The notes under the pieces: model-generated
The model's input: only the letters and a program-made list of their open reading frames with translations
Told to the model about the DNA's origin: nothing
Database searches by the model: none
Made by a program: the position numbers and the translations under genes
Part shown: positions 1-64,000 of the stretch, one piece after another
Layout: every line of letters starts with the position of its first letter
How positions within the stretch are numbered: position 1 is the stretch's first letter
Origin: Conoideocrella luteorostrata
Lineage: Eukaryota; Ascomycota; Sordariomycetes; Hypocreales; Clavicipitaceae
Length of the DNA: 64,000 bases
Reading direction: 5' to 3'
Assembly: GCA_032433595.1 (NCBI GenBank)
Contig: JASWJB010000084.1
Coordinates: forward strand, 62,001-126,000

Positions 1-1154
1 TGCTGAGCGTGAGCGAGGGGCATCCCTGGACGTAATTGGTTCATCGATATGAGTATGGCGCTAGCGTGGGGGGGGAGCCAGCCACATACGATGCGACATC
101 GGCAATATGACTCAGAAACATTGTTTCTATATTGCGTGGAGTTGTGCCCGAACTATGGTTTGCTTCTTTCTATCGTGACGAACACGACGTAAACTCTGTC
201 GGGAAAACTTACGCTGATGAGACTGACACGAGCTCCGCTGAGATCGGCTTGAGCTCAGCGCACAACTTGACATGGCGAGTAGCTAATTTGGCAGCAGCTC
301 GGCTAGGTGTTGGTGTCGCGAGGGCCAGCGTAGTATTGCAACATGTTTCACAATTGAAGTTTTCACTCCAATCTATACGGAGTAGCTTTACCTGCACAAT
401 ATCTACTTTATGTGCGGAAATAAAGTCACATACACCCTGCCAAGTCTAGATATGACATTGGAAGCCAGGATCCCAGTGATACCTGCAATGTACATATTCA
501 CTTGCTATTAATTCAGATCCCTGAAAATCTAGATATCATGTCAACAGAAAATAGCGCAGCCAGAGGGCCACTTTTTGTACCGAATAAGACCCCTTAAACA
601 GCTTATATTTTCTCGCGACATGTTAACGATGGAGATCTGACTACCTATCTCAGGGAAGGAAACAAAGAGATCAAACTTGTCAAATTTGCATTTCATTTTC
701 TGCACAGCTCGATTATTAATGCAACACATTCTCAAACTTTAAAATTAGTCCGTCAAAGCTAAAGCTCCTCTGTACCGCGGAGTTTACGCAAAGGTAGAGT
801 TTAATTCGCCTCTTGTTAGGTTAGCTAGGCAAGAATGTATGGGAACTCTCTGTATCTCACTTGAGACTGTCCCTAGAATCCTGCGTGCTGTCCACACAGG
901 TTCTAGCTAGCGAATCGCTGTTGGGGCTACGCCTCGTACGGCTGTGCGCTGGGGTGGCGCCCCTCGCCACCTTACACCTTTAGTCTATGGAAGGAGAAAA
1001 AAATCTTTATCAATACTGTGCCAGGCACCAGCTTGTTACTTTTTCCTGCCTATAAATACTCAGGTAATTGGCATTTTTGAGGTTCCGTGTTCTACCTCTC
1101 CCCATCAACCTACACTCAACTCCTAATACCTCGGACTGATCAGTTCTTGCGAAA
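1..1154. other. Intergenic, no supported gene
   Basis: Short open frames here (for example 132-449 on the plus strand) lack a plausible protein pattern and I see no splice structure. A TATAAATA sequence at 1051-1058 lies about 100 bases before the ATG of the next gene and could be its core promoter. Confidence 0.5.
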
Positions 1155-2186
1155 ATGGCTCTTACCTTCACCCTCTTCCCTCGACTTCCCATCGAGCTCA
1201 GATACATGGTTTGGGAACTTGCACTCAGGCCATTTCTATCACACAGGGGAGGGATAAATTACGTCTCTGGCTTACTCCAAGATGATGAATATGACGTCGA
1301 TGCAAACTCTTTGGATGTGACCCGCAGTTTCCTGGGGCCTAAAGAATGGTATATCGATAGAAGAAAACCTCTATTCCTGTGCAATCGTGTGCAGAAGGAC
1401 AACGTATCTACTGCTAGTCACAAATCAGCCTGTCTCTGGGACTCTGGTCTTCTTACGGCATGCGAAGAGTCAAGACACGTAATAATGAAGCGATATGAAA
1501 AGTACGAACAGAACGAACCGCATTTTTTCCTGGGCAATGATGAGGACGACTACCGTACTTTCGAGACGAAAAGTGTGACTCAAGCACAAGGCCGGGATGA
1601 AAACTGGCATCTTTTGTGTCAACCAATCAGAGATCTCACTTGCTTTACGTTCCTGAACATGGAGGTTCTGCACGATGGAAGATATGGTTATGAAACACCA
1701 CGTATTTACGAGTGCAATTTCATGGAGTTTGAACCGATCTTAGCCTTGGAATTTGACGCAAGCTGGGCATTGAATTGGCCAGATTTCAGCTATGACATCT
1801 TTCATGAGGCTAGTCCCCGGGGTTTAATTGCTCGTCTTCTACGACATCATATAGACTACCCCGACCTGGGTGTGTGTTCCATTTGGCTTATAGACCGCAA
1901 AGCCCCACCAGAGGAAGTATCAGGATCGCGGGAAACACCTTGCATGACGTTTTACGACATGGAACAAGACTATATCGAGCCAGAAGTTCCTCCGGTGGCA
2001 ATATCTGAGTTCATCGAAGAGATTGACGACCTCATACAGTGCTGGGACTTTCATGCTGATGTTCCCCAAATACAAAATGACGAGTCAGAAACCCTTACGT
2101 TTTTTCATTGGGACATAAATAAATATGTCCGCACCCTTGTTCGCTCTCGTGGCGAAGGGCCCCAGACAAAATCGCATCAGTATTAG
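1155..2186 (+). CDS. 2EXR domain protein
   Basis: This is an intronless 343-residue protein of unknown biochemical role. Residues 8-24 read FPRLPIELRYMVWELAL, the signature opening of the fungal 2EXR domain, an F-box-like motif found in large lineage-expanded families of filamentous ascomycetes. The rest is acidic and tryptophan-rich, without membrane segments or a signal peptide, as is usual for the family. The ATG at 1155 puts the motif at the normal distance from the N-terminus and follows a TATA-like sequence by about 100 bases. The gene stands alone, with about 1.7 kb of AT-rich DNA downstream. The family call is firm from the motif; no molecular function can be given. Confidence 0.85.
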   Translation: MALTFTLFPRLPIELRYMVWELALRPFLSHRGGINYVSGLLQDDEYDVDANSLDVTRSFLGPKEWYIDRRKPLFLCNRVQKDNVSTASHKSACLWDSGLLTACEESRHVIMKRYEKYEQNEPHFFLGNDEDDYRTFETKSVTQAQGRDENWHLLCQPIRDLTCFTFLNMEVLHDGRYGYETPRIYECNFMEFEPILALEFDASWALNWPDFSYDIFHEASPRGLIARLLRHHIDYPDLGVCSIWLIDRKAPPEEVSGSRETPCMTFYDMEQDYIEPEVPPVAISEFIEEIDDLIQCWDFHADVPQIQNDESETLTFFHWDINKYVRTLVRSRGEGPQTKSHQY

Positions 2187-3905
2187 ACAATTTTGATGAA
2201 AATTAGATAGGTCACGATCACACTATGACAAATACAGCAGATTGGGTAACACTTGTCTCGTCAGCTAGAAGTTTACAGCCGGGAGTGCTATAATATTATT
2301 AGCCCAGCAATAAAATTAATTGTGTAATAAAAAATGGTCTAACACGGTTCCTTGGTTTGGGTACAACCAAATACAAAGCAATATTAATATTGTCACTAAT
2401 AAATATATGGTTTTAGGGGTAAATAACAGGGATAATACAATAAGATGATTTAGGGAGATTAAATTTTCTTAATTAAATTAATTAATTTCCCCCCTAAACC
2501 ATCCAGTCCCAAGGTAGAAGAACGAGGTGTGGATTATTTGTACTTAAACCAAAGAATTATTACGGTTGAAGATATACTGTATAGAAATACTATAAGATAC
2601 GCTGACTATCATAGTCTCCCCGTACAATCCTGCTGCAAGTAAGCGTGCTTAAAAGTATTAATGGAGAAGGAGACAACGAAAACTTCCTTTCCTCCCTTAC
2701 CCCTTTTTCTCTGCTTTACTTTAAGTCCAAACTCCCATGCTTGAGCTTATAACACTAACTAATATTTCATAATATTAAGCAAGGGCAGGGAATTAACGCT
2801 GAGAGAGTAGAATAATGCTAAGTAACATATATCATCAATGCGTAAATTGGAAATTTCTTTTTAATAATAGTCTCTGGTGAGACATGGCAATGTTAAAGAC
2901 GGATGGGAAGACGATAGTGAGACTCTTGGTAACTACTTAGACTCTTACCAACCATCACCGGGTTGGGCTTCCAGTGGCAACTATGATATGGGCGCGCGCA
3001 GCAGACTGAAAAAGAATTGGCATACTACTAGCAACCACATAATTAGAGAGGGGTAACATATTTTGGATTCAGTTCAGTCCCAGAGCCGATTGACTTTCTC
3101 ACAACAAATTAATTTCGAGTCCACTGGGCATACAAAGACTTGAAAACTTCCAATGCCGCGTTGGCACAGTTATACAGTGACGGCCCTGCGGCGTGGCAAT
3201 CCTCACCAACAATCTCACTCCTGCTGGGATAAAACTCGACAATTTGGCCAGCACATCCGCTCCAAGCTTTATTGAAATGACCTGAACAGTTACTTCAGCG
3301 CATAGCAACATGGCTTCCATACTGTATCAAAAAACAAAACAGAATGAAACAGAGGCATCACTAATAGAAGAACGTTTGGAAGAGCAGAGAACTCGAGAAA
3401 GTGAAACGCTTCTAAGATAAAGTATATAAAAAATGATAAACATACACCAAGATTCCAACTACAAGCCCTCCGGCTCTGAAAACCCCCCAGTATATTCAAT
3501 AATGCACACAAATGTCAATGAGATATCTAAACAACAAAGTAAAGAGAAATAGAAAGAAAGTAAATGACATGATAGTAAATGACAAAAACGTCGAATAGAA
3601 GAAAGCGAAATCAATTTCCAACTGTTTCGTTGCGTCTTTTGCATTGCCTGTAATTCTCTTGGTGGAGAATCAGGTCCCCGGATGGCACCACGTGGAGGTT
3701 GCAAAAGTCCGACTTCGCCACCCTTGCCCTCACTCTACTTGCGTGGTGAAGGGCACCTCCTCCTGCTAGAAGCTAAGAGGGACCTCTACGAACTCATACA
3801 AAGCTGGCATTGTGCTCAGGTCTTTGAGGATCGCGGCATGTCTTTACTCATTCAAATGATGGAAAAGACTCCAAAGAGGAATTTTTTTCGGACGTGTCTC
3901 TGAAT
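2187..3905. other. AT-rich intergenic stretch
   Basis: This is a low-complexity AT-rich stretch with runs such as TTAATTAAATTAATTAATT near 2470-2487. The open frames at 3099-3903 are short, overlap on both strands and have no recognisable pattern. It contains the inverted, AT-rich element listed separately. Confidence 0.5.
2345..2556. repeat. Imperfect inverted AT-rich element, possible mutated MITE
   Basis: The arm near 2345-2363 (CTTGGTTTGGGTAC) is imperfectly complementary to the arm near 2540-2556 (GTACTTAAACCAAAG). Inside, TTTAGGGAGATTAAATT around 2450 pairs loosely with AATTTCCCCCCTAAA around 2485-2500. Nested inverted arms in AT-rich DNA fit a small transposon remnant degraded by C-to-T mutation. 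No coding capacity is seen. Confidence 0.35.
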
Positions 3906-4967
3906 TTATAGAACGAGATCATCCCAATCGCATTGAAGGAGGTTGGGATAGTCATCCGGGGGTTCAGGTCCGTAGGCATTTTTTAGATATTCTCCTACTT
4001 TCCTTGTCAACTCCTCAGTCGGCTGCACATTTGCATTATCACCGACATCGACAAAGTGCATCTTCAAAATGACTTGAATTGTCTTCTCGAATATGTCAGA
4101 TTGCTTGTCGCTCAGATTTCCTGACTCGTGTCTTTGCTGAACGTCGAGATTCTTGTCGAGGAGCGCTTGTTTCATGGCAGAAAAATCGGCCGTCATAGTA
4201 CTTTCGAGGAAATAGTTTTTCGGCTCGGGTACTTTGACGTGAGCCAACTCATTTCGTTTACATGATAGCTCGATGTAATGAATGAAAGTCGGCCTGTCTA
4301 TGAGCTTCGACTTGTCGCAAAGGACCTTGATGCGGTCCAGAATAGGAGTTGAGGGGGCGGCATTGTGTCTTCGCCCGTTATTCCTCCAGAGTCTAACTTT
4401 GTCTGTCTCAACTCTGATGTCCCGCAGAACATAAGCTGTGTGCTTTCCATGAACAGCATTCCATCCAAGGTGTTTTTTTGCCTCTGAATTTGCTTCTTCT
4501 TCGGCCTTCTTTTTGTCCTTGTTCTTTTTGTTGATGAAAAGCTTTTGTAATCTTTTTTTCTCGTCTTTAATGAAAGCTTTTTCGAGAAAGGCGATTTGTT
4601 TGATTAATAGGATAACCCAATCGGCAATTTCCAAAGCGAATTCGCTGTCACTTGTTCGCTTAGCCTCGACCTGTTCGTTGGCCGTAGCTAGAGGGGGATG
4701 AGAAGTAGTCTCGGTGCTTTTGGCGTCTCGGAGATTGTTTTTCGCGTCGATCGCCTTTTGCAACGCTTCCCACCCTGCCAAGAGCAGCTCCTCGTCATCA
4801 TCTTCCTCGCTTTTCTGCATAGATAGATTAGCTTTCTTCTAGAAAATAGTACTAATCTTATCAGTGTCTGGACTCATTGATCCAGAAGCTCGGAGCTTAT
4901 TGATCTCATCGATGATGTTTTGAGCTGGGCTCTCGCGCTTTCGCTTTTGGCCTGTAATAGAAGCCAT
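3906..4967 (-). CDS. Unrecognised charged helical protein, interrupted by one in-frame TAG
   Basis: I do not recognise the family. A 42-codon segment from the ATG at 4967 (lysine/arginine-rich KRKRES near residue 10, a possible nuclear signal) runs into TAG at 4841-4839. The same frame then stays open to 3906, giving a further 304 codons from the ATG at 4820. The downstream part starts very acidic (EEDDDEE), then has a hydrophobic stretch (EIADWVILLIKQIAFLEKAF) and a strongly basic coiled-coil-like run. Two readings fit. One is a genuine in-frame stop, read through or edited. The other is a 51-nt intron at 4802-4852 with donor GTACTA, branch GCTAAT and an AAG acceptor, which removes the TAG and keeps frame. 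AAG acceptors are used elsewhere in this window. Translation could also begin at 4820. Confidence 0.55.
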
Positions 4968-5486
4968 TTTTCGTATATTGAATTGTCGTTTATTTCGTTT
5001 ATTGTCGCAATCCTGGGCAGTATGATGCTGTGCTGTGATGCGTGCTGATACTGGCGTTGGAAGAATAAAAAACAAAAATTGGGCAGATTGCAAAAAAATT
5101 GCAAAGTAGCCCACAGCAGGACTAGATAGACAGGGAGGAGCAAGCTGTAGCCTAGGGCACTGTGCTTTCTTGACTACGAGGTTGATGAGGAAAGAGCAAC
5201 GGGCACGGCTGATGGGGCGAGTGACTCTTCATTTCCGCCAGAGAATGCCTCCAGCTTTGGTTTTCTCCCCAAGCCAACGCATCGAGCCTGTTCGTGAGCA
5301 TTATTTGCATACAACCCAATCTGTCCTTATCATTTAAAAATTAGTACATGCTAACATTTTAGCTAGTTTCTGATAGTTATCCAATTGTAAGTTGTCCAAC
5401 GATCCCAAGGGCGGTGCCTTATCAGTGCTATTTGTCTGGACAAGTAGAATGATTTACTGACAAACTCTAATCACAACACACTATCC
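4968..5486. other. Intergenic spacer between divergent genes
   Basis: The spacer separates the minus-strand gene starting at 4967 from the micro-exon gene transcribed rightward. Overlapping short minus-strand frames run through 4968-5143 upstream of the ATG and look like leader sequence. I see no other gene. Confidence 0.4.
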
Positions 5487-5659
5487 GTAAGTATTCCAGA
5501 CGTTTGGTTCCGTTCACGAAGTGCTAGGTGTCTTGCAGTATTGTTGACTTATGTTAAGCACCGTCGAACTACGTAAGAAGCCATCCATATCACCTTCAGC
5601 TTTTAATATACTGATCATGGGCTTACTGACATCATGATCTCGTTTGACAGGACCAAAAA
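5487..5659 (+). other. Probable spliced 5' leader of the micro-exon gene
   Basis: Two likely leader introns precede the ATG at 5660. One spans 5487-5538 (GTAAGT...TTGCAG). The other spans 5573-5650 (GTAAGA, branch TTACTGAC, GACAG). The 34-base exon between them has an ATG at 5550; after splicing it would open a 12-codon upstream reading frame ending across the next exon junction, which could reduce translation of the main frame. This is inferred from splice signals only. Confidence 0.4.
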
Positions 5660-7119
5660 ATGGCTGTAAGTGATCTCTTCAGCCTATGAAGTATCAGATC
5701 ATCTGTTTCCATGGATAGCATACTACAATTCTCGTGAATATTCAAAACTGACGAAGTATTAGAAGAACGATAGAACCACCGAGCGCGGTGGCAGGGTAAG
5801 TTTAGCTTCTCGAGATCCGACTGTATATACTAGCGCTCACATAAGCATAGAGAAACTTTTCAGGCGTACGGCTCATCTATGTGGTTATAGTGCTATTGAA
5901 CAGAAATGGTTAACATATGTAGACCTCGAATGCCAGCTCTAGCTCGGCCGTTGTTGCTGCCCCGCCTCCTCCCTCGCCTCCCGATGTAAGAAAAGATTTT
6001 CTGGAATGAGTTACTGTCGGCAGACTATACTGATTTCTTGGATGAGGGACAGCAACAAGCAGCCCCCGTGGCTGAGAAAGTGAGCAGCTTAGTTAACACT
6101 GCCCCCTCTTAGTTCTATATCCTAACTTAGTCGTCTTAGAAGAAGAGAGCAGCTGTGAGTCAATAGTAACATGGAATGCATAATGCGTTGACGAAGTCTG
6201 ACATTTCGAAATTTAGCCAGGTACCAGAGCTGTAAGCATTGCATCAGGTCTAGTTTTCCCGTCTTTAGCTAATTATATTGGTTTCTTAGGCTGCTGTTGA
6301 GAATGCTGCGGTACGAAAAAGAACCCTTTTCAATGATCTGACTATTCTAACAAACTATAGTATTGGCGGGAGAAAGTCGTCGTGAGTTCCGAAACCATTC
6401 ATATTGAGATCTTGGTCATACTGACAAAGTAAAACCAAAGATTGCAATTAAAGAATTGCATGTAAGTGCGAATGATACTCTTCAGAGACAATTTTCTTAC
6501 TGACGAAATTATCAGGAATTCGAAGCGAAGAGAAATGTATTTACTTTGCAATGCTCGAGTGACTGGAACATTTTCTCACTAACGTTTACAGGAGCTCGAA
6601 GCACGCAGAGACGTATATTTTCCGTCCCACTTTGTATTGGGTATTCTCATTGACATATTGTGTAGCATGCGATCCAGAGAGCTGCCGTAAGGACCCATTA
6701 GTCTCGCTCCACATTACTTATTTCAAACTAATCGCTATGATGCAGCGCTGGGAGCAGCAGGTTGCGGTGAGGTTTTGTATGGGCTGGGACGGAAAGATTT
6801 TTACTAACAGTCCCGTCAATAGGAAATGGCCGAAGAGCCGGTGAGAACTTCATATTCTACAAATGAATTTTAGAATACTAATCTTCATGTCCCTGCGTAG
6901 GATTTTGAAGTTGTGGCAACCGTGAGAATTGATTCCTCTACGCCTTTAAAGTATATGGTCTAATCCATTGAGGGTTTAGTCTCTTATCGACCAGGCGAAG
7001 GCAAATTTTGCCACCGAGCCCGCCGAGGACGCCGAGGCTGAGCCTGCAGTAAGTTTTCCCCACATAAAACATTATTTCTTCCGAAGCTGACACTTGGTGT
7101 AATATTGTTGTAGGAGTAG
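5660..7119 (+). CDS. Micro-exon gene encoding a heptad-repeat (coiled-coil) protein
   Basis: I recognise no family; the structure is the evidence. Coding exons are 5660-5665, 5763-5795, 5851-5865, 5923-5985, 6053-6079, 6140-6154, 6217-6231, 6290-6310, 6361-6381, 6441-6461, 6516-6536, 6592-6612, 6666-6686, 6746-6766, 6823-6840, 6901-6921, 6995-7048 (or from 6980) and 7114-7119. Every internal exon is a multiple of three, splits in phase 0 and has no stop. The intervening pieces are 45-100 nt with GT donors, branches such as TACTGAC, CACTAAC and TCTGAC, and AG acceptors. The product is about 139 residues. It has a basic N-terminus, a Ser/Ala/Pro-rich segment (AAPPPPSPPD), then seven-residue exon products YWREKVV, IAIKELH, EFEAKRN, ELEARRD, HAIQRAA and RWEQQVA, and an acidic Ala/Glu/Pro tail. 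There is no signal peptide or membrane segment. The weakest points are the 15-nt exon at 5851 and the AAG acceptor at 6440. Confidence 0.75.
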
Positions 7120-7410
7120 GAGCAGGAGTAGGAGCAGGAGTAGTAAAAGGTATGTTTTCTCCAATTTTTGCATTGGTCCAATGGTCCAACTGATGTAATT
7201 AATAGGAGAGAAGTATGAAGAATTTTTTTTGGGGCTGCTCCGAGTAAGTTGTTTGCATATATTGTTACTAGCTTCTTTTGCTAATTTATTATACTATTTA
7301 GAGCATACAGCAATAACATGGGCCTAAGGCCGTTTTGACCCTTCTCAAAGTCTGTCTCGAGTGACATTAGGTGAGTGACCGTGACATGCTAGAATTGACA
7401 ACTCACAGAT
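7120..7410 (+). other. Spliced 3' part of the micro-exon gene, alternative C-terminus
   Basis: Past the TAG at 7117 the exon continues to 7149 as a 12-bp tandem (GGAGTAGGAGCA). Further introns follow at 7150-7205 and 7244-7301, and perhaps 7372-7409. If exon 7114-7149 is skipped, exon 6995-7048 joins 7206-7243 and 7302-7338 in frame, adding a tail with KNFFWGCS and NNMGLRPF before TGA at 7336-7338. So two different C-termini are available. Confidence 0.5.
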
Positions 7411-7459
7411 GAGGCCATGGTGGCCTCAAGAACATTTGCGCACTACCCCTCATCGTCTA

Positions 7460-7620
7460 TGTGACAGATTGAATCTAGTGAGCTCAAGGAGTGCTAGGTT
7501 GCGCCGCCGGGGTTGGCGCCCGATCCCGTCTGACCAAAAGTATACGCATTAAACAAGCTGCTCGCCAGCTTAGTCAATTAGCACTATATAGCTAGGTCAA
7601 AGATCTAGACCATAACAATC
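7460..7620 (+). repeat. Diverged direct repeat, copy 1 (LTR- or SINE-like)
   Basis: About 160 bp are shared with 9186-9344 in the same orientation. Common blocks include GTGAGCTCAAG, AGTGCTAGG, GCCCGATCCC, GACCAAAAG and GTCAATTAGCAC. Both copies start TGTGA and end near ATAACA, which fits TG...CA long terminal repeat ends. No reverse transcriptase is visible between them, so a short non-autonomous or solo-LTR remnant, or two SINE-like insertions, are equally possible. Confidence 0.55.
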
Positions 7621-9185
7621 TAGCAAGGGTGCACCATGGATAAAAGCCATAGTCTGTGTTTAAACGGTGAGTATAGAAATCATGAATTTATTGGATAGCA
7701 ATGCTAGAAGAAGAAGAAAATACTGACGTTTTGATAAACGAAGATGGACTTGGCAGATTGTGCGAGGGAAGGCCTCCGATGACCAAAATAGAGGCGGTGG
7801 CGAACGGGTGAAACGTGGTATTACATCGAACGAAAAGGCTATGTATAAAAAGTTGTGATCGGGAAGGGGGCTGACACTCTTTTTCCTACAAGGTTTTAAT
7901 GAGGTCAGCAGGAATATAAACTACGTTACTATTTTTTTATCATGATTTTATCATTTCGTTTGAGTGGTTTGTTGTTTCGTCATTTGTTAGTTGCTCTACA
8001 TGAATGGAAGATCGTGATAAATTATACCCACCCTCTCTATTAAGCACTTGCGTGTTCCGCAGTACACACCACAGCCAGTAATCACACTCACTCGGCTATT
8101 ATCGACTCGTCACTTGTGCATTCTTAAGCATGAGCCACTATCACTCCTACAAAATCCTCAAAGTATAACATGAGCTAACTTGCATGGCGGATATCCTTTC
8201 ATATCGGAAGCTCGAGTTGTTTTTTGGCCTATTCTAGCGAATCGCCTTGGGCTTCCTCCTTTGCCATCCATCGCCATCCATCGCCATCCATCGACAAAAA
8301 AGCCATGGACTACACCCTTCCAATCTTGATATCGAAGGTAACAGCATAGATCGTGAAGTATCGGATATTTTGGCAAATCAGGAAGTGGCCAGTCTCTTGG
8401 AAGAGGCATCTATCACCGTCTCCGCATACTAACTACGAGATATTTATTCACAAAGGTTCTCCCACCTGTTTCCAGTCGTTATTGACTTCTATCAAAATGG
8501 GCACTAACTTGCCGATGTTATGGCATGCAGGATCCTTAGCTGGTCTTTGCGGCCCCAGATAGCCAATGTCAGTCAACTGCTAGCTACGCCCGCGTTGTTT
8601 GCTTCTTTGCTCAGGTTCTGCGGTCGCTAATAAACCTCCACGTAGCTACCAGATCGAATGTATTGCCCGACGAATCATATCTTCAGGCTCAACTTGAATA
8701 ATCTGTAGATGTCTTAAGAATGATTCAGCTAAACGGTTGTCCCTTTGCAGGCTCCTCTCGTCGAAATGCGTCTGTCGGTGCTGGCTGTAGCGATCCGCGA
8801 TACCAGTTTGGCCTTCTTGGTCTGTTGGTGACGTTTGCTTTCTTGTCAGGTATAACCATCTATAAACTTATTTGTCTGTTTTGCTCTAACCGGGTATAGA
8901 CATCGCCCTTCGCCTAGCACCGAAATCGACGAAACACCTGGCGCTTGGCACCAAGCTCAGTATACTTACTGCCGCTGCAACAATGGATCTTCACCCTTTT
9001 TGCAAGAATCTTTGTCGTCCCACGCAAGCAATCAATGTAACAACTTCCATGTTCACCTCTCACTGCTTTTTGCTATCACTCCCACCACTTTTGGTATTTT
9101 CAGTCGTATTGATAGATTTCGGTTCAGAGCCGGTGGTCGAAAGAAAAACGAAACCAAAGTCACGCGGCAGCATTAATGAAGCAAT
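7621..9185. other. Spacer between the two direct repeats, no supported gene
   Basis: There are no long open frames. A short tandem of CCATCCATCG lies at 8263-8293. I find no primer-binding site, polypurine tract or transposon protein segment that I would defend. Confidence 0.4.
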
Positions 9186-9344
9186 TGTGATGGATTGACT
9201 CTGGTGAGCTCAAGCAGTGCTAGGCTACGCTGCCCGGTGCCCGATCCCTTTCGACCAAAAGGATACATATTGAAGATGCTTCTCGCTAGCTTGGTCAATT
9301 AGCACGACATAGTTCAGCCAAAGACCTAGGCTATAACAGCAATC
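9186..9344 (+). repeat. Diverged direct repeat, copy 2
   Basis: This is the partner of 7460-7620, roughly three-quarters identical by eye with small indels. It is followed by a G-rich run (GAGGAGGGGGAGGACC) near 9349. Confidence 0.55.
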
Positions 9345-10286
9345 AGTAGAGGAGGGGGAGGACCCCCCTCGCAATCCATGTGTCTGTTGTCAAACATTTT
9401 AACAGCTGCACTAGCCTACTAAAGATGCAAAGCGGGAAGCCACGTTTCTCCCCGCGTTGCTCTCGCCTTGCGTGATCGCAAATCTCGGGCAAAGCTCCGA
9501 TTTCCACGATTATATTCTCTCACACTTAGTTACGTTGCATACAAAATTTACGACCATTTGCACACTGGAAGCAGCTGTTAGATTTATCTCAACGTCAAGC
9601 ACTCATGGATGGAGCTTCTTACAACGTCGATTGGAGAGGGAATACACAAGGGTCGTCTGGACAAAATGTACCGGGTATACCAGTCCTCAATTTCTTGCAC
9701 TATATAGCCAGTAGATTGTAGTATGAGTAAATAGTAGTAGTTTCTTGCTCGCAGCTTCAACTTGCATTTTCTACAACCACGAAATGAACAAGAGCAATAA
9801 GAATAATAGTGCATTTCATGCTTGCGGTTTTTTTTTATGGAAGATATAAGGATAAAAAGTTTTTTGGCTATCGTAAACTTGAAATAAGCTGTGTGATACT
9901 CATGAGCTGTTTGCAGACGGGCTTGAACTATATTATACTTTTTTGTCACGTCCATTTCCCAGCTGCCGTTATTCTACCTTATATATCGTTCCTCTGCTCC
10001 TCTTCTCCCCGGGTTTTCCTTACCTAACGCATACCTAATACATAGATTATCTCATATCTTTAACGTAGTACTCTAAAACCAAGCTGCATGTTGTATAGCC
10101 ATAGTCCTTTCAAACGGCATGATGATCCGTTCAAGCTTGGATGACTTCTTGCATGGATTGATACGCGAGCAAATGCACTATATATTCGTATGACCTTTTT
10201 TTTTAAATATCATTACATCATTTCCCGGGCTCAACACTCCTTCTTTGAACTATTTGTGATTTCTCATGCCTCATAAATCCTAGGGG
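9345..10286. other. Intergenic, no supported gene
   Basis: The sequence is AT-rich. The overlapping frames at 9457-10027 on both strands have no recognisable pattern and no splice structure. Confidence 0.4.
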
Positions 10287-11109
10287 CTACTCAGCATCTA
10301 CATCATTGTCGTCGTAGTGCCGGTAGACGCCCCAGTCTTGATACTTCTGTCTTCTGTCGCTGGCAAGATACGCGGCGATATTTGGCCGTTTTTGGACATC
10401 CTCCCACAGCTTGAATACCTTGTCGTATTTGCCGGTTCCTCGGGCCTGCTTCATTGCCTTGGGGAAAGCGTATTGGGTACCGTCAAGACACTTTAACGGT
10501 TGGTCAGTCCGGTCATAAAATCTCAAGAAAGAGGTCGGCATCCAAGTCGAGACAACATACCTGGAACAAGACCAAGTCGGCGTAGGTGAATGTGTCTCCC
10601 AACAGCCATGGGCCCGACCCGCGTTCCTCGTTTTCCAACACCCTCTGCCAGTACGCAAGAATGGTAGGTAGGCGGCTTTGGACCCAGTATTTGCTGCGCT
10701 TTTGACTTTCCTCCCTCTGGTCTTCCCAGGGCAGCATGAGGGCGATAGGGTGGTGTGAATCATGAACTTCGTTGCTCAAAACGTCGAGCGCGGTGAGGGC
10801 AAGAGCGTTTACCCGGTACGAGTCGTTCTCTCGCGATCCGGCAAGTCCGAGCTTCGGACCAAGGTAAAGGAGAATGTTCGGAGTCTGAGAAATGACGAGG
10901 TCGCCATGCCTGAAGAGAGGCGGGGCGAAGTAAGGCGGGTTCCCAAGTCCGCCGCCAGCGAGCCAGGTGGTGACGGTCTTCCGGGCTTCGTCAAAAGACA
11001 GATGTTGAGTGTCTTTGTACTGGACACCAGCTTCCTCCAAGATCAAGCGGACATGTTCACCGCGGCCGGGAACCCCCGTGTAATATATGAGTTCGTAGGG
11101 GGTAGCCAT
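10287..11109 (-). CDS. Glutathione S-transferase
   Basis: This predicted cytosolic GST conjugates glutathione to electrophiles. Exon 1 is 11109-10561 and exon 2 is 10490-10287; the 70-nt intron (GTATGT...TTAAAG) splits in phase 0, giving 250 residues. The N-terminal thioredoxin-like domain opens with TPYELIYYTGVPGRGEHVR, with a Tyr where sigma-type enzymes carry the catalytic residue, and has an SQTPNILLYLG stretch matching the glutathione-contacting S-x-x-I-x-x-Y-L element. The helical C-terminal domain has GDTFTYADLVLFQ, the conserved N-capping box region. The ATG at 11109 was chosen because an upstream in-frame Met adds residues that do not look like GST. Exon 2 ends in an acidic tail. A detoxification role is general to the family; no substrate can be inferred. 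Confidence 0.88.
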
Positions 11110-12672
11110 GCTGATGCGTGAAGGTTGAGGCAGATTATCATGCAGACGGCTAGCCGTGTCCAAGTGCGGGGTTGCTTTGTGGTCTGTATTACACCATGGG
11201 GGCTGTGTTATGATTCTGCCAACATTCAATTGCAGCCAACAAGGGTGAGACTAGGCCCTGGCGTTTTCATCCATGGATTATGCAGCTGGGTCTCCTTGCG
11301 GAAATCTGTGCTGGAGGATTTTACTAATGCACGTCGTATGCATCGCATATCAGGTAAGCTGCTCTTTACTGTTGCTGGCATTGGTATGATCACCCGTGCC
11401 GCACACGGGATTTAAGTTTTCACCCAGACGTTCATGGTCAGCAAATGGCACGATTGGGTGTGATTGCCCAATGCTTCCCGCACGGGTCAAGGCTTCGTCG
11501 TAGCACACCCTCGACATGGGAATAAAGACTGGCACAAAGCCGCCGGGTTCGTGAGGAATATCTTCCGGTAGTTTTGTCAGTTACCTTGTTATTACAATAA
11601 AGTCAAAAAACGACCACAAACGTCGCGCCAACATCGATGGACAACATCATAACAGAAAATGACCTCAACCTCCTAGTCACGTATCCTCCCCTCGGCGGCG
11701 AATTGTGTAAGCTCTAGAGGAGCCAGTCATGTCTAGACCCATAGATGAATGCCGAGACACCAACGTGGTCTACCAGGACAAAGCTACACCCGGTGATGAT
11801 ATGTCACGGCCGCATAAAATACATCATTCACACTATTAACGTGGAGCTTCATATTCTGCGGAATTTTGTGGCAGACTAGGGCTAGTACAAAAGTGGTATG
11901 GTAGCATTACTTCACGTTGCAGTAGCTTGAATTATTTGAGTAGCTTGCAGTAGCTTGAGTAGCGTTTTCGGGTGAGGCGTACGGAGTATGGAGTACTCCG
12001 TATATTCCGGTGTGAACTATGCAGAATGCTCCGTAGACGAGTAATGAAATGTCATATTTTCTGCATGAGGACGTAAAAATATGATAAGCCGCGCTACCCA
12101 CACACCTAGAGTTTTGTTCCATTGCTTACACCAGAGCATTGGCATTGTCTAGTCATGACCTATCGCAGATTTTCGCATGGTGCGTGACCAACGAGCTTCG
12201 CCCTGCCACCACGCTAATTGCATCAAGCCGCCCAATTGGTCAAATCCTTCTCTCCCAGATTCATGGTGAATGGCGCTATTTTTTTTATCTGCCGAAATTG
12301 CAACCAGCGGGTTGCAGAGTAGACCGTCTCTCTACCGACGTTGAGAGTGACCTTCACCAGCCGTTAGCTGTGAGTCCAACAATTTAGCTTTTTGTAGATT
12401 TTCCGCTCGTAGGAACCTCTATTACAGTGTTAATTATCAGACAGAACGACCAATTTTTATGCGTTGCTGTTAACGGGCTACGACACCGTGTTGATAACGA
12501 AAGTTATCCTAACGGCAATCAGAGGGATTACAACGTTACAATTTAATCGCAGGATGACGTATATGTGGTCCCGCAAGCGATACAAATCACGCTACTAGAC
12601 GCTGTAGGGTTTCCCATCATCTTTGCTTTCCAAGACTCCTACATCATCCGTGGGCATTCCCGACCGCAAAGT
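11110..12672. other. Intergenic with short repeats
   Basis: This holds a tandem of AGTAGCTTG units at about 11931-11968 and, next to it, a palindrome around ACGGAGTATGGAGTACTCCG at 11981-12000. No gene is supported. Sequence from 12565 is in frame with the downstream oxygenase but is more likely 5' leader. Confidence 0.4.
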
Positions 12673-14292
12673 ATGGAAATCAATGTAGACGTATTGGTAA
12701 TTGGCGCCGGCTTTGCAGGTTGCCTGTCTCTACATCATCTAAGGCGCCAAGGCTTGTCAGTCAAGATTATGGAGGCTGGCAGTGATCTCGGCGGGGTTTG
12801 GCATTCCAACAAGTATCCGGGCGCTCGGGTGGATTCCATGACGCCGTACTACCAAGTCACGAGTCCCGACATATTCAACGATTGGTCATTCAATGAATTA
12901 TACCCAACTGCTCCAGATCTTAAAAAATATTTCGATTACCTTGACGAGAAATGGAACCTTCGAAAAGACATTTTCTTCAACCAAAAAGTTATAAGGGTTG
13001 AGTACTGCCATGCAAGATGGCGTCTTTTGACGGATATGGGGCTTCGACCTACTGCAAGATTCGTCATCTTTGTTACGGGGACAACAAATAAGGCGTATAT
13101 TCCCGACTTCCCTAAAATACAATCTTTCAATGGTCAAGTCATTCATCCAGCAGCCTGGCCAGAAAAATTAAGTTTAGAAGGGAAGAAAGTTGGAATTATT
13201 GGCCAAGGGGCTTCGGGGATTCAAATTTTCGAGCAACTTGCTAAACGTGGCCATGATATTACAGTATTTATTCGAACGCCACCAGTTGCACTGCCAATGA
13301 AAAATCGCCCAATATCAGAAACAGAAAATCAGAAAAACAAGTTCGGGGAATGCTTCAAAAGGGCAAAATATGGCGATGAGGCAGGCTTTCCTTGGATCCC
13401 ATATCCAAAACGCTTTCGGTCCGAGTCATCTACCCAGCAACAGGAATTATTTCAGCGACTGTGGAAACGCGGTGGCCTAGGCATTGTTTCAAACAACTAT
13501 ATGGACTTGAACGTCGATAAGGAGGCCAACCGAGCCTTGTACGATTTTTGGTCAACAAGAGTGCGCGAGCGCGTCAAAGATCCCAGAAAGAAGGATATCC
13601 TCGCCCCATTAAAACCGGTACAGCCAATTGGGACAAAAAGGCCGTGTCTGGAACAGAACTATTACGAGTTAATAGACCAGGAAAATGTTACTCTTGTTGA
13701 TCTCAAGAAAACCCCAGTTGAAGAGTTTACGTCTAACGGCATACTCACCGCTGGAGACACGCTACATCAACTGGACGTTGTGATCGCCGCAACTGGTTAT
13801 GACTCTGTCACAGGTAGTCTATACGATATAGACATATTTGACAAGCATGAAGTCACTCTTAAAGAGAATTGGAGAGGTGGAATTCGAACCTACCTTGGCA
13901 TGATGGTTCCTGGTATGCCAAACGCATTTATTCTGTATGGACCTCAAGCGCCAACATCACTGACAAGTGGTCCTCCGTTTATTGAGTTACAAGTCGAGTG
14001 GATAGTTAAGTTGCTCAGGAAGATGGAAAAGGATAGTATTAATTCTGTGGATTCAACGTGGGAAGCCGCTGAGGCGTACAATAAGAAGCTTAGACATGTA
14101 TTTAATCGGCTCTTTCACAGCAAAGCGCCATCTTGGTGGGTCGGAGCTAATATTCCTACTAAGAGACGAGAGCCTTTACTCTGGTTTGACAGCACCGGAG
14201 CCTGGTCACGAGAGTGTGCAGAGGCGTTGAATAACTGGTCGCAGTTCAACACGATACGGGAGGGAAAGAGAACAACAAAGTGGAAAATCTAA
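12673..14292 (+). CDS. Baeyer-Villiger-type FAD monooxygenase
   Basis: This predicted flavoprotein monooxygenase inserts oxygen next to a ketone, giving an ester or lactone, with FAD and NADPH. The intronless protein has 539 residues from the ATG at 12673. The reading frame is open from 12565, but starting at MEINVDVLVIGAGFAG puts the FAD fold at the N-terminus as usual. GAGFAG is the FAD Rossmann motif, FNGQVIHPAAWP exactly matches the BVMO fingerprint FxGxxxHxxxWP, GQGASG is the NADPH Rossmann motif, and IAATGYD is the C-terminal ATG motif. It converges on the terpene cyclase gene, so a role in oxidising the terpene product is inferred. The coding sequence is rather AT-rich for a fungal enzyme. 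Confidence 0.9.
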   Translation: MEINVDVLVIGAGFAGCLSLHHLRRQGLSVKIMEAGSDLGGVWHSNKYPGARVDSMTPYYQVTSPDIFNDWSFNELYPTAPDLKKYFDYLDEKWNLRKDIFFNQKVIRVEYCHARWRLLTDMGLRPTARFVIFVTGTTNKAYIPDFPKIQSFNGQVIHPAAWPEKLSLEGKKVGIIGQGASGIQIFEQLAKRGHDITVFIRTPPVALPMKNRPISETENQKNKFGECFKRAKYGDEAGFPWIPYPKRFRSESSTQQQELFQRLWKRGGLGIVSNNYMDLNVDKEANRALYDFWSTRVRERVKDPRKKDILAPLKPVQPIGTKRPCLEQNYYELIDQENVTLVDLKKTPVEEFTSNGILTAGDTLHQLDVVIAATGYDSVTGSLYDIDIFDKHEVTLKENWRGGIRTYLGMMVPGMPNAFILYGPQAPTSLTSGPPFIELQVEWIVKLLRKMEKDSINSVDSTWEAAEAYNKKLRHVFNRLFHSKAPSWWVGANIPTKRREPLLWFDSTGAWSRECAEALNNWSQFNTIREGKRTTKWKI

Positions 14293-14929
14293 GAATCTGA
14301 TTGAACTTTTGCAAGGGAAACAGCGTCGGAATGGGGAATAATCGCATCCAAGAAGAATATAACACGAATTTAACATGGGCGGATAATTTATTCTGTGTAC
14401 AAAGGTTACAATTCAACCGCGTACGATAAAACTTTCAGGTTCTGTACTTCGGGTCATTGTTCTATGTAGTATGCTACTTGGTTTCCTAACTTGCTCTTGG
14501 TGGCGGCAGTATTCCGCGGCGAACTCGTGCGGTGGCCTGGCCATCTCCTAGTGTAGTCGGAATTTTTATCCGTTTGACTACGGAGCAAAAGAAGCTAAAA
14601 GATGTTCGCGCTGAGGGCAGTCAGCTGGTGAAGGCACCACCGCATGCGTGACATGTCCCGAGCGGCCTATGGGTGCAGCCAACCAGCTATGCCAGCCGTT
14701 TCAGGGCTTACTGTTGCGTCATCATGAACTAGTATATTTTGTAGTCTTGCTGTACCCATCGTGTGTCTAATGTCTAAAAACTTTCTACTGCCATGAGCTG
14801 TTCAGAACTATCATTAAGAAACAAAATTTGTTTTACAAAGTACTGTCCATCACAAATAATACTCCGTCTAAGAGCAGCTACTTCCACCGATCCGATAGTC
14901 TCATGTTAAAGCCTTTAATGCTGAATGAA
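14293..14929. other. Spacer between convergent genes
   Basis: This is the 3' flank of both the monooxygenase and the terpene cyclase. No open frame is supported. Confidence 0.45.
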
Positions 14930-16423
14930 TTAGGGGGTTTCTCTACCCAGGTATGGTGGATTCTCCAGAACCGTTATTTTTCGTGTCTGCCGAACCTTCT
15001 CGGGGTCATCTTCCGTATATCGGTCCGTTTTGAAACTGGACAGATATCAGTCTTGACCAATAATTATTACTAAATATCTCTTACCTCCAATATAAATTCG
15101 CTCTAACGACGGCCTTAATTGCTTCAACATACATGCTAAGCTGTTCGTCGACCTGTTCATTGTACTTAGAAACGTTTGCTTCCACTACTTCCCACCTGTG
15201 ATATCGATCCTCGAGGAGTTTTCCAGCGACGTCAAAAGCTTGCTGGGCAGACATCCCCATAAGTCGACATGTCGCGATAATATTATCCGGCTCTCCAGTA
15301 CACTTGTAAAATTTAGCTGCGATAATATAAATTACCAGGGTTCACCTTACCTCTTCTTTATGATACGAGACAATATCATTTGTGCTTTATATAGAGCTTA
15401 GTTGTAGCTTGAAGAAATAAGAGCAGAGAAAACTTACATGAAGACTATATCCATACCTAAAACTTCCAACTCCTGGATGGTAGGGTCTTGGAAAATATAA
15501 TCTGGGAGGCTAATATTGTGGCAATATTCGACGAGGTGGTAGAGAGGGGCCGCGCCAATAGAGCCTCGCCTATTCTCGATCATCTCCTCTAGCGATGGAC
15601 TTTGATGTGCACCATGGCTGCTAACATGTCGTAGCACCCCAGAGCAATATGCTTCCATGGCGCGCAAGTATCGTTGCTTGATACCTTCAAAGCGGTTAAA
15701 CAAGGAGACGTACTGGAAGCGGAATATATATACCTAATGAACATGCCTATTGATTCCTTCATATTAGTGACTCCTTTATTTGTCTGCATTAACAGGTTAA
15801 TAATCACACACCGAAAATAGTCGTTTCGCTAGATCATCGTGCGCTTGGACGATATTCGCCCTTGCTGTGCTGGGAAATTGTGTCCCAGAGAAGGGCTCCC
15901 AAAAGCTTTCCATTATTTCTTTTGCCTTTTCAGGCTCATCTCTCAGCGTACTGTCATCAAACACTTTAAGCATGTCAGCAAGTATTCAACCATTCAGTGG
16001 TTCTTAATTTAAGTTTACACTTACTATCATCAAATGGAAACACCTAAATGAGTGTTAGAATTTGCACGAAGTCTTCATTTCATTTGTTACCAAAAACACA
16101 AAATAGCAGGACACACACATACCCAGTTTCCCCAATCGCATAGTATTCGAAATTTTTTCCGAGAGGCGTATGGAGCCGCAATGGCACAAAAGTACGCAAA
16201 GTCACAATTTTCTATTTTCTGCTGTGTGCCAGTAGATAGAGCACAGATCCTAAGATATTGTTAGGAGGCTGTAATGAAAGGCAAATTGAAAAGTTGAGAC
16301 TCACCGGCCCAGCCATTGTTCCGACTCTCTTTTGGTAAATTGATAAGATGGGTTTAACTTGGGTTTCTGCTTAAGGAATACCTGAAATAGATCCGGCAAT
16401 CTGATGGAAATTTTTGCGGCCAT
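14930..16423 (-). CDS. Class I terpene cyclase (sesquiterpene-synthase-like)
   Basis: This enzyme should ionise a prenyl diphosphate, probably farnesyl diphosphate, and cyclise it. I assemble eight exons: 16423-16305, 16249-16123, 16043-16025, 15963-15812, 15712-15438 (or from 15733), 15384-15351, 15302-15085 and 15035-14930, 349 residues in all, the usual length. The N-terminus has IRLPDLF and LNPSYQ. NWVFPFDDMFDDS holds the aspartate-rich metal site. RRGSIGAAP and LEVLGMDIVF follow, NDIVSYHKEE is a perfect NSE motif, and the C-terminus carries WSFKTDRY with the diphosphate-sensing RY pair. All catalytic motifs are intact. Exon 3 is only 19 nt and encodes the first aspartates. Two or three acceptors end in AAG. 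The gene converges on the BVMO and is divergent from the DUF2236 oxygenase gene. The cyclisation product cannot be predicted. Confidence 0.9.
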
Positions 16424-18106
16424 TGTTTTAGAAATGCGTATTGTAGGAGTGACTACGATGGACCGTCTTCGGGGAGTAGCGTGGAAATTATGAAGGGAAA
16501 GTAAGTAGAGTCTTTCCTGTAGCTGCATATCCATGAGGTCATAGATCATCGGCTAGGTCTGGAATCTCGGGCGACTAAAGCTATGATATCATCCATTCTG
16601 CCGTGTTTGCTCCACTTCTCTTCCGAGATAGAGGACCTTGCGAAATTGCACACATGAGGGTATTCATGTACGGTACGATTACCCGCCACCCTAAGAATAT
16701 ATTAACACAAATTGCAACTGACTCCTTGACTGCAACAAATTTACCCGCTAACAGAAGCTAATCTTGACTATTGTATAGACGGACTCACGCCACATACCGT
16801 AGCATAGTGACTTTTCATTATCTTCAGTAAGCCTACGGAGCACTCTTCTCTAAATCTGTACTCCACATGCTTGCAATATTGATGGGGCAACGCGGCTCAG
16901 TATGTAGCTCGCAACTAATGTGCCGCGTCATATCGCATGGTATTATTCGTCCACGTCTTAAGACCAGCATCTAGTCTATTAATTCCCTCGTCCGGGAAAT
17001 GTCGGAGAACCGCACTTTATGACTGAAGCCTGCATGATTTAGGTTTTTGTCCCGTCCTGACAACCTGAATTGATCACCCCTGCATCTCTGTAGATACATT
17101 GCTCGTACGAGATAGGTCGTAGGTGCATCACTAGGGCCTGTCGCGACTCGATCTGCAAAAGGATGATGTAACATACATGAATTTTTAGTAATGCTGACTA
17201 TATCCCGTATGAATTCTGAACGGCAATAATTATAATAAGCATAGTATTTAATGTATTAAATTATTTATTCCCAAGTCTCTGCTTAAGTAGACCTATAACA
17301 CGTGCGACGAGTTCAGGGTCGCATAAGATTAAGGGTATGGCCGACTTAATTATTGCTGCATCCGGGTGAGGACTCGCAACGGGGTATACAAAGTAAGGCG
17401 CGTTACTAAGGCACACTTATGACGTGCAAAGCATTACAGTTTTATGTGTAGTTGGCAGCTGCATATACTCCATGATGCTTGTCTAGCTTCGCTTTCTGTC
17501 ACAATGTGAGCAGCTATGGCCATCTGATGTGTGAGGGGAATGTAGTCCTTGATTTTTATCTAATTTGATAAAGAATTTGACAGCTATTTATATCTGAAAT
17601 CTCTCTCTAGATTCCGTCAATGTAGGAATTCTGTTGGACCTTCCTGAATTCATTGAATTCGATAGTTTTCTATTATTCCTATTCATTCTGTTGCGGCAGG
17701 ATTCGGTAACTTGAGCTAGTCTCTTGGCACATCTTATCGTCAACAAGCCCCTAAAGTGGATCTGATTAGCCGTGTCTTTGCATCGCAAGTCGTGATACGA
17801 ACGTGGTAGCTAACTCCTATGTAGGCGGTGTGGAGAAACGCAATGTCGACGATCCCTACCCGGAATGAGCTAACAATACCGACTTATCTTCGTCGGAGGA
17901 ACCGATGACATAACCTTGCATACGCGGTTGTGGCAGATGGTCTAGTAATTATGAAGGGAACTTTACACGTCTTCAAGCACCTGTTGAATTGAATTTCGCC
18001 AGTGCCAACTTCGAGGAAATATCCTTATTTCATGATTCTTACTCAGATACCTCTAACATCTTGAACCGTAACCAACTGCTCGACACAAATTGGAAGCCAC
18101 GTTACA
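16424..18106. other. AT-rich promoter region between divergent terpene-cluster genes
   Basis: This is the shared upstream region of the terpene cyclase and the DUF2236 oxygenase. It contains one copy of the dispersed repeat at about 17506-17625. No other gene is supported; the frame at 17989-18198 is a shadow overlapping the next gene. Confidence 0.45.
17506..17625 (+). repeat. Dispersed repeat family, copy 1
   Basis: It starts GTGAGCAGCTATGG and contains GTCCTTGATTTTTATCTAA and AATTTGACAGCTATTTATATCT. It is related to 20187-20345 (same orientation) and to the complement of 46930-47290. Confidence 0.6.
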
Positions 18107-19468
18107 ATGGCAGTATTTCCGCTTGGCAATCATTCGTTTCAATGGTCAGAGGCTCACCTTTCCACAGCCAAATTGACGGCTCTGAAGCAACAGTATGACT
18201 ATCTGGGAAGTGAAACTGTTATTAGGCTTCAAGAAATTTCTAAAAAAGAGAGCGGAGGAGAGCGTGGCTTGGCCCGTATTGATCTTTACGCGTTGTTGCG
18301 CGATCACCAGCCGGACGATAAAGTTCTAGCAAAATTCTGGCAGGAAGTTCACACTGTGCCAGAATGGGTTGAATGGAAGCAGATCGAGCGTGGTCAGAGA
18401 TTTTTCTATCGTTATGCTTTGGGCAATCTCATGGGGTTTGCACTGCAAGGATTTATGGGGGAGAACGCAGCATCACCTGGAACTGCAGAGGTACTGGTAC
18501 GGACTGGAGGATTCGCAACCCAAAAGTTAATGAAACGACTTATGGAGACATTCCAATTCCTGCTCCAAGTCACAGACTCGCTTGAGGCTATACAACCAGG
18601 CGGCGCGGGACATATAACAACAGTTCGAGTTCGACTTCTTCACTCATCCGTCCGAGAGCGAATCCTTGGTCTTGTACAAGCAAAGCCAGACTACCTCGAT
18701 ACGGTAGAATTTGGACAACCAGTCAATGACATGGATTCTATTCGCGCCATTACTACCTTCTGCTGCAATCATTCGTGGTTACAGCTCCCCTTGATGGGTG
18801 TTAAGCCTAGTCCCCAAGAAACCGCGGACTATATTGCTCTCTTCAGGTACATAAGCTACGTCATAGGCGCTCCAAGTGAGCATTTTGAGACAACAGAGAG
18901 GGCAAAAGCAGCCATGGAAAGTATCGGATTTCACGAAACGAAAATTACTCCAACGTCACGTATTGTTGCACACAACTTCGTTCAATGTCTGGTGAACTAC
19001 CCCCCGTCCAATATATCTGTGCAGTTTATCGAAGCAGGATGTCGAATACTCAACGGGGACAAATTTTGCGATTTACTTGGCTTAGGAGACCCCAGAATTT
19101 ATTCCTATGCGTGCTTTAGGGGCTTTATTTGGTTGATCCGAATCTTAGCATTCATACAACATCTCAGCCCGATATTGAATGATGCAATAACGAGTTATTT
19201 CCACCGCACACTACACCATGCCATCATTCAAAGTAAATCAGGTCTCTCAGGTGGATCAAAACTTGAATTCAAACACATTCCCCGAATAGCCAAAAAAACT
19301 ACCAAGGTGAACAATAATCGATCGCAGGTAACACCGCCGTTTTGGGCCAGGCCTGTGGAAGCTTTATTCTTTACAGTCTTTGTCACTGTATACCTTGTTC
19401 CCATTGTTTTTTTGGTTCTAATATCTGGTGTGGCGCAAATGTACATTTACCGATCGAAAAAGAGTTAG
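18107..19468 (+). CDS. DUF2236 / MpaB-type oxygenase, membrane anchored
   Basis: This is a 453-residue intronless protein of the rubber-oxygenase (Lcp)/MpaB superfamily. Known members are haem enzymes that cleave or oxidise isoprenoid chains; MpaB' acts in mycophenolic acid synthesis at the ER. The visible family blocks are GNLMGFALQGFMGE, RTGGFATQKLMKRLMET, RVRLLHSSVRERI and NDMDSIRAITTFCCNHSWLQ. A single C-terminal hydrophobic span (FFTVFVTVYLVPIVFLVLIS) followed by a basic tail suggests a tail-anchored ER protein. It lies between the terpene cyclase and a P450, so oxidation of the cyclised terpene is the natural inference. Repeat copies at about 17.5 and 20.2 kb flank the gene. Confidence 0.85.
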   Translation: MAVFPLGNHSFQWSEAHLSTAKLTALKQQYDYLGSETVIRLQEISKKESGGERGLARIDLYALLRDHQPDDKVLAKFWQEVHTVPEWVEWKQIERGQRFFYRYALGNLMGFALQGFMGENAASPGTAEVLVRTGGFATQKLMKRLMETFQFLLQVTDSLEAIQPGGAGHITTVRVRLLHSSVRERILGLVQAKPDYLDTVEFGQPVNDMDSIRAITTFCCNHSWLQLPLMGVKPSPQETADYIALFRYISYVIGAPSEHFETTERAKAAMESIGFHETKITPTSRIVAHNFVQCLVNYPPSNISVQFIEAGCRILNGDKFCDLLGLGDPRIYSYACFRGFIWLIRILAFIQHLSPILNDAITSYFHRTLHHAIIQSKSGLSGGSKLEFKHIPRIAKKTTKVNNNRSQVTPPFWARPVEALFFTVFVTVYLVPIVFLVLISGVAQMYIYRSKKS

Positions 19469-20896
19469 TGATAAAAGGCTGATGTGTATATTTCTTTCAT
19501 TATTAGCTCAACTTAGCGGGACATGCTATTTAGCTACAAAATCAAGACGAAAAGGAAAAAAATCCAACCTTTTAATTCAACGACTTCTATGAGCATCTAT
19601 CGCGAAGCCAATAAGTAGCTCGCAGACCTATAAGCTTTGCTGGCAAAGCATGTCGCGGATCATAGCAGGCCAAGAGTTGCTAGACAAAACAACCCCAAAA
19701 TTTAGGAGTCAGAAAATACAGGAAATCCTCATGGAGTTGAGTAAAGACTATTAAAAATGCACGTCGGCATGACTTAGCAGAGGGAGGAAAATAGAGCTGC
19801 AAGCCTCGCTAGATTAAACCATGTTGCCGCGCCAACATTCAGAATTCCAACCAGACTCCATGTAATTGCCATTCACAGGAGACATCCCAGTATATCAGCA
19901 ATGTCTCTTGATTTCTCCCTGTACAGAGGTTCTCTCTGGGCCTGCTAAAATAGCAAGATCGTAGGTCTCTCTTATAGCTGAGTGGAGAGAGTCCTGTTCT
20001 GCGTGTCTGGAAAAACCCGGATGCTGATGTGCTTTTGGCTGTGCACAGTTGTAGCCTGCTTTTGAGTAAAACCTCTGGCTTGCAATAACTCTATTATTAT
20101 AGAGGGTAGCACCAGCCTCACTAATAGCACTATTGGCAGCATACTGAGTTATATCGTGGCCCCTTAGGTTAATATATGGCACGTTTGTGAGCAGCTATGG
20201 CCTTCCAATATAGTGGAAAATTGTCCTTCATTTCTATCTAATTGAGAAAGGAATTTGACTGCTATTCATCTCTTTTCGGGATGCCTCTTCCGGATTTAAG
20301 CTTCCTACGATATCGTACGCTTCCGGCAGCATCGTACGTTTCCGGTTGACAATATACCTATACCAATAGTTTATAAAGTATGCATGCCTATTGACTTAGC
20401 ACTCTTAATGGTATCCTAATCAGCTCCAGTGAAGTCTGTATGCATGAATAATAGAGAGATCTGATACCTGATACAAGCATGTGAAGTTTTCGATAAGGAA
20501 GACTATGCCACTGACCGGGTGTGCAACCACGGTGAGTTCCACAATTCTTGAACATAAGCTTAATATGTGTTTGGGATTTTTCTTTTTTGAGATTATGAAG
20601 TTGAACATGCAACTATGACAGGTAGAGTTACTCTTTTCCTTTTCAAAGAAAACAATAAAGTAAATAAATCTTACGTTTGCTATCTACCCGTTCGAGATGG
20701 TTACAAATTACTCAAGTATAGCCTTAAAAGTTATAATTAGCTCCAGTTACTAACTCGCAATGCCTCATATCACCATAAACTGTTACGCGAAACCGCTTCA
20801 TTGCCGATCCAGGAGAAAGCCAACGAAGGAGATCAGCGTCGAAAATTTCCAGTATCCAGGTACATATTGATCCCCCCTAGATTCAAGCTCGTACGC
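19469..20896. other. Intergenic, with a repeat copy
   Basis: No gene is supported; the minus-strand frame at 19895-20182 has no family pattern. A copy of the dispersed repeat occupies about 20187-20345. Confidence 0.45.
20187..20345 (+). repeat. Dispersed repeat family, copy 2
   Basis: It begins GTGAGCAGCTATGG, then TGTCCTTCATTTCTATCTAA, GGAATTTGACTGCTATTCAT and a tract of CGATATCGTACGCTTCCGG / CATCGTACGTTTCCGG. The same order of blocks occurs on the opposite strand at 47290-46930. Confidence 0.65.
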
Positions 20897-22664
20897 TTAG
20901 ACTTTGCGAGGCATGATTACGCATCGATAGCGAGGCCACACAAACCAGGTTCCTCCTCCAGGTACTCTTGTCGACGGTTCCTCTATCGTGATGTCGTAGT
21001 TTCTTACAATCTGGGGCAATACTTTAGATATCTCGAGAATAGAAATATTCTTGCCGATACAAGCGCGCGTGCCGCCACCAAACTAAAACGAAGAGTCAAT
21101 CAGTTGCTTTCTGCATAAAATTCGATCCTTTTTACACCTACTGCAAAGTTAACAGGTGTACTGATTTCAGAGGCACCGTTTTGTAGCCATCTCTCGGGGA
21201 GAAATTCGGTCGGTCGGTCAACGGCTGATGAATTGTAATGCACCGCCCAGGCAGAACAGCCGACATTGGTCTTGACATAGTGAATAGAACTAGTTAGTAT
21301 ACAGTATCAAGATATCTCAATTTGAATTGTAAGAGGTCTCATCATCACCTTTTCAGGGAAAAAATAGCCACCAAGTTCAGCTCCGCCATGAGGCACCTCC
21401 CTTGGCAATATAACACTAACTGGGGGATGCATTCGAAGAACTTCTTTGATCACGGCTTGCAGATACGACAGTGTCTTCGTTTCAGCAAAAGTAGCCATTT
21501 GAGACAGGGCCCCATTTTGCGCAGCCTCGTCCATCTCGTCACGGAGCTTCCTCAATTTCTCGGGGTTGGTGTACAAAAGATAAAACGCGGCGCTGAGTGT
21601 TATACCTGTTGTGTCTGAGCCGGCGAAGATATTAGAGCCAACGGCATCAAACGAGGACAACGAATCAACTTTTCCCGCATCTTCCATTCGAATCAACTTC
21701 GACAAAAAAGACTCGAAGCCGAGGCTTTCGTCGGATGAAATCCCACCGTTCCGAAACTCCTGAATTTTTGTCGTGGCAGTATCTGCTGTAATACGTGCGG
21801 TTGGTGTAGCGAACGGCTTAGTCAAATAATAGAACCATGGGTGTAATTCCGGGAAAAGACCAGCTTGCACGGAGTACTTTGGGTTGTTCTCAATTTTCTG
21901 CAAAAGAACGTTCCCTTTTCTCCCCCTTTCAAGGACATTGAAACTCTCACCCATCTGAGTATAGAACTGTTAGCTTCCAACCAGTATCTGGTTATCATGA
22001 TGGCACAATGAGAGGTTTCTTACTGTAATATACCCGATGACGTCAAGTGCATACAATTGGCTGATATCAGGCAGATCTACCAGCTCCCCTGATCGTCCGT
22101 ATTGATCCAGTTTTTCTAGGAGCACAGCATTCATCTTGTCCACTGCCTCTTCGTAGTTTCTGAGGTGAGTCATCGAATATAATTGCGCAATTGGTCGCTT
22201 TCTAGAGGCATGATCTTTCTTATTCCGAAAAGTTAACAAATTCTCCTCTCCTGGTGGTCTCCAGGCATGATAAAACTCAGATTTGGGGAAATCTGCGGTG
22301 CTGGAATAAATTTTTTTCAAATCTGCTGTAGCATCAAAGCTGTACCGGTTTGGGGCAATTCGCACCACCGGTCCTGGGCCATGTTAGAATCTCATGAAGG
22401 AAGCAAGGGAATCAAAGACTCACCATGCTTTGAGTGAAGCTCCACTAGCTTGGAATGAAAACTGCCCTGTCGCAGGGTCCAAAGCTCCCAGAGTCGAGTT
22501 ATTTTCGCGAGTGTCGGTCCTGGTACATGGCGTAAGGGTGAAAAGAAGGCAAGATACAATGTTTTCGCAACTATCCAAGCCAGACCAAGAAGGAAAAGCA
22601 AGGGGATAATATGGCTTGGTTTTTGATCAAAGATTTGCCCACTTATCGAGAACATTGTCGTCAT
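20897..22664 (-). CDS. Cytochrome P450 monooxygenase (pisatin-demethylase-like)
   Basis: This is an ER-anchored haem-thiolate monooxygenase, probably a tailoring enzyme of the terpene cluster. Exons are 22664-22424, 22373-22024, 21954-21349, 21270-21142 and 21082-20897, totalling 503 residues. An N-terminal hydrophobic anchor (IIPLLFLLGLAWIVAKTLYL) precedes the proline hinge HVPGPTLAK. FAGSDTTG is the I-helix oxygen-binding motif, EVLRMHPP the ExxR helix, FLPERW the meander, and FGGGTRACIG the haem-binding loop with its cysteine ligand. All key residues are present. The N-terminal half resembles pisatin demethylase-type fungal P450s (HSKHGPVVRIAPNRYSF). The substrate is not predictable. Confidence 0.92.
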
Positions 22665-24295
22665 CTGCTGTCTTGTTCTTTGGTCGTATATCTCTACACT
22701 ATAAAGGCGGAAACATGGTCTGCCTTTATAGTTATCCGTTGGGAACCCCCCCTTCCCTCTTGCACTTCTGCTTAGAAATATGTCTTCGGCCTTAAGCGAG
22801 AGTAACGATAGTTTAACTAGAGCCCCCTCACTCTGCGTGGTATTCTGGTTTGCGTCCCGAGCAATCCGGCGAACATTCAATGTCAAGAGCTATTCCCATG
22901 CGAGCCGGCCGAAGTCATATGAGCTCAGAAGCGGAGTTTCCAGGATTTGACGAGTTTTAATTACGACTCGGCCGTGCAAGTGCTGACCAAATATGCGGCA
23001 GCTCCCGCGTCATGATATCGCCGTGGAATGCCGCGCTTTCTTCTCCCCACTCATGACGTTGCAATACAACCCTTTACAAAGTGGGAGACTGCTTTTTTGA
23101 TACATCAGACTGCGCCAGCGGAAGAGAGAGTCATTTGCGGACTCATCTGACTCAATAAATTCACAGTAACTAATGCCGGCTATACCGTGCCGGGGAAAAC
23201 TGACCAAAATTCGGATAGTCATAGAAATGGGCGAACAAATTTGCGCTGCGCGGCACGGTGTTAGTTAGGCCGTGAACGGAGTCAAGTTCGGGGCCGCCAA
23301 AGAATGAAAGTAGCAGAAGGATACCGCTGACTAACCGGCAGCACATGTTGGTCTGCTCATGTCCACGGAGCCCAGTATAAACATACTGGAGCACGAGGTT
23401 TTAAAATCATGCATCTTTGCTGGAACTAGTGTAGCTTGCGATGCCCATGTAACAACGCGGATATCCGATTCCGAGACTCGGCCTGCTGTGGAGCTTGAAA
23501 TACTACTCCGCAGTATGCCACATATTAAGACACGGTCAAGTAGTAGACCGGTCCTAGTGCCGGCTGTTGATCGCCTTGACAACCAGTAATAGCGCTCGTA
23601 CCATTGCATGTACAGCCCTAGCAATAACATCTTTCCAGAACCCCGTTGCGCCTCAGAATAACGGCTGTAGGCGGCTTGCCAAAATGCCGCTGACTAACCC
23701 ATCATACACCCTTGTCGCTGTCGTTCACGCTGCGCAACTGACACCACTTTCAGGTACGCGATGTGACATGGAGACCCCGGCTGACGCCGTTAGCCCGTCC
23801 CTTCTGTCAGCCCGTCCTTTCCGTCCTAAAGAACAAGCCGCGCCAGGCGAATAGCCTTGTCCCGGCGGGCGCCGTACGAAACTTGCGTCATACAACCAAT
23901 CTCGTGGGTTCAGCACGCTGCAGGCATGTAACCGACGCAATTGTGCAGCTTGGCAAATCGCCGGCACTCAACGTTCCTCTCAATCGGCAGATTTATACCG
24001 AGTACGGATTATCCTTTCACGATATATGGAGGACGGAACAGATACTGTGCCGATAAACCAGGATGCTACGAAGTACTCCATACTGCTAATGCCACTAACG
24101 ACTAGTCAGCACAACGCACCACCTAATTATCCTTGTTTGGGCCATGCCATAGGAGTAGCAATCAACTTCGGGCGGTGTGAGTCATCAGAAGGGCGCAATC
24201 CCTCTTGCAGAAGGACGTAATCTATTCTGCATTGTAATGTGACCTTTCGTCGTTGAAAAAGTTGTACCCGACACTCTTTGGTGACTATTGTCGCT
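22665..24295. other. Intergenic, no supported gene
   Basis: Many overlapping short frames on both strands at 23.0-24.3 kb look random; none has a family pattern or splice continuity. Confidence 0.4.
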
Positions 24296-24952
24296 ATGGC
24301 TTTTTTAACCGGTTTTGACTCCGACGAGTTAATTGTTAACACAGCTGCCTATGTCAAGTCATTCATGTCGCAGTTTGATGCATCGCACGACTGGGAGCAC
24401 ATTATCCGAGTCGTCTCGCTTTCCCGTGCCATATTCCTCAATTCATCATCAGCTCTTGGTGGGAGTCAGAGGCCGTGCATTCGGAAGGTCATACTGGCAG
24501 GTCTGCTCCACGACGTAGCCGATACGAAATATCTCCCCCCCGATCACGATGGCTCACACATGATTGCCAACATCCTCTTGAGCTACGGCGCAGACCGCAA
24601 CCTTGCGCTTGAAGTCCAAGCCATCTGTCTTGGAGTAAGCTACCGCACTGAGGTCAAGGACGATGCCGCAATACGAGCATTGATCGAAAAACACCCTGAG
24701 CTAGCTATAGTCCAAGATGCCGATCGTTTGGATGCTATCGGAGCTATAGGCATTGGTCGATGCTTTACTTATGGAGGCGCCAAGACGAGCAGATCGCTCA
24801 ACGAGTCGGTTCATCACTTCGATGAAAAGCTACTTCATCTTGAGGCGAAAATGAAAACACTGGCCGGGAAAGAAATGGCTCGAGAGCGTACAGAGAGACT
24901 CCGGCTATTTCAGCAATGGTGGAATGACGAAAACCGCGCTGCTGACTCTTGA
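24296..24952 (+). CDS. HD-domain phosphohydrolase
   Basis: This is a predicted soluble metal-dependent phosphohydrolase of the HD superfamily (YpgQ/YedJ-like), about 218 residues, intronless. The metal-binding set is visible: SHDWEHIIRV supplies the first His, LLHDVADTKY the HD dyad, and VQDADRLDAIGAIGIGR the distal Asp with the typical helix. Small members of this group hydrolyse nucleotides or pyrophosphate, but the substrate here is unknown. I chose the ATG at 24296; an in-frame ATG at 24278 would add six residues. The gene lies between the P450 and the catabolic cluster and has no obvious link to either. Confidence 0.85.
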   Translation: MAFLTGFDSDELIVNTAAYVKSFMSQFDASHDWEHIIRVVSLSRAIFLNSSSALGGSQRPCIRKVILAGLLHDVADTKYLPPDHDGSHMIANILLSYGADRNLALEVQAICLGVSYRTEVKDDAAIRALIEKHPELAIVQDADRLDAIGAIGIGRCFTYGGAKTSRSLNESVHHFDEKLLHLEAKMKTLAGKEMARERTERLRLFQQWWNDENRAADS

Positions 24953-25793
24953 ATGACTTTGTATGACAAGATATCTCGGAAGCTGTGACACAGCTTTTTA
25001 TTTGGACAGAGATTACTGCAATACAAAATAGGACTGCATACTATATCCCCCTCCTGGATTGGCGTAAACCTGCTTCACCATAACAGAGACTGTGGCGGCC
25101 AGGCCACTTCCCTTGACATGAAAGTCCTCGTAGCTTCTGTTTTCTTGTCATACTGCACCGATCGTCATGCGAATCATATCTGTAAGCCCAGGTCGACTTT
25201 CAGCCGCATCAAGCGGGAAATACTATACGGTTCCAGCTCCCTTCTCGAACGGATTCCTGAGTCGTGGCTGGATTAACCTGCTTATCCAAAAGTTAATTGC
25301 ATTACGTGGCCTTTGCCTTGCTGCTTCGCCAGCCCGCCAAGTTTAGATTACGAGATAGCTGAATACTAATCATAGGCGCAGAATAAAGCAATTACATCAG
25401 CCCGCGAATAGTGAATAAGGTTGCCCAGAACAATGGCAGAATGAAACCAGTCGATCGGATATACCCTAAGCTGCCTTGGGATCGGACATAAATAAGAAGC
25501 ATGGGGACCGGACATTCCAGTTAGTGGGGGCTCCGTCATTAGCCAGCAGCATCTGTGCGGTGGGGAAAGGGATTGGACACCGGCCCCGAACCTCGGACAT
25601 GGGATCAGACTGGGGGAATTGATGAGGAATTCCAAGCTATGTTCTCATCTGCCCGATGTTTAAGAATATGAACATGGAATGATAAAGAGTTTTAGACTGT
25701 TTTTATGGTCTGATCACTCACCGCCATCGTATCATCCTTCTCTCGTCCCTCTCCCTGTTACGCTGTCTCCCACACATTCACTTACACACCAAG
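24953..25793. other. Intergenic, upstream region of the dehydrogenase
   Basis: No gene is supported. The right half contains the cluster-wide CGGAC elements listed next, and a pyrimidine-rich leader (TCTCTCGTCCCTCTCCC) precedes the ATG at 25794. Confidence 0.45.
25454..25600 (+). promoter_or_regulatory. CGGAC-core elements upstream of the dehydrogenase
   Basis: ATCGGACAT is at 25481-25489, CCGGACAT at 25508-25515 and CTCGGACAT at 25592-25600, with a variant ATCGGATAT at 25454-25462. All lie within 340 bases of the ATG at 25794. A single CGG-type half-site is what Zn2Cys6 regulators bind. The same element recurs in three other promoters of this cluster. Confidence 0.6.
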
Positions 25794-27167
25794 ATGGCCT
25801 CTCAACCTCGTCTCAAGATTGCCTTGATTGGCCTTGGCCGTCTTGGTGCCATTCGTGCCCGGATTCTTGCTTTTCAGCAGCCCCGGATCGAGCTTGTTGC
25901 TGCTTGCGACACTAAGCCAGGTAGCGACAAGTGGGTGGTGGAGAACCTCCCTCCTTCAGTCAAGTACTATGCCAATCCTGAGGATTGCATGAAGAACAGC
26001 GGTACGCAGGCCGTCTTAATTTCTACTGCCACCGCAACACATGCTCCCCTAATCCTCCTGGGTCTTGATCTTGGCCTTGTGAGCCCTTTTGCCAACGATG
26101 CCATGGACGTCGAGTGATGGAGAACTAACACCTGCGCAGCATGTTATGTGCGAAAAGCCCATCTCTGTAGATGTTATCACTACTGAAGAGGTTCTCGCAA
26201 AGGCAAAGTTAAAGCCTCACCTCAAGTTCCTTGTCCCTTTTTGCCGACGATGTGAGTTACATCATGTCCTCCACTTTGATTATGGTGAGTAGCGCTAACC
26301 TACGTCCAGATGACGACTCGTATCGTTCTGCCAAGGAGTTGGTGGAGTCTGGCTCGCTAGGCGAGATTCATGCTGTTGAGACCAACTGCCTCGACCAGCA
26401 GGACCCTACTGGTAAGTATCTTCTCGACTTTTGCCATGCTCCTACCCTTTTGTCCTCCTTTCGTCAGCATCGACTAGCTAATCTAACCTCTCAGGGTTCT
26501 TCGTTACCTTCTCCGCCCAGTCCGGAGGTATTTTTGTTGACATGGGTGTTCACGACGTAAGTCGTTCCATCGTGAGTTAGCTTCTTTTGATCAAACAGTT
26601 TGCTGACAACACTAAAATATATAGATCGATATCGGCCGCTACTACCTGGATGTTAAGTCCGGTCTCACCAACCCCAAGAAGCAAGTCAACCGAGTCGTTG
26701 CTATGGGACAACAGGCCGTCTATGGCAAGCTCGCCGAGTATGGCGACTGTGACAACGGATGGGCTTTGGTTGAGTTCGCCAACGGCAAGGTCCTCACATC
26801 CCACCTGGGCCGCACTCTCACAAACGGCTTCGAGAGCACCACTCGCGTGTGTGGTACCAAGGCGCACTCTGTCATCAACGGCAACTCAACGATCAACCGC
26901 GTCGAAGTCCGTGATTTCCACGGTGTGAGGACAGCCACCACTCCTGATGCTTTTGTTCTCTACGACAAGTCTTTCGTTAATGACCTTGCTGAGTTCGCCA
27001 CGGCTGTCCTCGATGACAAGCCTCTCACCTGCACACCAGATGATGCCTATGAGGCCGCCAAGATTGCCACTGCTCTTCAGTACTCGTTCCGAAATAGCGT
27101 GCCTGTCTACTTTGACGATGAAGGTCGTCCCATCTTAGAAACTCCCAAGACCAACGGAGACGCTTAG
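25794..27167 (+). CDS. Gfo/Idh/MocA oxidoreductase (inositol 2-dehydrogenase-like)
   Basis: This is a predicted NAD(P)-dependent dehydrogenase acting on a cyclitol or sugar. Exons are 25794-26078, 26140-26251, 26310-26411, 26495-26556 and 26625-27167, giving 367 residues. ALIGLGRLGAIRA is the dinucleotide-binding motif, and CEKPIS carries the catalytic lysine of the EKP motif. RRYDDSYRSA matches the conserved segment after the EKP region in inositol dehydrogenases. GGIFVDMGVHDIDIGRYY holds the D-x-x-x-H-D-x-D pattern, with the catalytic Asp/His, that is typical of this family. Intron phases agree throughout. The coding sequence is GC-richer than that of the terpene cluster. It opens the probable catabolic cluster with shared promoter motifs. 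Myo-inositol is the likeliest family substrate but is not proven. Confidence 0.9.
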
Positions 27168-28055
27168 TGGAGACATTTTGTCTAAATATTGACCGTTATG
27201 GAGAAGCTTAGCCAAGAATCAAATGAGAAAATTTAGTTCCTAGTTTGTCGACCCAAAGTACACACCCACAACTCCCGTACACCGGTGTCTGACACACAAC
27301 CAGCAACGCTCCGTAAACTCTGTGAGACATTCTTGTAGAGACCTTCCGTAATTCGTAGGGATTTGACGTGTGATGAGATCAAATAATCTGACAGCTTACC
27401 TGACGATTATTGAGTTACTGTGCATTTTAATGAATTAATTCGCTTCTGTCAGGGAGATCAGTGCTACAAATAGCTAGATCAGCGAGGAAATTACTGAAGG
27501 AATTAGTGAAGCAGCTGAACTAACCTGGTTTCAACTGTGCAAGCGCATCACGGATTTCAGAGAAAACAGGAGGAATCCGACGGATTACGGAGTAGATGAG
27601 CCCGGAATCTAGGCATAAAAGGAAATTTGGAAGGTATTAGGCATCATCAGTTTTATCACTTTCTATTCATTCTTACAATTTTCCATTGTGCAATTGCTCT
27701 GGCCTCAACAACGTAACAAATTATAACAGGCATAGGAGCGAGGCTCCGGGTAAAGACACGCTTCTTGAACTCCGGGGGAAACTTCTTGATTCGATTATAA
27801 TGTTATAACAAGAGGGATAAGGCCCTTTCTTATAACTATATTACTTGATCTGACTAGCCCGGTCAAGTCCAAAAAATGATGTAGATCTATCCCAGCCACC
27901 CTAGAGGCTCTTTCCCGCCCACGTACTAGCTTTCATTTATATAAGCAAGGTTAAAAGGTGAACTCCGATTATAATGGGTCAAGATGCACCTGGCATATCA
28001 TCCCACCATGTAGTTCTATTGACCATAAAAGGCTGAAATCATTAGCCATCCACTT
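27168..28055. other. Spacer between convergent genes
   Basis: No gene is supported between the dehydrogenase and the 3' end of the regulator. Confidence 0.45.
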
Positions 28056-31000
28056 CTAACCCCTGGGGAAAAATATCTGCAAACAAACAGCAGAAAGGGG
28101 AAAGCGGTCCACTCACATTCGTCTGATCGTGGAGAGGTCCAAAAACGTCCTGCAATAGCATCGGATCCCAATAGTCGTGGAGCTAAAAACTATCTTAGTT
28201 TTAACTATCAGCATCTTGAGTTACCTCGTCTTACAAGATCATTTGTCGAGTCAAGGTTCAACACAGGGATTGGCGCATTGGGGATCTCCATATTCGAAGT
28301 TCCCAATTGACCTTGCAGGTGGTTGTCATGTGGCGGTGCCTGCGCCGTGTCTACTTTCGGTGATTCGGTCGGGGTTTCAGTAAAATGAATGGTCCTGATC
28401 GTCATTCGGCGACCTTGACCAGTTCGTTCAATAAGTCTGGTTCGCCAACCGAGAAGTTCCACATCCTCGTCTTCTTCTCTATGGTCGCTTTCGTCCCCGT
28501 TGTTGCTATGCAAGCCCGAGCTGGCTTCTCGCTGTCGATTGCTTCTTTGCAAGGTGGAAACTTCGGAAATTTTGGACAAGGCTCGAGTACGTAGTTTCAA
28601 CAGCCATTGCAGATTGCTTCTGTAACGCGGGGTATTAGCACCTTGCTGAAGCAGCGAGGTGAACAGGTTAATGGCGGCATCGATTTGTGTAAGGACCAAG
28701 CTGGCCATAACATTTCCAGGATCGCGCAATAATAGAGTCCCCAGGCACAGGGCTGAACCAAATACATGATACTGAAGCATATGTCAGCCTTGCTTATAAC
28801 AGAGTAATAATAGTGCCTTCATACCCAGAAGTTCCACTGTCTGGTGGTAACGGCGGGAAAGCGGGCATGAATATCAGTGACAATGCTAATGATAATCTAC
28901 TAAGAGTTAGAGCGTTATTACTGAAATAATTAAAGAATTCTTACTGCGCAATGTTCAATCACAGCGTAGAATGAGGGTTTGTATATATGTTCGACACGAT
29001 CGACATCATAGAGTGCTCTCGCGTAATAGGGGCGATGAAGGTTGATGACGGTCTCCGAGACGTTCAGGGCAAGGTTTGTTTGCTAGGTAATGTCAGTCGA
29101 TTTCAAAGACATCGAGACAAAAGTGAGGGAATAGTGACTTGTAAAGATATGACCAGCGCCGTCCGAGAGGGTTCTGGAGATGCTTCGATCGCGGCTTCCA
29201 GTTGAGGGTAACGAGACGGCATGGCCAAAAGCGCCGCCCGACAACGCAGGGAGAAGGGAATACTTTGTTCGAATTCAGAGCTAGGGTGTGTTAGTTCTCG
29301 GATACAAAAGGCGTGGTGCGCTGGTACATACAGTTTAAGGTCTAGGTCTGTAACAGCGGAATATCCTGGTTTCCGCACTTTCATCGCCATGTTAAGGATC
29401 CTGAAGCTTAATGAGCCACATGCGGGTTTGGGATTGACTATTGATGCACACACACTCACTCAGAAGATATTTGTGATAGTTCAAATCGAAGAATTGAATA
29501 GCCCTTTTCGCCATTTGGCTCAGGCGGTTCGGCTGGGAACGCGGTATCGCAATGCTCGGGATTAATGGCGGATCTATCTATCTTGAGCTCTTGTTCCAGC
29601 AGCACATAGATGTGGGAATAGGTAGGTGTACTTACGGTCTTGAAAAGCAGTGCGCTTGAAAAATGTCCGCAGCATGACATTCCCAGAATACTTTGCGTCT
29701 TTCCTCAGCAACATCTTGCGGTAAATTCCAGCGGTCGCCGTCCCGGTGCATACCCATCTTTGTATTCATGTCAGCCTTAAGCCCTGTCTCAAAGATAGAG
29801 TGAAACCTGCCGCTTGAATCAAACGCATTACAAGACCCCAGAGCGGCCAAGCACTATCACCGCGTCGCCCTTTGTCTAGCTGCCTGCTCGCTTGTCAGTG
29901 GTGCAACGGATGCAACAAGCGACGACCCAGTCTACGCACAGTTGAAGATGCGCCATTAGATGCTGGGCTGTTAGTCGATGGACCAGAAATATGCTAATTC
30001 ATGAACCTACCAAAGTTTGAAGCCCAGCAACCGTGTTGTTAGACAAGAACTCGCCCTTAACCAGAGCCCGCTCTGAATGATGTAACCAATTCTCAGCGGA
30101 CGAATCGCAATTGGGCATCTCAATATTAAACATGGTTCCTTGGGCCATAATGATAAAGACGAGTGCAATTTCCTGGGGATTGATAGGAAGCGATGGAGAA
30201 ACGTTCTCTGCGCGCTTGAAAACGCGATCGAATGTCTCTTCAAACGAAGCTTTCGGAGCAACGTCATGGCTAGATGCTGTTAGTCGTTTGTCAGATGCGT
30301 TGCACGCAACACTCACTGCCAAGCACAATAACGGTAGTACGACTCAGCCAATGTCCATGCTTCGTCTCTTGAGGGTAGACATGATAGCAGATCCTGAGTG
30401 CTGATTCGAGCCAGTGATGTAGTTAAAGGAAACCCGGTGGAAGTAGTGTCGCTGGGTAAGAGACTTGGTTGAGAGGGAACTGAGTCCTGAGGCTGTTCAG
30501 GGGAAGGGGCACGAGTCATCAGTGGTGTGTCCGGTACATCTTGCATTTCCGACTAACACGAGTCAGCTTAGATATTCAAAAGCAGATAGGCAGATAAGTA
30601 ACCTCTTTCAACCACCCACTTCCTGCTGTTGGGCCTAAATACTTGGATCGACCTCTTTTACTGAGCATCAGCGTGCCGTAGGAGCCGCCCTGGTGGTCAT
30701 CTCCAACAGAATGACGAGTAGAGTTACAAGACGCGCTCCTCCCAGTGTTGATGCTATAGGAAGACTCATTCATCCTGTCCGAAGGCGCTGAAGCGGAGAC
30801 ATGAGGCGAGGGATTTTGAACAGTGTACGGCTCGAGGGCCTGGGCAGGAATGGTACGATGGTTGTGCTCTTTGTCATTGCTGAGATTAGCCTGCGAGGGG
30901 ATGTGGTGAAGGTGGTTCAAGGGCTGTTGAGTCGGGTTGACCGGCTGGGCACTTTCAACATCTGGAAGCAAGATACTCTGGCTACATTGAAGTTGAGGTT

Positions 31001-31435
31001 GTCTGGGATTCTTCCGTGGCTCAGGTTGCTCAGCAGATTCTCGAATGTAATGGTAACGGAAGTTAGTTCAGTTTGGTCCACCCATAATGAAAAGGAACAT
31101 GACGAACTTGGAGCTTTCTGTGCTACCAATGGCAGCAACGCAGAATTCAACGCGATGTCGCCGGACACAATTGGAGCATGGCACTGTGATACTGTTCTGG
31201 CTTCAGGACAGATTACAAATGTACAGGGTAGCAGTCCTTTACCTTGCCGGTTGCACTTCATCTTGAGTCGGCGACATTCTGTTTTCTAAGATCAGCCCTC
31301 ATACCCAAGGGACTTCGGCTGCCAGACCCGTCTTAGCTTACCTGCACAACTGAGGCATGGTCGTTGTTTGCGCTGCTTGCGTGGTCTAGCACTCTCATCA
31401 GGCTCATTGCCGTTATCGTCGCGGCGACGTCGCAT
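28056..31435 (-). CDS. Zn2Cys6 transcription factor
   Basis: This is a nuclear regulator, probably of the adjacent catabolic genes. It starts at the ATG at 31435 with a basic stretch (RRRRDD, RPRKQRKQR). Exons 31435-31342, 31278-31243 and from 31183 together encode the binuclear cluster: CAECRRLKMKC, then five residues, then CSNC and C after eight, a canonical C6 pattern split by two introns. A Ser/Pro/Gln-rich linker lies at about 30971-30580. Segments at about 30530-28990 resemble the fungal-specific regulatory domain, for example MGMHRDGDRWNL and ERRKVFWECHAADIF. The C-terminus at about 28780-28210 is polar and acidic, followed by an exon with HDYWDPMLLQDVFGP near 28130-28190. The stop is at 28056 or a little further left, depending on a last 40-nt intron. 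Internal exon borders were not all resolved. Confidence 0.8.
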
Positions 31436-31822
31436 GATTGTGTCCGATTGCCCGATGTCAATTTTGTTCGCGGTGTGTGTGCGAGCGTGGATGACGAGAA
31501 GGACGGACCGGAGATGAGTAGTCGACCTCCACGGACCCAGCATCGGCAATACGTAGTGCCTGATAGATGAAGAGGTTGGCCAATAGGAGTCTTGGCTCAA
31601 GGGACCTTGCCCCGCACTGTTCGATTATGTCCGATCCTTCATCCGATGTAGGTGAACATACCCTATACAGCTCACGGCATCGGATTTGGCAAGGGTTTGA
31701 CAGGTCAAGTGGCGATGAAAAGACAAAATACATCAATTGAGCAAACACTTTATATATGCACTTGTTTCGCACTTTGAAGATGGGGTCTCATTACCATCAC
31801 ACTCTCTTGCGCAGTCGTAGCC
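31436..31822. promoter_or_regulatory. Divergent promoter with CGGAC elements (regulator and monooxygenase)
   Basis: The 387-bp region serves both the regulator (leftward) and the monooxygenase (rightward). ATGTCCGAT at 31627-31635 is the exact complement of ATCGGACAT, GTGTCCGAT lies at 31440-31448, and ATCCGATGT at 31641-31649 is a variant. A regulator site in its own promoter suggests autoregulation. Confidence 0.55.
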
Positions 31823-33861
31823 ATGGCACCTTACATCAGCGCCCACGAGTCTATCATTGGCCGCAACGTCAATATTTCCAACATGGGGGAAAGGATCGGC
31901 GTTGATGAAGTCAAGTCCAAGGCTACTGCCATGCCTCCTGTAGCAGATGACTACATGTATGACTTCAAGTATAACCACGCGCTCCCAACGATGGACGTTC
32001 TGGGAATCGAGATTCCTGCAAACACCGATGCTCAGAAGGAGGCCGAAGGCATTGTTCATAAGCTCTCTGACGTTCTAGCAAAGGGTGATGCCCAGGACTT
32101 TGCCGATTTGTTCCTTGACTATGGTATTGCTTCTCACTTCCAAGACAGCCAAGATGACTAACTAATTTGGTAACACAGGCGTTTGGCGAGACAAACTTTC
32201 TTTCACATGGGACTATCGTACCTTCAACTTCAAACCGGCCATTCTTAAAGCCGCTACCGATCTTTTTTCTACTACCAAAGCTACTAACTTCAAGTTCCTC
32301 ACACCCGCCCCCAAAATCGACCGTCCCTACCCCGACTACGCCCAGCTGCAGTTTGTTGTGTCTTTTGAGACTGAGGTTGTGGACGCTTCGGCTGTCATCA
32401 ATGCTGTTTTTACCAAGGATGGCTGGAAGCTTTATACCATGCATACCGTTGCTGAGAAACTGAAGCAATTCCCCGAGATCCCCCCAGCTGATGGCCACAT
32501 GACCGGTTCTATCAGTTGGGAGAAGCAAAGGGCCAATGATGTTTACGCTGTTGAACCTGAAGTATTAATTGTTGGCGGTGGTCAAAAGTGAGTACAATGA
32601 ACTCCTCCGATGCTCGTTGCGATACTAATGCTTCTGTAGCGGATTGGCTCTCGCTGCCAGGCTTAACGCTTTGGGTATGAAGAACCTCATTATCGACCAC
32701 AGCGAAGACATTGGCGATGTCTGGAGAAAACGATATGAGTATTTATCGCTTCACTTCCCCCATTGGGCTGACGACTTGCCCTACTTCCCCTATCCCAAGC
32801 ACTGGCCCACATACACTCCTTCTCAGAAGCAGGGGCTCTATATGCAGTGGTACGCGTCTGCTCTTGAGCTCAATGTCTGGAACAAATCATCGGTCGCCGA
32901 GGCTGAACAGGATGACCAAGGCAACTGGACAGTTGTGATCAATAAAGCAGGGAAGAAGTTCCGAACACTGCGTCCCAAGCAGGTCGTCATGGCCACATCC
33001 TTGTGCGGCACCCCTATATGCCCCGCTGTTCCCGGTATGGCCTCCTTCAAGGGAACAGTTCGTCACTCAACCACTCACGATAGCTCTCGCGACTTTGTCG
33101 GCAAGAAGGTCTGCGTCGTTGGTACCTCGTCTTCTGGCTTCGACACGGCCTACGATTGCGCCCGTCGCGGCATTGACGTTACTCTTCTCCAGCGGTCACC
33201 AACCTACGTCATGTCTCTGACACACTCCGTTCCACGCATCATTGGCAGCTACAGTCCTGATGCCGATCAAAACCGTCCTAGCCTTGAGGAGCAGGACCGT
33301 CTGTTCTTCGCAACCCCTACTGGTCCCGGCGAGGAACTGTCCAGGCGCAATGCTAAGGTTCTGGAAGACCTTGACCGCCCCCTACTCGAGGCCCTCAACG
33401 CCCGCGGTCTTCGAACTTGGCGTGGCCAGCGAAGCACCGGTAATTCGACCTTGGGCCAGACCCGTAACGGTGGCTTTTACTTTGATGCCGGAGCTTGTAA
33501 GCATATTATTAATGGCAACATCAAGGTAGAGCCTGGATATATCGAGAGCTTCACTGAGGACAAGGTGATCCTCAGTGGCGCCCGTGAGCGCCATTTCGAC
33601 CTCGTTGTCTTCGCAACCGGCTTCTCCAGCACTATTGACTCCATCCGCTCCACTCTTGGCGACAAGATTGCCGACCAAGTCACACCAATCTGGGGTATCG
33701 ATGATGAGGGCGAGTTCAAGACAGCTTACCGGGAGACTGGTGTGCGCAATCTTTGGATTATGGTTGGCTACCTTCCCTACACCCGATTTCACTCCAAGCT
33801 GCTTGCTATGAGGTTAAAGGCTCTGAAGGAGGGTGTTGCAAACCTTCCCTATAAGGAGTAG
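31823..33861 (+). CDS. FAD-dependent monooxygenase with N-terminal NTF2-like domain
   Basis: This predicted flavin monooxygenase (FMO/CzcO-like) has three exons, 31823-32123, 32179-32587 and 32640-33861, giving 643 residues. Residues 1 to about 230 form a SnoaL/NTF2-like region (WRDKLSFTWDYRTFNFKP). The oxygenase part follows: VLIVGGGQNGLALAARL is the FAD motif, GTSSSGFDTAYDCARRG the NADPH motif, and VVFATGFSS the FMO ATG signature. No signal peptide is present. It shares a promoter with the regulator and belongs to the co-regulated cluster. With a lactonase nearby, oxygenation of a ketone or aldehyde intermediate is a guess only. I cannot tell the substrate class from sequence. Confidence 0.88.
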
Positions 33862-34432
33862 ACATTTTAGAGTAGATATGAAAAGTAATGATAACAACGT
33901 AGGATTGAACTCTTCCAACAGCCGGGCATACTCTGAATCTACCACTACGTTGAGCTTGCTCGCCTGACCATTCAAATATTTCCGCTCACTGTTTAGAACA
34001 TGACTAATCTACGAGTAGCAGCAATCCAAATTATCTGCTTGATGAAGCCTTGAACTTCGGTTCACCTACAACTTCAACGATGAGTAATTGTGAGTTGTAT
34101 AGACGGTAGAATTGATCGGTCTCGAGATCCCACTGTTGCTTTTTCTGCTCCAAGCTTTACGGAATGACCTACGCAACCTATGCAATCTGATCGTATTAAT
34201 TAATCCCCTTTCTTGCCGTACAGTCGAAATTCGGCAAGGACAGGCGCATTGATAGCTTTGACTGGAGTATAATAGATCAAATCGCAACAATAATACGAGC
34301 AAATAACCTTCTCCAAGCACAGGTCATCACATTACCGTCCGAAAATGACAAGACTTTATTAATAGCACATTTGTTCAAATATGAAGTCATTTTGCATCCC
34401 AAGTCTTAATATTTATCCAACTTCAGGTCGCA
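33862..34432. other. Spacer between convergent genes
   Basis: This is the 3' flank of the monooxygenase and the aldo-keto reductase. No gene is supported. Confidence 0.45.
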
Positions 34433-35752
34433 TTAATGCGATCTCACGGGGCCGTACCAGTCAGCGAAGCCCAGATCGAAGCCCCATAGAGGCGTGTTGA
34501 TGCGCTTAGCCTTGCCACTGGCGGCCAAACCGTCTAGCATAGCTAGATCCTCCTTATGCAGCGATATAACCTCTTTGTTAGAGGAGATACGCTTCTCAGT
34601 CACAGATTTGGGTAGCACCACAACATTCTTGTTAACGTGGTAGCTGATAAGGATCGTGGCGGCCGAAACACCATTCTTATCAGCGATCTGCTGGATTTTG
34701 GGATCAGATGTGATGGGTGCGCCTGTCGATTTCCGATTCTATCAGCCTGGTTCGATGAAACATCGCTACTCAATATTCTGAATGAGTAATGGGATTCGGT
34801 GACTCACCTGTAGAGCCAAGAGGAGAGTAGGCCTCAAGCAGAATGCTGAGTTTCTCGCAGTACCGTCGGAGTTCATGTTGAGGGAGGAAAGGATGGAGTT
34901 CGACCTGGTTCACAGCAGGAACAACCTTCCAGGTCTTTCGAAGCTCTTCGAGGTAGGGGATTGACCAGTTAGCGACGCCAATAGCCTTGACCTTGCCCGA
35001 CTTGTAGACTTCCTCCATCTGGCGCCAGGTCTCACTCTGGTCCCATGATCGATCGACCGATCGGGTGCCGTCGGGGTTTACGGGAAGAAGCTCGCTTGTC
35101 TCATTCTATAGGTGCTATTAGAATCGACTCTTGGAAGTTGCGGGAGATATACTTACGGGAACGAGTCGAACAGGCCAGTGAACGAGCTAAGGTTGATGTC
35201 AGTTAAATTCATTGGGTGCTTCGCGACCGCAACAGCTGTCGTGACTTACATAGAGATCAAGGTAATCTACGCCTAGAGATTCAAGAGTTTTTTGGAGGCC
35301 TTCCGCGACGTTGGGGTGGTGGGTGTTCCAAAGCTTGCTGGTGAGAAAGATCTCCTCCCGAGGCACTTCGCTGTCCTTGATGCCCAGACCAACTTCGTTT
35401 TCGTTTCCTGTTTATATATTTAGACCAATAGTCGTCACCGACGATTGTCCGAATAGATCAGCTTACCGTAAATACTGCATCTTGTCAGCAAAACTGGAAT
35501 GTGCACAATATACTACAGCAGTACGCTTGGACTTACAGTGCTGCGTCAATGTGACGATACCCATCCTTGAGAGCATAGGCGACAGCCTTGCGAACTTCGC
35601 CGGATTTAGATTGCCAGGTTCCTAAGAGTACACAGACAAGGTCAGTTACTGGTCTGTGCCATAGCCGAGCGGATGTTTCAACTGAACTAACCGAGACCGA
35701 CAGCGGGAATCTTAGCGCCGGTGTTGAGTGTGAAGTGAGTGGAAGGGGCCAT
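34433..35752 (-). CDS. Aldo-keto reductase
   Basis: This is a predicted cytosolic NADPH-dependent carbonyl reductase of the glycerol dehydrogenase/GCY1-like group, 309 residues. The seven exons are 35752-35692, 35621-35537, 35474-35467, 35407-35250, 35186-35157, 35105-34808 and 34722-34433. The catalytic tetrad is visible: Asp in HIDAA, Tyr in IYG, Lys in LTSKLWN and His in [15 protein letters not shown] and the coenzyme-binding PKSVT segment are also present. Exon 3 has only eight bases (TATTTACG) and supplies most of the codons for the active-site Tyr region; without it the frame breaks. The gene is divergent from the lactonase gene, with CGGAC elements between them, and probably interconverts an aldehyde or keto intermediate and an alcohol in the same pathway. 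Confidence 0.9.
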
Positions 35753-36368
35753 TGTTCTTGAAAAAGAATAGTTTCTGCGCTGTGCAAACTCAAACCTGGA
35801 AAGAGGAATACGGGAAACAGGAAGACGAAGAGACGTAGCTAACCGTTGTTTATTTCCGTAAAATAAGCCCTTTTTTGGGTAAAACGACTCTGATAGAATG
35901 TATATCGTCGGGCACGGGTCGGTGAATGCTAGTCCGAACCGCCGACCGGACTTTCCTTTTCTTTATCGGCCGATTTTCAGATCACGCACGATTATCTCCG
36001 GTCGATTCATCCTGTAGGGATGACGCGTCTCTCTTACGTCGGACCTGAGTAAAAAAAAAAAAGTTTTTGCGGGGTGATCTACAAATAAATCGGAGGGCTA
36101 AATAGGCTATCATTAAGATGTGACCTTTTAGTAGTATTTATCGTAGAGGCGATCGGCGGTGGTTATGATGGGGATCAACTGCTCAACCGGCCGATGCAAC
36201 CCGAGAACATGTCTCCCACGTCAACCCGCGGAAATTCTGTCAGCTCAATCTGCTTGCCACACCGGATCAAACTCATTGGGTCTTCATTCAGATATATCAC
36301 TTTTAATCTTTCAACTCTTGCACCTAGCCGTCGGTCTTGTCCATTGCAAATGGGTTGCTCTGTGTACC
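35753..36368. promoter_or_regulatory. Divergent promoter with CGGAC elements (reductase and lactonase)
   Basis: GTCCGAA at 35932-35938 (complement TTCGGAC), ACCGGACTT at 35945-35953 and GTCGGACCT at 36038-36046 carry the same core as the other cluster promoters. An A-run follows at about 36051-36061. Confidence 0.5.
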
Positions 36369-37699
36369 ATGAAACCCACACTTCTGCTCTCTGGTGATCG
36401 GACTGACTTCACAACAGTTGCCTTCGATGTTGAAAAGGCAGATTTGAGAGTCGTCGAAAACTACCCAGCACCCTTCAATGTTTCTTGGGTTGAGCTCGTA
36501 TCCTCACATGGAGGCGTTGACCGGCTCATTGGTCTGTCGGAGGGTATAGAGTCCGGTCTCTTGTACACTTTCGAAATCGACCACTCTCAGAAGACTTGCA
36601 AGATTACTAGTCAGCAGCCGACTCTGGGAGCACCGGCTCATTGTAAGCGAATATCTGTCTTGGCCGTCGTAACACTATGACTCATGCTCATCGTACAGTT
36701 ATTACATTACGCGACAAGTCTGCACTGGCGCTGGCCACTGTGAGTCACGAACCGTATCCGGCTTTGTGAGTTCTCTTCTAATCATTGGTAATAGTATCTC
36801 TCAGGCAGTGCTGCTCTCTATCCTATATCAATTATCGAACAAGACGGACTCTTGCTTAAAGACGCACCACGAACAGAGCTTCTCCTAGAATTCCCATACG
36901 GAGCTACTGGACACGGCCCAAACAAAGGTCGACAACAGCAATGCCACGTCCATCAGGTGCTTGAAGACAAGCGAGGTTTTTTATACGCTCCAGATCTAGG
37001 CGCCGACCGCGTATGGATTCTCTCTCGTGACGAGACGAAACTGGAAGTATGCGGCTGGCTCCAATGCTCTCCTGGGACAGGTGCTCGACATGCTGTTTTA
37101 ACACCTGATGGTCCGTTACCTAACTCTCGTCTAGCTTCTAATCATAAGCACGACTAATTTTTTGAATTGCAGAAAAGATAATGTATGTGATCGGAGAGCT
37201 TTCGCACAATGTCCTTGCATTCGACTTGACATCTTCTCCTGCCAAAAACATCCAGCCCATCGACGGCTTTTCGGCCAACATTATCCCTCCAGGTGTTCAT
37301 CCCGAACATCAATCTATGATGGATTCGGCCGAGATTTCCATTCATCCCAAGATCCCCAACGTCTTGTACGCTAGCAACCGGTGGGAGAGGCACATTGCGG
37401 AGCGTGAACCCCATCTGGAAAACGTCTCCAAGGACCTGCCGCGAGGAGATACCATTGCCATCATTCTGCTCTCAGGTGATGGCAAGAAAGTGCAGTGTAT
37501 CAAACACGTGCGAACGCATCTAGATACCATCCGAGGATTCCGCCTCAATGACGACGGAAAGTACGTCGTGGTAGCTGGACAAGAGGGAGGCGGAGTTGAG
37601 ATCTACAGCATTAGAGGCGAGAGGGGTGACTTGTGGACTCTCACAGCCAATTTGAGTCACGGCTTAGAAAGAGGCATCAAGCACGCTATTTGGCTGTAG
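36369..37699 (+). CDS. Seven-bladed beta-propeller lactonase
   Basis: This protein is related to 6-phosphogluconolactonase and the fungal carboxymuconate cycloisomerase family. It would hydrolyse or form a lactone in the cytosol. Exons are 36369-36642, 36699-36739, 36795-37110 and 37173-37699, giving 385 residues. The typical blocks are CHVHQVLEDKRGFLYAPDLG, which carries conserved family His/Asp residues, TGARHAVLTPDG and EISIHPKIPNVLYASNR, with GGGVEIYSIRGERG in the last blade. The third intron has an unusual GTCCGT donor but restores frame and joins DG to KIMYVIGEL as expected. It sits divergently from the aldo-keto reductase and next to a sugar porter, which fits an oxidative sugar or aldonolactone route. 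Confidence 0.88.
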
Positions 37700-38200
37700 A
37701 ATTTCAGAATTTAAAATACAAATGATAGACTCTCTCTCTTTGGATTTGACTGAATTCGTTCTAACATCCTATTGGAGTCTTCGCGTCACGAGCGACCTCC
37801 TCAACATCAAGGACACATGTGATAGACAATTTTGCTCCGCCTTTTCAGCGACTTGCATCATGTTTTATTTTTCCGAGAGCTAGATTGATGGGCATATGTT
37901 GTACAAGAGCTAGCACATTGCAAGACTTGTCATCATGCTCTAAAGCCTTATTTGGCACTCGGGGGCGTTTCCAGTCACCCTAACATCCGATTTATCTCAC
38001 GATCACACGTATCCTTATGGTTGGTAATTCACACATAATGTATGATAGATGTTGTAGTTAACAGGCACAGATTGTAAATAACTAATGTAATACTCGTTCA
38101 AACAATCTGCAAAAAGAACTCCTCCAGTGGCGAGACATCTCGTTGTCGTTACCTACAACGATAAAAATTTCGAAGGCAAATCTGTCGCATGCTTCCAACT
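37700..38200. other. Spacer between convergent genes
   Basis: This is the 3' flank of the lactonase and the transporter. No gene is supported. Confidence 0.45.
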
Positions 38201-39934
38201 TTAATGAACCCGCGATCCCAGTTCACCGTCCTCGTTCTCAAGTCTATCGCCAAAGGCACCCGCGATCTGTTCCAAACTCTTACCCGCAGTCTCGGGAACG
38301 AAGAAGAATGAGAAGACCGAAGCAGCAAAACAGAAGCAGCCGAAAAACAGGTACGTGCCCCAGCCAAGCTTGATTTGCATCTCAGGAACAATGACACCGA
38401 TAATGAAGTTGGCCAACCAAACCATTGCGGTCGCAGCACCGACACCCTTTGCGCGCTTAGAGCTGGGGAAAACCTCTGCTGGGAGAGTCCAAGCCAGGGG
38501 TCCGTAAGATGAAGCGTATGCAAGGACGTAAATGTCTGGCTAGTTAGCAGAGGCCAGGCAGGATATATTCACATACAGAAAACACTTACAGACAAGAGCC
38601 ACGCCGAACCATCCCATGCCAGGGTGATCAACCCACTTGTTGTTGTACTTGCTAACGATCCCAGCCATAATGATATGTGGGATGCCCATAGCGATACCTC
38701 CAAAAATGGCCAGCTTGCGGCGACCGATCTTATCAAGGAACAGGAAGGTGGGAATTCCAGCGGCAAACTGGCAAATGTTGACCATGCCGCTGAGAATAAG
38801 AGACATTTCGTAATCCTGTCCGAGTGCGGCGAAGAAGATAGGGGCGTAGTAAACAAAAGCGTTGATGCCTACGTGCGAGTTGCGGGTTAGTATGCTTACT
38901 AAGAATGTGATATATGATGTCTTCTGCCCACCTGAGAACTGCTGGAAGAAAGGAATAGCAAGCGCGACGAGAGTGCGCCGGAAGTACGCGGGTTTAAAGA
39001 GATCGCCCCATTGCTTGAACTCAAGGATAATAGGGTTGGTGTTGGTGCCATGCTCACGACCCAACCAAAGCTCCCGAACCTCAATTTCACGGACAATGCC
39101 TCTCCACTCTTGCTGGATGCGAGCATCAGTTCCTGGAAGACGGCGAAGCTTCTCGAGTGAGTGCAGGGCATCCTGGTTACGGTGACGCATGGCCAACCAT
39201 CGCGGAGAGAATGGAAAGAACTGAATGCCGATGCCAACCGCGAGGGCTGGAACTATCTGCAAGAGGAAGGGTAGTCTGAAAGCCCAGTCGCTTGTAATAT
39301 CGCGGCTGCCATATGTGATCCAGTAGGAAATGATGGCTCCAATGACAATGGAGATAGCTTCGAGAACGAGAAGAGAACCTCTCAGATGTGGAGGAGCGAT
39401 TTCGGAGATATATAAAGGGGCTCCCATGGCGAGGGTACCAACACCGACTCCACCAATAGTGCGTCCGGCGACGAGAGTGCCATAGTTGTGCGCAGCCGTC
39501 TGTATAATAGCACCGACACAGAAGAAAACTGTAGCTATGGCGAGGCCCCATTTGCGGGAATAACGGTCAGCAAGCAAGGGAAAGAAGATGCAGCCGACAA
39601 AAGCGCCAAACTCCAGCATGCCAGTCATGAAACCCGTGTTGAAGCCATAGTGAGAGTGGCCCGGTGCGATGTCGGGAAAGGTCTTCTGGAATTGAGGCAT
39701 AGTGAGGATGATGGAGATGACACCTTGATCGTAGCCGAAAGAGAAGCCGCCGAAGGAGGCCAATAGAGCAGCACCAAACACGTAAGGCGATCGAGCGATG
39801 CTGGCGATGCCTCTGTTGTCATAGCTGAGCTCTGCATGAGAGGGGCCATCTTCGACGTGTTCAGGACCGTCGGACAAGGTAGCCTTGGAGTTGGATTCGA
39901 CACCAGCGTGTGACGTATCCTTTTCCTCCGACAT
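38201..39934 (-). CDS. MFS sugar/polyol transporter
   Basis: This is a plasma-membrane sugar porter of the major facilitator superfamily with 12 predicted membrane spans, 538 residues. Exons are 39934-38932, 38868-38590 and 38535-38201. The diagnostic motifs are GYDQGVIS in span 1, DRYSRKWG in loop 2-3, GVGTLAMGAPLYISEIAP with RG following, SPRWL before the central loop, DKIGRRK in loop 8-9, and PETAGKSLEQI after span 12. A hydrophilic N-terminus of about 50 residues precedes span 1. Three CGGAC elements lie about 400-450 bp upstream. It presumably imports the substrate that the dehydrogenase, reductase and lactonase metabolise. Confidence 0.93.
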
Positions 39935-42900
39935 TGTGTCTGATGTCGATACAAGATAGCACAGCAATCAGAAAAAGATAGAAAGAGAGTCTTGCAAAAT
40001 AAGCCGAGCAAGATGATGAGTGAGGAAAGAAGAGTGAGGCATGCGGGAGGTGAACGGAGGCGAAGGAGACTTATCACGTACTCCAGGATGTACATTCAGA
40101 ATATTGGGAGTGGGTGTGTATTGTATGATGGTAAAGTCCGTGTATATTGCCACCTAACATCTCACGGTATTTCCTCCTCGGTTTCTACCGTTTGCATTTG
40201 CAGAAAAATCGACAATCCGGATTAGCACAAACCGGCAAGCTGGTTTGCCCCATGGGGAACGTCGTTTAGCGTCGCAGATCGCCTGAAATGGTTGGGGAGT
40301 TGGAGTCACGAAAGCAGGGCGCTAACCTCGGACATAATCAAGGACGGGTCCACACATCGGACTTGTCTGGCTTTGAGGGGAATCGGACATAATTCCTTGA
40401 AACTAGTCAGTTAGACAACAGCGACAGCTAGACCTAAAATTACAGCCCCTAGCAACTAGAGTATGGCGGCCAATACAGGACCAGAATCTGGAGTTCATTT
40501 CGCCCGGAGGGTTGTCCCTGGAGGGCCTAGCCAGAAATCTATATTCTGTTGACTGCACTTCACACACATCACACACATTACCTTAAACCCCATATACTTC
40601 CACCTTCATTGACGCCTCGTTGTTTTTATATTTAGTGTTTATTTATTGTTTCCCTATAAATTAGGAGATATATCCTGTTTTAGCGCGTGAACAATTGAGT
40701 AGGATCTGTCGCTGTGCTTTCCGCGTAGTGCGTCGGAACACCTAATACTTCATTGTATCTATCTACCGCCTAACTATACTCGCAGAGATTTTATTTCACT
40801 ACCCTAATCCTGTTTAGAAAGCTAATAAGCCTTGATATGCCAGTGCGGACTTGAAGAAGGATATCTGCTTCGCTTTTGCTCGTTAATCGTACATTTCTCA
40901 GGTGTGCCTGCCCAGTAGTGCCACGTCTATTCGTCTTGAGTACCCGCCGACCCTCTCCTGGAGTTTTCGAGCCTTCTTTGTAGCTTTCGTGGCCAGTCGT
41001 GATTTTACGGGTCTAGCTTGGTACAGCTGAACTCTCCCCTGCAAACAATCTCGGGAACCATCATGGTGGATGCAGATGAGTACGTGACTATTGATGCAGC
41101 AATTTGGCTGTGCAGCCATAGTGCAAGTGCAGGAGAGGGGTATTTGTATGTTAACTTGATTAGTTACGACATAAATCTCTGACTTGGGGTGAGTGGCTGC
41201 CTGGTCCGTGGTTCGTGAAACGAACAACTTGTCATGTCATGATGATAGCTTTCGCAGTCGTGGTGGGTGCCCGCAGTCAGTGTCCCATCTAACCATGAAC
41301 TGATGTGTGGGCCAATCGGTGCATGACGACTCATAATGTATGAGGAATCACGGCGTGAACTACGTCATATCAACAGCCAGCAAGTTGGCTGAGCCGCCGT
41401 AAGAAAAAGCCAGCTCAGCCGAAGACCCGACGCAGTAAGCAGCACATGCAAGAGAGCAGATGGAGCAAACGACGACCGAGTCCATAACAGGTATCAAAAG
41501 CAGGAACTGGCAAAGTTACGAATTGATCCCAAGATGCGGAACAGGCTACGGACAAAACTGATGCTAAAGCCGGAGGTTAAAGATGCTTATATTTTATTGC
41601 ACAAGGCTCGTTAATCTTGATATCTAGCGGGATTCACTCATGAGTAGAACGCTTCTTGTCTACTCTGCATGTTAATTATACACCGCATCTTCCTAGTCTT
41701 TCCAAAGAAATAGTTGCCCAAAACCAACCGCCCAAATACGGAGGAGAACCGACTATCATGCACCAAAATCCACTGTCATCCTCACTATCCTCACGGTAAT
41801 CTCACGATTTCCAGATCGGAATCGACATGCTTTGAAGCACGATTTGTGGATGGCTCTGTACAACGCATTTGCTACGGCGGTCAGTAAGTAGGGAGGCGAG
41901 GCACATTCGCAGAGTTGCGCCGATGTACGACGAAATATTAGACTGTAACATGTTCCAAATGCGGTGTTACTAGACATAAGCATGTAACACCTAATTGCTG
42001 GTCAGGCGAGGTTGTACGTGCGTGTCGTATATATTGTGCTACTTGTTGACAGTGTTCGTTCGGGTTATTCATATGACAGGGTTCTCGGACAAGTGCCTTA
42101 GCGCGCGGTATCCGTTTTTGGCTTGGTCAGCATCACCACATCTGTCAGCTCTTACAAGATTGTTGTTTTATTGAGGCGGGTGTAACGATAGCTTCTCCAC
42201 AATCTGGTAGCAATCCCCTTGCTGTGTAGCTTGGTACGAAAATAGAGCCCTCATGATGTCTAGATTTTTAACATGAATTGACTGGGTCTTAGGCTGAAAT
42301 TCCCATAAACTTAAGATTGAGCTCCCTTGTAGTTAGGCACCGATGATCAGCGGGTCACTGGAATTATTTTGTCCCCTCCGCAAAGCATTTGGATGGTACT
42401 ACAACACTGATAGTAGTGCTACAAGTCGTGCAAGACCTTCTGTGTAACTAGGTGAGTCGTCTCTAAAGCACATTGAAACTGAAGATTAGAAGTGACGTAT
42501 TTTAGCCCGTCGTCATCAGACCATGTTCTGGGTACACAACTTGATGACGGCTTATCAATACGAAGGATCGACCTCCCCAACACCCCTCACACGCTGATAC
42601 AAAGTATACCACTGAGTGCGGTAGGCTTCTTAACAGAATCAAGCTCAGAGTATCGCCGCAATCAAGCCTTAATATTAACACTGTGGATCACTGTGGAAGC
42701 TAGATGGAAGTAGTTTTACCGTGTAGGAAGCTCTGCAAACCTCAGACGGCCATCTGTCGTGTCGTAATTTCAAGCTGATATGAGGAATATGGATCACAAG
42801 TAACTGAAACCTCCATCAAATTGCGGTGAATATCTCGAGCTAAAATCTCACATAATCTCGGAATATTAGTCCCCTCAAAACGCTAAGAGTGTACACAATT

Positions 42901-43371
42901 TAGAGTTACCATCAGAATATTAGCATGATTATTATTACGCAGCATATTCACTCTGCGCGTATTACTTTCAATTGGTAGGACATCCATCTCACAATGGGCC
43001 ATGCATACCATTGGACTAGTAGTTATGGATTGTAACAGTCCCGAGATCCACCAGCTGTTGAGAGCCAAAATAGGCAGTGGCCGCATCGCATTTCCGTCAG
43101 CGTTTATGTAATGAGCCGTAGCTTATCCTACACGCCACCACTAATCTAGCATGGCTGGTACTGGGTATTATCCTCCCGTAGATGTCGTGAACGCCACAAC
43201 TGTCATTCGAACGTGGGCAAGAGATTCAGCAGCTGTCACCGAAAACTATATATACGGTGCAGACGTCCTCTAATTCTTCGTTCACATCTAGCTAAACTCA
43301 ACATTCGATCTATTCAATAGCCTACCACGGCTCATAGCAACCCCAACCCTCAAGCTTTACGCATTCTCACG
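39935..43371. other. Long intergenic region
   Basis: Apart from the CGGAC elements I find no supported gene. Frames at 40898-41227, 41756-41983 and 42492-42713 have no pattern. TATATATA at about 43246-43253 may be the core promoter of the secreted-protein gene at 43372. Confidence 0.4.
40327..40390 (+). promoter_or_regulatory. CGGAC-core elements upstream of the transporter
   Basis: CTCGGACAT is at 40327-40335, ATCGGACTT at 40356-40364 and ATCGGACAT at 40382-40390. Three copies in 64 bases of the same nine-base pattern match those before the dehydrogenase gene. Confidence 0.6.
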
Positions 43372-43725
43372 ATGAAGTTTACGGTTGCCATCCCCCTCCT
43401 AGCCCTTGCCGGCGTCCGGGCCCAGCCTTCTTCGGCTCCTAGTGATGTCACCACCGTCAATGACAACGCCGGAATCACCTGGGTTGGTGACAGCCAGGTA
43501 GTCCAACCTCCACCTCACCATTTGTACCTCTCATGAATCCCATAACTAATTCCACTACCACAGATTTCTCTAACCGGGAGAGACGTCGGGGCTCGATGCA
43601 GCTGTTTCCCCTCCTGCTTTGGGGCCGGACACAGTTGCAGTCCAGGAAAGTGCCAGTGTGCCGGCAGTAACGGCTGCTGGTCGCGCAATGGGGGCCCTTA
43701 CATTTGCCAGAGGGGTCCAAATTAG
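43372..43725 (+). CDS. Small secreted cysteine-rich protein
   Basis: This is a two-exon gene: 43372-43497, a 66-nt intron (GTAGTC...branch ACTAAT...CACAG), and 43564-43725, giving 95 residues. Residues 1-17 (MKFTVAIPLLALAGVRA) are a good signal peptide with cleavage before QPSS. The second exon is a compact cysteine domain with eight cysteines spaced C-x-C-x3-C-x6-C-x4-C-x-C-x5-C-x8-C, rich in Gly. It resembles apoplastic effector or defensin-like small proteins in style, but I recognise no family. A TATATATA box lies about 120 bases upstream. An effector or antimicrobial role is inference. Confidence 0.75.
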
Positions 43726-45704
43726 GAGCAATAATTAGGAAACCCGTTATGCAAGGAGTCTAGCTGGTTTTAATTCTATGTATTGTTCAACACAATAGCA
43801 GTAGATGAGTTAATTTCATACCGTAGCTAGCTACTCTATCTGTGCGTGTGGTTGTCCAAGAGACTGTTCCGTAGTACACATGTGTTCCGGGTTTTACACT
43901 AGAAGTCTTTGAACCGCCGTAGATATCGTTACATTTGACAACCGGCCTGGTCTAGAATTGTCGCACAGATCATGGGCAATCATTGCGTCAGATGAAGAAA
44001 TCCCTAATAGGACTCTTTACCTAAACGGGACGTTTCCAACAAGATTCTGATGCGAGTAACTCTTACAGCTTCACTATGGGGTTTTACCTTGACTTTTGAG
44101 TCTTAACTGGCGCTTGACGTGCCACCGACGCACCTAGTGACATACCCTCATTCTCCAACTTAGGTCGTGGTGACACATACTGGCGTCGTGGATATTAGCA
44201 GGTGGTTGCCGAAAAAAAACTCGGGTAATATCGTCAAAGTTCATTCCTTCCATCCAGGTCTCGTCTCAGTAGGACACTCTCCTATTGGAAAACTTTAAGT
44301 TAGAGTAGCGAGTGGCATCCGTTATCGACCGGTAGGATCGGGGACTACTCAATGTTGCACCGAATATGTCAAGTCTACGGAGTGGCAAGACATCAATAAA
44401 CTTAGAGCTGATACAAAATTTTGCCTCCTGTTCGAGATAGGCAATCTTATTTTCTGCGCCGAGCCATGCACGGCCGGTTTATCGACGGCTGAATGTAAGC
44501 AACGAAGATGCAAGCAATAGGAGTGCGTCTGTCTTCCAACATGGGCTTGGATCAGGATTCGTCACTCGCTAGAGCGTCAGTATTGTGGTTGGAGAGTACG
44601 TCATCGACCTCGCAGGCTTGGGAAGTGCAATTCTTCCCTCACGAAACGCGTAGTTTGATGTTCGAGATGTGCCAAGGCGAGTCTAGTCAGTTGCGAATGA
44701 CATGCGGAAGCCTCCACACTAGATTCCGGATGGGGTGCCACCATGTAACTAGCTGAGCTGACATGCTGCGGAGTACTCCGTTTTTTAAACTAGCCGGGGC
44801 AGTCTGCACAACAGCCCTACCATTTTATCCCGGCCGGATGCAAGCCGATCTAAACCCCATATTTAGAAGGTTTATCCGCAAAGTTTCTAAATAAAACAAA
44901 ATAAGCGCAACAGTGGTTCTGAAACGGCACAGGTAGTGTTCACAGACGCAGCCGAAACGAGCCTGTTTCAGCTTTAAGGTTTACAATGCCGCCTTGATTG
45001 CCTAAAATAAGCCAGCTGGTCGTCTCCACCAGATTACTGAACGTACACACCTCTCGCGACGAATTGATGCTTCTTTTGTTTGTAGGGTGTGGGTGGCCGG
45101 ACGGCCATATTATGAGATAAACCAGTTGCAAATGTCTCTGTTTTGGTGATGAATAATAGGAACTTCGGGTACTCCAGAGCGGCAGCTTATTGCATTGCCG
45201 CATGTAGTCTCGTTTACTCCGTTTGGTGGAATTTGCTTCGTATTCTTTCAACGTATTTCCCATCCAAGGCAAGGTCTAATTCATAGAGCGACGCCGCCGC
45301 CATCGGCCCGTTGACGTTTGCAAGTGATGTGCAATAGAGTATAAGCCTCATTCTCACACCCCTCAGATACACAAAACGGGGTGGCTATTTGAATTGCAGA
45401 CAGTGTTTCGTCAATCATGCGAATGCATAAACACAAGTCCCGCGGCAAGGATAGGGTTAAGCTGACACACAGTACGGGCCACGGTGGTGCTTCACCCCGA
45501 TCTCCAAATGCAGTCTTCGATACTAGGGTCGGGGTTGAACCAGCGACGCCGAGAGGGTAAAGATGAATTATTATAAAAGGTCGGTTTTGTTTTCACTTGA
45601 CAATACTTGATAATATGCACAATTTCTCGCAAGTTACATCTCAGCTCAACCACGGCGTCACAATAGAACGCGACACCTATTCTTAATTCGACGTAAGATT
45701 CAAC
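43726..45704. other. Intergenic, no supported gene
   Basis: Short frames at 44508-44756 and 44940-45272 lack patterns. The palindrome CGGAGTACTCCG lies at 44769-44780. TATAAAAGG at about 45573-45581 may belong to the next gene. Confidence 0.4.
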
Positions 45705-46199
45705 ATGAAGCTCTACGTTGCCATCCTCCCGCTTCTGGGCGCATGCGGCCTGGCTATCCCGATTGGGGGTTCTGTTAGTTCCAGCTTGGGCGACGCGCTG
45801 TCTCGGCACGGTCGTAATTCTCAATCGCGAGGACTGCAGGAAGCAAAACGGCAAGAGGACCTACCACCACCGTGTCCACCAGAAGGTTTTCTGACGGACA
45901 ATAATGGTGCTCCAGTGCCCTGTACTCTGCAAGAGACGCAGCCGCAGACGGGTAGCAACACAGGCGGAGGAGGCGGCGGAGGAGGCGGCGGAGGAAGCGG
46001 CGGAGCAGGCCGCGCAGCACAATTCAACCAAGGACAGTCCGGCAGCGGGTTCGGCTCCCCATTCGACGTCGCGCCCTCAGACAACGTCGCCCCCCAATTC
46101 AACGGCCCATCCCCAGTCAACGGACCCCCTCAATTTAACGGACCCCCCCAAGGCGGCTTCGACGGGTTTCTCCCACCAGGTAATCCGTTTGAGGGATAG
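45705..46199 (+). CDS. Secreted Gly/Pro/Asn-rich protein with a Kex2-type site
   Basis: This intronless gene encodes 164 residues. The first 17 residues (MKLYVAILPLLGACGLA) form a signal peptide. A dibasic Lys-Arg site in EAKRQEDLPPP suggests Kex2 cleavage of a propeptide in the Golgi. The mature part has a short segment with two cysteines, a run of about eleven glycines encoded by GGAGGC-type repeats, then low-complexity repeats (PQFNGP twice, with VNGPPQ between). Such composition is seen in fungal wall-associated or secreted disordered proteins. The open frame, signal peptide and upstream TATAAAAGG support a real gene; the function is unknown. Confidence 0.65.
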   Translation: MKLYVAILPLLGACGLAIPIGGSVSSSLGDALSRHGRNSQSRGLQEAKRQEDLPPPCPPEGFLTDNNGAPVPCTLQETQPQTGSNTGGGGGGGGGGGSGGAGRAAQFNQGQSGSGFGSPFDVAPSDNVAPQFNGPSPVNGPPQFNGPPQGGFDGFLPPGNPFEG

Positions 46200-47454
46200 T
46201 TAGCTTGTTGCACGCTTTCGGCACTTTTCAGCCTACCGGTCAATTTTTCCAAAGGAGGAATCGCCATCTTTCGCGTCAATATGTGCAATGTCCGAACAAC
46301 CTCCCTGCGCAGTTGACCTGCGCCTGAAGAATGCAAAGCTCAAAAGAGAGCATAACACAACGGTATGGGGAGAGACCCGAAGAGCGTCCACACAAGGATA
46401 TTGGCTATTTTTGAGTTGTTTGATACAATTCCAAAGGCAGAGATTCAATGTAATTTCGTCCACACGCTCATTCATAAAGTGACCTTGGACAGGCACATTT
46501 CAATAGTGTAAAATAAGTTGTCGAAATGCCACATATTTTCAGAACATTGCTGCGTGCATGTCTCTCTCCTGGGCGTGGCTGAATATTGTTGTTGCAGGGT
46601 AACCCGAGGTGAAGCCACCGAAAGCTCTCACCTTGTTCCTTGCATCAAAATTAACTTGAGAATGAGTCTTGAGCCCCAGTTAATTAAATAGAAACCAAGA
46701 CAATTCCGTGCTCAAAACAGGTGATCGATGGCAGCTCCGCGTGTTAGGCGATGATCGAGGGAGGCACAGCGCATCACGCAGTCTATTTTGGAACATTGGC
46801 CGCAGGATCATTTCGGGAAGAAAAAAATTATTCTTTGAATTTTTTGGGAACTTTTCTGCGCTCATTCACTGGCTATGATATCCAGGTCAACCTGCCTAGT
46901 GGCTCGCCGCATAAGAGATTCGGCCCGTACCAGTGTCACAGGAAACATTCCACACAATTGACGCACGATGCACTCAGTATCACCGAAAACACACAATGCG
47001 ACCGGAATTATTCAACATCGTCGGAAGCATTCAAATTCAACAGAATCGCACGACCGGAAGCAGTCAATATCGTCGAAATTGAACGATGCCGAGGAATGCG
47101 CCCCGCACGAGGAATTCAACATCACCGGAAACGGACGATATCGACGATATCGTCAGAATCAATGGAATGGAATAAATGCACGAAAAGAGGGATATCGTAG
47201 AGATAAATAGCAGCCGAATTCCCCGTCAATTAGATAGAAATCAAGGACATTTTTCCACTGCCTTAGAAACCGACTTCCATAGCTGCTCACTTGTGACAAC
47301 CAGCGTTCACTGCATGTATGCATGTGGCAGTATGAACGATGAAAATTAGCTTCACTAGTTAAATCGTACTACGTTTTTATTTTATTTTAAATTTTTCTGA
47401 TTGAGTTTCTATACAGTTCGCAGCTAGGAATGTCCATCATCATGCAGTCCCGGG
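46200..47454. other. Intergenic repeat island
   Basis: No gene is supported. Most of the stretch is the dispersed repeat and its internal degenerate units, listed next. Confidence 0.45.
46676..47290 (-). repeat. Dispersed repeat family, copy 3 with internal degenerate array
   Basis: Read on the minus strand from 47290: GTGAGCAGCTATGG, TGTCCTTGATTTCTATCTAA, GGAATTCGGCTGCTATTTAT, then many degenerate units with CCGGAA, CGATATCG and ATTCAACATC down to about 46925. A further partial terminal block (ATTGTCTTGGTTTCTATTTAA on the minus strand) lies at about 46712-46676. The first blocks match 20187-20345 and 17506-17625 in order. This is probably a non-autonomous transposable element; no protein is visible. 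Confidence 0.6.
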
Positions 47455-49434
47455 CTATACTACCGTTTTCTTCTCATCCCTAGTCTCCTCATCCGGCATA
47501 TCAACCGCCTTTGTATTTTGATCGTTGTTTCCCAAGAAAGTACTTTCCTTCTGGTTGTTCATAGCGTCTTCTTCTCTGTCCGCTTTGCGGAAAGTCAAGT
47601 AAAAGCCGATGCCGCCGATCAGCGCTACAACGGCAACAGAGCCATAATTCCACACCAACAGAGGATCCTCAGACAAGCCGACGAGAGCCTGGCCGAGTGC
47701 AGAGGATACGGCCGAGGTGAACAAAGCGATAGCTTGCACCGTGGACTTCATGTTCTGCGGGGCTTTTGTGTAGGCATACCTATTCCATGTCGTGGTCAAC
47801 AAATACTTCGTCCACATTGAAGCGGATCACCAAGAATGAAAACTTACTCGAGCTTAGTAATAGATGCCAGAACTTCAGACATGCCAATCAAGCCGTATGG
47901 GAAGACTTGGACCCAGACGGATATGGGGGCAGTGCAGTCTTTGCGGCCGGCCTTGGTCAAGGCATTGATGTTGTCTCCGCATTTGGACAGCTTGTAGATG
48001 TATGCCTGGGTCACGCAGGCCGACACCATAGCCAGAGAGCTAAGAACAAATCCCGCCGTGATCTTCTTGATGGGGGAGGGGAAGACACCGCACTTGCGCA
48101 GCAAAGGGTAGACGATAAAGTCCATGATGGGAATGACGATGACGATGAAGATGGGGTTTAGCTTTGCAACGATGTCATTCGGCGTTGAGCCGAGAACCAT
48201 GGTGTTGGCCTGCGAGACCAAGTTGTTGGTCATTTGGTTGTAGGCGAGCCAGTACAGCGGGTACCAGAGGAAGACCTTGCAGGCAACGATACCACGCCTG
48301 ACTTCGTCAACCCACTCATCGTCAAAAGTCATCCATGCCGGTACGGGCTCGCCGCGGGCCCGAATGCTGCTAGGCTTGACGCGCTCCCAGAACTGGGGAT
48401 CCTTGAAGCCGCTGCTCTTCCCGTACGCGAGCCGAAACAGCCTGGCGGCCTTGCCCATGACGGATCCAGTCGGAGGGGAAAGTTTGTATGTTTTCTTGAA
48501 GTACAAAAGAACAATGGGGCACAGGAGGTAGCAAATGGTGGGGAGCGTAAACGAGAGCCAGAAGCCGACAAAGTGCTCAGAGTACACCATGGCCAGAGAG
48601 CCCGTGATGGATCCCAGATTGATCAAGAAGTAGAAATAGATGTAGATGCGAGCGGTGGTGACGGCAGGATCGACAATTTCTTTCTGGCCGCGCTTGTTGA
48701 CGCGCACATATGCCTTGGAGTCCTTGTACTGCTCCGCAATGAGGGGCGAGATGTTGGATTTGAAGCCGCCGGTGCCGATGCCCATGATGACTAGGCCGAC
48801 CGCGAAGACGGCGATGGACGCACTGGGGCGGACAATGACGGAGGGAATGGCAGAGAGGATGAGAATGACGTGTCCGACGACGGCGATGATGTTGGAGTAC
48901 TGGATCGTAAGATAGCGACCCCAGTACTGGTCAGCCAAATACGCACCGAAAAGCGGAGTGAAGTAGGACCAGAACTGGTTAAAGGTTGTCATTCCGGTCG
49001 AAGCACGCTGGCCCATACCAAGGGCACCAGAGCCAGGTTTTTTAAGAAAGCCAGCGCCGGTCGTGGATCCGGGGGGGAGTGGCTTCTGAATGAAGTTGAC
49101 GACTTGAAAGTGGGAGAACGAATTGTTAGCTTTGGGGTTCACTACTCCGTAGATTTGTTTTCAACCCCAGAGGTGAGCGCAGTCACTTACAAACAGCGCT
49201 GGTGCCGTAGTACGAGAACCGCTCGACAAACTCGACAAATGCTACAGTCCACGCGGTCCAGGGAATCGAGCCGGCGACTCGCGGGAGAGTAGCCCATTCC
49301 TCCTCAGTGGGAAGAGGGCGCAGCAGATTCTCACTGTCATTGTGATCGGATTCCGGACCACTGGTGTAGCCGGGGACAGGCTCGACAAGCGAACCGCCCT
49401 TTGTGATCTCGAGGCTGGTCTTGGTAGTCGCCAT
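47455..49434 (-). CDS. POT/PTR2-type peptide transporter
   Basis: This is a proton-coupled di/tripeptide transporter of the plasma membrane, 607 residues. Exons are 49434-49191, 49102-47848 and 47779-47455. EFVERFSYYG in exon 1 is the ExxERFxYY proton-coupling signature. GFKSNISPLIAEQY and the span FYFLINLGSITGS match the PTR2 family signatures. Twelve to fourteen hydrophobic spans follow, with a polar, charged C-terminal tail. The ATG at 49434 begins a hydrophilic N-terminus normal for fungal PTR2; an in-frame upstream Met at 49602 would add 56 residues not seen in the family. Exon 2 uses an AAG acceptor. Nothing around it suggests a specialised pathway. Confidence 0.92.
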
Positions 49435-51638
49435 GGGGAGAGGGAGAGCCTGGAGGGGACACAGCACGAGGTCGCGATTCTCAAAAGTCGTCAATACACG
49501 CTCGGCCAAGGTGCTGCGTGCTGCCAAGTTATAGAGCTGCAGCCAACCGTGTGCTTTATATTTGTCGAGCAGAATCTGAAGACTGGGCACAGCCACTGTC
49601 AAGCTACGGCGTAAGCAGAAGTCGGTTATCTGCGGGGAAGATGTCAGACGGTATTGTTCATGGGGCCTGCTGAGCTCCCCATAAAATAAAGCATGCTATC
49701 AGTGCTCCGTATCTGTGATGGTATTAAGAGTAAGGCGTCATGTCCCCAGCACAGACATGTCTGTAGAGCTCAATTGGCCCAGCACTCCGGGACAAACCCG
49801 GGGTCTAGGCCCAGCTGGAATCGCGAAAAGAGCAAGGATGGTGGGGAGGCCTGAGTTCTTCTTTCAGACCTTCCACAACAGGAAATCATCACCAACAATG
49901 CCAAGCGGCTTGGCAGTGGCTGAATGAGTAAGATGCGGGGGCAAGCTCAAGAAGGAGCAAAAGGTTCCAATTGCAGCTGATGGCGCCAATTTACTTGGAC
50001 TGTCGCGATTGACGAGCCGGAGCAAGCGTCGGTCGTGTTTTATTCAGATAGACGTCTCTACGAAGAAGTTAGCAACAGTGCGGATCATGCCTGAGCAGAC
50101 TCATTCAGGCGCAACAGTCAAAGATACAATACAACCCTTGAAGTATTAACCACACAGCGCTGATTTGAACCAGCTTAAACACATGTGGCTAAATATAAAG
50201 CGCTGGATTAACCGTCAATTTGTTACTAGCAGGCCAAAAAGCAGGATTCTCTTTAAAGTTATTAGGTGCGCTTGGAATACTGTGCCGGAGGAGACTTTAA
50301 GGGATTTAGTGCACTCGATGCCTCATTGGCTAGCTGCTGTTAGGGCGGCACAAGGTGGATTAACGGGCTATTAAGCGCTACCAAAGATACCAATTTCCCT
50401 TCGTGTTGCTCTAGTTATTGAATGTACTTCTTGGTTCCACTCTATGTCTCAGATATTTGGAAAACTACGTCTAATTGGCCAGCGAGCCCCCTGCTTGTCA
50501 CGGGTGGTTGTATTGTAGGCATGTCTAGCCCAGCGGCCTGGCAAGCCAACGAACTAATCTCATGCTTATCGTGTAAGGTTAATCCAGCTGGCTTGACTCC
50601 GTACCTTAGTTCTCTACGTGATCCATCATATGAGATACACGCTTGAATGAGCGCATGCGTGTATCAAAGGGGAGCCGTTCTTCACCGACGCAGTATATGC
50701 ACTGTGTTTTGCTGGAGGCCGTTGACTTTCGACCGTATATAGCGCTCCCACCTTACTCCGTACAATGCAGCAATCTGGGCGACAAAATCTTGGAATTTGC
50801 AGGCACGGGTCGAACTCCGCCTCATCGGTAACGCCAACTTCGAAGTTGCTGGATGAACTGGACCAGCTTCCTAGTAGGACCATTGGTAGTACAATTTTGT
50901 TGCTCTATCTTTGTAAAAAGGATGGATCGGAGTGTACGGAGTACAGATCCAAGATTGGCGATTCATTTTCGAGGGGGAGGGGGAGCTGTGGCGCCGTCGA
51001 TTAGCGGAAAATGGCATGAGTACCTGCTTTTCAGACTCCACTTACCCTGGAATAAGCCAGTATCATTGTCACCGTCACTGTCGCCATTCCACGCGGAAGG
51101 TGGGAAAATTCAGAAGGTTTCAAGACATGCGCCTCGTGCTGCAAGGCCTATCGAGCTGGTGGTCTCTTCGCGTCCAATGGCTCTAAGCCGCATCACAGTG
51201 CCATACACCACATTTGCTTGAATGTTGGTGAATGCAGCGCCTAGGAAGGTACTTCTCTGTTACCTGTTCCTTCATGCGATTATCGATCCATCGTTGGGGA
51301 TTATTTTATTTGCTCCTTGGGATAATTCTCGTTGGATTTCTGCATTTGGGCGCTGGGTATCAATAACAAGGCTAAATCCAAGCTCTCTTGTGACGCTGTC
51401 AATAGCATCACAAGAATCTTGGAAAGTCTCAAATTTACGGCCAAAAAAGGTCTACATATCGATATCAATTACATGCGAATAACTTCAATTACAGGTTCGA
51501 CGATGCCTTTAACACAAATATCTGACATCCAGGGATTCTGGCGGTGAGGCCTGACTGTCTCAATCGCCTAACTAATTTGCAGTGGAACCCGACATCGGCG
51601 GCTGACACACACAAGCCACACGAGGGGATGCTGGTTAC
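49435..51638. other. Intergenic with a transposase remnant
   Basis: Apart from the Tc1-like remnant at 50.1-50.4 kb I see no gene. TACGGAGTAC is at 50935-50944. Overlapping frames at 50.6-51.5 kb have no pattern. Confidence 0.4.
50096..50374 (+). pseudogene. Tc1/mariner-like transposase C-terminal remnant
   Basis: In one frame the sequence reads PHSADLNQLKHMWLNIKRWI from about 50150, a decayed form of the Tc1/mariner motif around the last catalytic acid (SPDLNPIEHVW). After it comes TLRDLVHSMPHWLAAVRAAQ with GGLTGY and a stop at 50374, the usual end of Tc1-like transposases. An in-frame stop at 50147 and no upstream catalytic domain show a dead, 5'-truncated copy. Confidence 0.65.
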
Positions 51639-52612
51639 TCACGAGGGGATGCTGAATACTCGCGCCCCTGATGTATTAACCAGCCGGCCATAGGGTTTTA
51701 TATGCACAGTGAGTCCGATAGCTCGGAAAACCGAAAAGATGACGGCATCGATGCCCTTCAGTGCAAGTGGATACCGTTCGTAGAAATACGTGCCCTCCGC
51801 CGTCTCAGGGCATTGGAGTGCGCAATGAAAGCCGACGACTCCGCCATTTCTCATAAACGTAGATGAAGCAAGGATATTTTTGACACTACGGTATATGGGG
51901 TAAGCCCTCGAATCTGGCGTCTGGGGCTGCGGCTGCACCGATCCACTCATGTGTTCTGAGACGTAAAGATGGTAGGTTAGCGTGACACGATGTCCAGTAA
52001 AGACAGGCAGAACTTCGTGTTCGCAATCGCTGTAGAACGCAACCCATCTGATCGTATTTTCACAAGCAAGCCAGCTGCGTTGTTCCAAATAGACTCGTTC
52101 CTGACCTTTGTGGACAATCTTCAGTTGACCGCCTAGCAGCAGGTTAAGTGAGTGGCTCCAACTCTTCTTATTATCATGGTCTGGATGAGAATAATACCCT
52201 TAAATTCAGTTGGTAAGACAAATACCAGCGATCCGAAGTGAGTCCGTCCGCGAGGGGTATCTACATGAGACTTAAACATGCCCGATGGCCCTGAATATAC
52301 GTTCAGCTGGTAGAGCTCCGCGACGATCCCCCATTTCTCCACCACCAGCTGGTTCCCGGCCCTCCCGAGTCCGGGGAGTAGCTCTCAGGCAACGGCGTCG
52401 ATAATACCTAAGTCGTATGGGTTGAAATTCGTAATGAAATTGGTAAATATGGAGCGCGCGGTCAGTGTTCCGGCCTTGCGGATCTTCTCATCAAAGACAT
52501 TTTTGTCACCACATCCAAAATATGCGGGACAACAATCTTGGATCAACTCTTCCAGACTATGCTCCCAGTCTCTGGTAGTAGTCCCGCAGTCGATAGTTGT
52601 GTGCTTGGCCAC
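51639..52612 (-). pseudogene. 2-oxoglutarate/Fe(II) oxygenase with one in-frame TGA
   Basis: This is a prolyl-hydroxylase-like dioxygenase of a fungal family. Exon 1 runs from about 52612 to 52198. A 65-nt intron (52197-52133, GTATTA...CTGCTAG) joins EFKG to GQLKIVHKGQ in frame, and exon 2 runs to 51639. Iron and cosubstrate ligands are intact: HVDTPRG gives H-x-D, SDCEHEV the distal His, and GHRVTL the 2-oxoglutarate Arg. A single TGA at 52387-52385 follows IIDAVA; the frame then continues with ELLPGLGRAGN, so the break looks like a CGA-to-TGA change. No plausible intron removes it. The C-terminus also seems short; a GTGAGT near 51642 may be a further donor. It is probably a recent pseudogene; readthrough or sequence error are alternatives. 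Confidence 0.7.
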
Positions 52613-53480
52613 GTTCCCTTTGCGCCAAAGATGACTGGTCGGGGTCAGGTGACTGGTTCCTTTCCGCTTGCGAAATTTCCATAGTTAGATATAGCAGAAA
52701 CACGAAGAGATCCGCCACAGGAGAAGCAGTCAGCTGATTCAAAACGTGTCACAGCGTCATTAAATTGGGAGAGTCGCTCTCCAGAGGCTTGTTGTGCATC
52801 CTGTACGCCGGCCATTGCAAATGATTGAAAACGGCGTTTCGCAGTATGAATAAAAGAGGTGAAAAGACCGCCGAATCTATTGTCGAAACTTTGTGGCAGG
52901 CCCTATTCAGTCTTCGAGCGTGCGGGACAGAGACACTAGGGTTGGTGGCTGGATTGGTGGCTGGCAAACAAACTGTGGCGCAGGATGGCACGGAAGGTGA
53001 CTTTCGATTCCACGTGAAATAAGGTCTAGGCAGAACGCAAGTCAAGATTAGACATTAGGTAGAGATAAGTCGTGTTAACAGATCACTTCCCTAAAGAGAT
53101 CTATGCAGGAGGCCGTCTTCCTCTATTGAGACGTGCATATTGCAAAGCTCATGGAGTGCACTCCAATACTGTTACCTGGCGTGCCTTGACAGCCAAATTC
53201 GTCTCCAAATGAATCAATTGAAAAACTGACTGCCTAAAGCGCTCATGGTTAAGACGTAATCGTTAAAGTCGCACTGTGAAGTATAGCTGCAATGGACATC
53301 GTAAAGGCGGCTACGCAACTCCTGTTCAATAAGTGATCCAGTTCAATCTGAGCAACCGCGCACTATCCACCCACATGGCAGTGAACATCGTGTTAAAAAT
53401 GTCGTAACAATCCGGTCATCGTCTTAGCCCACCCTATATGTTTGCTTAGTCTTACAAACTTTACAAGCCTTCCTTGTGGA
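52613..53480. other. Intergenic, no supported gene
   Basis: Frames at 52749-53045 overlap on both strands and show no pattern. Confidence 0.4.
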
Positions 53481-54134
53481 TCAATGGGTTTTACTGGCTA
53501 AATAAGGCAGATATAGCTGCCGTGATTTTTGGGTGCACTGGTCAAGCTGACGCGTATGGCTAAGACATGGCAGCCTCTGGTTCGTTAACCATTGAGTATT
53601 CGTTTTATTCCAGTCGGTGCAGCACACCCCAAAGTCCATCCTTTCCCAATTGAGCATGAGTGTCAACAAGATCCTCAAATTTATTATCCTTCCGACCTCA
53701 CACGCGGCGAAAAGAACAATGATCTGCTTTAGGTCATCGGGTACGGGTGTTTCGTAGCAGTACTGCACCAGGGCCACAAATTCCGCCAAGGAGTGAAGGT
53801 TGAAATTGATCAAAGATTGATGAAACTTATTGTAGGACAATGTCATTAGTTTGGTGATGCCGTAACAGTCAGCAAAGACGTAGACCTTTGCGTGTGGTAG
53901 CAGTTGCCCCTTGGCTTCAGATGCTCCTCGTTCTTCTATTGTCCTTGCCAGATGGCTCGTCTCCGGGCAGTCAGTAGACAGCGGTACACGGCGCTCAATT
54001 ATCGCGTGGCAACAGAGAGTGTTAACAGCATCGTATTGAAAGGTGTGGAGCATCCGACATGAATGACGGGGGTTAACCGCACACATACACCTCGGAGATA
54101 GCTCAACGTCTTCAACGCGAGGTAATCGGCTCAA
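53481..54134 (-). pseudogene. BTB/POZ-protein remnant, N-terminus missing
   Basis: The 217-codon open frame contains the second half of a fungal BTB/POZ-type protein. NPRHSCRMLHTFQYD resembles the last BTB strand and helix, and HAKVYVFADCYGITKLMTLS the following helix (usual form VHAKVYALADKY). After these comes EFVALVQYCYETPVPDDLKQ. The BTB core that normally starts such proteins (SDVTV... HKAVICSRS) is not seen upstream in any frame I checked. It is either 5'-truncated or has an upstream exon I missed. Role unknown. Confidence 0.5.
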
Positions 54135-56827
54135 TCATTACAACTCCATTCGCAAAATGCTGCCTAAGTAGCTAATGCATTTCAAATTCGTTGCTAAATG
54201 ATGGAATGGAACTGATGGCCCCCTGACCAGAGATATCCTAGAGCGACGTAAGATCGCACCGAGCACTCGATATAACTAGTAAGCTGCCGGTTCGGCACTC
54301 CATTGCTTGAATAATCTCCTCAGCGTCTGTCTCTCATTCTAGGTCGCCGCGGTGGGTTCGGTCCGTGAAGACGTCTCGCACCATCGATCGCCATCATAGT
54401 CTTCAACGACATTCTGACCGACGTCACCATTGCACAGCTCCAATCGCCCACTTTGGCTTTCTACGGGTTGCAACGTAGCGCATTAATTATAGCCTCAGGA
54501 TGAATGAAACGAAAGAGAGAAAAAACTCTTTTCTGGTATTGTGTACTGTTGTTGGACAACAGAGAGGGAGGGGGGATATCGGAGAGGGAGGAAGGGATAT
54601 CGGAGAGGGAGGAAGGGATGTCGGAGAGGGAGGGAGGGATGTCGGAGAAGGAGGAAGGGATATCGGAGACGGAGGGAGGGATATCGGAGACGGAGGGAAA
54701 GATGTCGGAGAGGTCAGATGGAAAGCCTCAAGCAGCTAAGAAAGAGTGGAAAAGGCAACTATTGTGAGGGGTATAAACGGAGGCATTTTGGAAGAAATTG
54801 GAAGGATCAGAGCCCAGAACAGTCATCAGAATCATAAGAATCCACAAATTCTGACCTCTTCACTTCTGTTGTATCTCCGCTTTTTTCATTTGACGGAGCC
54901 GGGGGTTTAGCTCATCGGATGCTCGACAAAGAGTACAGACAAGGTTCCAAGCCAACGCTGTGTAACCAACAAGGCTGGTGCTTCGGGTCTACGGGGCTGC
55001 GGGCCTACCCGCGAAGGTCAGACTGTCAGGTTATCTCACGTAGCTAGCCAAGAACATATGGGGACTGCCTATGTTGTACTCAAGCTTGTTTCCTCAGTGT
55101 GTTTGCCCAACAAGGCGATGTGCCGGCGAATTGGCCAGGTCACCCCTGCACGTGTCCACCTTACACCCACACGCACGCTTCAACGGCAAGAGCGGCAGCC
55201 GGCTTCCCGCAGCGGGCTGCGATAACGAAACAGGGGTACGGAGTACGGAGTAATCGGCTGTATTACACCATCCGACGTTGCCCAATCTACTCCGTAACGG
55301 CCAGGGAGTCGCAGACGAAGTCCTTTTGAGAGAGACGCCAAGTTGATGCGCATTGTTCGATAGCCCCAACCGATTGCTTGTGGCTTGAGGATAGACACAT
55401 TTGTTCATACGCCTGCCCTTTTTTCAAGCATATCACAGGCTAGAGTCCTAATCTAATGATTAGGTGACCGAGATTTACAAGTACGTGGCGTTCGATGTAC
55501 GTTGTAAGCCCCTAGCTACAACCACTAAAGTGCTTCTGCCGGCCGGCACTTATAGTGTTACGGCATGAGAGCAAAACTCGATTATTAAGTCCAGCCACAC
55601 TATGCGGGAAATCCCCCCCCCCCCCCCATCCCACCCGAAGGACCAAGCTCCCAAGTCTAATTCCCTTTTGTTGGCCAATTGCTCATGTCCACGCGTGTGC
55701 CAAAGCCGCCGCATTATAATAATAGAGAATGCAAGGTATGGCAAAATAGCCGTTATGGGAGATTACTCAGCGTGACATGATGCTGTGGCCATTGGCTGCC
55801 GAGACTCCGATTAAAAGATACAATCGACTTTCTAAAGATAACGTAGGCACACAATGTACTCCGTATGTCGCTCTATCTTGCAGTCTCCACTTTATTGTCG
55901 ATCCGCTCTTCTAGCATTAATCCAACCAAAACAGCTCGCCTATAAAAACTGCCATGTCAATCTTAGCGCGTGCTATCCGGCAGCTCCGGATCTCTAGATA
56001 CCGACTTCGAAGCTTGGTCCGAGGAAACAGGAGAAGAACAGGGATGCTTATCGAAATCTCAAACACCAATGGCATCACGGGTTCCTCGTGTAGAAGAGTC
56101 GGGCATTATAGCGTTCATTTTAGATCCAAGCTTGCCATCATGATCACCTAGAGCGTAAAGCTCGTCTATCTAGTTCGCTTGCAGCGCATGTTTCTTACAA
56201 TATCATCTCTTGCTTCTGCACTACGTGATATCAGTGTAGATAATACAATGCCATTACACGAGGAGATGCAACACAGTCGCCTCCTATCTTAGCAGCTGGC
56301 ACAGTTGCTCCCTATCTCAGCAGCGGGCGCGCTAGCCACGGCGATCGGCCACGTATACATTATATTGCGTTTACCAAAGAGTAGAGTATTAGATGCAGTA
56401 TTAGATGCAGCACCGGATGGGCTGAGAACCGTGTCGTTGGTTAGATCTCACTGCTCGATAAGCTATGCAGTATATGATAAATGACTTGGAAGATGAGTTT
56501 AACGCATCATAGGTTGAAAAAAAAAACCACGTCCAAGTGAACAAGTGTCATATTGGATGGTAGATAGCCTTGATACACACTGACAGAAAGGAAGTCTCTA
56601 GCTACGCCACAATTCATGTGACGTCAAGACTCTTAATATCTGCTTCATAGTTTTAAGATAAGAGAAATGTATTTAGTTCGCAGTTAGACGTAAATTAATG
56701 GAATGGAAAGTCCGTGTTGATACTCTGGAATTAATCTTTCAATTGCAACCAAGTTATATTGATTCTAGTAACACTTTTTTTGTCCACGAGAATAACCCAT
56801 TTGAAAAAATAAAAAAATAAATTCAAT
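54135..56827. other. Intergenic, upstream of the polyketide synthase
   Basis: No gene is supported. It holds the 21-bp minisatellite, TACGGAGTACGGAGTAAT at 55237-55254, TACTCCGTA at 55288-55296 and a run of C at about 55611-55627. The last 130 bases before 56828 are AT-rich with no open frame, so the synthase does not obviously continue upstream. Confidence 0.45.
54561..54713 (+). repeat. 21-bp minisatellite, about seven copies
   Basis: The units read GGGATATCGGAGAGGGAGGAA, with GATGTCGG and GAGACGG variants. Because 21 is a multiple of three and no stop falls in any plus-strand frame, three overlapping open frames appear. One gives D-I/V-G-E/D-G-G-R repeats, but there is no start context or flanking coding pattern to make it a gene. 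Confidence 0.85.
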
Positions 56828-59800
56828 ATGAATGTCAAGACACCAATCCACCAAGTCTGCTGGACATCGGCCACGCTTTCCAAGGAACCTCTTAACTTTG
56901 GAAAAATCGTGTTCCTACTGGATGACGGGGAACCCTGCGAGAGTCGAGTCTCGTACCAAGGACAGCTGGCCAATGAAGGCTATACAATGACAACTATTAA
57001 CGACGCCTCCAAGATCAGTCCTTTACTAACACCCGATTCCATTGTTGTGCACATTCCGTCTACGGCAACAACCAAGACTAGCGTCTATGAGACGGCGGCT
57101 AGGTCCTGTACTACCTTGGTCACGGCTGCGCAGGTACTGTACAGGCTCAGCCAGCTGGGCGAGAAAAAGGCTTGTAAGCTGTTCTCAGTCATAACCAAGA
57201 GTTGTGATACTGGCCATCTAAGCAACTCCCCACTATACGGCTTGGCACGTATAATCAAAACCGAAATACCGGACATCTTCGGCGGACTCTTTGAAGACGA
57301 TCAAGGGTACTTCCCGTTATCTTCCATTAAAGTATGCACAGGGTCATGACGTCGTCAGGATCTGTGATGGCGTGGCACAGACGGCACTGCTGCGACCGAG
57401 TCAGGATGGCTCGTTCAATGGGAAACAGATGCATTTCAGCGCAGCGGGTTCGTATATCATTACGGGTGGAACGAGAGGCATGGGTCTGGAAATTGCGACT
57501 TGGATGGTCCAACGCGGAGCACGTGTTGTCGTGCTGATATCACGTAGAGGTCTGCCATCGATCAGGGATGATGAGCCGAAAGACAAGGATGCAGTCAAGC
57601 TCGTATCTCGCATCACAGAGCTCAAGGCCTTAGGCGCTACGGTACATGTGCTGGCCATGGACATCGCCAAGTCCGGAGCAGATATTACGCTTCGCCAAGC
57701 CATCGAGGCCATGGGCTTGCCGCCAGTCAAGGGAGTCATCCACGGAGCTGGTGTTGCCGGCTACCACACGCTTGAGCAATGCACACCTGCGGACATGGCC
57801 AACGTGATGGCGCCCAAAGTGCAAGGCGCGTTGAATCTTGACGCTCTGTTTCCACCCGGCGCCCTTGATTTCTTCGTGCTTACGTCGTCAATCGGACAGC
57901 TCGTCGGGTTTCCGGGCCAGCTATCCTACGCGCCTGCCAATGCGTTTCTGGACGCACTGGCAGCGCAGAGAAGACACCATGGTGATAATAGCACGTCGAT
58001 TATATGGACTACCTGGCGGAATGTGGGCTTGGCGGCCCAGAGCAGATCGGCAACACGAATAATTAACAAAGGTATGCTAGCCAGGGGCATTGGCGACGTG
58101 AGCAAAGAAGAGGCTTTTGAGGCTTGGGACCACATTGCGCAACTTGAAACCGATCATGCAGTGGTGGTGCGAGCTTTGGAGCTTGAGGCTGACGAACCGC
58201 CGAGGCATCCAATACTGAGGGACATCACGCCGCGTAAACATGAAACGCGTGAATCCACCGCGGACGAGAGTCTCAGATATCCCGAGCATGCGGTAGCAGT
58301 CATAGGCATGGCTTGCCGAACGGCTGCCGGAGACACTCTAAACGATCTCTGGCAGGTCGTTGAGGCAGGCCAAAGCACGACATGCGAGGTCGATCAGACG
58401 AGATTCCCGACCGCTGCCAGTAAGGGCAGAATGTGGGCGAGCCTGTTATCGGATGTCGAGACATTTGACCACCAGTTCTTCGGCAAATCTAAGCGCGAAG
58501 CATCGGCTCTAGATCCGCATCAACGCATACTGCTCGAAACCACATACCACGCTCTCGAATCAGCAGGCTGGCTGGGCAGTCATCACCAGCCCGAGGCAGA
58601 ACCGGGCAAGACCAATGACCACCATCATACAACCGGTTGCTTCATCGGCATGAATGCACCCGACTACGCTATAAATCTAGCCTGCCATCCATCGTCACCG
58701 TATACCGGCTTCGGCATGCTCCGCTCTTTTGCTGCCGGACGGCTAAGCCATCACTTCGGCTGGACAGGCCCATCGCAGACAATTGACACAGCATGCTCTT
58801 CGGCCATGGTCGCCATTCACCAAGCATGTCGCGCCATTCAAGTGGGCGAATGCACGCGCGCGGTGGCGGGCGGCGCCAACCTGATAACCAACTTGGCTTT
58901 GTTCGATGCTCTTCGGGCAGGCGGGTTTCTCAGCGAGACTGGTGCTTGCAAAACTTTTGATGTACGGGCGGACGGGTACTGCCGCGGAGAGGCCGTAGGC
59001 GTCGTGGTACTCAAGCCACTGAACATGGCGCTGGACGACGGAGATGATATTCAAGGCGTTGTGCTGGCTACTGGCAATAACCAGAATATCAACAGCACCA
59101 GCATTACGAACCCAGTTTTGGAAAGTCAGGTAGCGCTGTGCAAGGAAGTGCTCGCTCGCGCCGAGGTCAAATCAAGCCAGGTGTCATATGTCGAGGCGCA
59201 CGGCACAGGAACCCGTGCCGGCGATCCCGTTGAGGTCGAGGGTATCCGACAAGTTCTTGGAGGGGATTGCAGGCACTCTGAACTACGCATTGGCGCCGTT
59301 AAACCCAATGTCGGGCATGCAGGAGGAGCCTCCGGAGTCGTATCGCTGATCAAAGTCTTGCTGATGATGAGGCACGGCAAGATCCCCCCAGTGGCCCATT
59401 TCGAGACACTGAATCCAAATATTTCAGATCTCAAGCCTGATCAGATGGCTATCGCAACTTCATCGCAAGAGTGGCGAGATGGATTGCGTATCGCATTGGT
59501 GAACAGTTATGGCGCCTCCGGCAACAACGCTGCAGCCATCGTGGCACCTCCGCCTCCACGACTATTGCTGCCGACTCCATCGGCAGCACCCACAGTTTTG
59601 GCCTCGACCTGGCCATTCGTTGTCTCTGCCGCTTCTAGAGCCAGCCTTTTGATGTACTGCAATGAGCTGAAGAAGCAGCTTAACGAGTCTTTGGCTCCTG
59701 AACAGGTTTCTCACTTGGCTTTCGCTTTGGCAACGAGGCCAAATCGTCGCCTCTCGCACGTATTCGGCACAACAGCCACAAGTCGTAAGCAGCTCCAAGC

Positions 59801-62800
59801 ACTTCGCTCTTAATGCACAGTCACTGACATTCTTCAATGCAGTAACCAATCTCGCAGCTCAGCTCTCCGAGCCCGAGAAACATATTGCTGTTCCTCAAAA
59901 ATCCAAACCCGTCGTGATACTTTTTAGCGGGCAGAATGGAAACACAGTGCAGTCAACGAAAGTACTATTTGAAAGCTGTCAGTTGTTCCGAAAGCACTTA
60001 CGCCACTGTGACAAAGTAATGCGGTCACTAGACTTTCCTGGCTTGATGACAGCTGCTCTCCACGGAGTCTACAATGACGGAGATCTTGTTCTCCGTCACG
60101 CTACTATGTTCGCCGTCCAGTACTCCTGCGGCATGTCGTGGATTGAGTCTGGCGTGGATCCCAAGGCAATTTGCGGCCACTCCTTTGGCGAGTGGGCGGC
60201 ATTGACCGTCTCAGGTGCTATAACGCTACATGACGGCGTGAAGCTTGTTACAGGGTATGTGCTCTTCTACTTGTATTCACTCTGGTTTGGGACACGTCGA
60301 AATTTGGCTGTATTGACAAATTCTAACTGGATCACAGTCAGTACAAGCTAGAATCATAAAAGAACATTTCAACTAATTACAGGACATTAACCATCAACTC
60401 AGGCCGCGCAGCCATTATCCAAAAACTCTGGGGCCCTGATACTGGATCCATGATAGCCATAGAGGCAGATTTGATAGAAACTGATACCACCCCTGCTCAG
60501 CACTTGAAGACATTCCTCGAGAAATACTCGGACGCCAATCTCGATATCGCATGTTACAATGGACCGAACAATTATGTCGCAGCGGGTAGTACAGAGGACA
60601 TTGAACTTCTCGGGACTTTCCTAGTCCACGAGAAAGACAAAGGGCAGAAGCTGCGCTTTAAGGTCCTCAGAGGCATGCACGCGTATCACTCTTTCATGGC
60701 TGATTCGATTATCGATGAAAGTGCTAAGCTGTCGGCCTCGATCCAGCTTCAGGTCAGTGTTAATGAGTTTCCCAGGAGGCTCTAAGAGCTTGCTAACCCT
60801 CCTACTTTGCTCCTTAACTCATCCCCTCCGTACGTAGGATCCAATCTTGCCTTTCGAATCCTGCCATAAAGATGTCTGGACCAACTCATGCTCCAACATT
60901 ATTGCCCGCAATACCCGCGAGCCGGTATATTTTGCGCAGGCCATCTCACGCATTACTGGCCGTCTCGGTCAATGCACATTTCTCGAAGCTGGGGTCGGCG
61001 GTCCGATCATAAACATGGCGCGGAACGCACTACCTCATAGCCTGGTGACCCAGCACACCTTCCTAGCCATCGGTGACAAAGATCCAATGCGATCCCTCGC
61101 AGATGCAATCATTGCACTCCGGAAAAGTGGACAGTTGAGCGCACAATTCTGGCCATTTCATTTTAGCCAGCGAGGAGACTACGTACCAGTTCCTTTACCG
61201 CAGTATCAGTTTGAGAAAAACAGGCATTGGGTAGACTACATTGATCCATCAGGAAACAAAGATACCATACATAGTGAGCAAGTGTCGGAAGCGTCCGGAA
61301 TATGCCAGCATTGCTTGAGAGCTACTGATGCTGCCTCCTACATAACTTTAGACAAGTCCCGCAGCCTAGATATAGGCAAGTCTGTTTTTGATATTGACAT
61401 ACGCAGTAGGCGCTACCAGAAAATCGTCGAGGGTCATGCTGTGTTGGGGTCTCCGATATGCCCGGCGGCAGGGTATTTGGAACTGGCTTCGCACGCTGTC
61501 ACCTTACTGTGCGAAGTACAGAAATGCAACGCCGCCCAGGAAATAGAAGTGGAATCTTTATCAATTAAAGCTCCCCTCGGCCTAGATCAACAACGCTCCG
61601 TAATCTTGACCTTGACGAGCAAAGCAGATGGTGTATGGAGTTTCGAGTTGTCCTCTACTATTGAAAAGAACAACAACAACAACAACAGGCTCACATCACA
61701 TGCTACAGGAATCATTTCTCTATCGAGTTGCAGAAACAGAACCAGCCACAATACTGAAGAGGACGAAGACAAGTGGACTCGGGTCTTTAATCTGCTGGAG
61801 AAAGATGTCGACACAGATGCAGTGCGTGGCAAAATGGTGTACAAGGTGTTTAGTGAAATGGCCCAGTATTCGTCATCATATCAAGGATTGCAACACGTGG
61901 CTGGCAAGGGAAGAGAAGGCGCAGGTGATATCACTATGCCGCTGAAGCATCTGGAACCTGCGGCCCAGACGCCCAACAGCAATGTTGCTGACCCGCTAGT
62001 AATGGACAACTTCATGCAAGTAGCGGGTGTATTGGTTCAGTCGCTGCGTGTCGTCAATGAGGAACAGAATAACCACATTGCGCACATCTGCATTGGCATA
62101 GGCTCTGTTCGGCCCCTGAATGGCCTCAAAGGCAAGGGGCAGTACAGAGTTTACACAAACATTACCCGGGAGGACGGCAAAATAACGATACTAGACCTGT
62201 TTGCGTTCGACAAGCAGACTAGGAAAATTATTTGGTCTGCGAAGGGACTGATGTTTCGGAGAGTACCACGCAACTCACTGGTTGAGGCATTGGCCGGAGC
62301 TAATCCAGGCATTGAGCTCAAGCACTCGTTGGATCAGTCAGCTGAGCAATCGCAGCGTCGTGAAACTCATGAAGTTCCGAACGACGGACGGGCAGAACTC
62401 TCCACTACGGTACTGACCAACGTCCAGGATATCCTCAGCAGATCTCTAGACGTTCCAGTGAATGAGATAACTAGCGACGCTTCGGTTGAGGAACTCGGTA
62501 TCGACTCGCTCGTCAGCTCAGAAATCCTGGCCAATATAGCTGACAAATTTAAAATCAACATCACTATGGATGCTTTCATGAGTGTCACGAACGTCCAATC
62601 TTTGTGTAATATCATCTCTATCCGGATTGCCGGCGACAATTCGACTACAAATGAAAAAAATGACCCTCCATCGGCTGCTTCTCTTGAGACAGCGGAATAC
62701 GAAACCACTGAGTGGCAAAGGACAGTGTTTGAGATTCTGAGCAAGTCGCTTGAAGTCCCGATTGCAGAAATCCAGATGGATTCGAAACTTGACGACCTTG

Positions 62801-64000
62801 GCGCTGACTCTCTCGTTGCGGCGGAAATAATAACAAGCCTGAACGTTTCGCTAAGCCTCAATCTGGCATCAAACGAGCTTGCTTTGTTAAATACTGTTGC
62901 ATCCCTTTGTGACTTGATTTCGGATACGTTCAAAGTTACATCAAATCATCAAAGTCGTACAACTAATTCAATTGATACCTCTCCGGTATGCTCAGTTACA
63001 ACAATGGATGATCCACCGACTCCTGACTCAAGCGCAAGCTTCAAGCAGCAAATGCTCCCCAACAAAATCGGCACAGACTCTATGCACAAAGCCTTCCAGA
63101 AAACTCGTCGTAGATTCGATATCCATGCGACAAACTTTCAGCTCACGGGTTACTGGGATCATGTGTACCCAAGACAGCTGAACACGGTCACGGCATTCAT
63201 TGTCAATGCTTTCGACAAACTCGGTTGTCACATTGAGAAGTTCAAAGGAGGAGCGAAGCTCCCACCTATACAAAAGACGCTAACCAAATACAACAGAGAG
63301 ATTCTGCGGCTATGGGAGATCCTTGAAGAGGCTAGCATTGTTGAGAGGATTGGCGAAAACGAGTTTCGACGTGGCTCGATGCCCTTGGGGGGCGACGCAG
63401 CCAACAAGTCTGCCCAGGAGCTTAGCTCGAACCTCATCTTGGATTTCCCCCAATACGCGTCGATGAATGGCCTTCTCGACCTTGTCGGACCGCACCTTGC
63501 GGATTGTCTAACTGGAAAAGTCGACCCAGTTACCCTTCTGTTCGGAAGCAATGAGGGCCGTAGCCTCCTAGAGGACTACTACGCCAATGCGCCAGACCTC
63601 AGGGCTGCAATGCAGGTGCTCTGTGATTTCATTTCAGTGACAATTCGCTCTCAAACTTCTCACGACGCACCTTTTAATATTCTCGAGATCGGTGCTGGAA
63701 CAGGAGGTACTACCAAACTCCTCGTGCCAGTATTGCAAGCCGCCAGAATCCCTTTCACATATACCTACAGTGAGATCTCGGCATCACTGTTAGCGCGTGC
63801 GAAGAAGACTTTCAGAAATTCTGTGGGCATGGAGTTTTTGAAACTCAACATCGAAGAGGAGCCGCCCAAGGAGCTCTTGGGTCGTTACCATATCGTAGTA
63901 TCGAGCAACTGTATACATGCGACGCGCAACCTACAGAGCAGCTTACGCAACATTCGCAAACTAGTGCGACCAGATGGTTGCGTGATGTTGATGGAGGTGA
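56828..64000 (+). CDS. Polyketide synthase KR-KS-AT-PT-ACP-ACP-CMeT (3' end beyond window)
   Basis: About 2,300 residues are visible. A ketoreductase comes first: structural half (LYGLARIIKTEIPDIFGG), then GGTRGMG, SSIGQLVGFPGQLSY and NAF. The ketosynthase follows from about 58286, with the active Cys in DTACSSAM, EAHGTGT and KPNVGHA. The acyltransferase has GHSFGEW near 60175. The product-template/dehydratase-like domain has HAVLGSPICP near 61437 and the Asp of DNFMQ near 62005. Two carrier domains (LGIDSL about 62500, LGADSL about 62800) follow, then a C-methyltransferase with EIGAGTGGTT near 63690, cut by the window end. Introns are 59785-59842, 60255-60382 and 60753-60837. The frame shifts by one base near 57332 inside the ketoreductase. 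No starter-unit (SAT) domain precedes the KS. Product unknown. Confidence 0.85.

Follow-up and report, generated by a model that had tools for sequence, protein, structure and literature searches.

The window analyzed here, a 64,000-nucleotide stretch of the Conoideocrella luteorostrata genome, contains on its plus strand a putative protein-coding gene divided almost entirely into micro-exons. Sixteen internal blocks of 15 to 63 nt, each preceded by AG and followed by GT, lie between positions 5763 and 7048, and all 16 have the positions and lengths assigned to them in a preliminary description of the locus. As that description also stated, the joined chain stays open from the ATG at 5660 without a change of frame; it reaches the TAG at 7117-7119 after 139 open codons, with all 17 introns in phase 0. 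Every internal exon length is divisible by 3 (16/16; smallest, 15 nt), 14 of the 16 are no longer than 36 nt, and together they supply 408 of the 420 coding nucleotides, stop codon counted. The introns measure, in order, 97, 55, 57, 67, 60, 62, 58, 50, and 59 nt (introns 1 to 9) and 54, 55, 53, 59, 56, 60, 73, and 65 nt (introns 10 to 17). GC content is 57% in the exons versus 38% in the introns.

The first coding exon (exon 0; 5660..5665) consists of ATGGCT (MA), with the start codon and a donor of 8.7 bits. Within its donor-to-acceptor span, each of the 16 previously described internal blocks ranked first among in-frame exons; when the span interior was shuffled 500 times, an equally good exon arose in 0 to 8 shuffles. 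No shuffle of 500 was as good for exon 3 (5923..5985, 63 nt, TSNASSSSAVVAAPPPPSPPD), exon 4 (6053..6079, 27 nt, QQAAPVAEK), exon 6 (6217..6231, 15 nt, PGTRA), exon 7 (6290..6310, 21 nt, AAVENAA), exon 8 (6361..6381, 21 nt, YWREKVV), exon 12 (6666..6686, 21 nt, HAIQRAA), exon 13 (6746..6766, 21 nt, RWEQQVA), exon 14 (6823..6840, 18 nt, EMAEEP), exon 15 (6901..6921, 21 nt, DFEVVAT), or exon 16 (6995..7048, 54 nt, AKANFATEPAEDAEAEPA). Exon 7 opens a run of seven consecutive 21-nt exons (7 to 13), each encoding seven helix-prone residues. The last coding exon (7114..7119) reads GAGTAG (E, stop) and follows an acceptor of 5.4 bits with a CTGAC. A 12-nt repeat, GAGTAGGAGCAG, recognized by eye at 7114..7143, offers a series of potential AG acceptors, among them those scored before 7114, 7120, 7126, 7132, and 7138; in every case an in-frame stop comes no later than the fourth codon. 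The 5′ end of the gene is provisional, with a candidate leader intron, or two introns flanking a leader exon, at 5487..5650 (donor TCCGTAAGTA at 5487, 7.6 bits; acceptor before 5651, 5.1 bits, with CTGAC 25 nt upstream). Two candidate 3′-untranslated-region introns (7150-7205 and 7244-7301) flank a 38-nt exon and have donors of 8.3 and 8.4 bits and acceptors of 5.5 and 6.6 bits with CTGAT and CTAAT, respectively.

Splice sites were scored with models from 45 training introns located elsewhere in the genome and themselves selected for good consensus (median, 67 nt; 10th to 90th percentile, 52 to 96 nt; intron lengths of up to 109 nt searched). A YTRAY motif lies 13 to 35 nt upstream of the acceptor in 16 of the 17 introns, the exception being the intron before exon 2. 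Donors fell under the training 10th percentile (5.5 bits) at exon 2 (5851..5865, 15 nt, RNFSG; 4.9 bits), exon 10 (6516..6536, 21 nt, EFEAKRN; GTATTT, 0.9 bits), and exon 11 (6592..6612, 21 nt, ELEARRD; GTATAT, 0.8 bits). Acceptors under the corresponding threshold (4.0 bits) were those of exon 1 (5763..5795, 33 nt, KNDRTTERGGR; 2.6 bits), exon 5 (6140..6154, 15 nt, KKRAA; 2.7 bits), exon 9 (6441..6461, 21 nt, IAIKELH; AAAG, 0.2 bits), and exon 10 (3.1 bits), leaving 10 of the 16 internal exons sound on both sides. In the span shuffles, exon 5 was equaled by 3 of 500 and exon 9 by 1 of 500. Exons 10 and 11 are candidates for skipping, and the end of exon 1 is uncertain. Exon 2, with its poor branch point, is the weakest of the series and may be skipped in some transcripts or be no exon at all. 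The training introns fall into phases 0, 1, and 2 in the proportions 15/17/13 (n = 45), so uniform phase 0 is not the habit of this genome.

A chain search that left phase and frame free, with models built from the 45 introns and 39 long open reading frames and with the plus-strand donors of the locus excluded, covered 264 kb of the 46.4-Mb genome on both strands. The micro-exon locus ranked first, scoring 116.7 against 18.8 for the runner-up at a penalty of 14 and 63.6 against 12.4 at a penalty of 17, and every other chain among the best six per setting had at most three exons. Dinucleotide shuffles of 5200-7599 (n = 300) reached a maximum score of 11.1 and at most three exons, compared with 80.9 for the real region. 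These results uphold the earlier judgment that chance would not yield sixteen symmetric exons, and, together with the anatomy, the free-phase search bears out the proposal that a fungus carries a micro-exon gene whose exons are symmetric and in phase 0. When the map of exons 3 to 16 was shifted by 1 to 400 nt in both directions, its codon score was reached at 0 of 800 offsets and its exon-intron GC difference at 4 of 800. Joined, exons 3 to 16 have a codon score of 33.6 bits in frame and −0.2 and −66.0 bits in the remaining forward frames; the reverse-strand frames score 9.4, 6.9, and −21.1 bits, two of them above zero. Nucleotide shuffles of the joined exons never reached the in-frame score (0/5,000) and were stop-free in 50 of 5,000 cases. 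The codon score was above zero in all 17 exons scored.

We consider it probable that the locus is a real micro-exon gene that is spliced constitutively, regardless of which doubtful exons hold. About 17 introns of 50 to 97 nt, all in phase 0, would interrupt a 139-codon frame and leave roughly 18 coding exons, of which 16 are internal. If the short introns are each recognized across themselves (intron definition, a mode treated for fungi in PMC6616335), tiny exons would be no obstacle to splicing, and the full exon chain would be the main product. In-frame stops occur in 10 of the 16 introns examined, including all four whose lengths are multiples of three (57, 60, 54, and 60 nt); the other six examined are not multiples of three, and the 17th intron is 65 nt long. 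Retention of any one intron would therefore bring in a stop or a frameshift, so that a full-length protein requires every splicing event and expression may be gated by splicing. In-frame skipping of exons 2, 10, and 11, at a low level, would be the most plausible isoform variation.

Overlapping with this reading is a possible but doubtful one in which the micro-exon gene is real and its true chain comprises 13 to 15 of the sixteen exons, with exons 2, 10, and perhaps 1 or 11 false or differently bounded. Exons 3 to 9 and 11 to 16 (n = 13) were recovered in phase 0 under all ten chain-search settings (4 + 6); exons 1, 2, and 10 were not stable, and the optima differ from the chain first described. 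With introns of up to 110 nt, the optimum swaps exons 1 and 2 for a block at 5763-5822 and keeps exon 10. Under free phase, a penalty of 14, and the same intron limit, an out-of-phase block at 5774-5822 replaces exons 1 and 2 in a 20-block chain, which adds three blocks upstream at 5242-5572 and an 11-nt end block at 7132-7142. With introns of up to 130 nt and a penalty of 17, the optimum of 17 blocks omits exons 2 and 10 and adds 7120-7127 and 7206-7212. These redrawn chains and the low donor, acceptor, and branch scores of the doubtful exons favor the shorter chain; however, exons 1, 2, 10, and 11 are still the best of their spans (matched by 2, 8, 4, and 4 of 500 shuffles), and without exon 2 or exon 10 the intron in its place would measure 127 or 130 nt, compared with 52 to 96 nt between the 10th and 90th percentiles of the training introns.

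Since all 16 internal exons are multiples of three in phase 0, any subset would remain in frame, and skipping of varied exon sets could produce a large family of helical length variants. The weak splice signals of exons 2, 10, and 11 (donors or branch point) and the 17-block optimum that omits two of these three in frame, are compatible with such combinatorial splicing, as are precedents in the 3-bp micro-exons of Tuber NLR genes (PMC4986451, PMC10197012) and in rtnA of Aspergillus niger and Neurospora crassa, where 15-nt and 33-nt exons are described as skipped in frame via a twin intron (PMC6616335). We nevertheless regard it as unlikely. The ten exons noted above have both sites above the training 10th percentiles, and symmetry would also be expected from phase-0 unit duplication or a protein repeat alone. 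Moreover, intron retention is reported to make up 93.4% of alternative events in Trichoderma longibrachiatum, a figure that its authors, who infer intron definition, warn may be an overestimate (PMC4324775); given this prevalence and intron definition, large-scale exon skipping would be unusual in a fungus.

The product of the constitutively spliced gene is predicted to be soluble and intracellular; its N terminus would be rich in Ser, Ala, and Pro, its central ∼60 residues helix prone, and its tail acidic. By eye, it contains no cysteine, and its start, MAKNDRTTERGGRRNFSG, lacks a hydrophobic stretch, in agreement with the earlier observation that a signal peptide is absent (the 5′ end being provisional). 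The 21-nt exons carry a modest heptad signal: positions a and d are hydrophobic in 12 of 14 cases in the best of seven registers, with Ala counted (160 of 20,000 shuffles as good), and the moment at period 7 gives P = 0.02, among ten periods tried, with P = 0.18 and 0.25 at periods 3.5 and 3.6. With seven exons of seven residues, losing or gaining one exon would preserve both frame and helix register. It is conceivable, although improbable, that each 21-nt exon is a register-preserving cassette of one coiled-coil heptad, with skipping shortening the rod by whole heptads and intron retention serving as an off switch; if so, heptad-cassette splicing would provide a tunable set of coiled-coil lengths from a single fungal locus.

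Searches with the 139-aa product found no relatives: 215 candidates sharing exact 5-residue words, among proteins of 0.55 to 1.75 times its length, included none at an E value of ≤10, no Pfam family scored above its cutoff (the sole match, E3_UBR4_N, was subthreshold at 8.8 bits), and a PDB search returned no match. Rfam at gathering scores had no match within the window, and neither did ARAGORN. In its own genome, the DNA search matched the locus alone among the best candidates scored, which counts against a paralog of recent origin and against introns that spread recently. The protein search returned the locus, split into two segments, along with one weak match (C66:117271-117471; 30% identity, E value of 0.5, in a 152-aa open frame), whose DNA, inspected by eye, showed no micro-exon layout and which was set aside. 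Most probably, then, the locus is an orphan gene that encodes a protein in a filamentous ascomycete, apparently in single copy and with no relatives detected. The same want of homologs and of Pfam, PDB, or Rfam matches would fit a decaying gene, or a spliced noncoding transcript that looks coding by chance, but 139 codons intact across 17 introns and a codon score equaled by none of the 5,000 shuffles or 800 offsets make this highly unlikely. AG and GT are frequent and the blocks were picked by eye, yet an accidental arrangement of splice-like words and open blocks by a pattern-seeking reader is scarcely credible when an unsupervised search returns the same 13 blocks in every setting and no other listed chain in 264 kb of both strands exceeds three exons.

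Schistosome micro-exon genes (MEGs) consist mostly of tiny symmetric coding exons and encode short products without known domains. They have an N-terminal signal peptide and generate protein variants by alternative splicing. DeMarco et al. (2010) is the work on MEGs cited in PMC11121469. The fungal locus resembles them in its predominantly tiny symmetric exons and short, domainless predicted product and differs in having no signal-peptide-like start (by eye), introns of 50 to 97 nt, a single copy found, and a run of 21-nt heptad-like cassettes. Iotti et al. (2012) is said to be the primary source for the micro-exons of the Tuber melanosporum nank genes. Alternatively spliced, codon-sized (3-bp) micro-exons are described in this NACHT-ankyrin family (PMC4986451, PMC10197012), the nearest fungal precedent among the literature matches listed; it resembles the present locus in belonging to a filamentous ascomycete and having multiple in-frame micro-exons. 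The earlier statement that no fungal equivalent has been described was therefore too strong, although the same layout is not among the fungal matches listed. In contrast to the 3-bp micro-exons of these NLR genes, with their reported alternative splicing, the exons here are 15 to 63 nt long, make up nearly the whole coding sequence, and have no NACHT or ankyrin Pfam match.

Aphid bicycle genes are similarly described as having on average ∼17 very small exons, nearly all of one phase; those exons are in phase 2 (starting at codon position 2), and the genes form a large family with CYC motifs, whereas the fungal exons are all in phase 0, with no cysteine and no family found (PMC9168663). The Tremella mesenterica gene TmMT is also a fungal gene in 10 small exons (63 to 105 bp), confirmed by cDNA, with introns of 48 to 204 bp and a protein of repeated units (PMC4755600). 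Its exons, however, are three to five times as long as the 21-nt exons, and its protein is a Cys-rich, metal-binding metallothionein. Lone micro-exons in otherwise ordinary genes, namely the 20-nt exon of Xlr2 in Trichoderma (PMC11121469), the 1-nt exon of CYP621A in Fusarium (PMC12940212), and exon II of rtnA (PMC6616335), indicate that very small exons do get spliced in filamentous ascomycetes, as proposed here. The Xlr2 micro-exon was overlooked by annotation, and the same 2024 paper, in favor of the earlier description, presents functional micro-exons as previously undescribed in filamentous fungi (PMC11121469).

No ascomycete coding gene divided nearly wholly into micro-exons is among the literature matches listed. 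If expressed as modeled, the locus would supply one and would test the limits of intron definition, with introns just 15 to 21 nt apart. Gene finders would probably overlook such genes, so they may be undercounted in fungi and detectable by gene structure alone, as with the bicycle genes, which were found by structure and whose homologs are hidden by sequence divergence (PMC9168663).

The locus also offers a natural case for separating selection for skipping, phase-0 unit duplication, and protein repeats as origins of exon symmetry. Comparisons of neighboring units weakly suggest that the regular 21-nt exons may stem from tandem copying of a ∼76-nt unit, one exon plus one intron, whose copies have since diverged strongly. 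Adjacent exon-plus-intron units from exons 7 to 15 resemble each other more than neighbors do after reordering (134 of 20,000 permutations as extreme); the neighbor effect is absent in exons alone (3,963/20,000) and introns alone (8,516/20,000) and borderline in intron-plus-exon units (998/20,000). A shuffle null for unit similarity gave 0 of 200 for two means and 15 of 200 for the maximum, but it destroys the positions of splice motifs, and the order permutation was relied upon instead. Exons 10 and 11 are identical at 13 of 21 bases (130 of 5,000 codon shuffles as good). Recent unit duplication was not clear-cut from the exon, intron, and unit comparisons. Mean likeness among the introns of the locus is slightly higher (1.47) than among 28 training introns (−0.21), although their GC fraction is lower, too (0.38 versus 0.44). 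The locus lies between a 2EXR gene on one side and a GST gene and a monooxygenase gene on the other. An RPB2 fragment from the genome matched one entry at 90%, a second at 97% over 57% of the query, and a partial Fusarium fujikuroi entry at 82%, in keeping with a filamentous ascomycete, probably of the Sordariomycetes. The neighboring monooxygenase shares 57 to 59% identity with Metarhizium and Pochonia proteins.

We infer that the stretch from about 5660 to 7119 on the plus strand is a micro-exon gene, with its start codon at 5660 and its TAG stop codon at 7117 to 7119. All 16 blocks proposed in a preliminary description, from exon 1 (5763 to 5795) to exon 16 (6995 to 7048), were recovered when rebuilt from the sequence, in the order and at the lengths described, each preceded by AG and followed by GT. 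Together with ATGGCT (from 5660) and GAGTAG (from 7114), the blocks form an open frame of 139 residues. Composition and helix propensity indicate a product whose N-terminal third is rich in Ser, Ala, and Pro; its middle, ∼60 residues long, is charged and helix-prone, and its tail is acidic.

Since these blocks had been picked by eye, we tested the locus separately. Models of splice sites, branch points, and codon use were trained on 45 introns and 39 long open reading frames taken from the window plus twenty 10-kb pieces of this genome, leaving out plus-strand donors of the micro-exon locus, and exon-intron chains were then sought across all 264 kb on both strands, with phase and frame free. 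The locus scored 116.7 versus 18.8 for the runner-up at a penalty of 14 per exon and 63.6 versus 12.4 at a penalty of 17; each competitor among the six top-scoring chains listed for a setting had 1 to 3 exons. With introns of ≤130 nt, it scored 80.9, against a maximum of 11.1 and at most 3 exons in 300 dinucleotide shuffles. The best in-frame exon of each span was the block originally drawn (16/16; equalled in 0 to 8 of 500 shuffles per block). Exons 3 to 16 joined had a codon score of 33.6 bits, which none of 5,000 shuffles or 800 offsets equalled (other frames: forward, −0.2 and −66.0; reverse, 9.4, 6.9, and −21.1). GC content is 57% in exons versus 38% in introns, a difference equalled at 4 of 800 offsets of the exon map. 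The blocks as first described are confirmed, and their reading as a micro-exon gene is supported.

Thirteen exons (5923 to 5985 through 6441 to 6461 and 6592 to 6612 through 6995 to 7048) were kept in all ten chain-search settings. Exon 2 (5851 to 5865), without a good branch point, was absent from every optimum. Exon 10 (6516 to 6536), with a poor donor, was in the optima of the 264-kb search and was dropped with introns of up to 130 nt; exon 11 (6592 to 6612) also has a poor donor, yet was always retained. Exon 1 was recovered as drawn with introns of up to 130 nt and was longer or out of phase in the 264-kb search. Acceptors of exons 1, 5, 9, and 10 score below the 10th percentile of training introns. 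Low penalties added unsupported end blocks in the 264-kb search (three at 5242 to 5572, one at 7132 to 7142), as did the ≤130-nt setting (two at 5367 to 5520 with penalty 15; also 7120 to 7127 and 7206 to 7212), and the 5′ leader and 3′ part may hold further introns. Splice-site scoring of 7150 to 7408 found three strong donors (7150, 7244, and 7371) as well as acceptors immediately preceding 7206, 7302, and 7409, suggesting that the intron-rich pattern continues beyond the stop codon. The last coding exon begins inside a 12-nt repeat offering several candidate acceptors. The GAGTAGGAGCAG repeat at 7114 to 7149 contains at least five AG acceptors spaced 6 nt apart; because an in-frame stop follows each within 4 codons, the protein end would vary by at most 2 residues under those choices. 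Perhaps the repeat is an alternative-acceptor ladder with a fixed C terminus.

In the full model, every one of the 17 introns is in phase 0; the 45 training introns divide 15/17/13 among phases 0, 1, and 2. Were introns independent, such uniformity would be most unlikely; had the gene grown by duplicating a phase-0 unit, their phases would not be independent. Across exons 7 to 15, adjacent exon-plus-intron units are more alike than those of reordered sets (134 of 20,000 as good), and intron-plus-exon units are borderline (998 of 20,000). Order permutation found no neighbor likeness in exons alone (3,963 of 20,000) or introns alone (8,516 of 20,000). Exons 10 and 11 are identical at 13 of 21 bases, matched in 130 of 5,000 codon shuffles. 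Protein and DNA searches of the 46.4-Mb assembly found no paralog and no copies of the introns. Old tandem duplication of units is possible but not proven.

The seven consecutive 21-nt exons (exons 7 to 13) each encode seven residues. The best register places hydrophobic residues, counting Ala, at 12 of 14 a/d positions (equalled by 160 of 20,000 shuffles), but the hydrophobic moment of the predicted product at 3.5 to 3.6 residues is not significant. The product could plausibly form a coiled coil.

Splice-site pairing in filamentous ascomycetes is believed to occur chiefly across the short introns themselves (PMC4324775, PMC6616335), so exon definition would not be needed for such tiny exons. 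If retained, 10 of 16 introns examined carry an in-frame stop and the other 6 shift the frame, as does the 17th intron (65 nt); every intron must therefore be removed for full-length protein. Expression would in this way be gated by splicing. The combinatorial isoforms envisaged earlier would, from general considerations, be less probable than constitutive splicing.

Searches with the 139-residue product found no sequence relatives in the protein database at E ≤ 10, in Pfam above a family cut-off, or in PDB; gene finders easily miss tiny-exon genes, so absence from the protein database is weak evidence of absence from related species. Schistosome micro-exon genes have a similar layout of tiny exons, but the Conoideocrella product has, by eye, no signal-peptide-like start, as originally noted. 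Aphid bicycle genes also resemble it in layout but differ in phase and motifs, as far as the matched passage describes them (PMC9168663). The suggestion that no fungal equivalent had been described was too strong: passages in the literature report codon-sized, alternatively spliced micro-exons in Tuber NACHT-ankyrin genes (PMC4986451, PMC10197012), a repeat-built fungal metallothionein with ten small exons (PMC4755600), and single micro-exons in Trichoderma (PMC11121469), Fusarium (PMC12940212), and Aspergillus and Neurospora (PMC6616335). In its favor, a 2024 paper presents functional micro-exons as novel in filamentous fungi (PMC11121469), and none of the literature matches listed was a fungal gene with coding sequence almost wholly in 15- to 63-nt micro-exons and a run of 21-nt cassettes.

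The micro-exon gene is preceded upstream by a 304-codon minus-strand open frame (3909 to 4820) for which Pfam gave no match at E 0.1. Open frames at 1155 to 2183, 10290 to 11229, and 12565 to 14289 match a 2EXR protein, a glutathione S-transferase, and a Baeyer-Villiger-type monooxygenase, respectively. Seven of eight further frames of ≥200 codons match Pfam families, including an MPAB-type oxygenase, a P450, a second flavin monooxygenase, two transporters, and a polyketide synthase (KR/ketosynthase) fragment. With monooxygenase, oxygenase, P450, transporter, and KR/ketosynthase matches together, 12565 to 59810 looks like a secondary-metabolite region.
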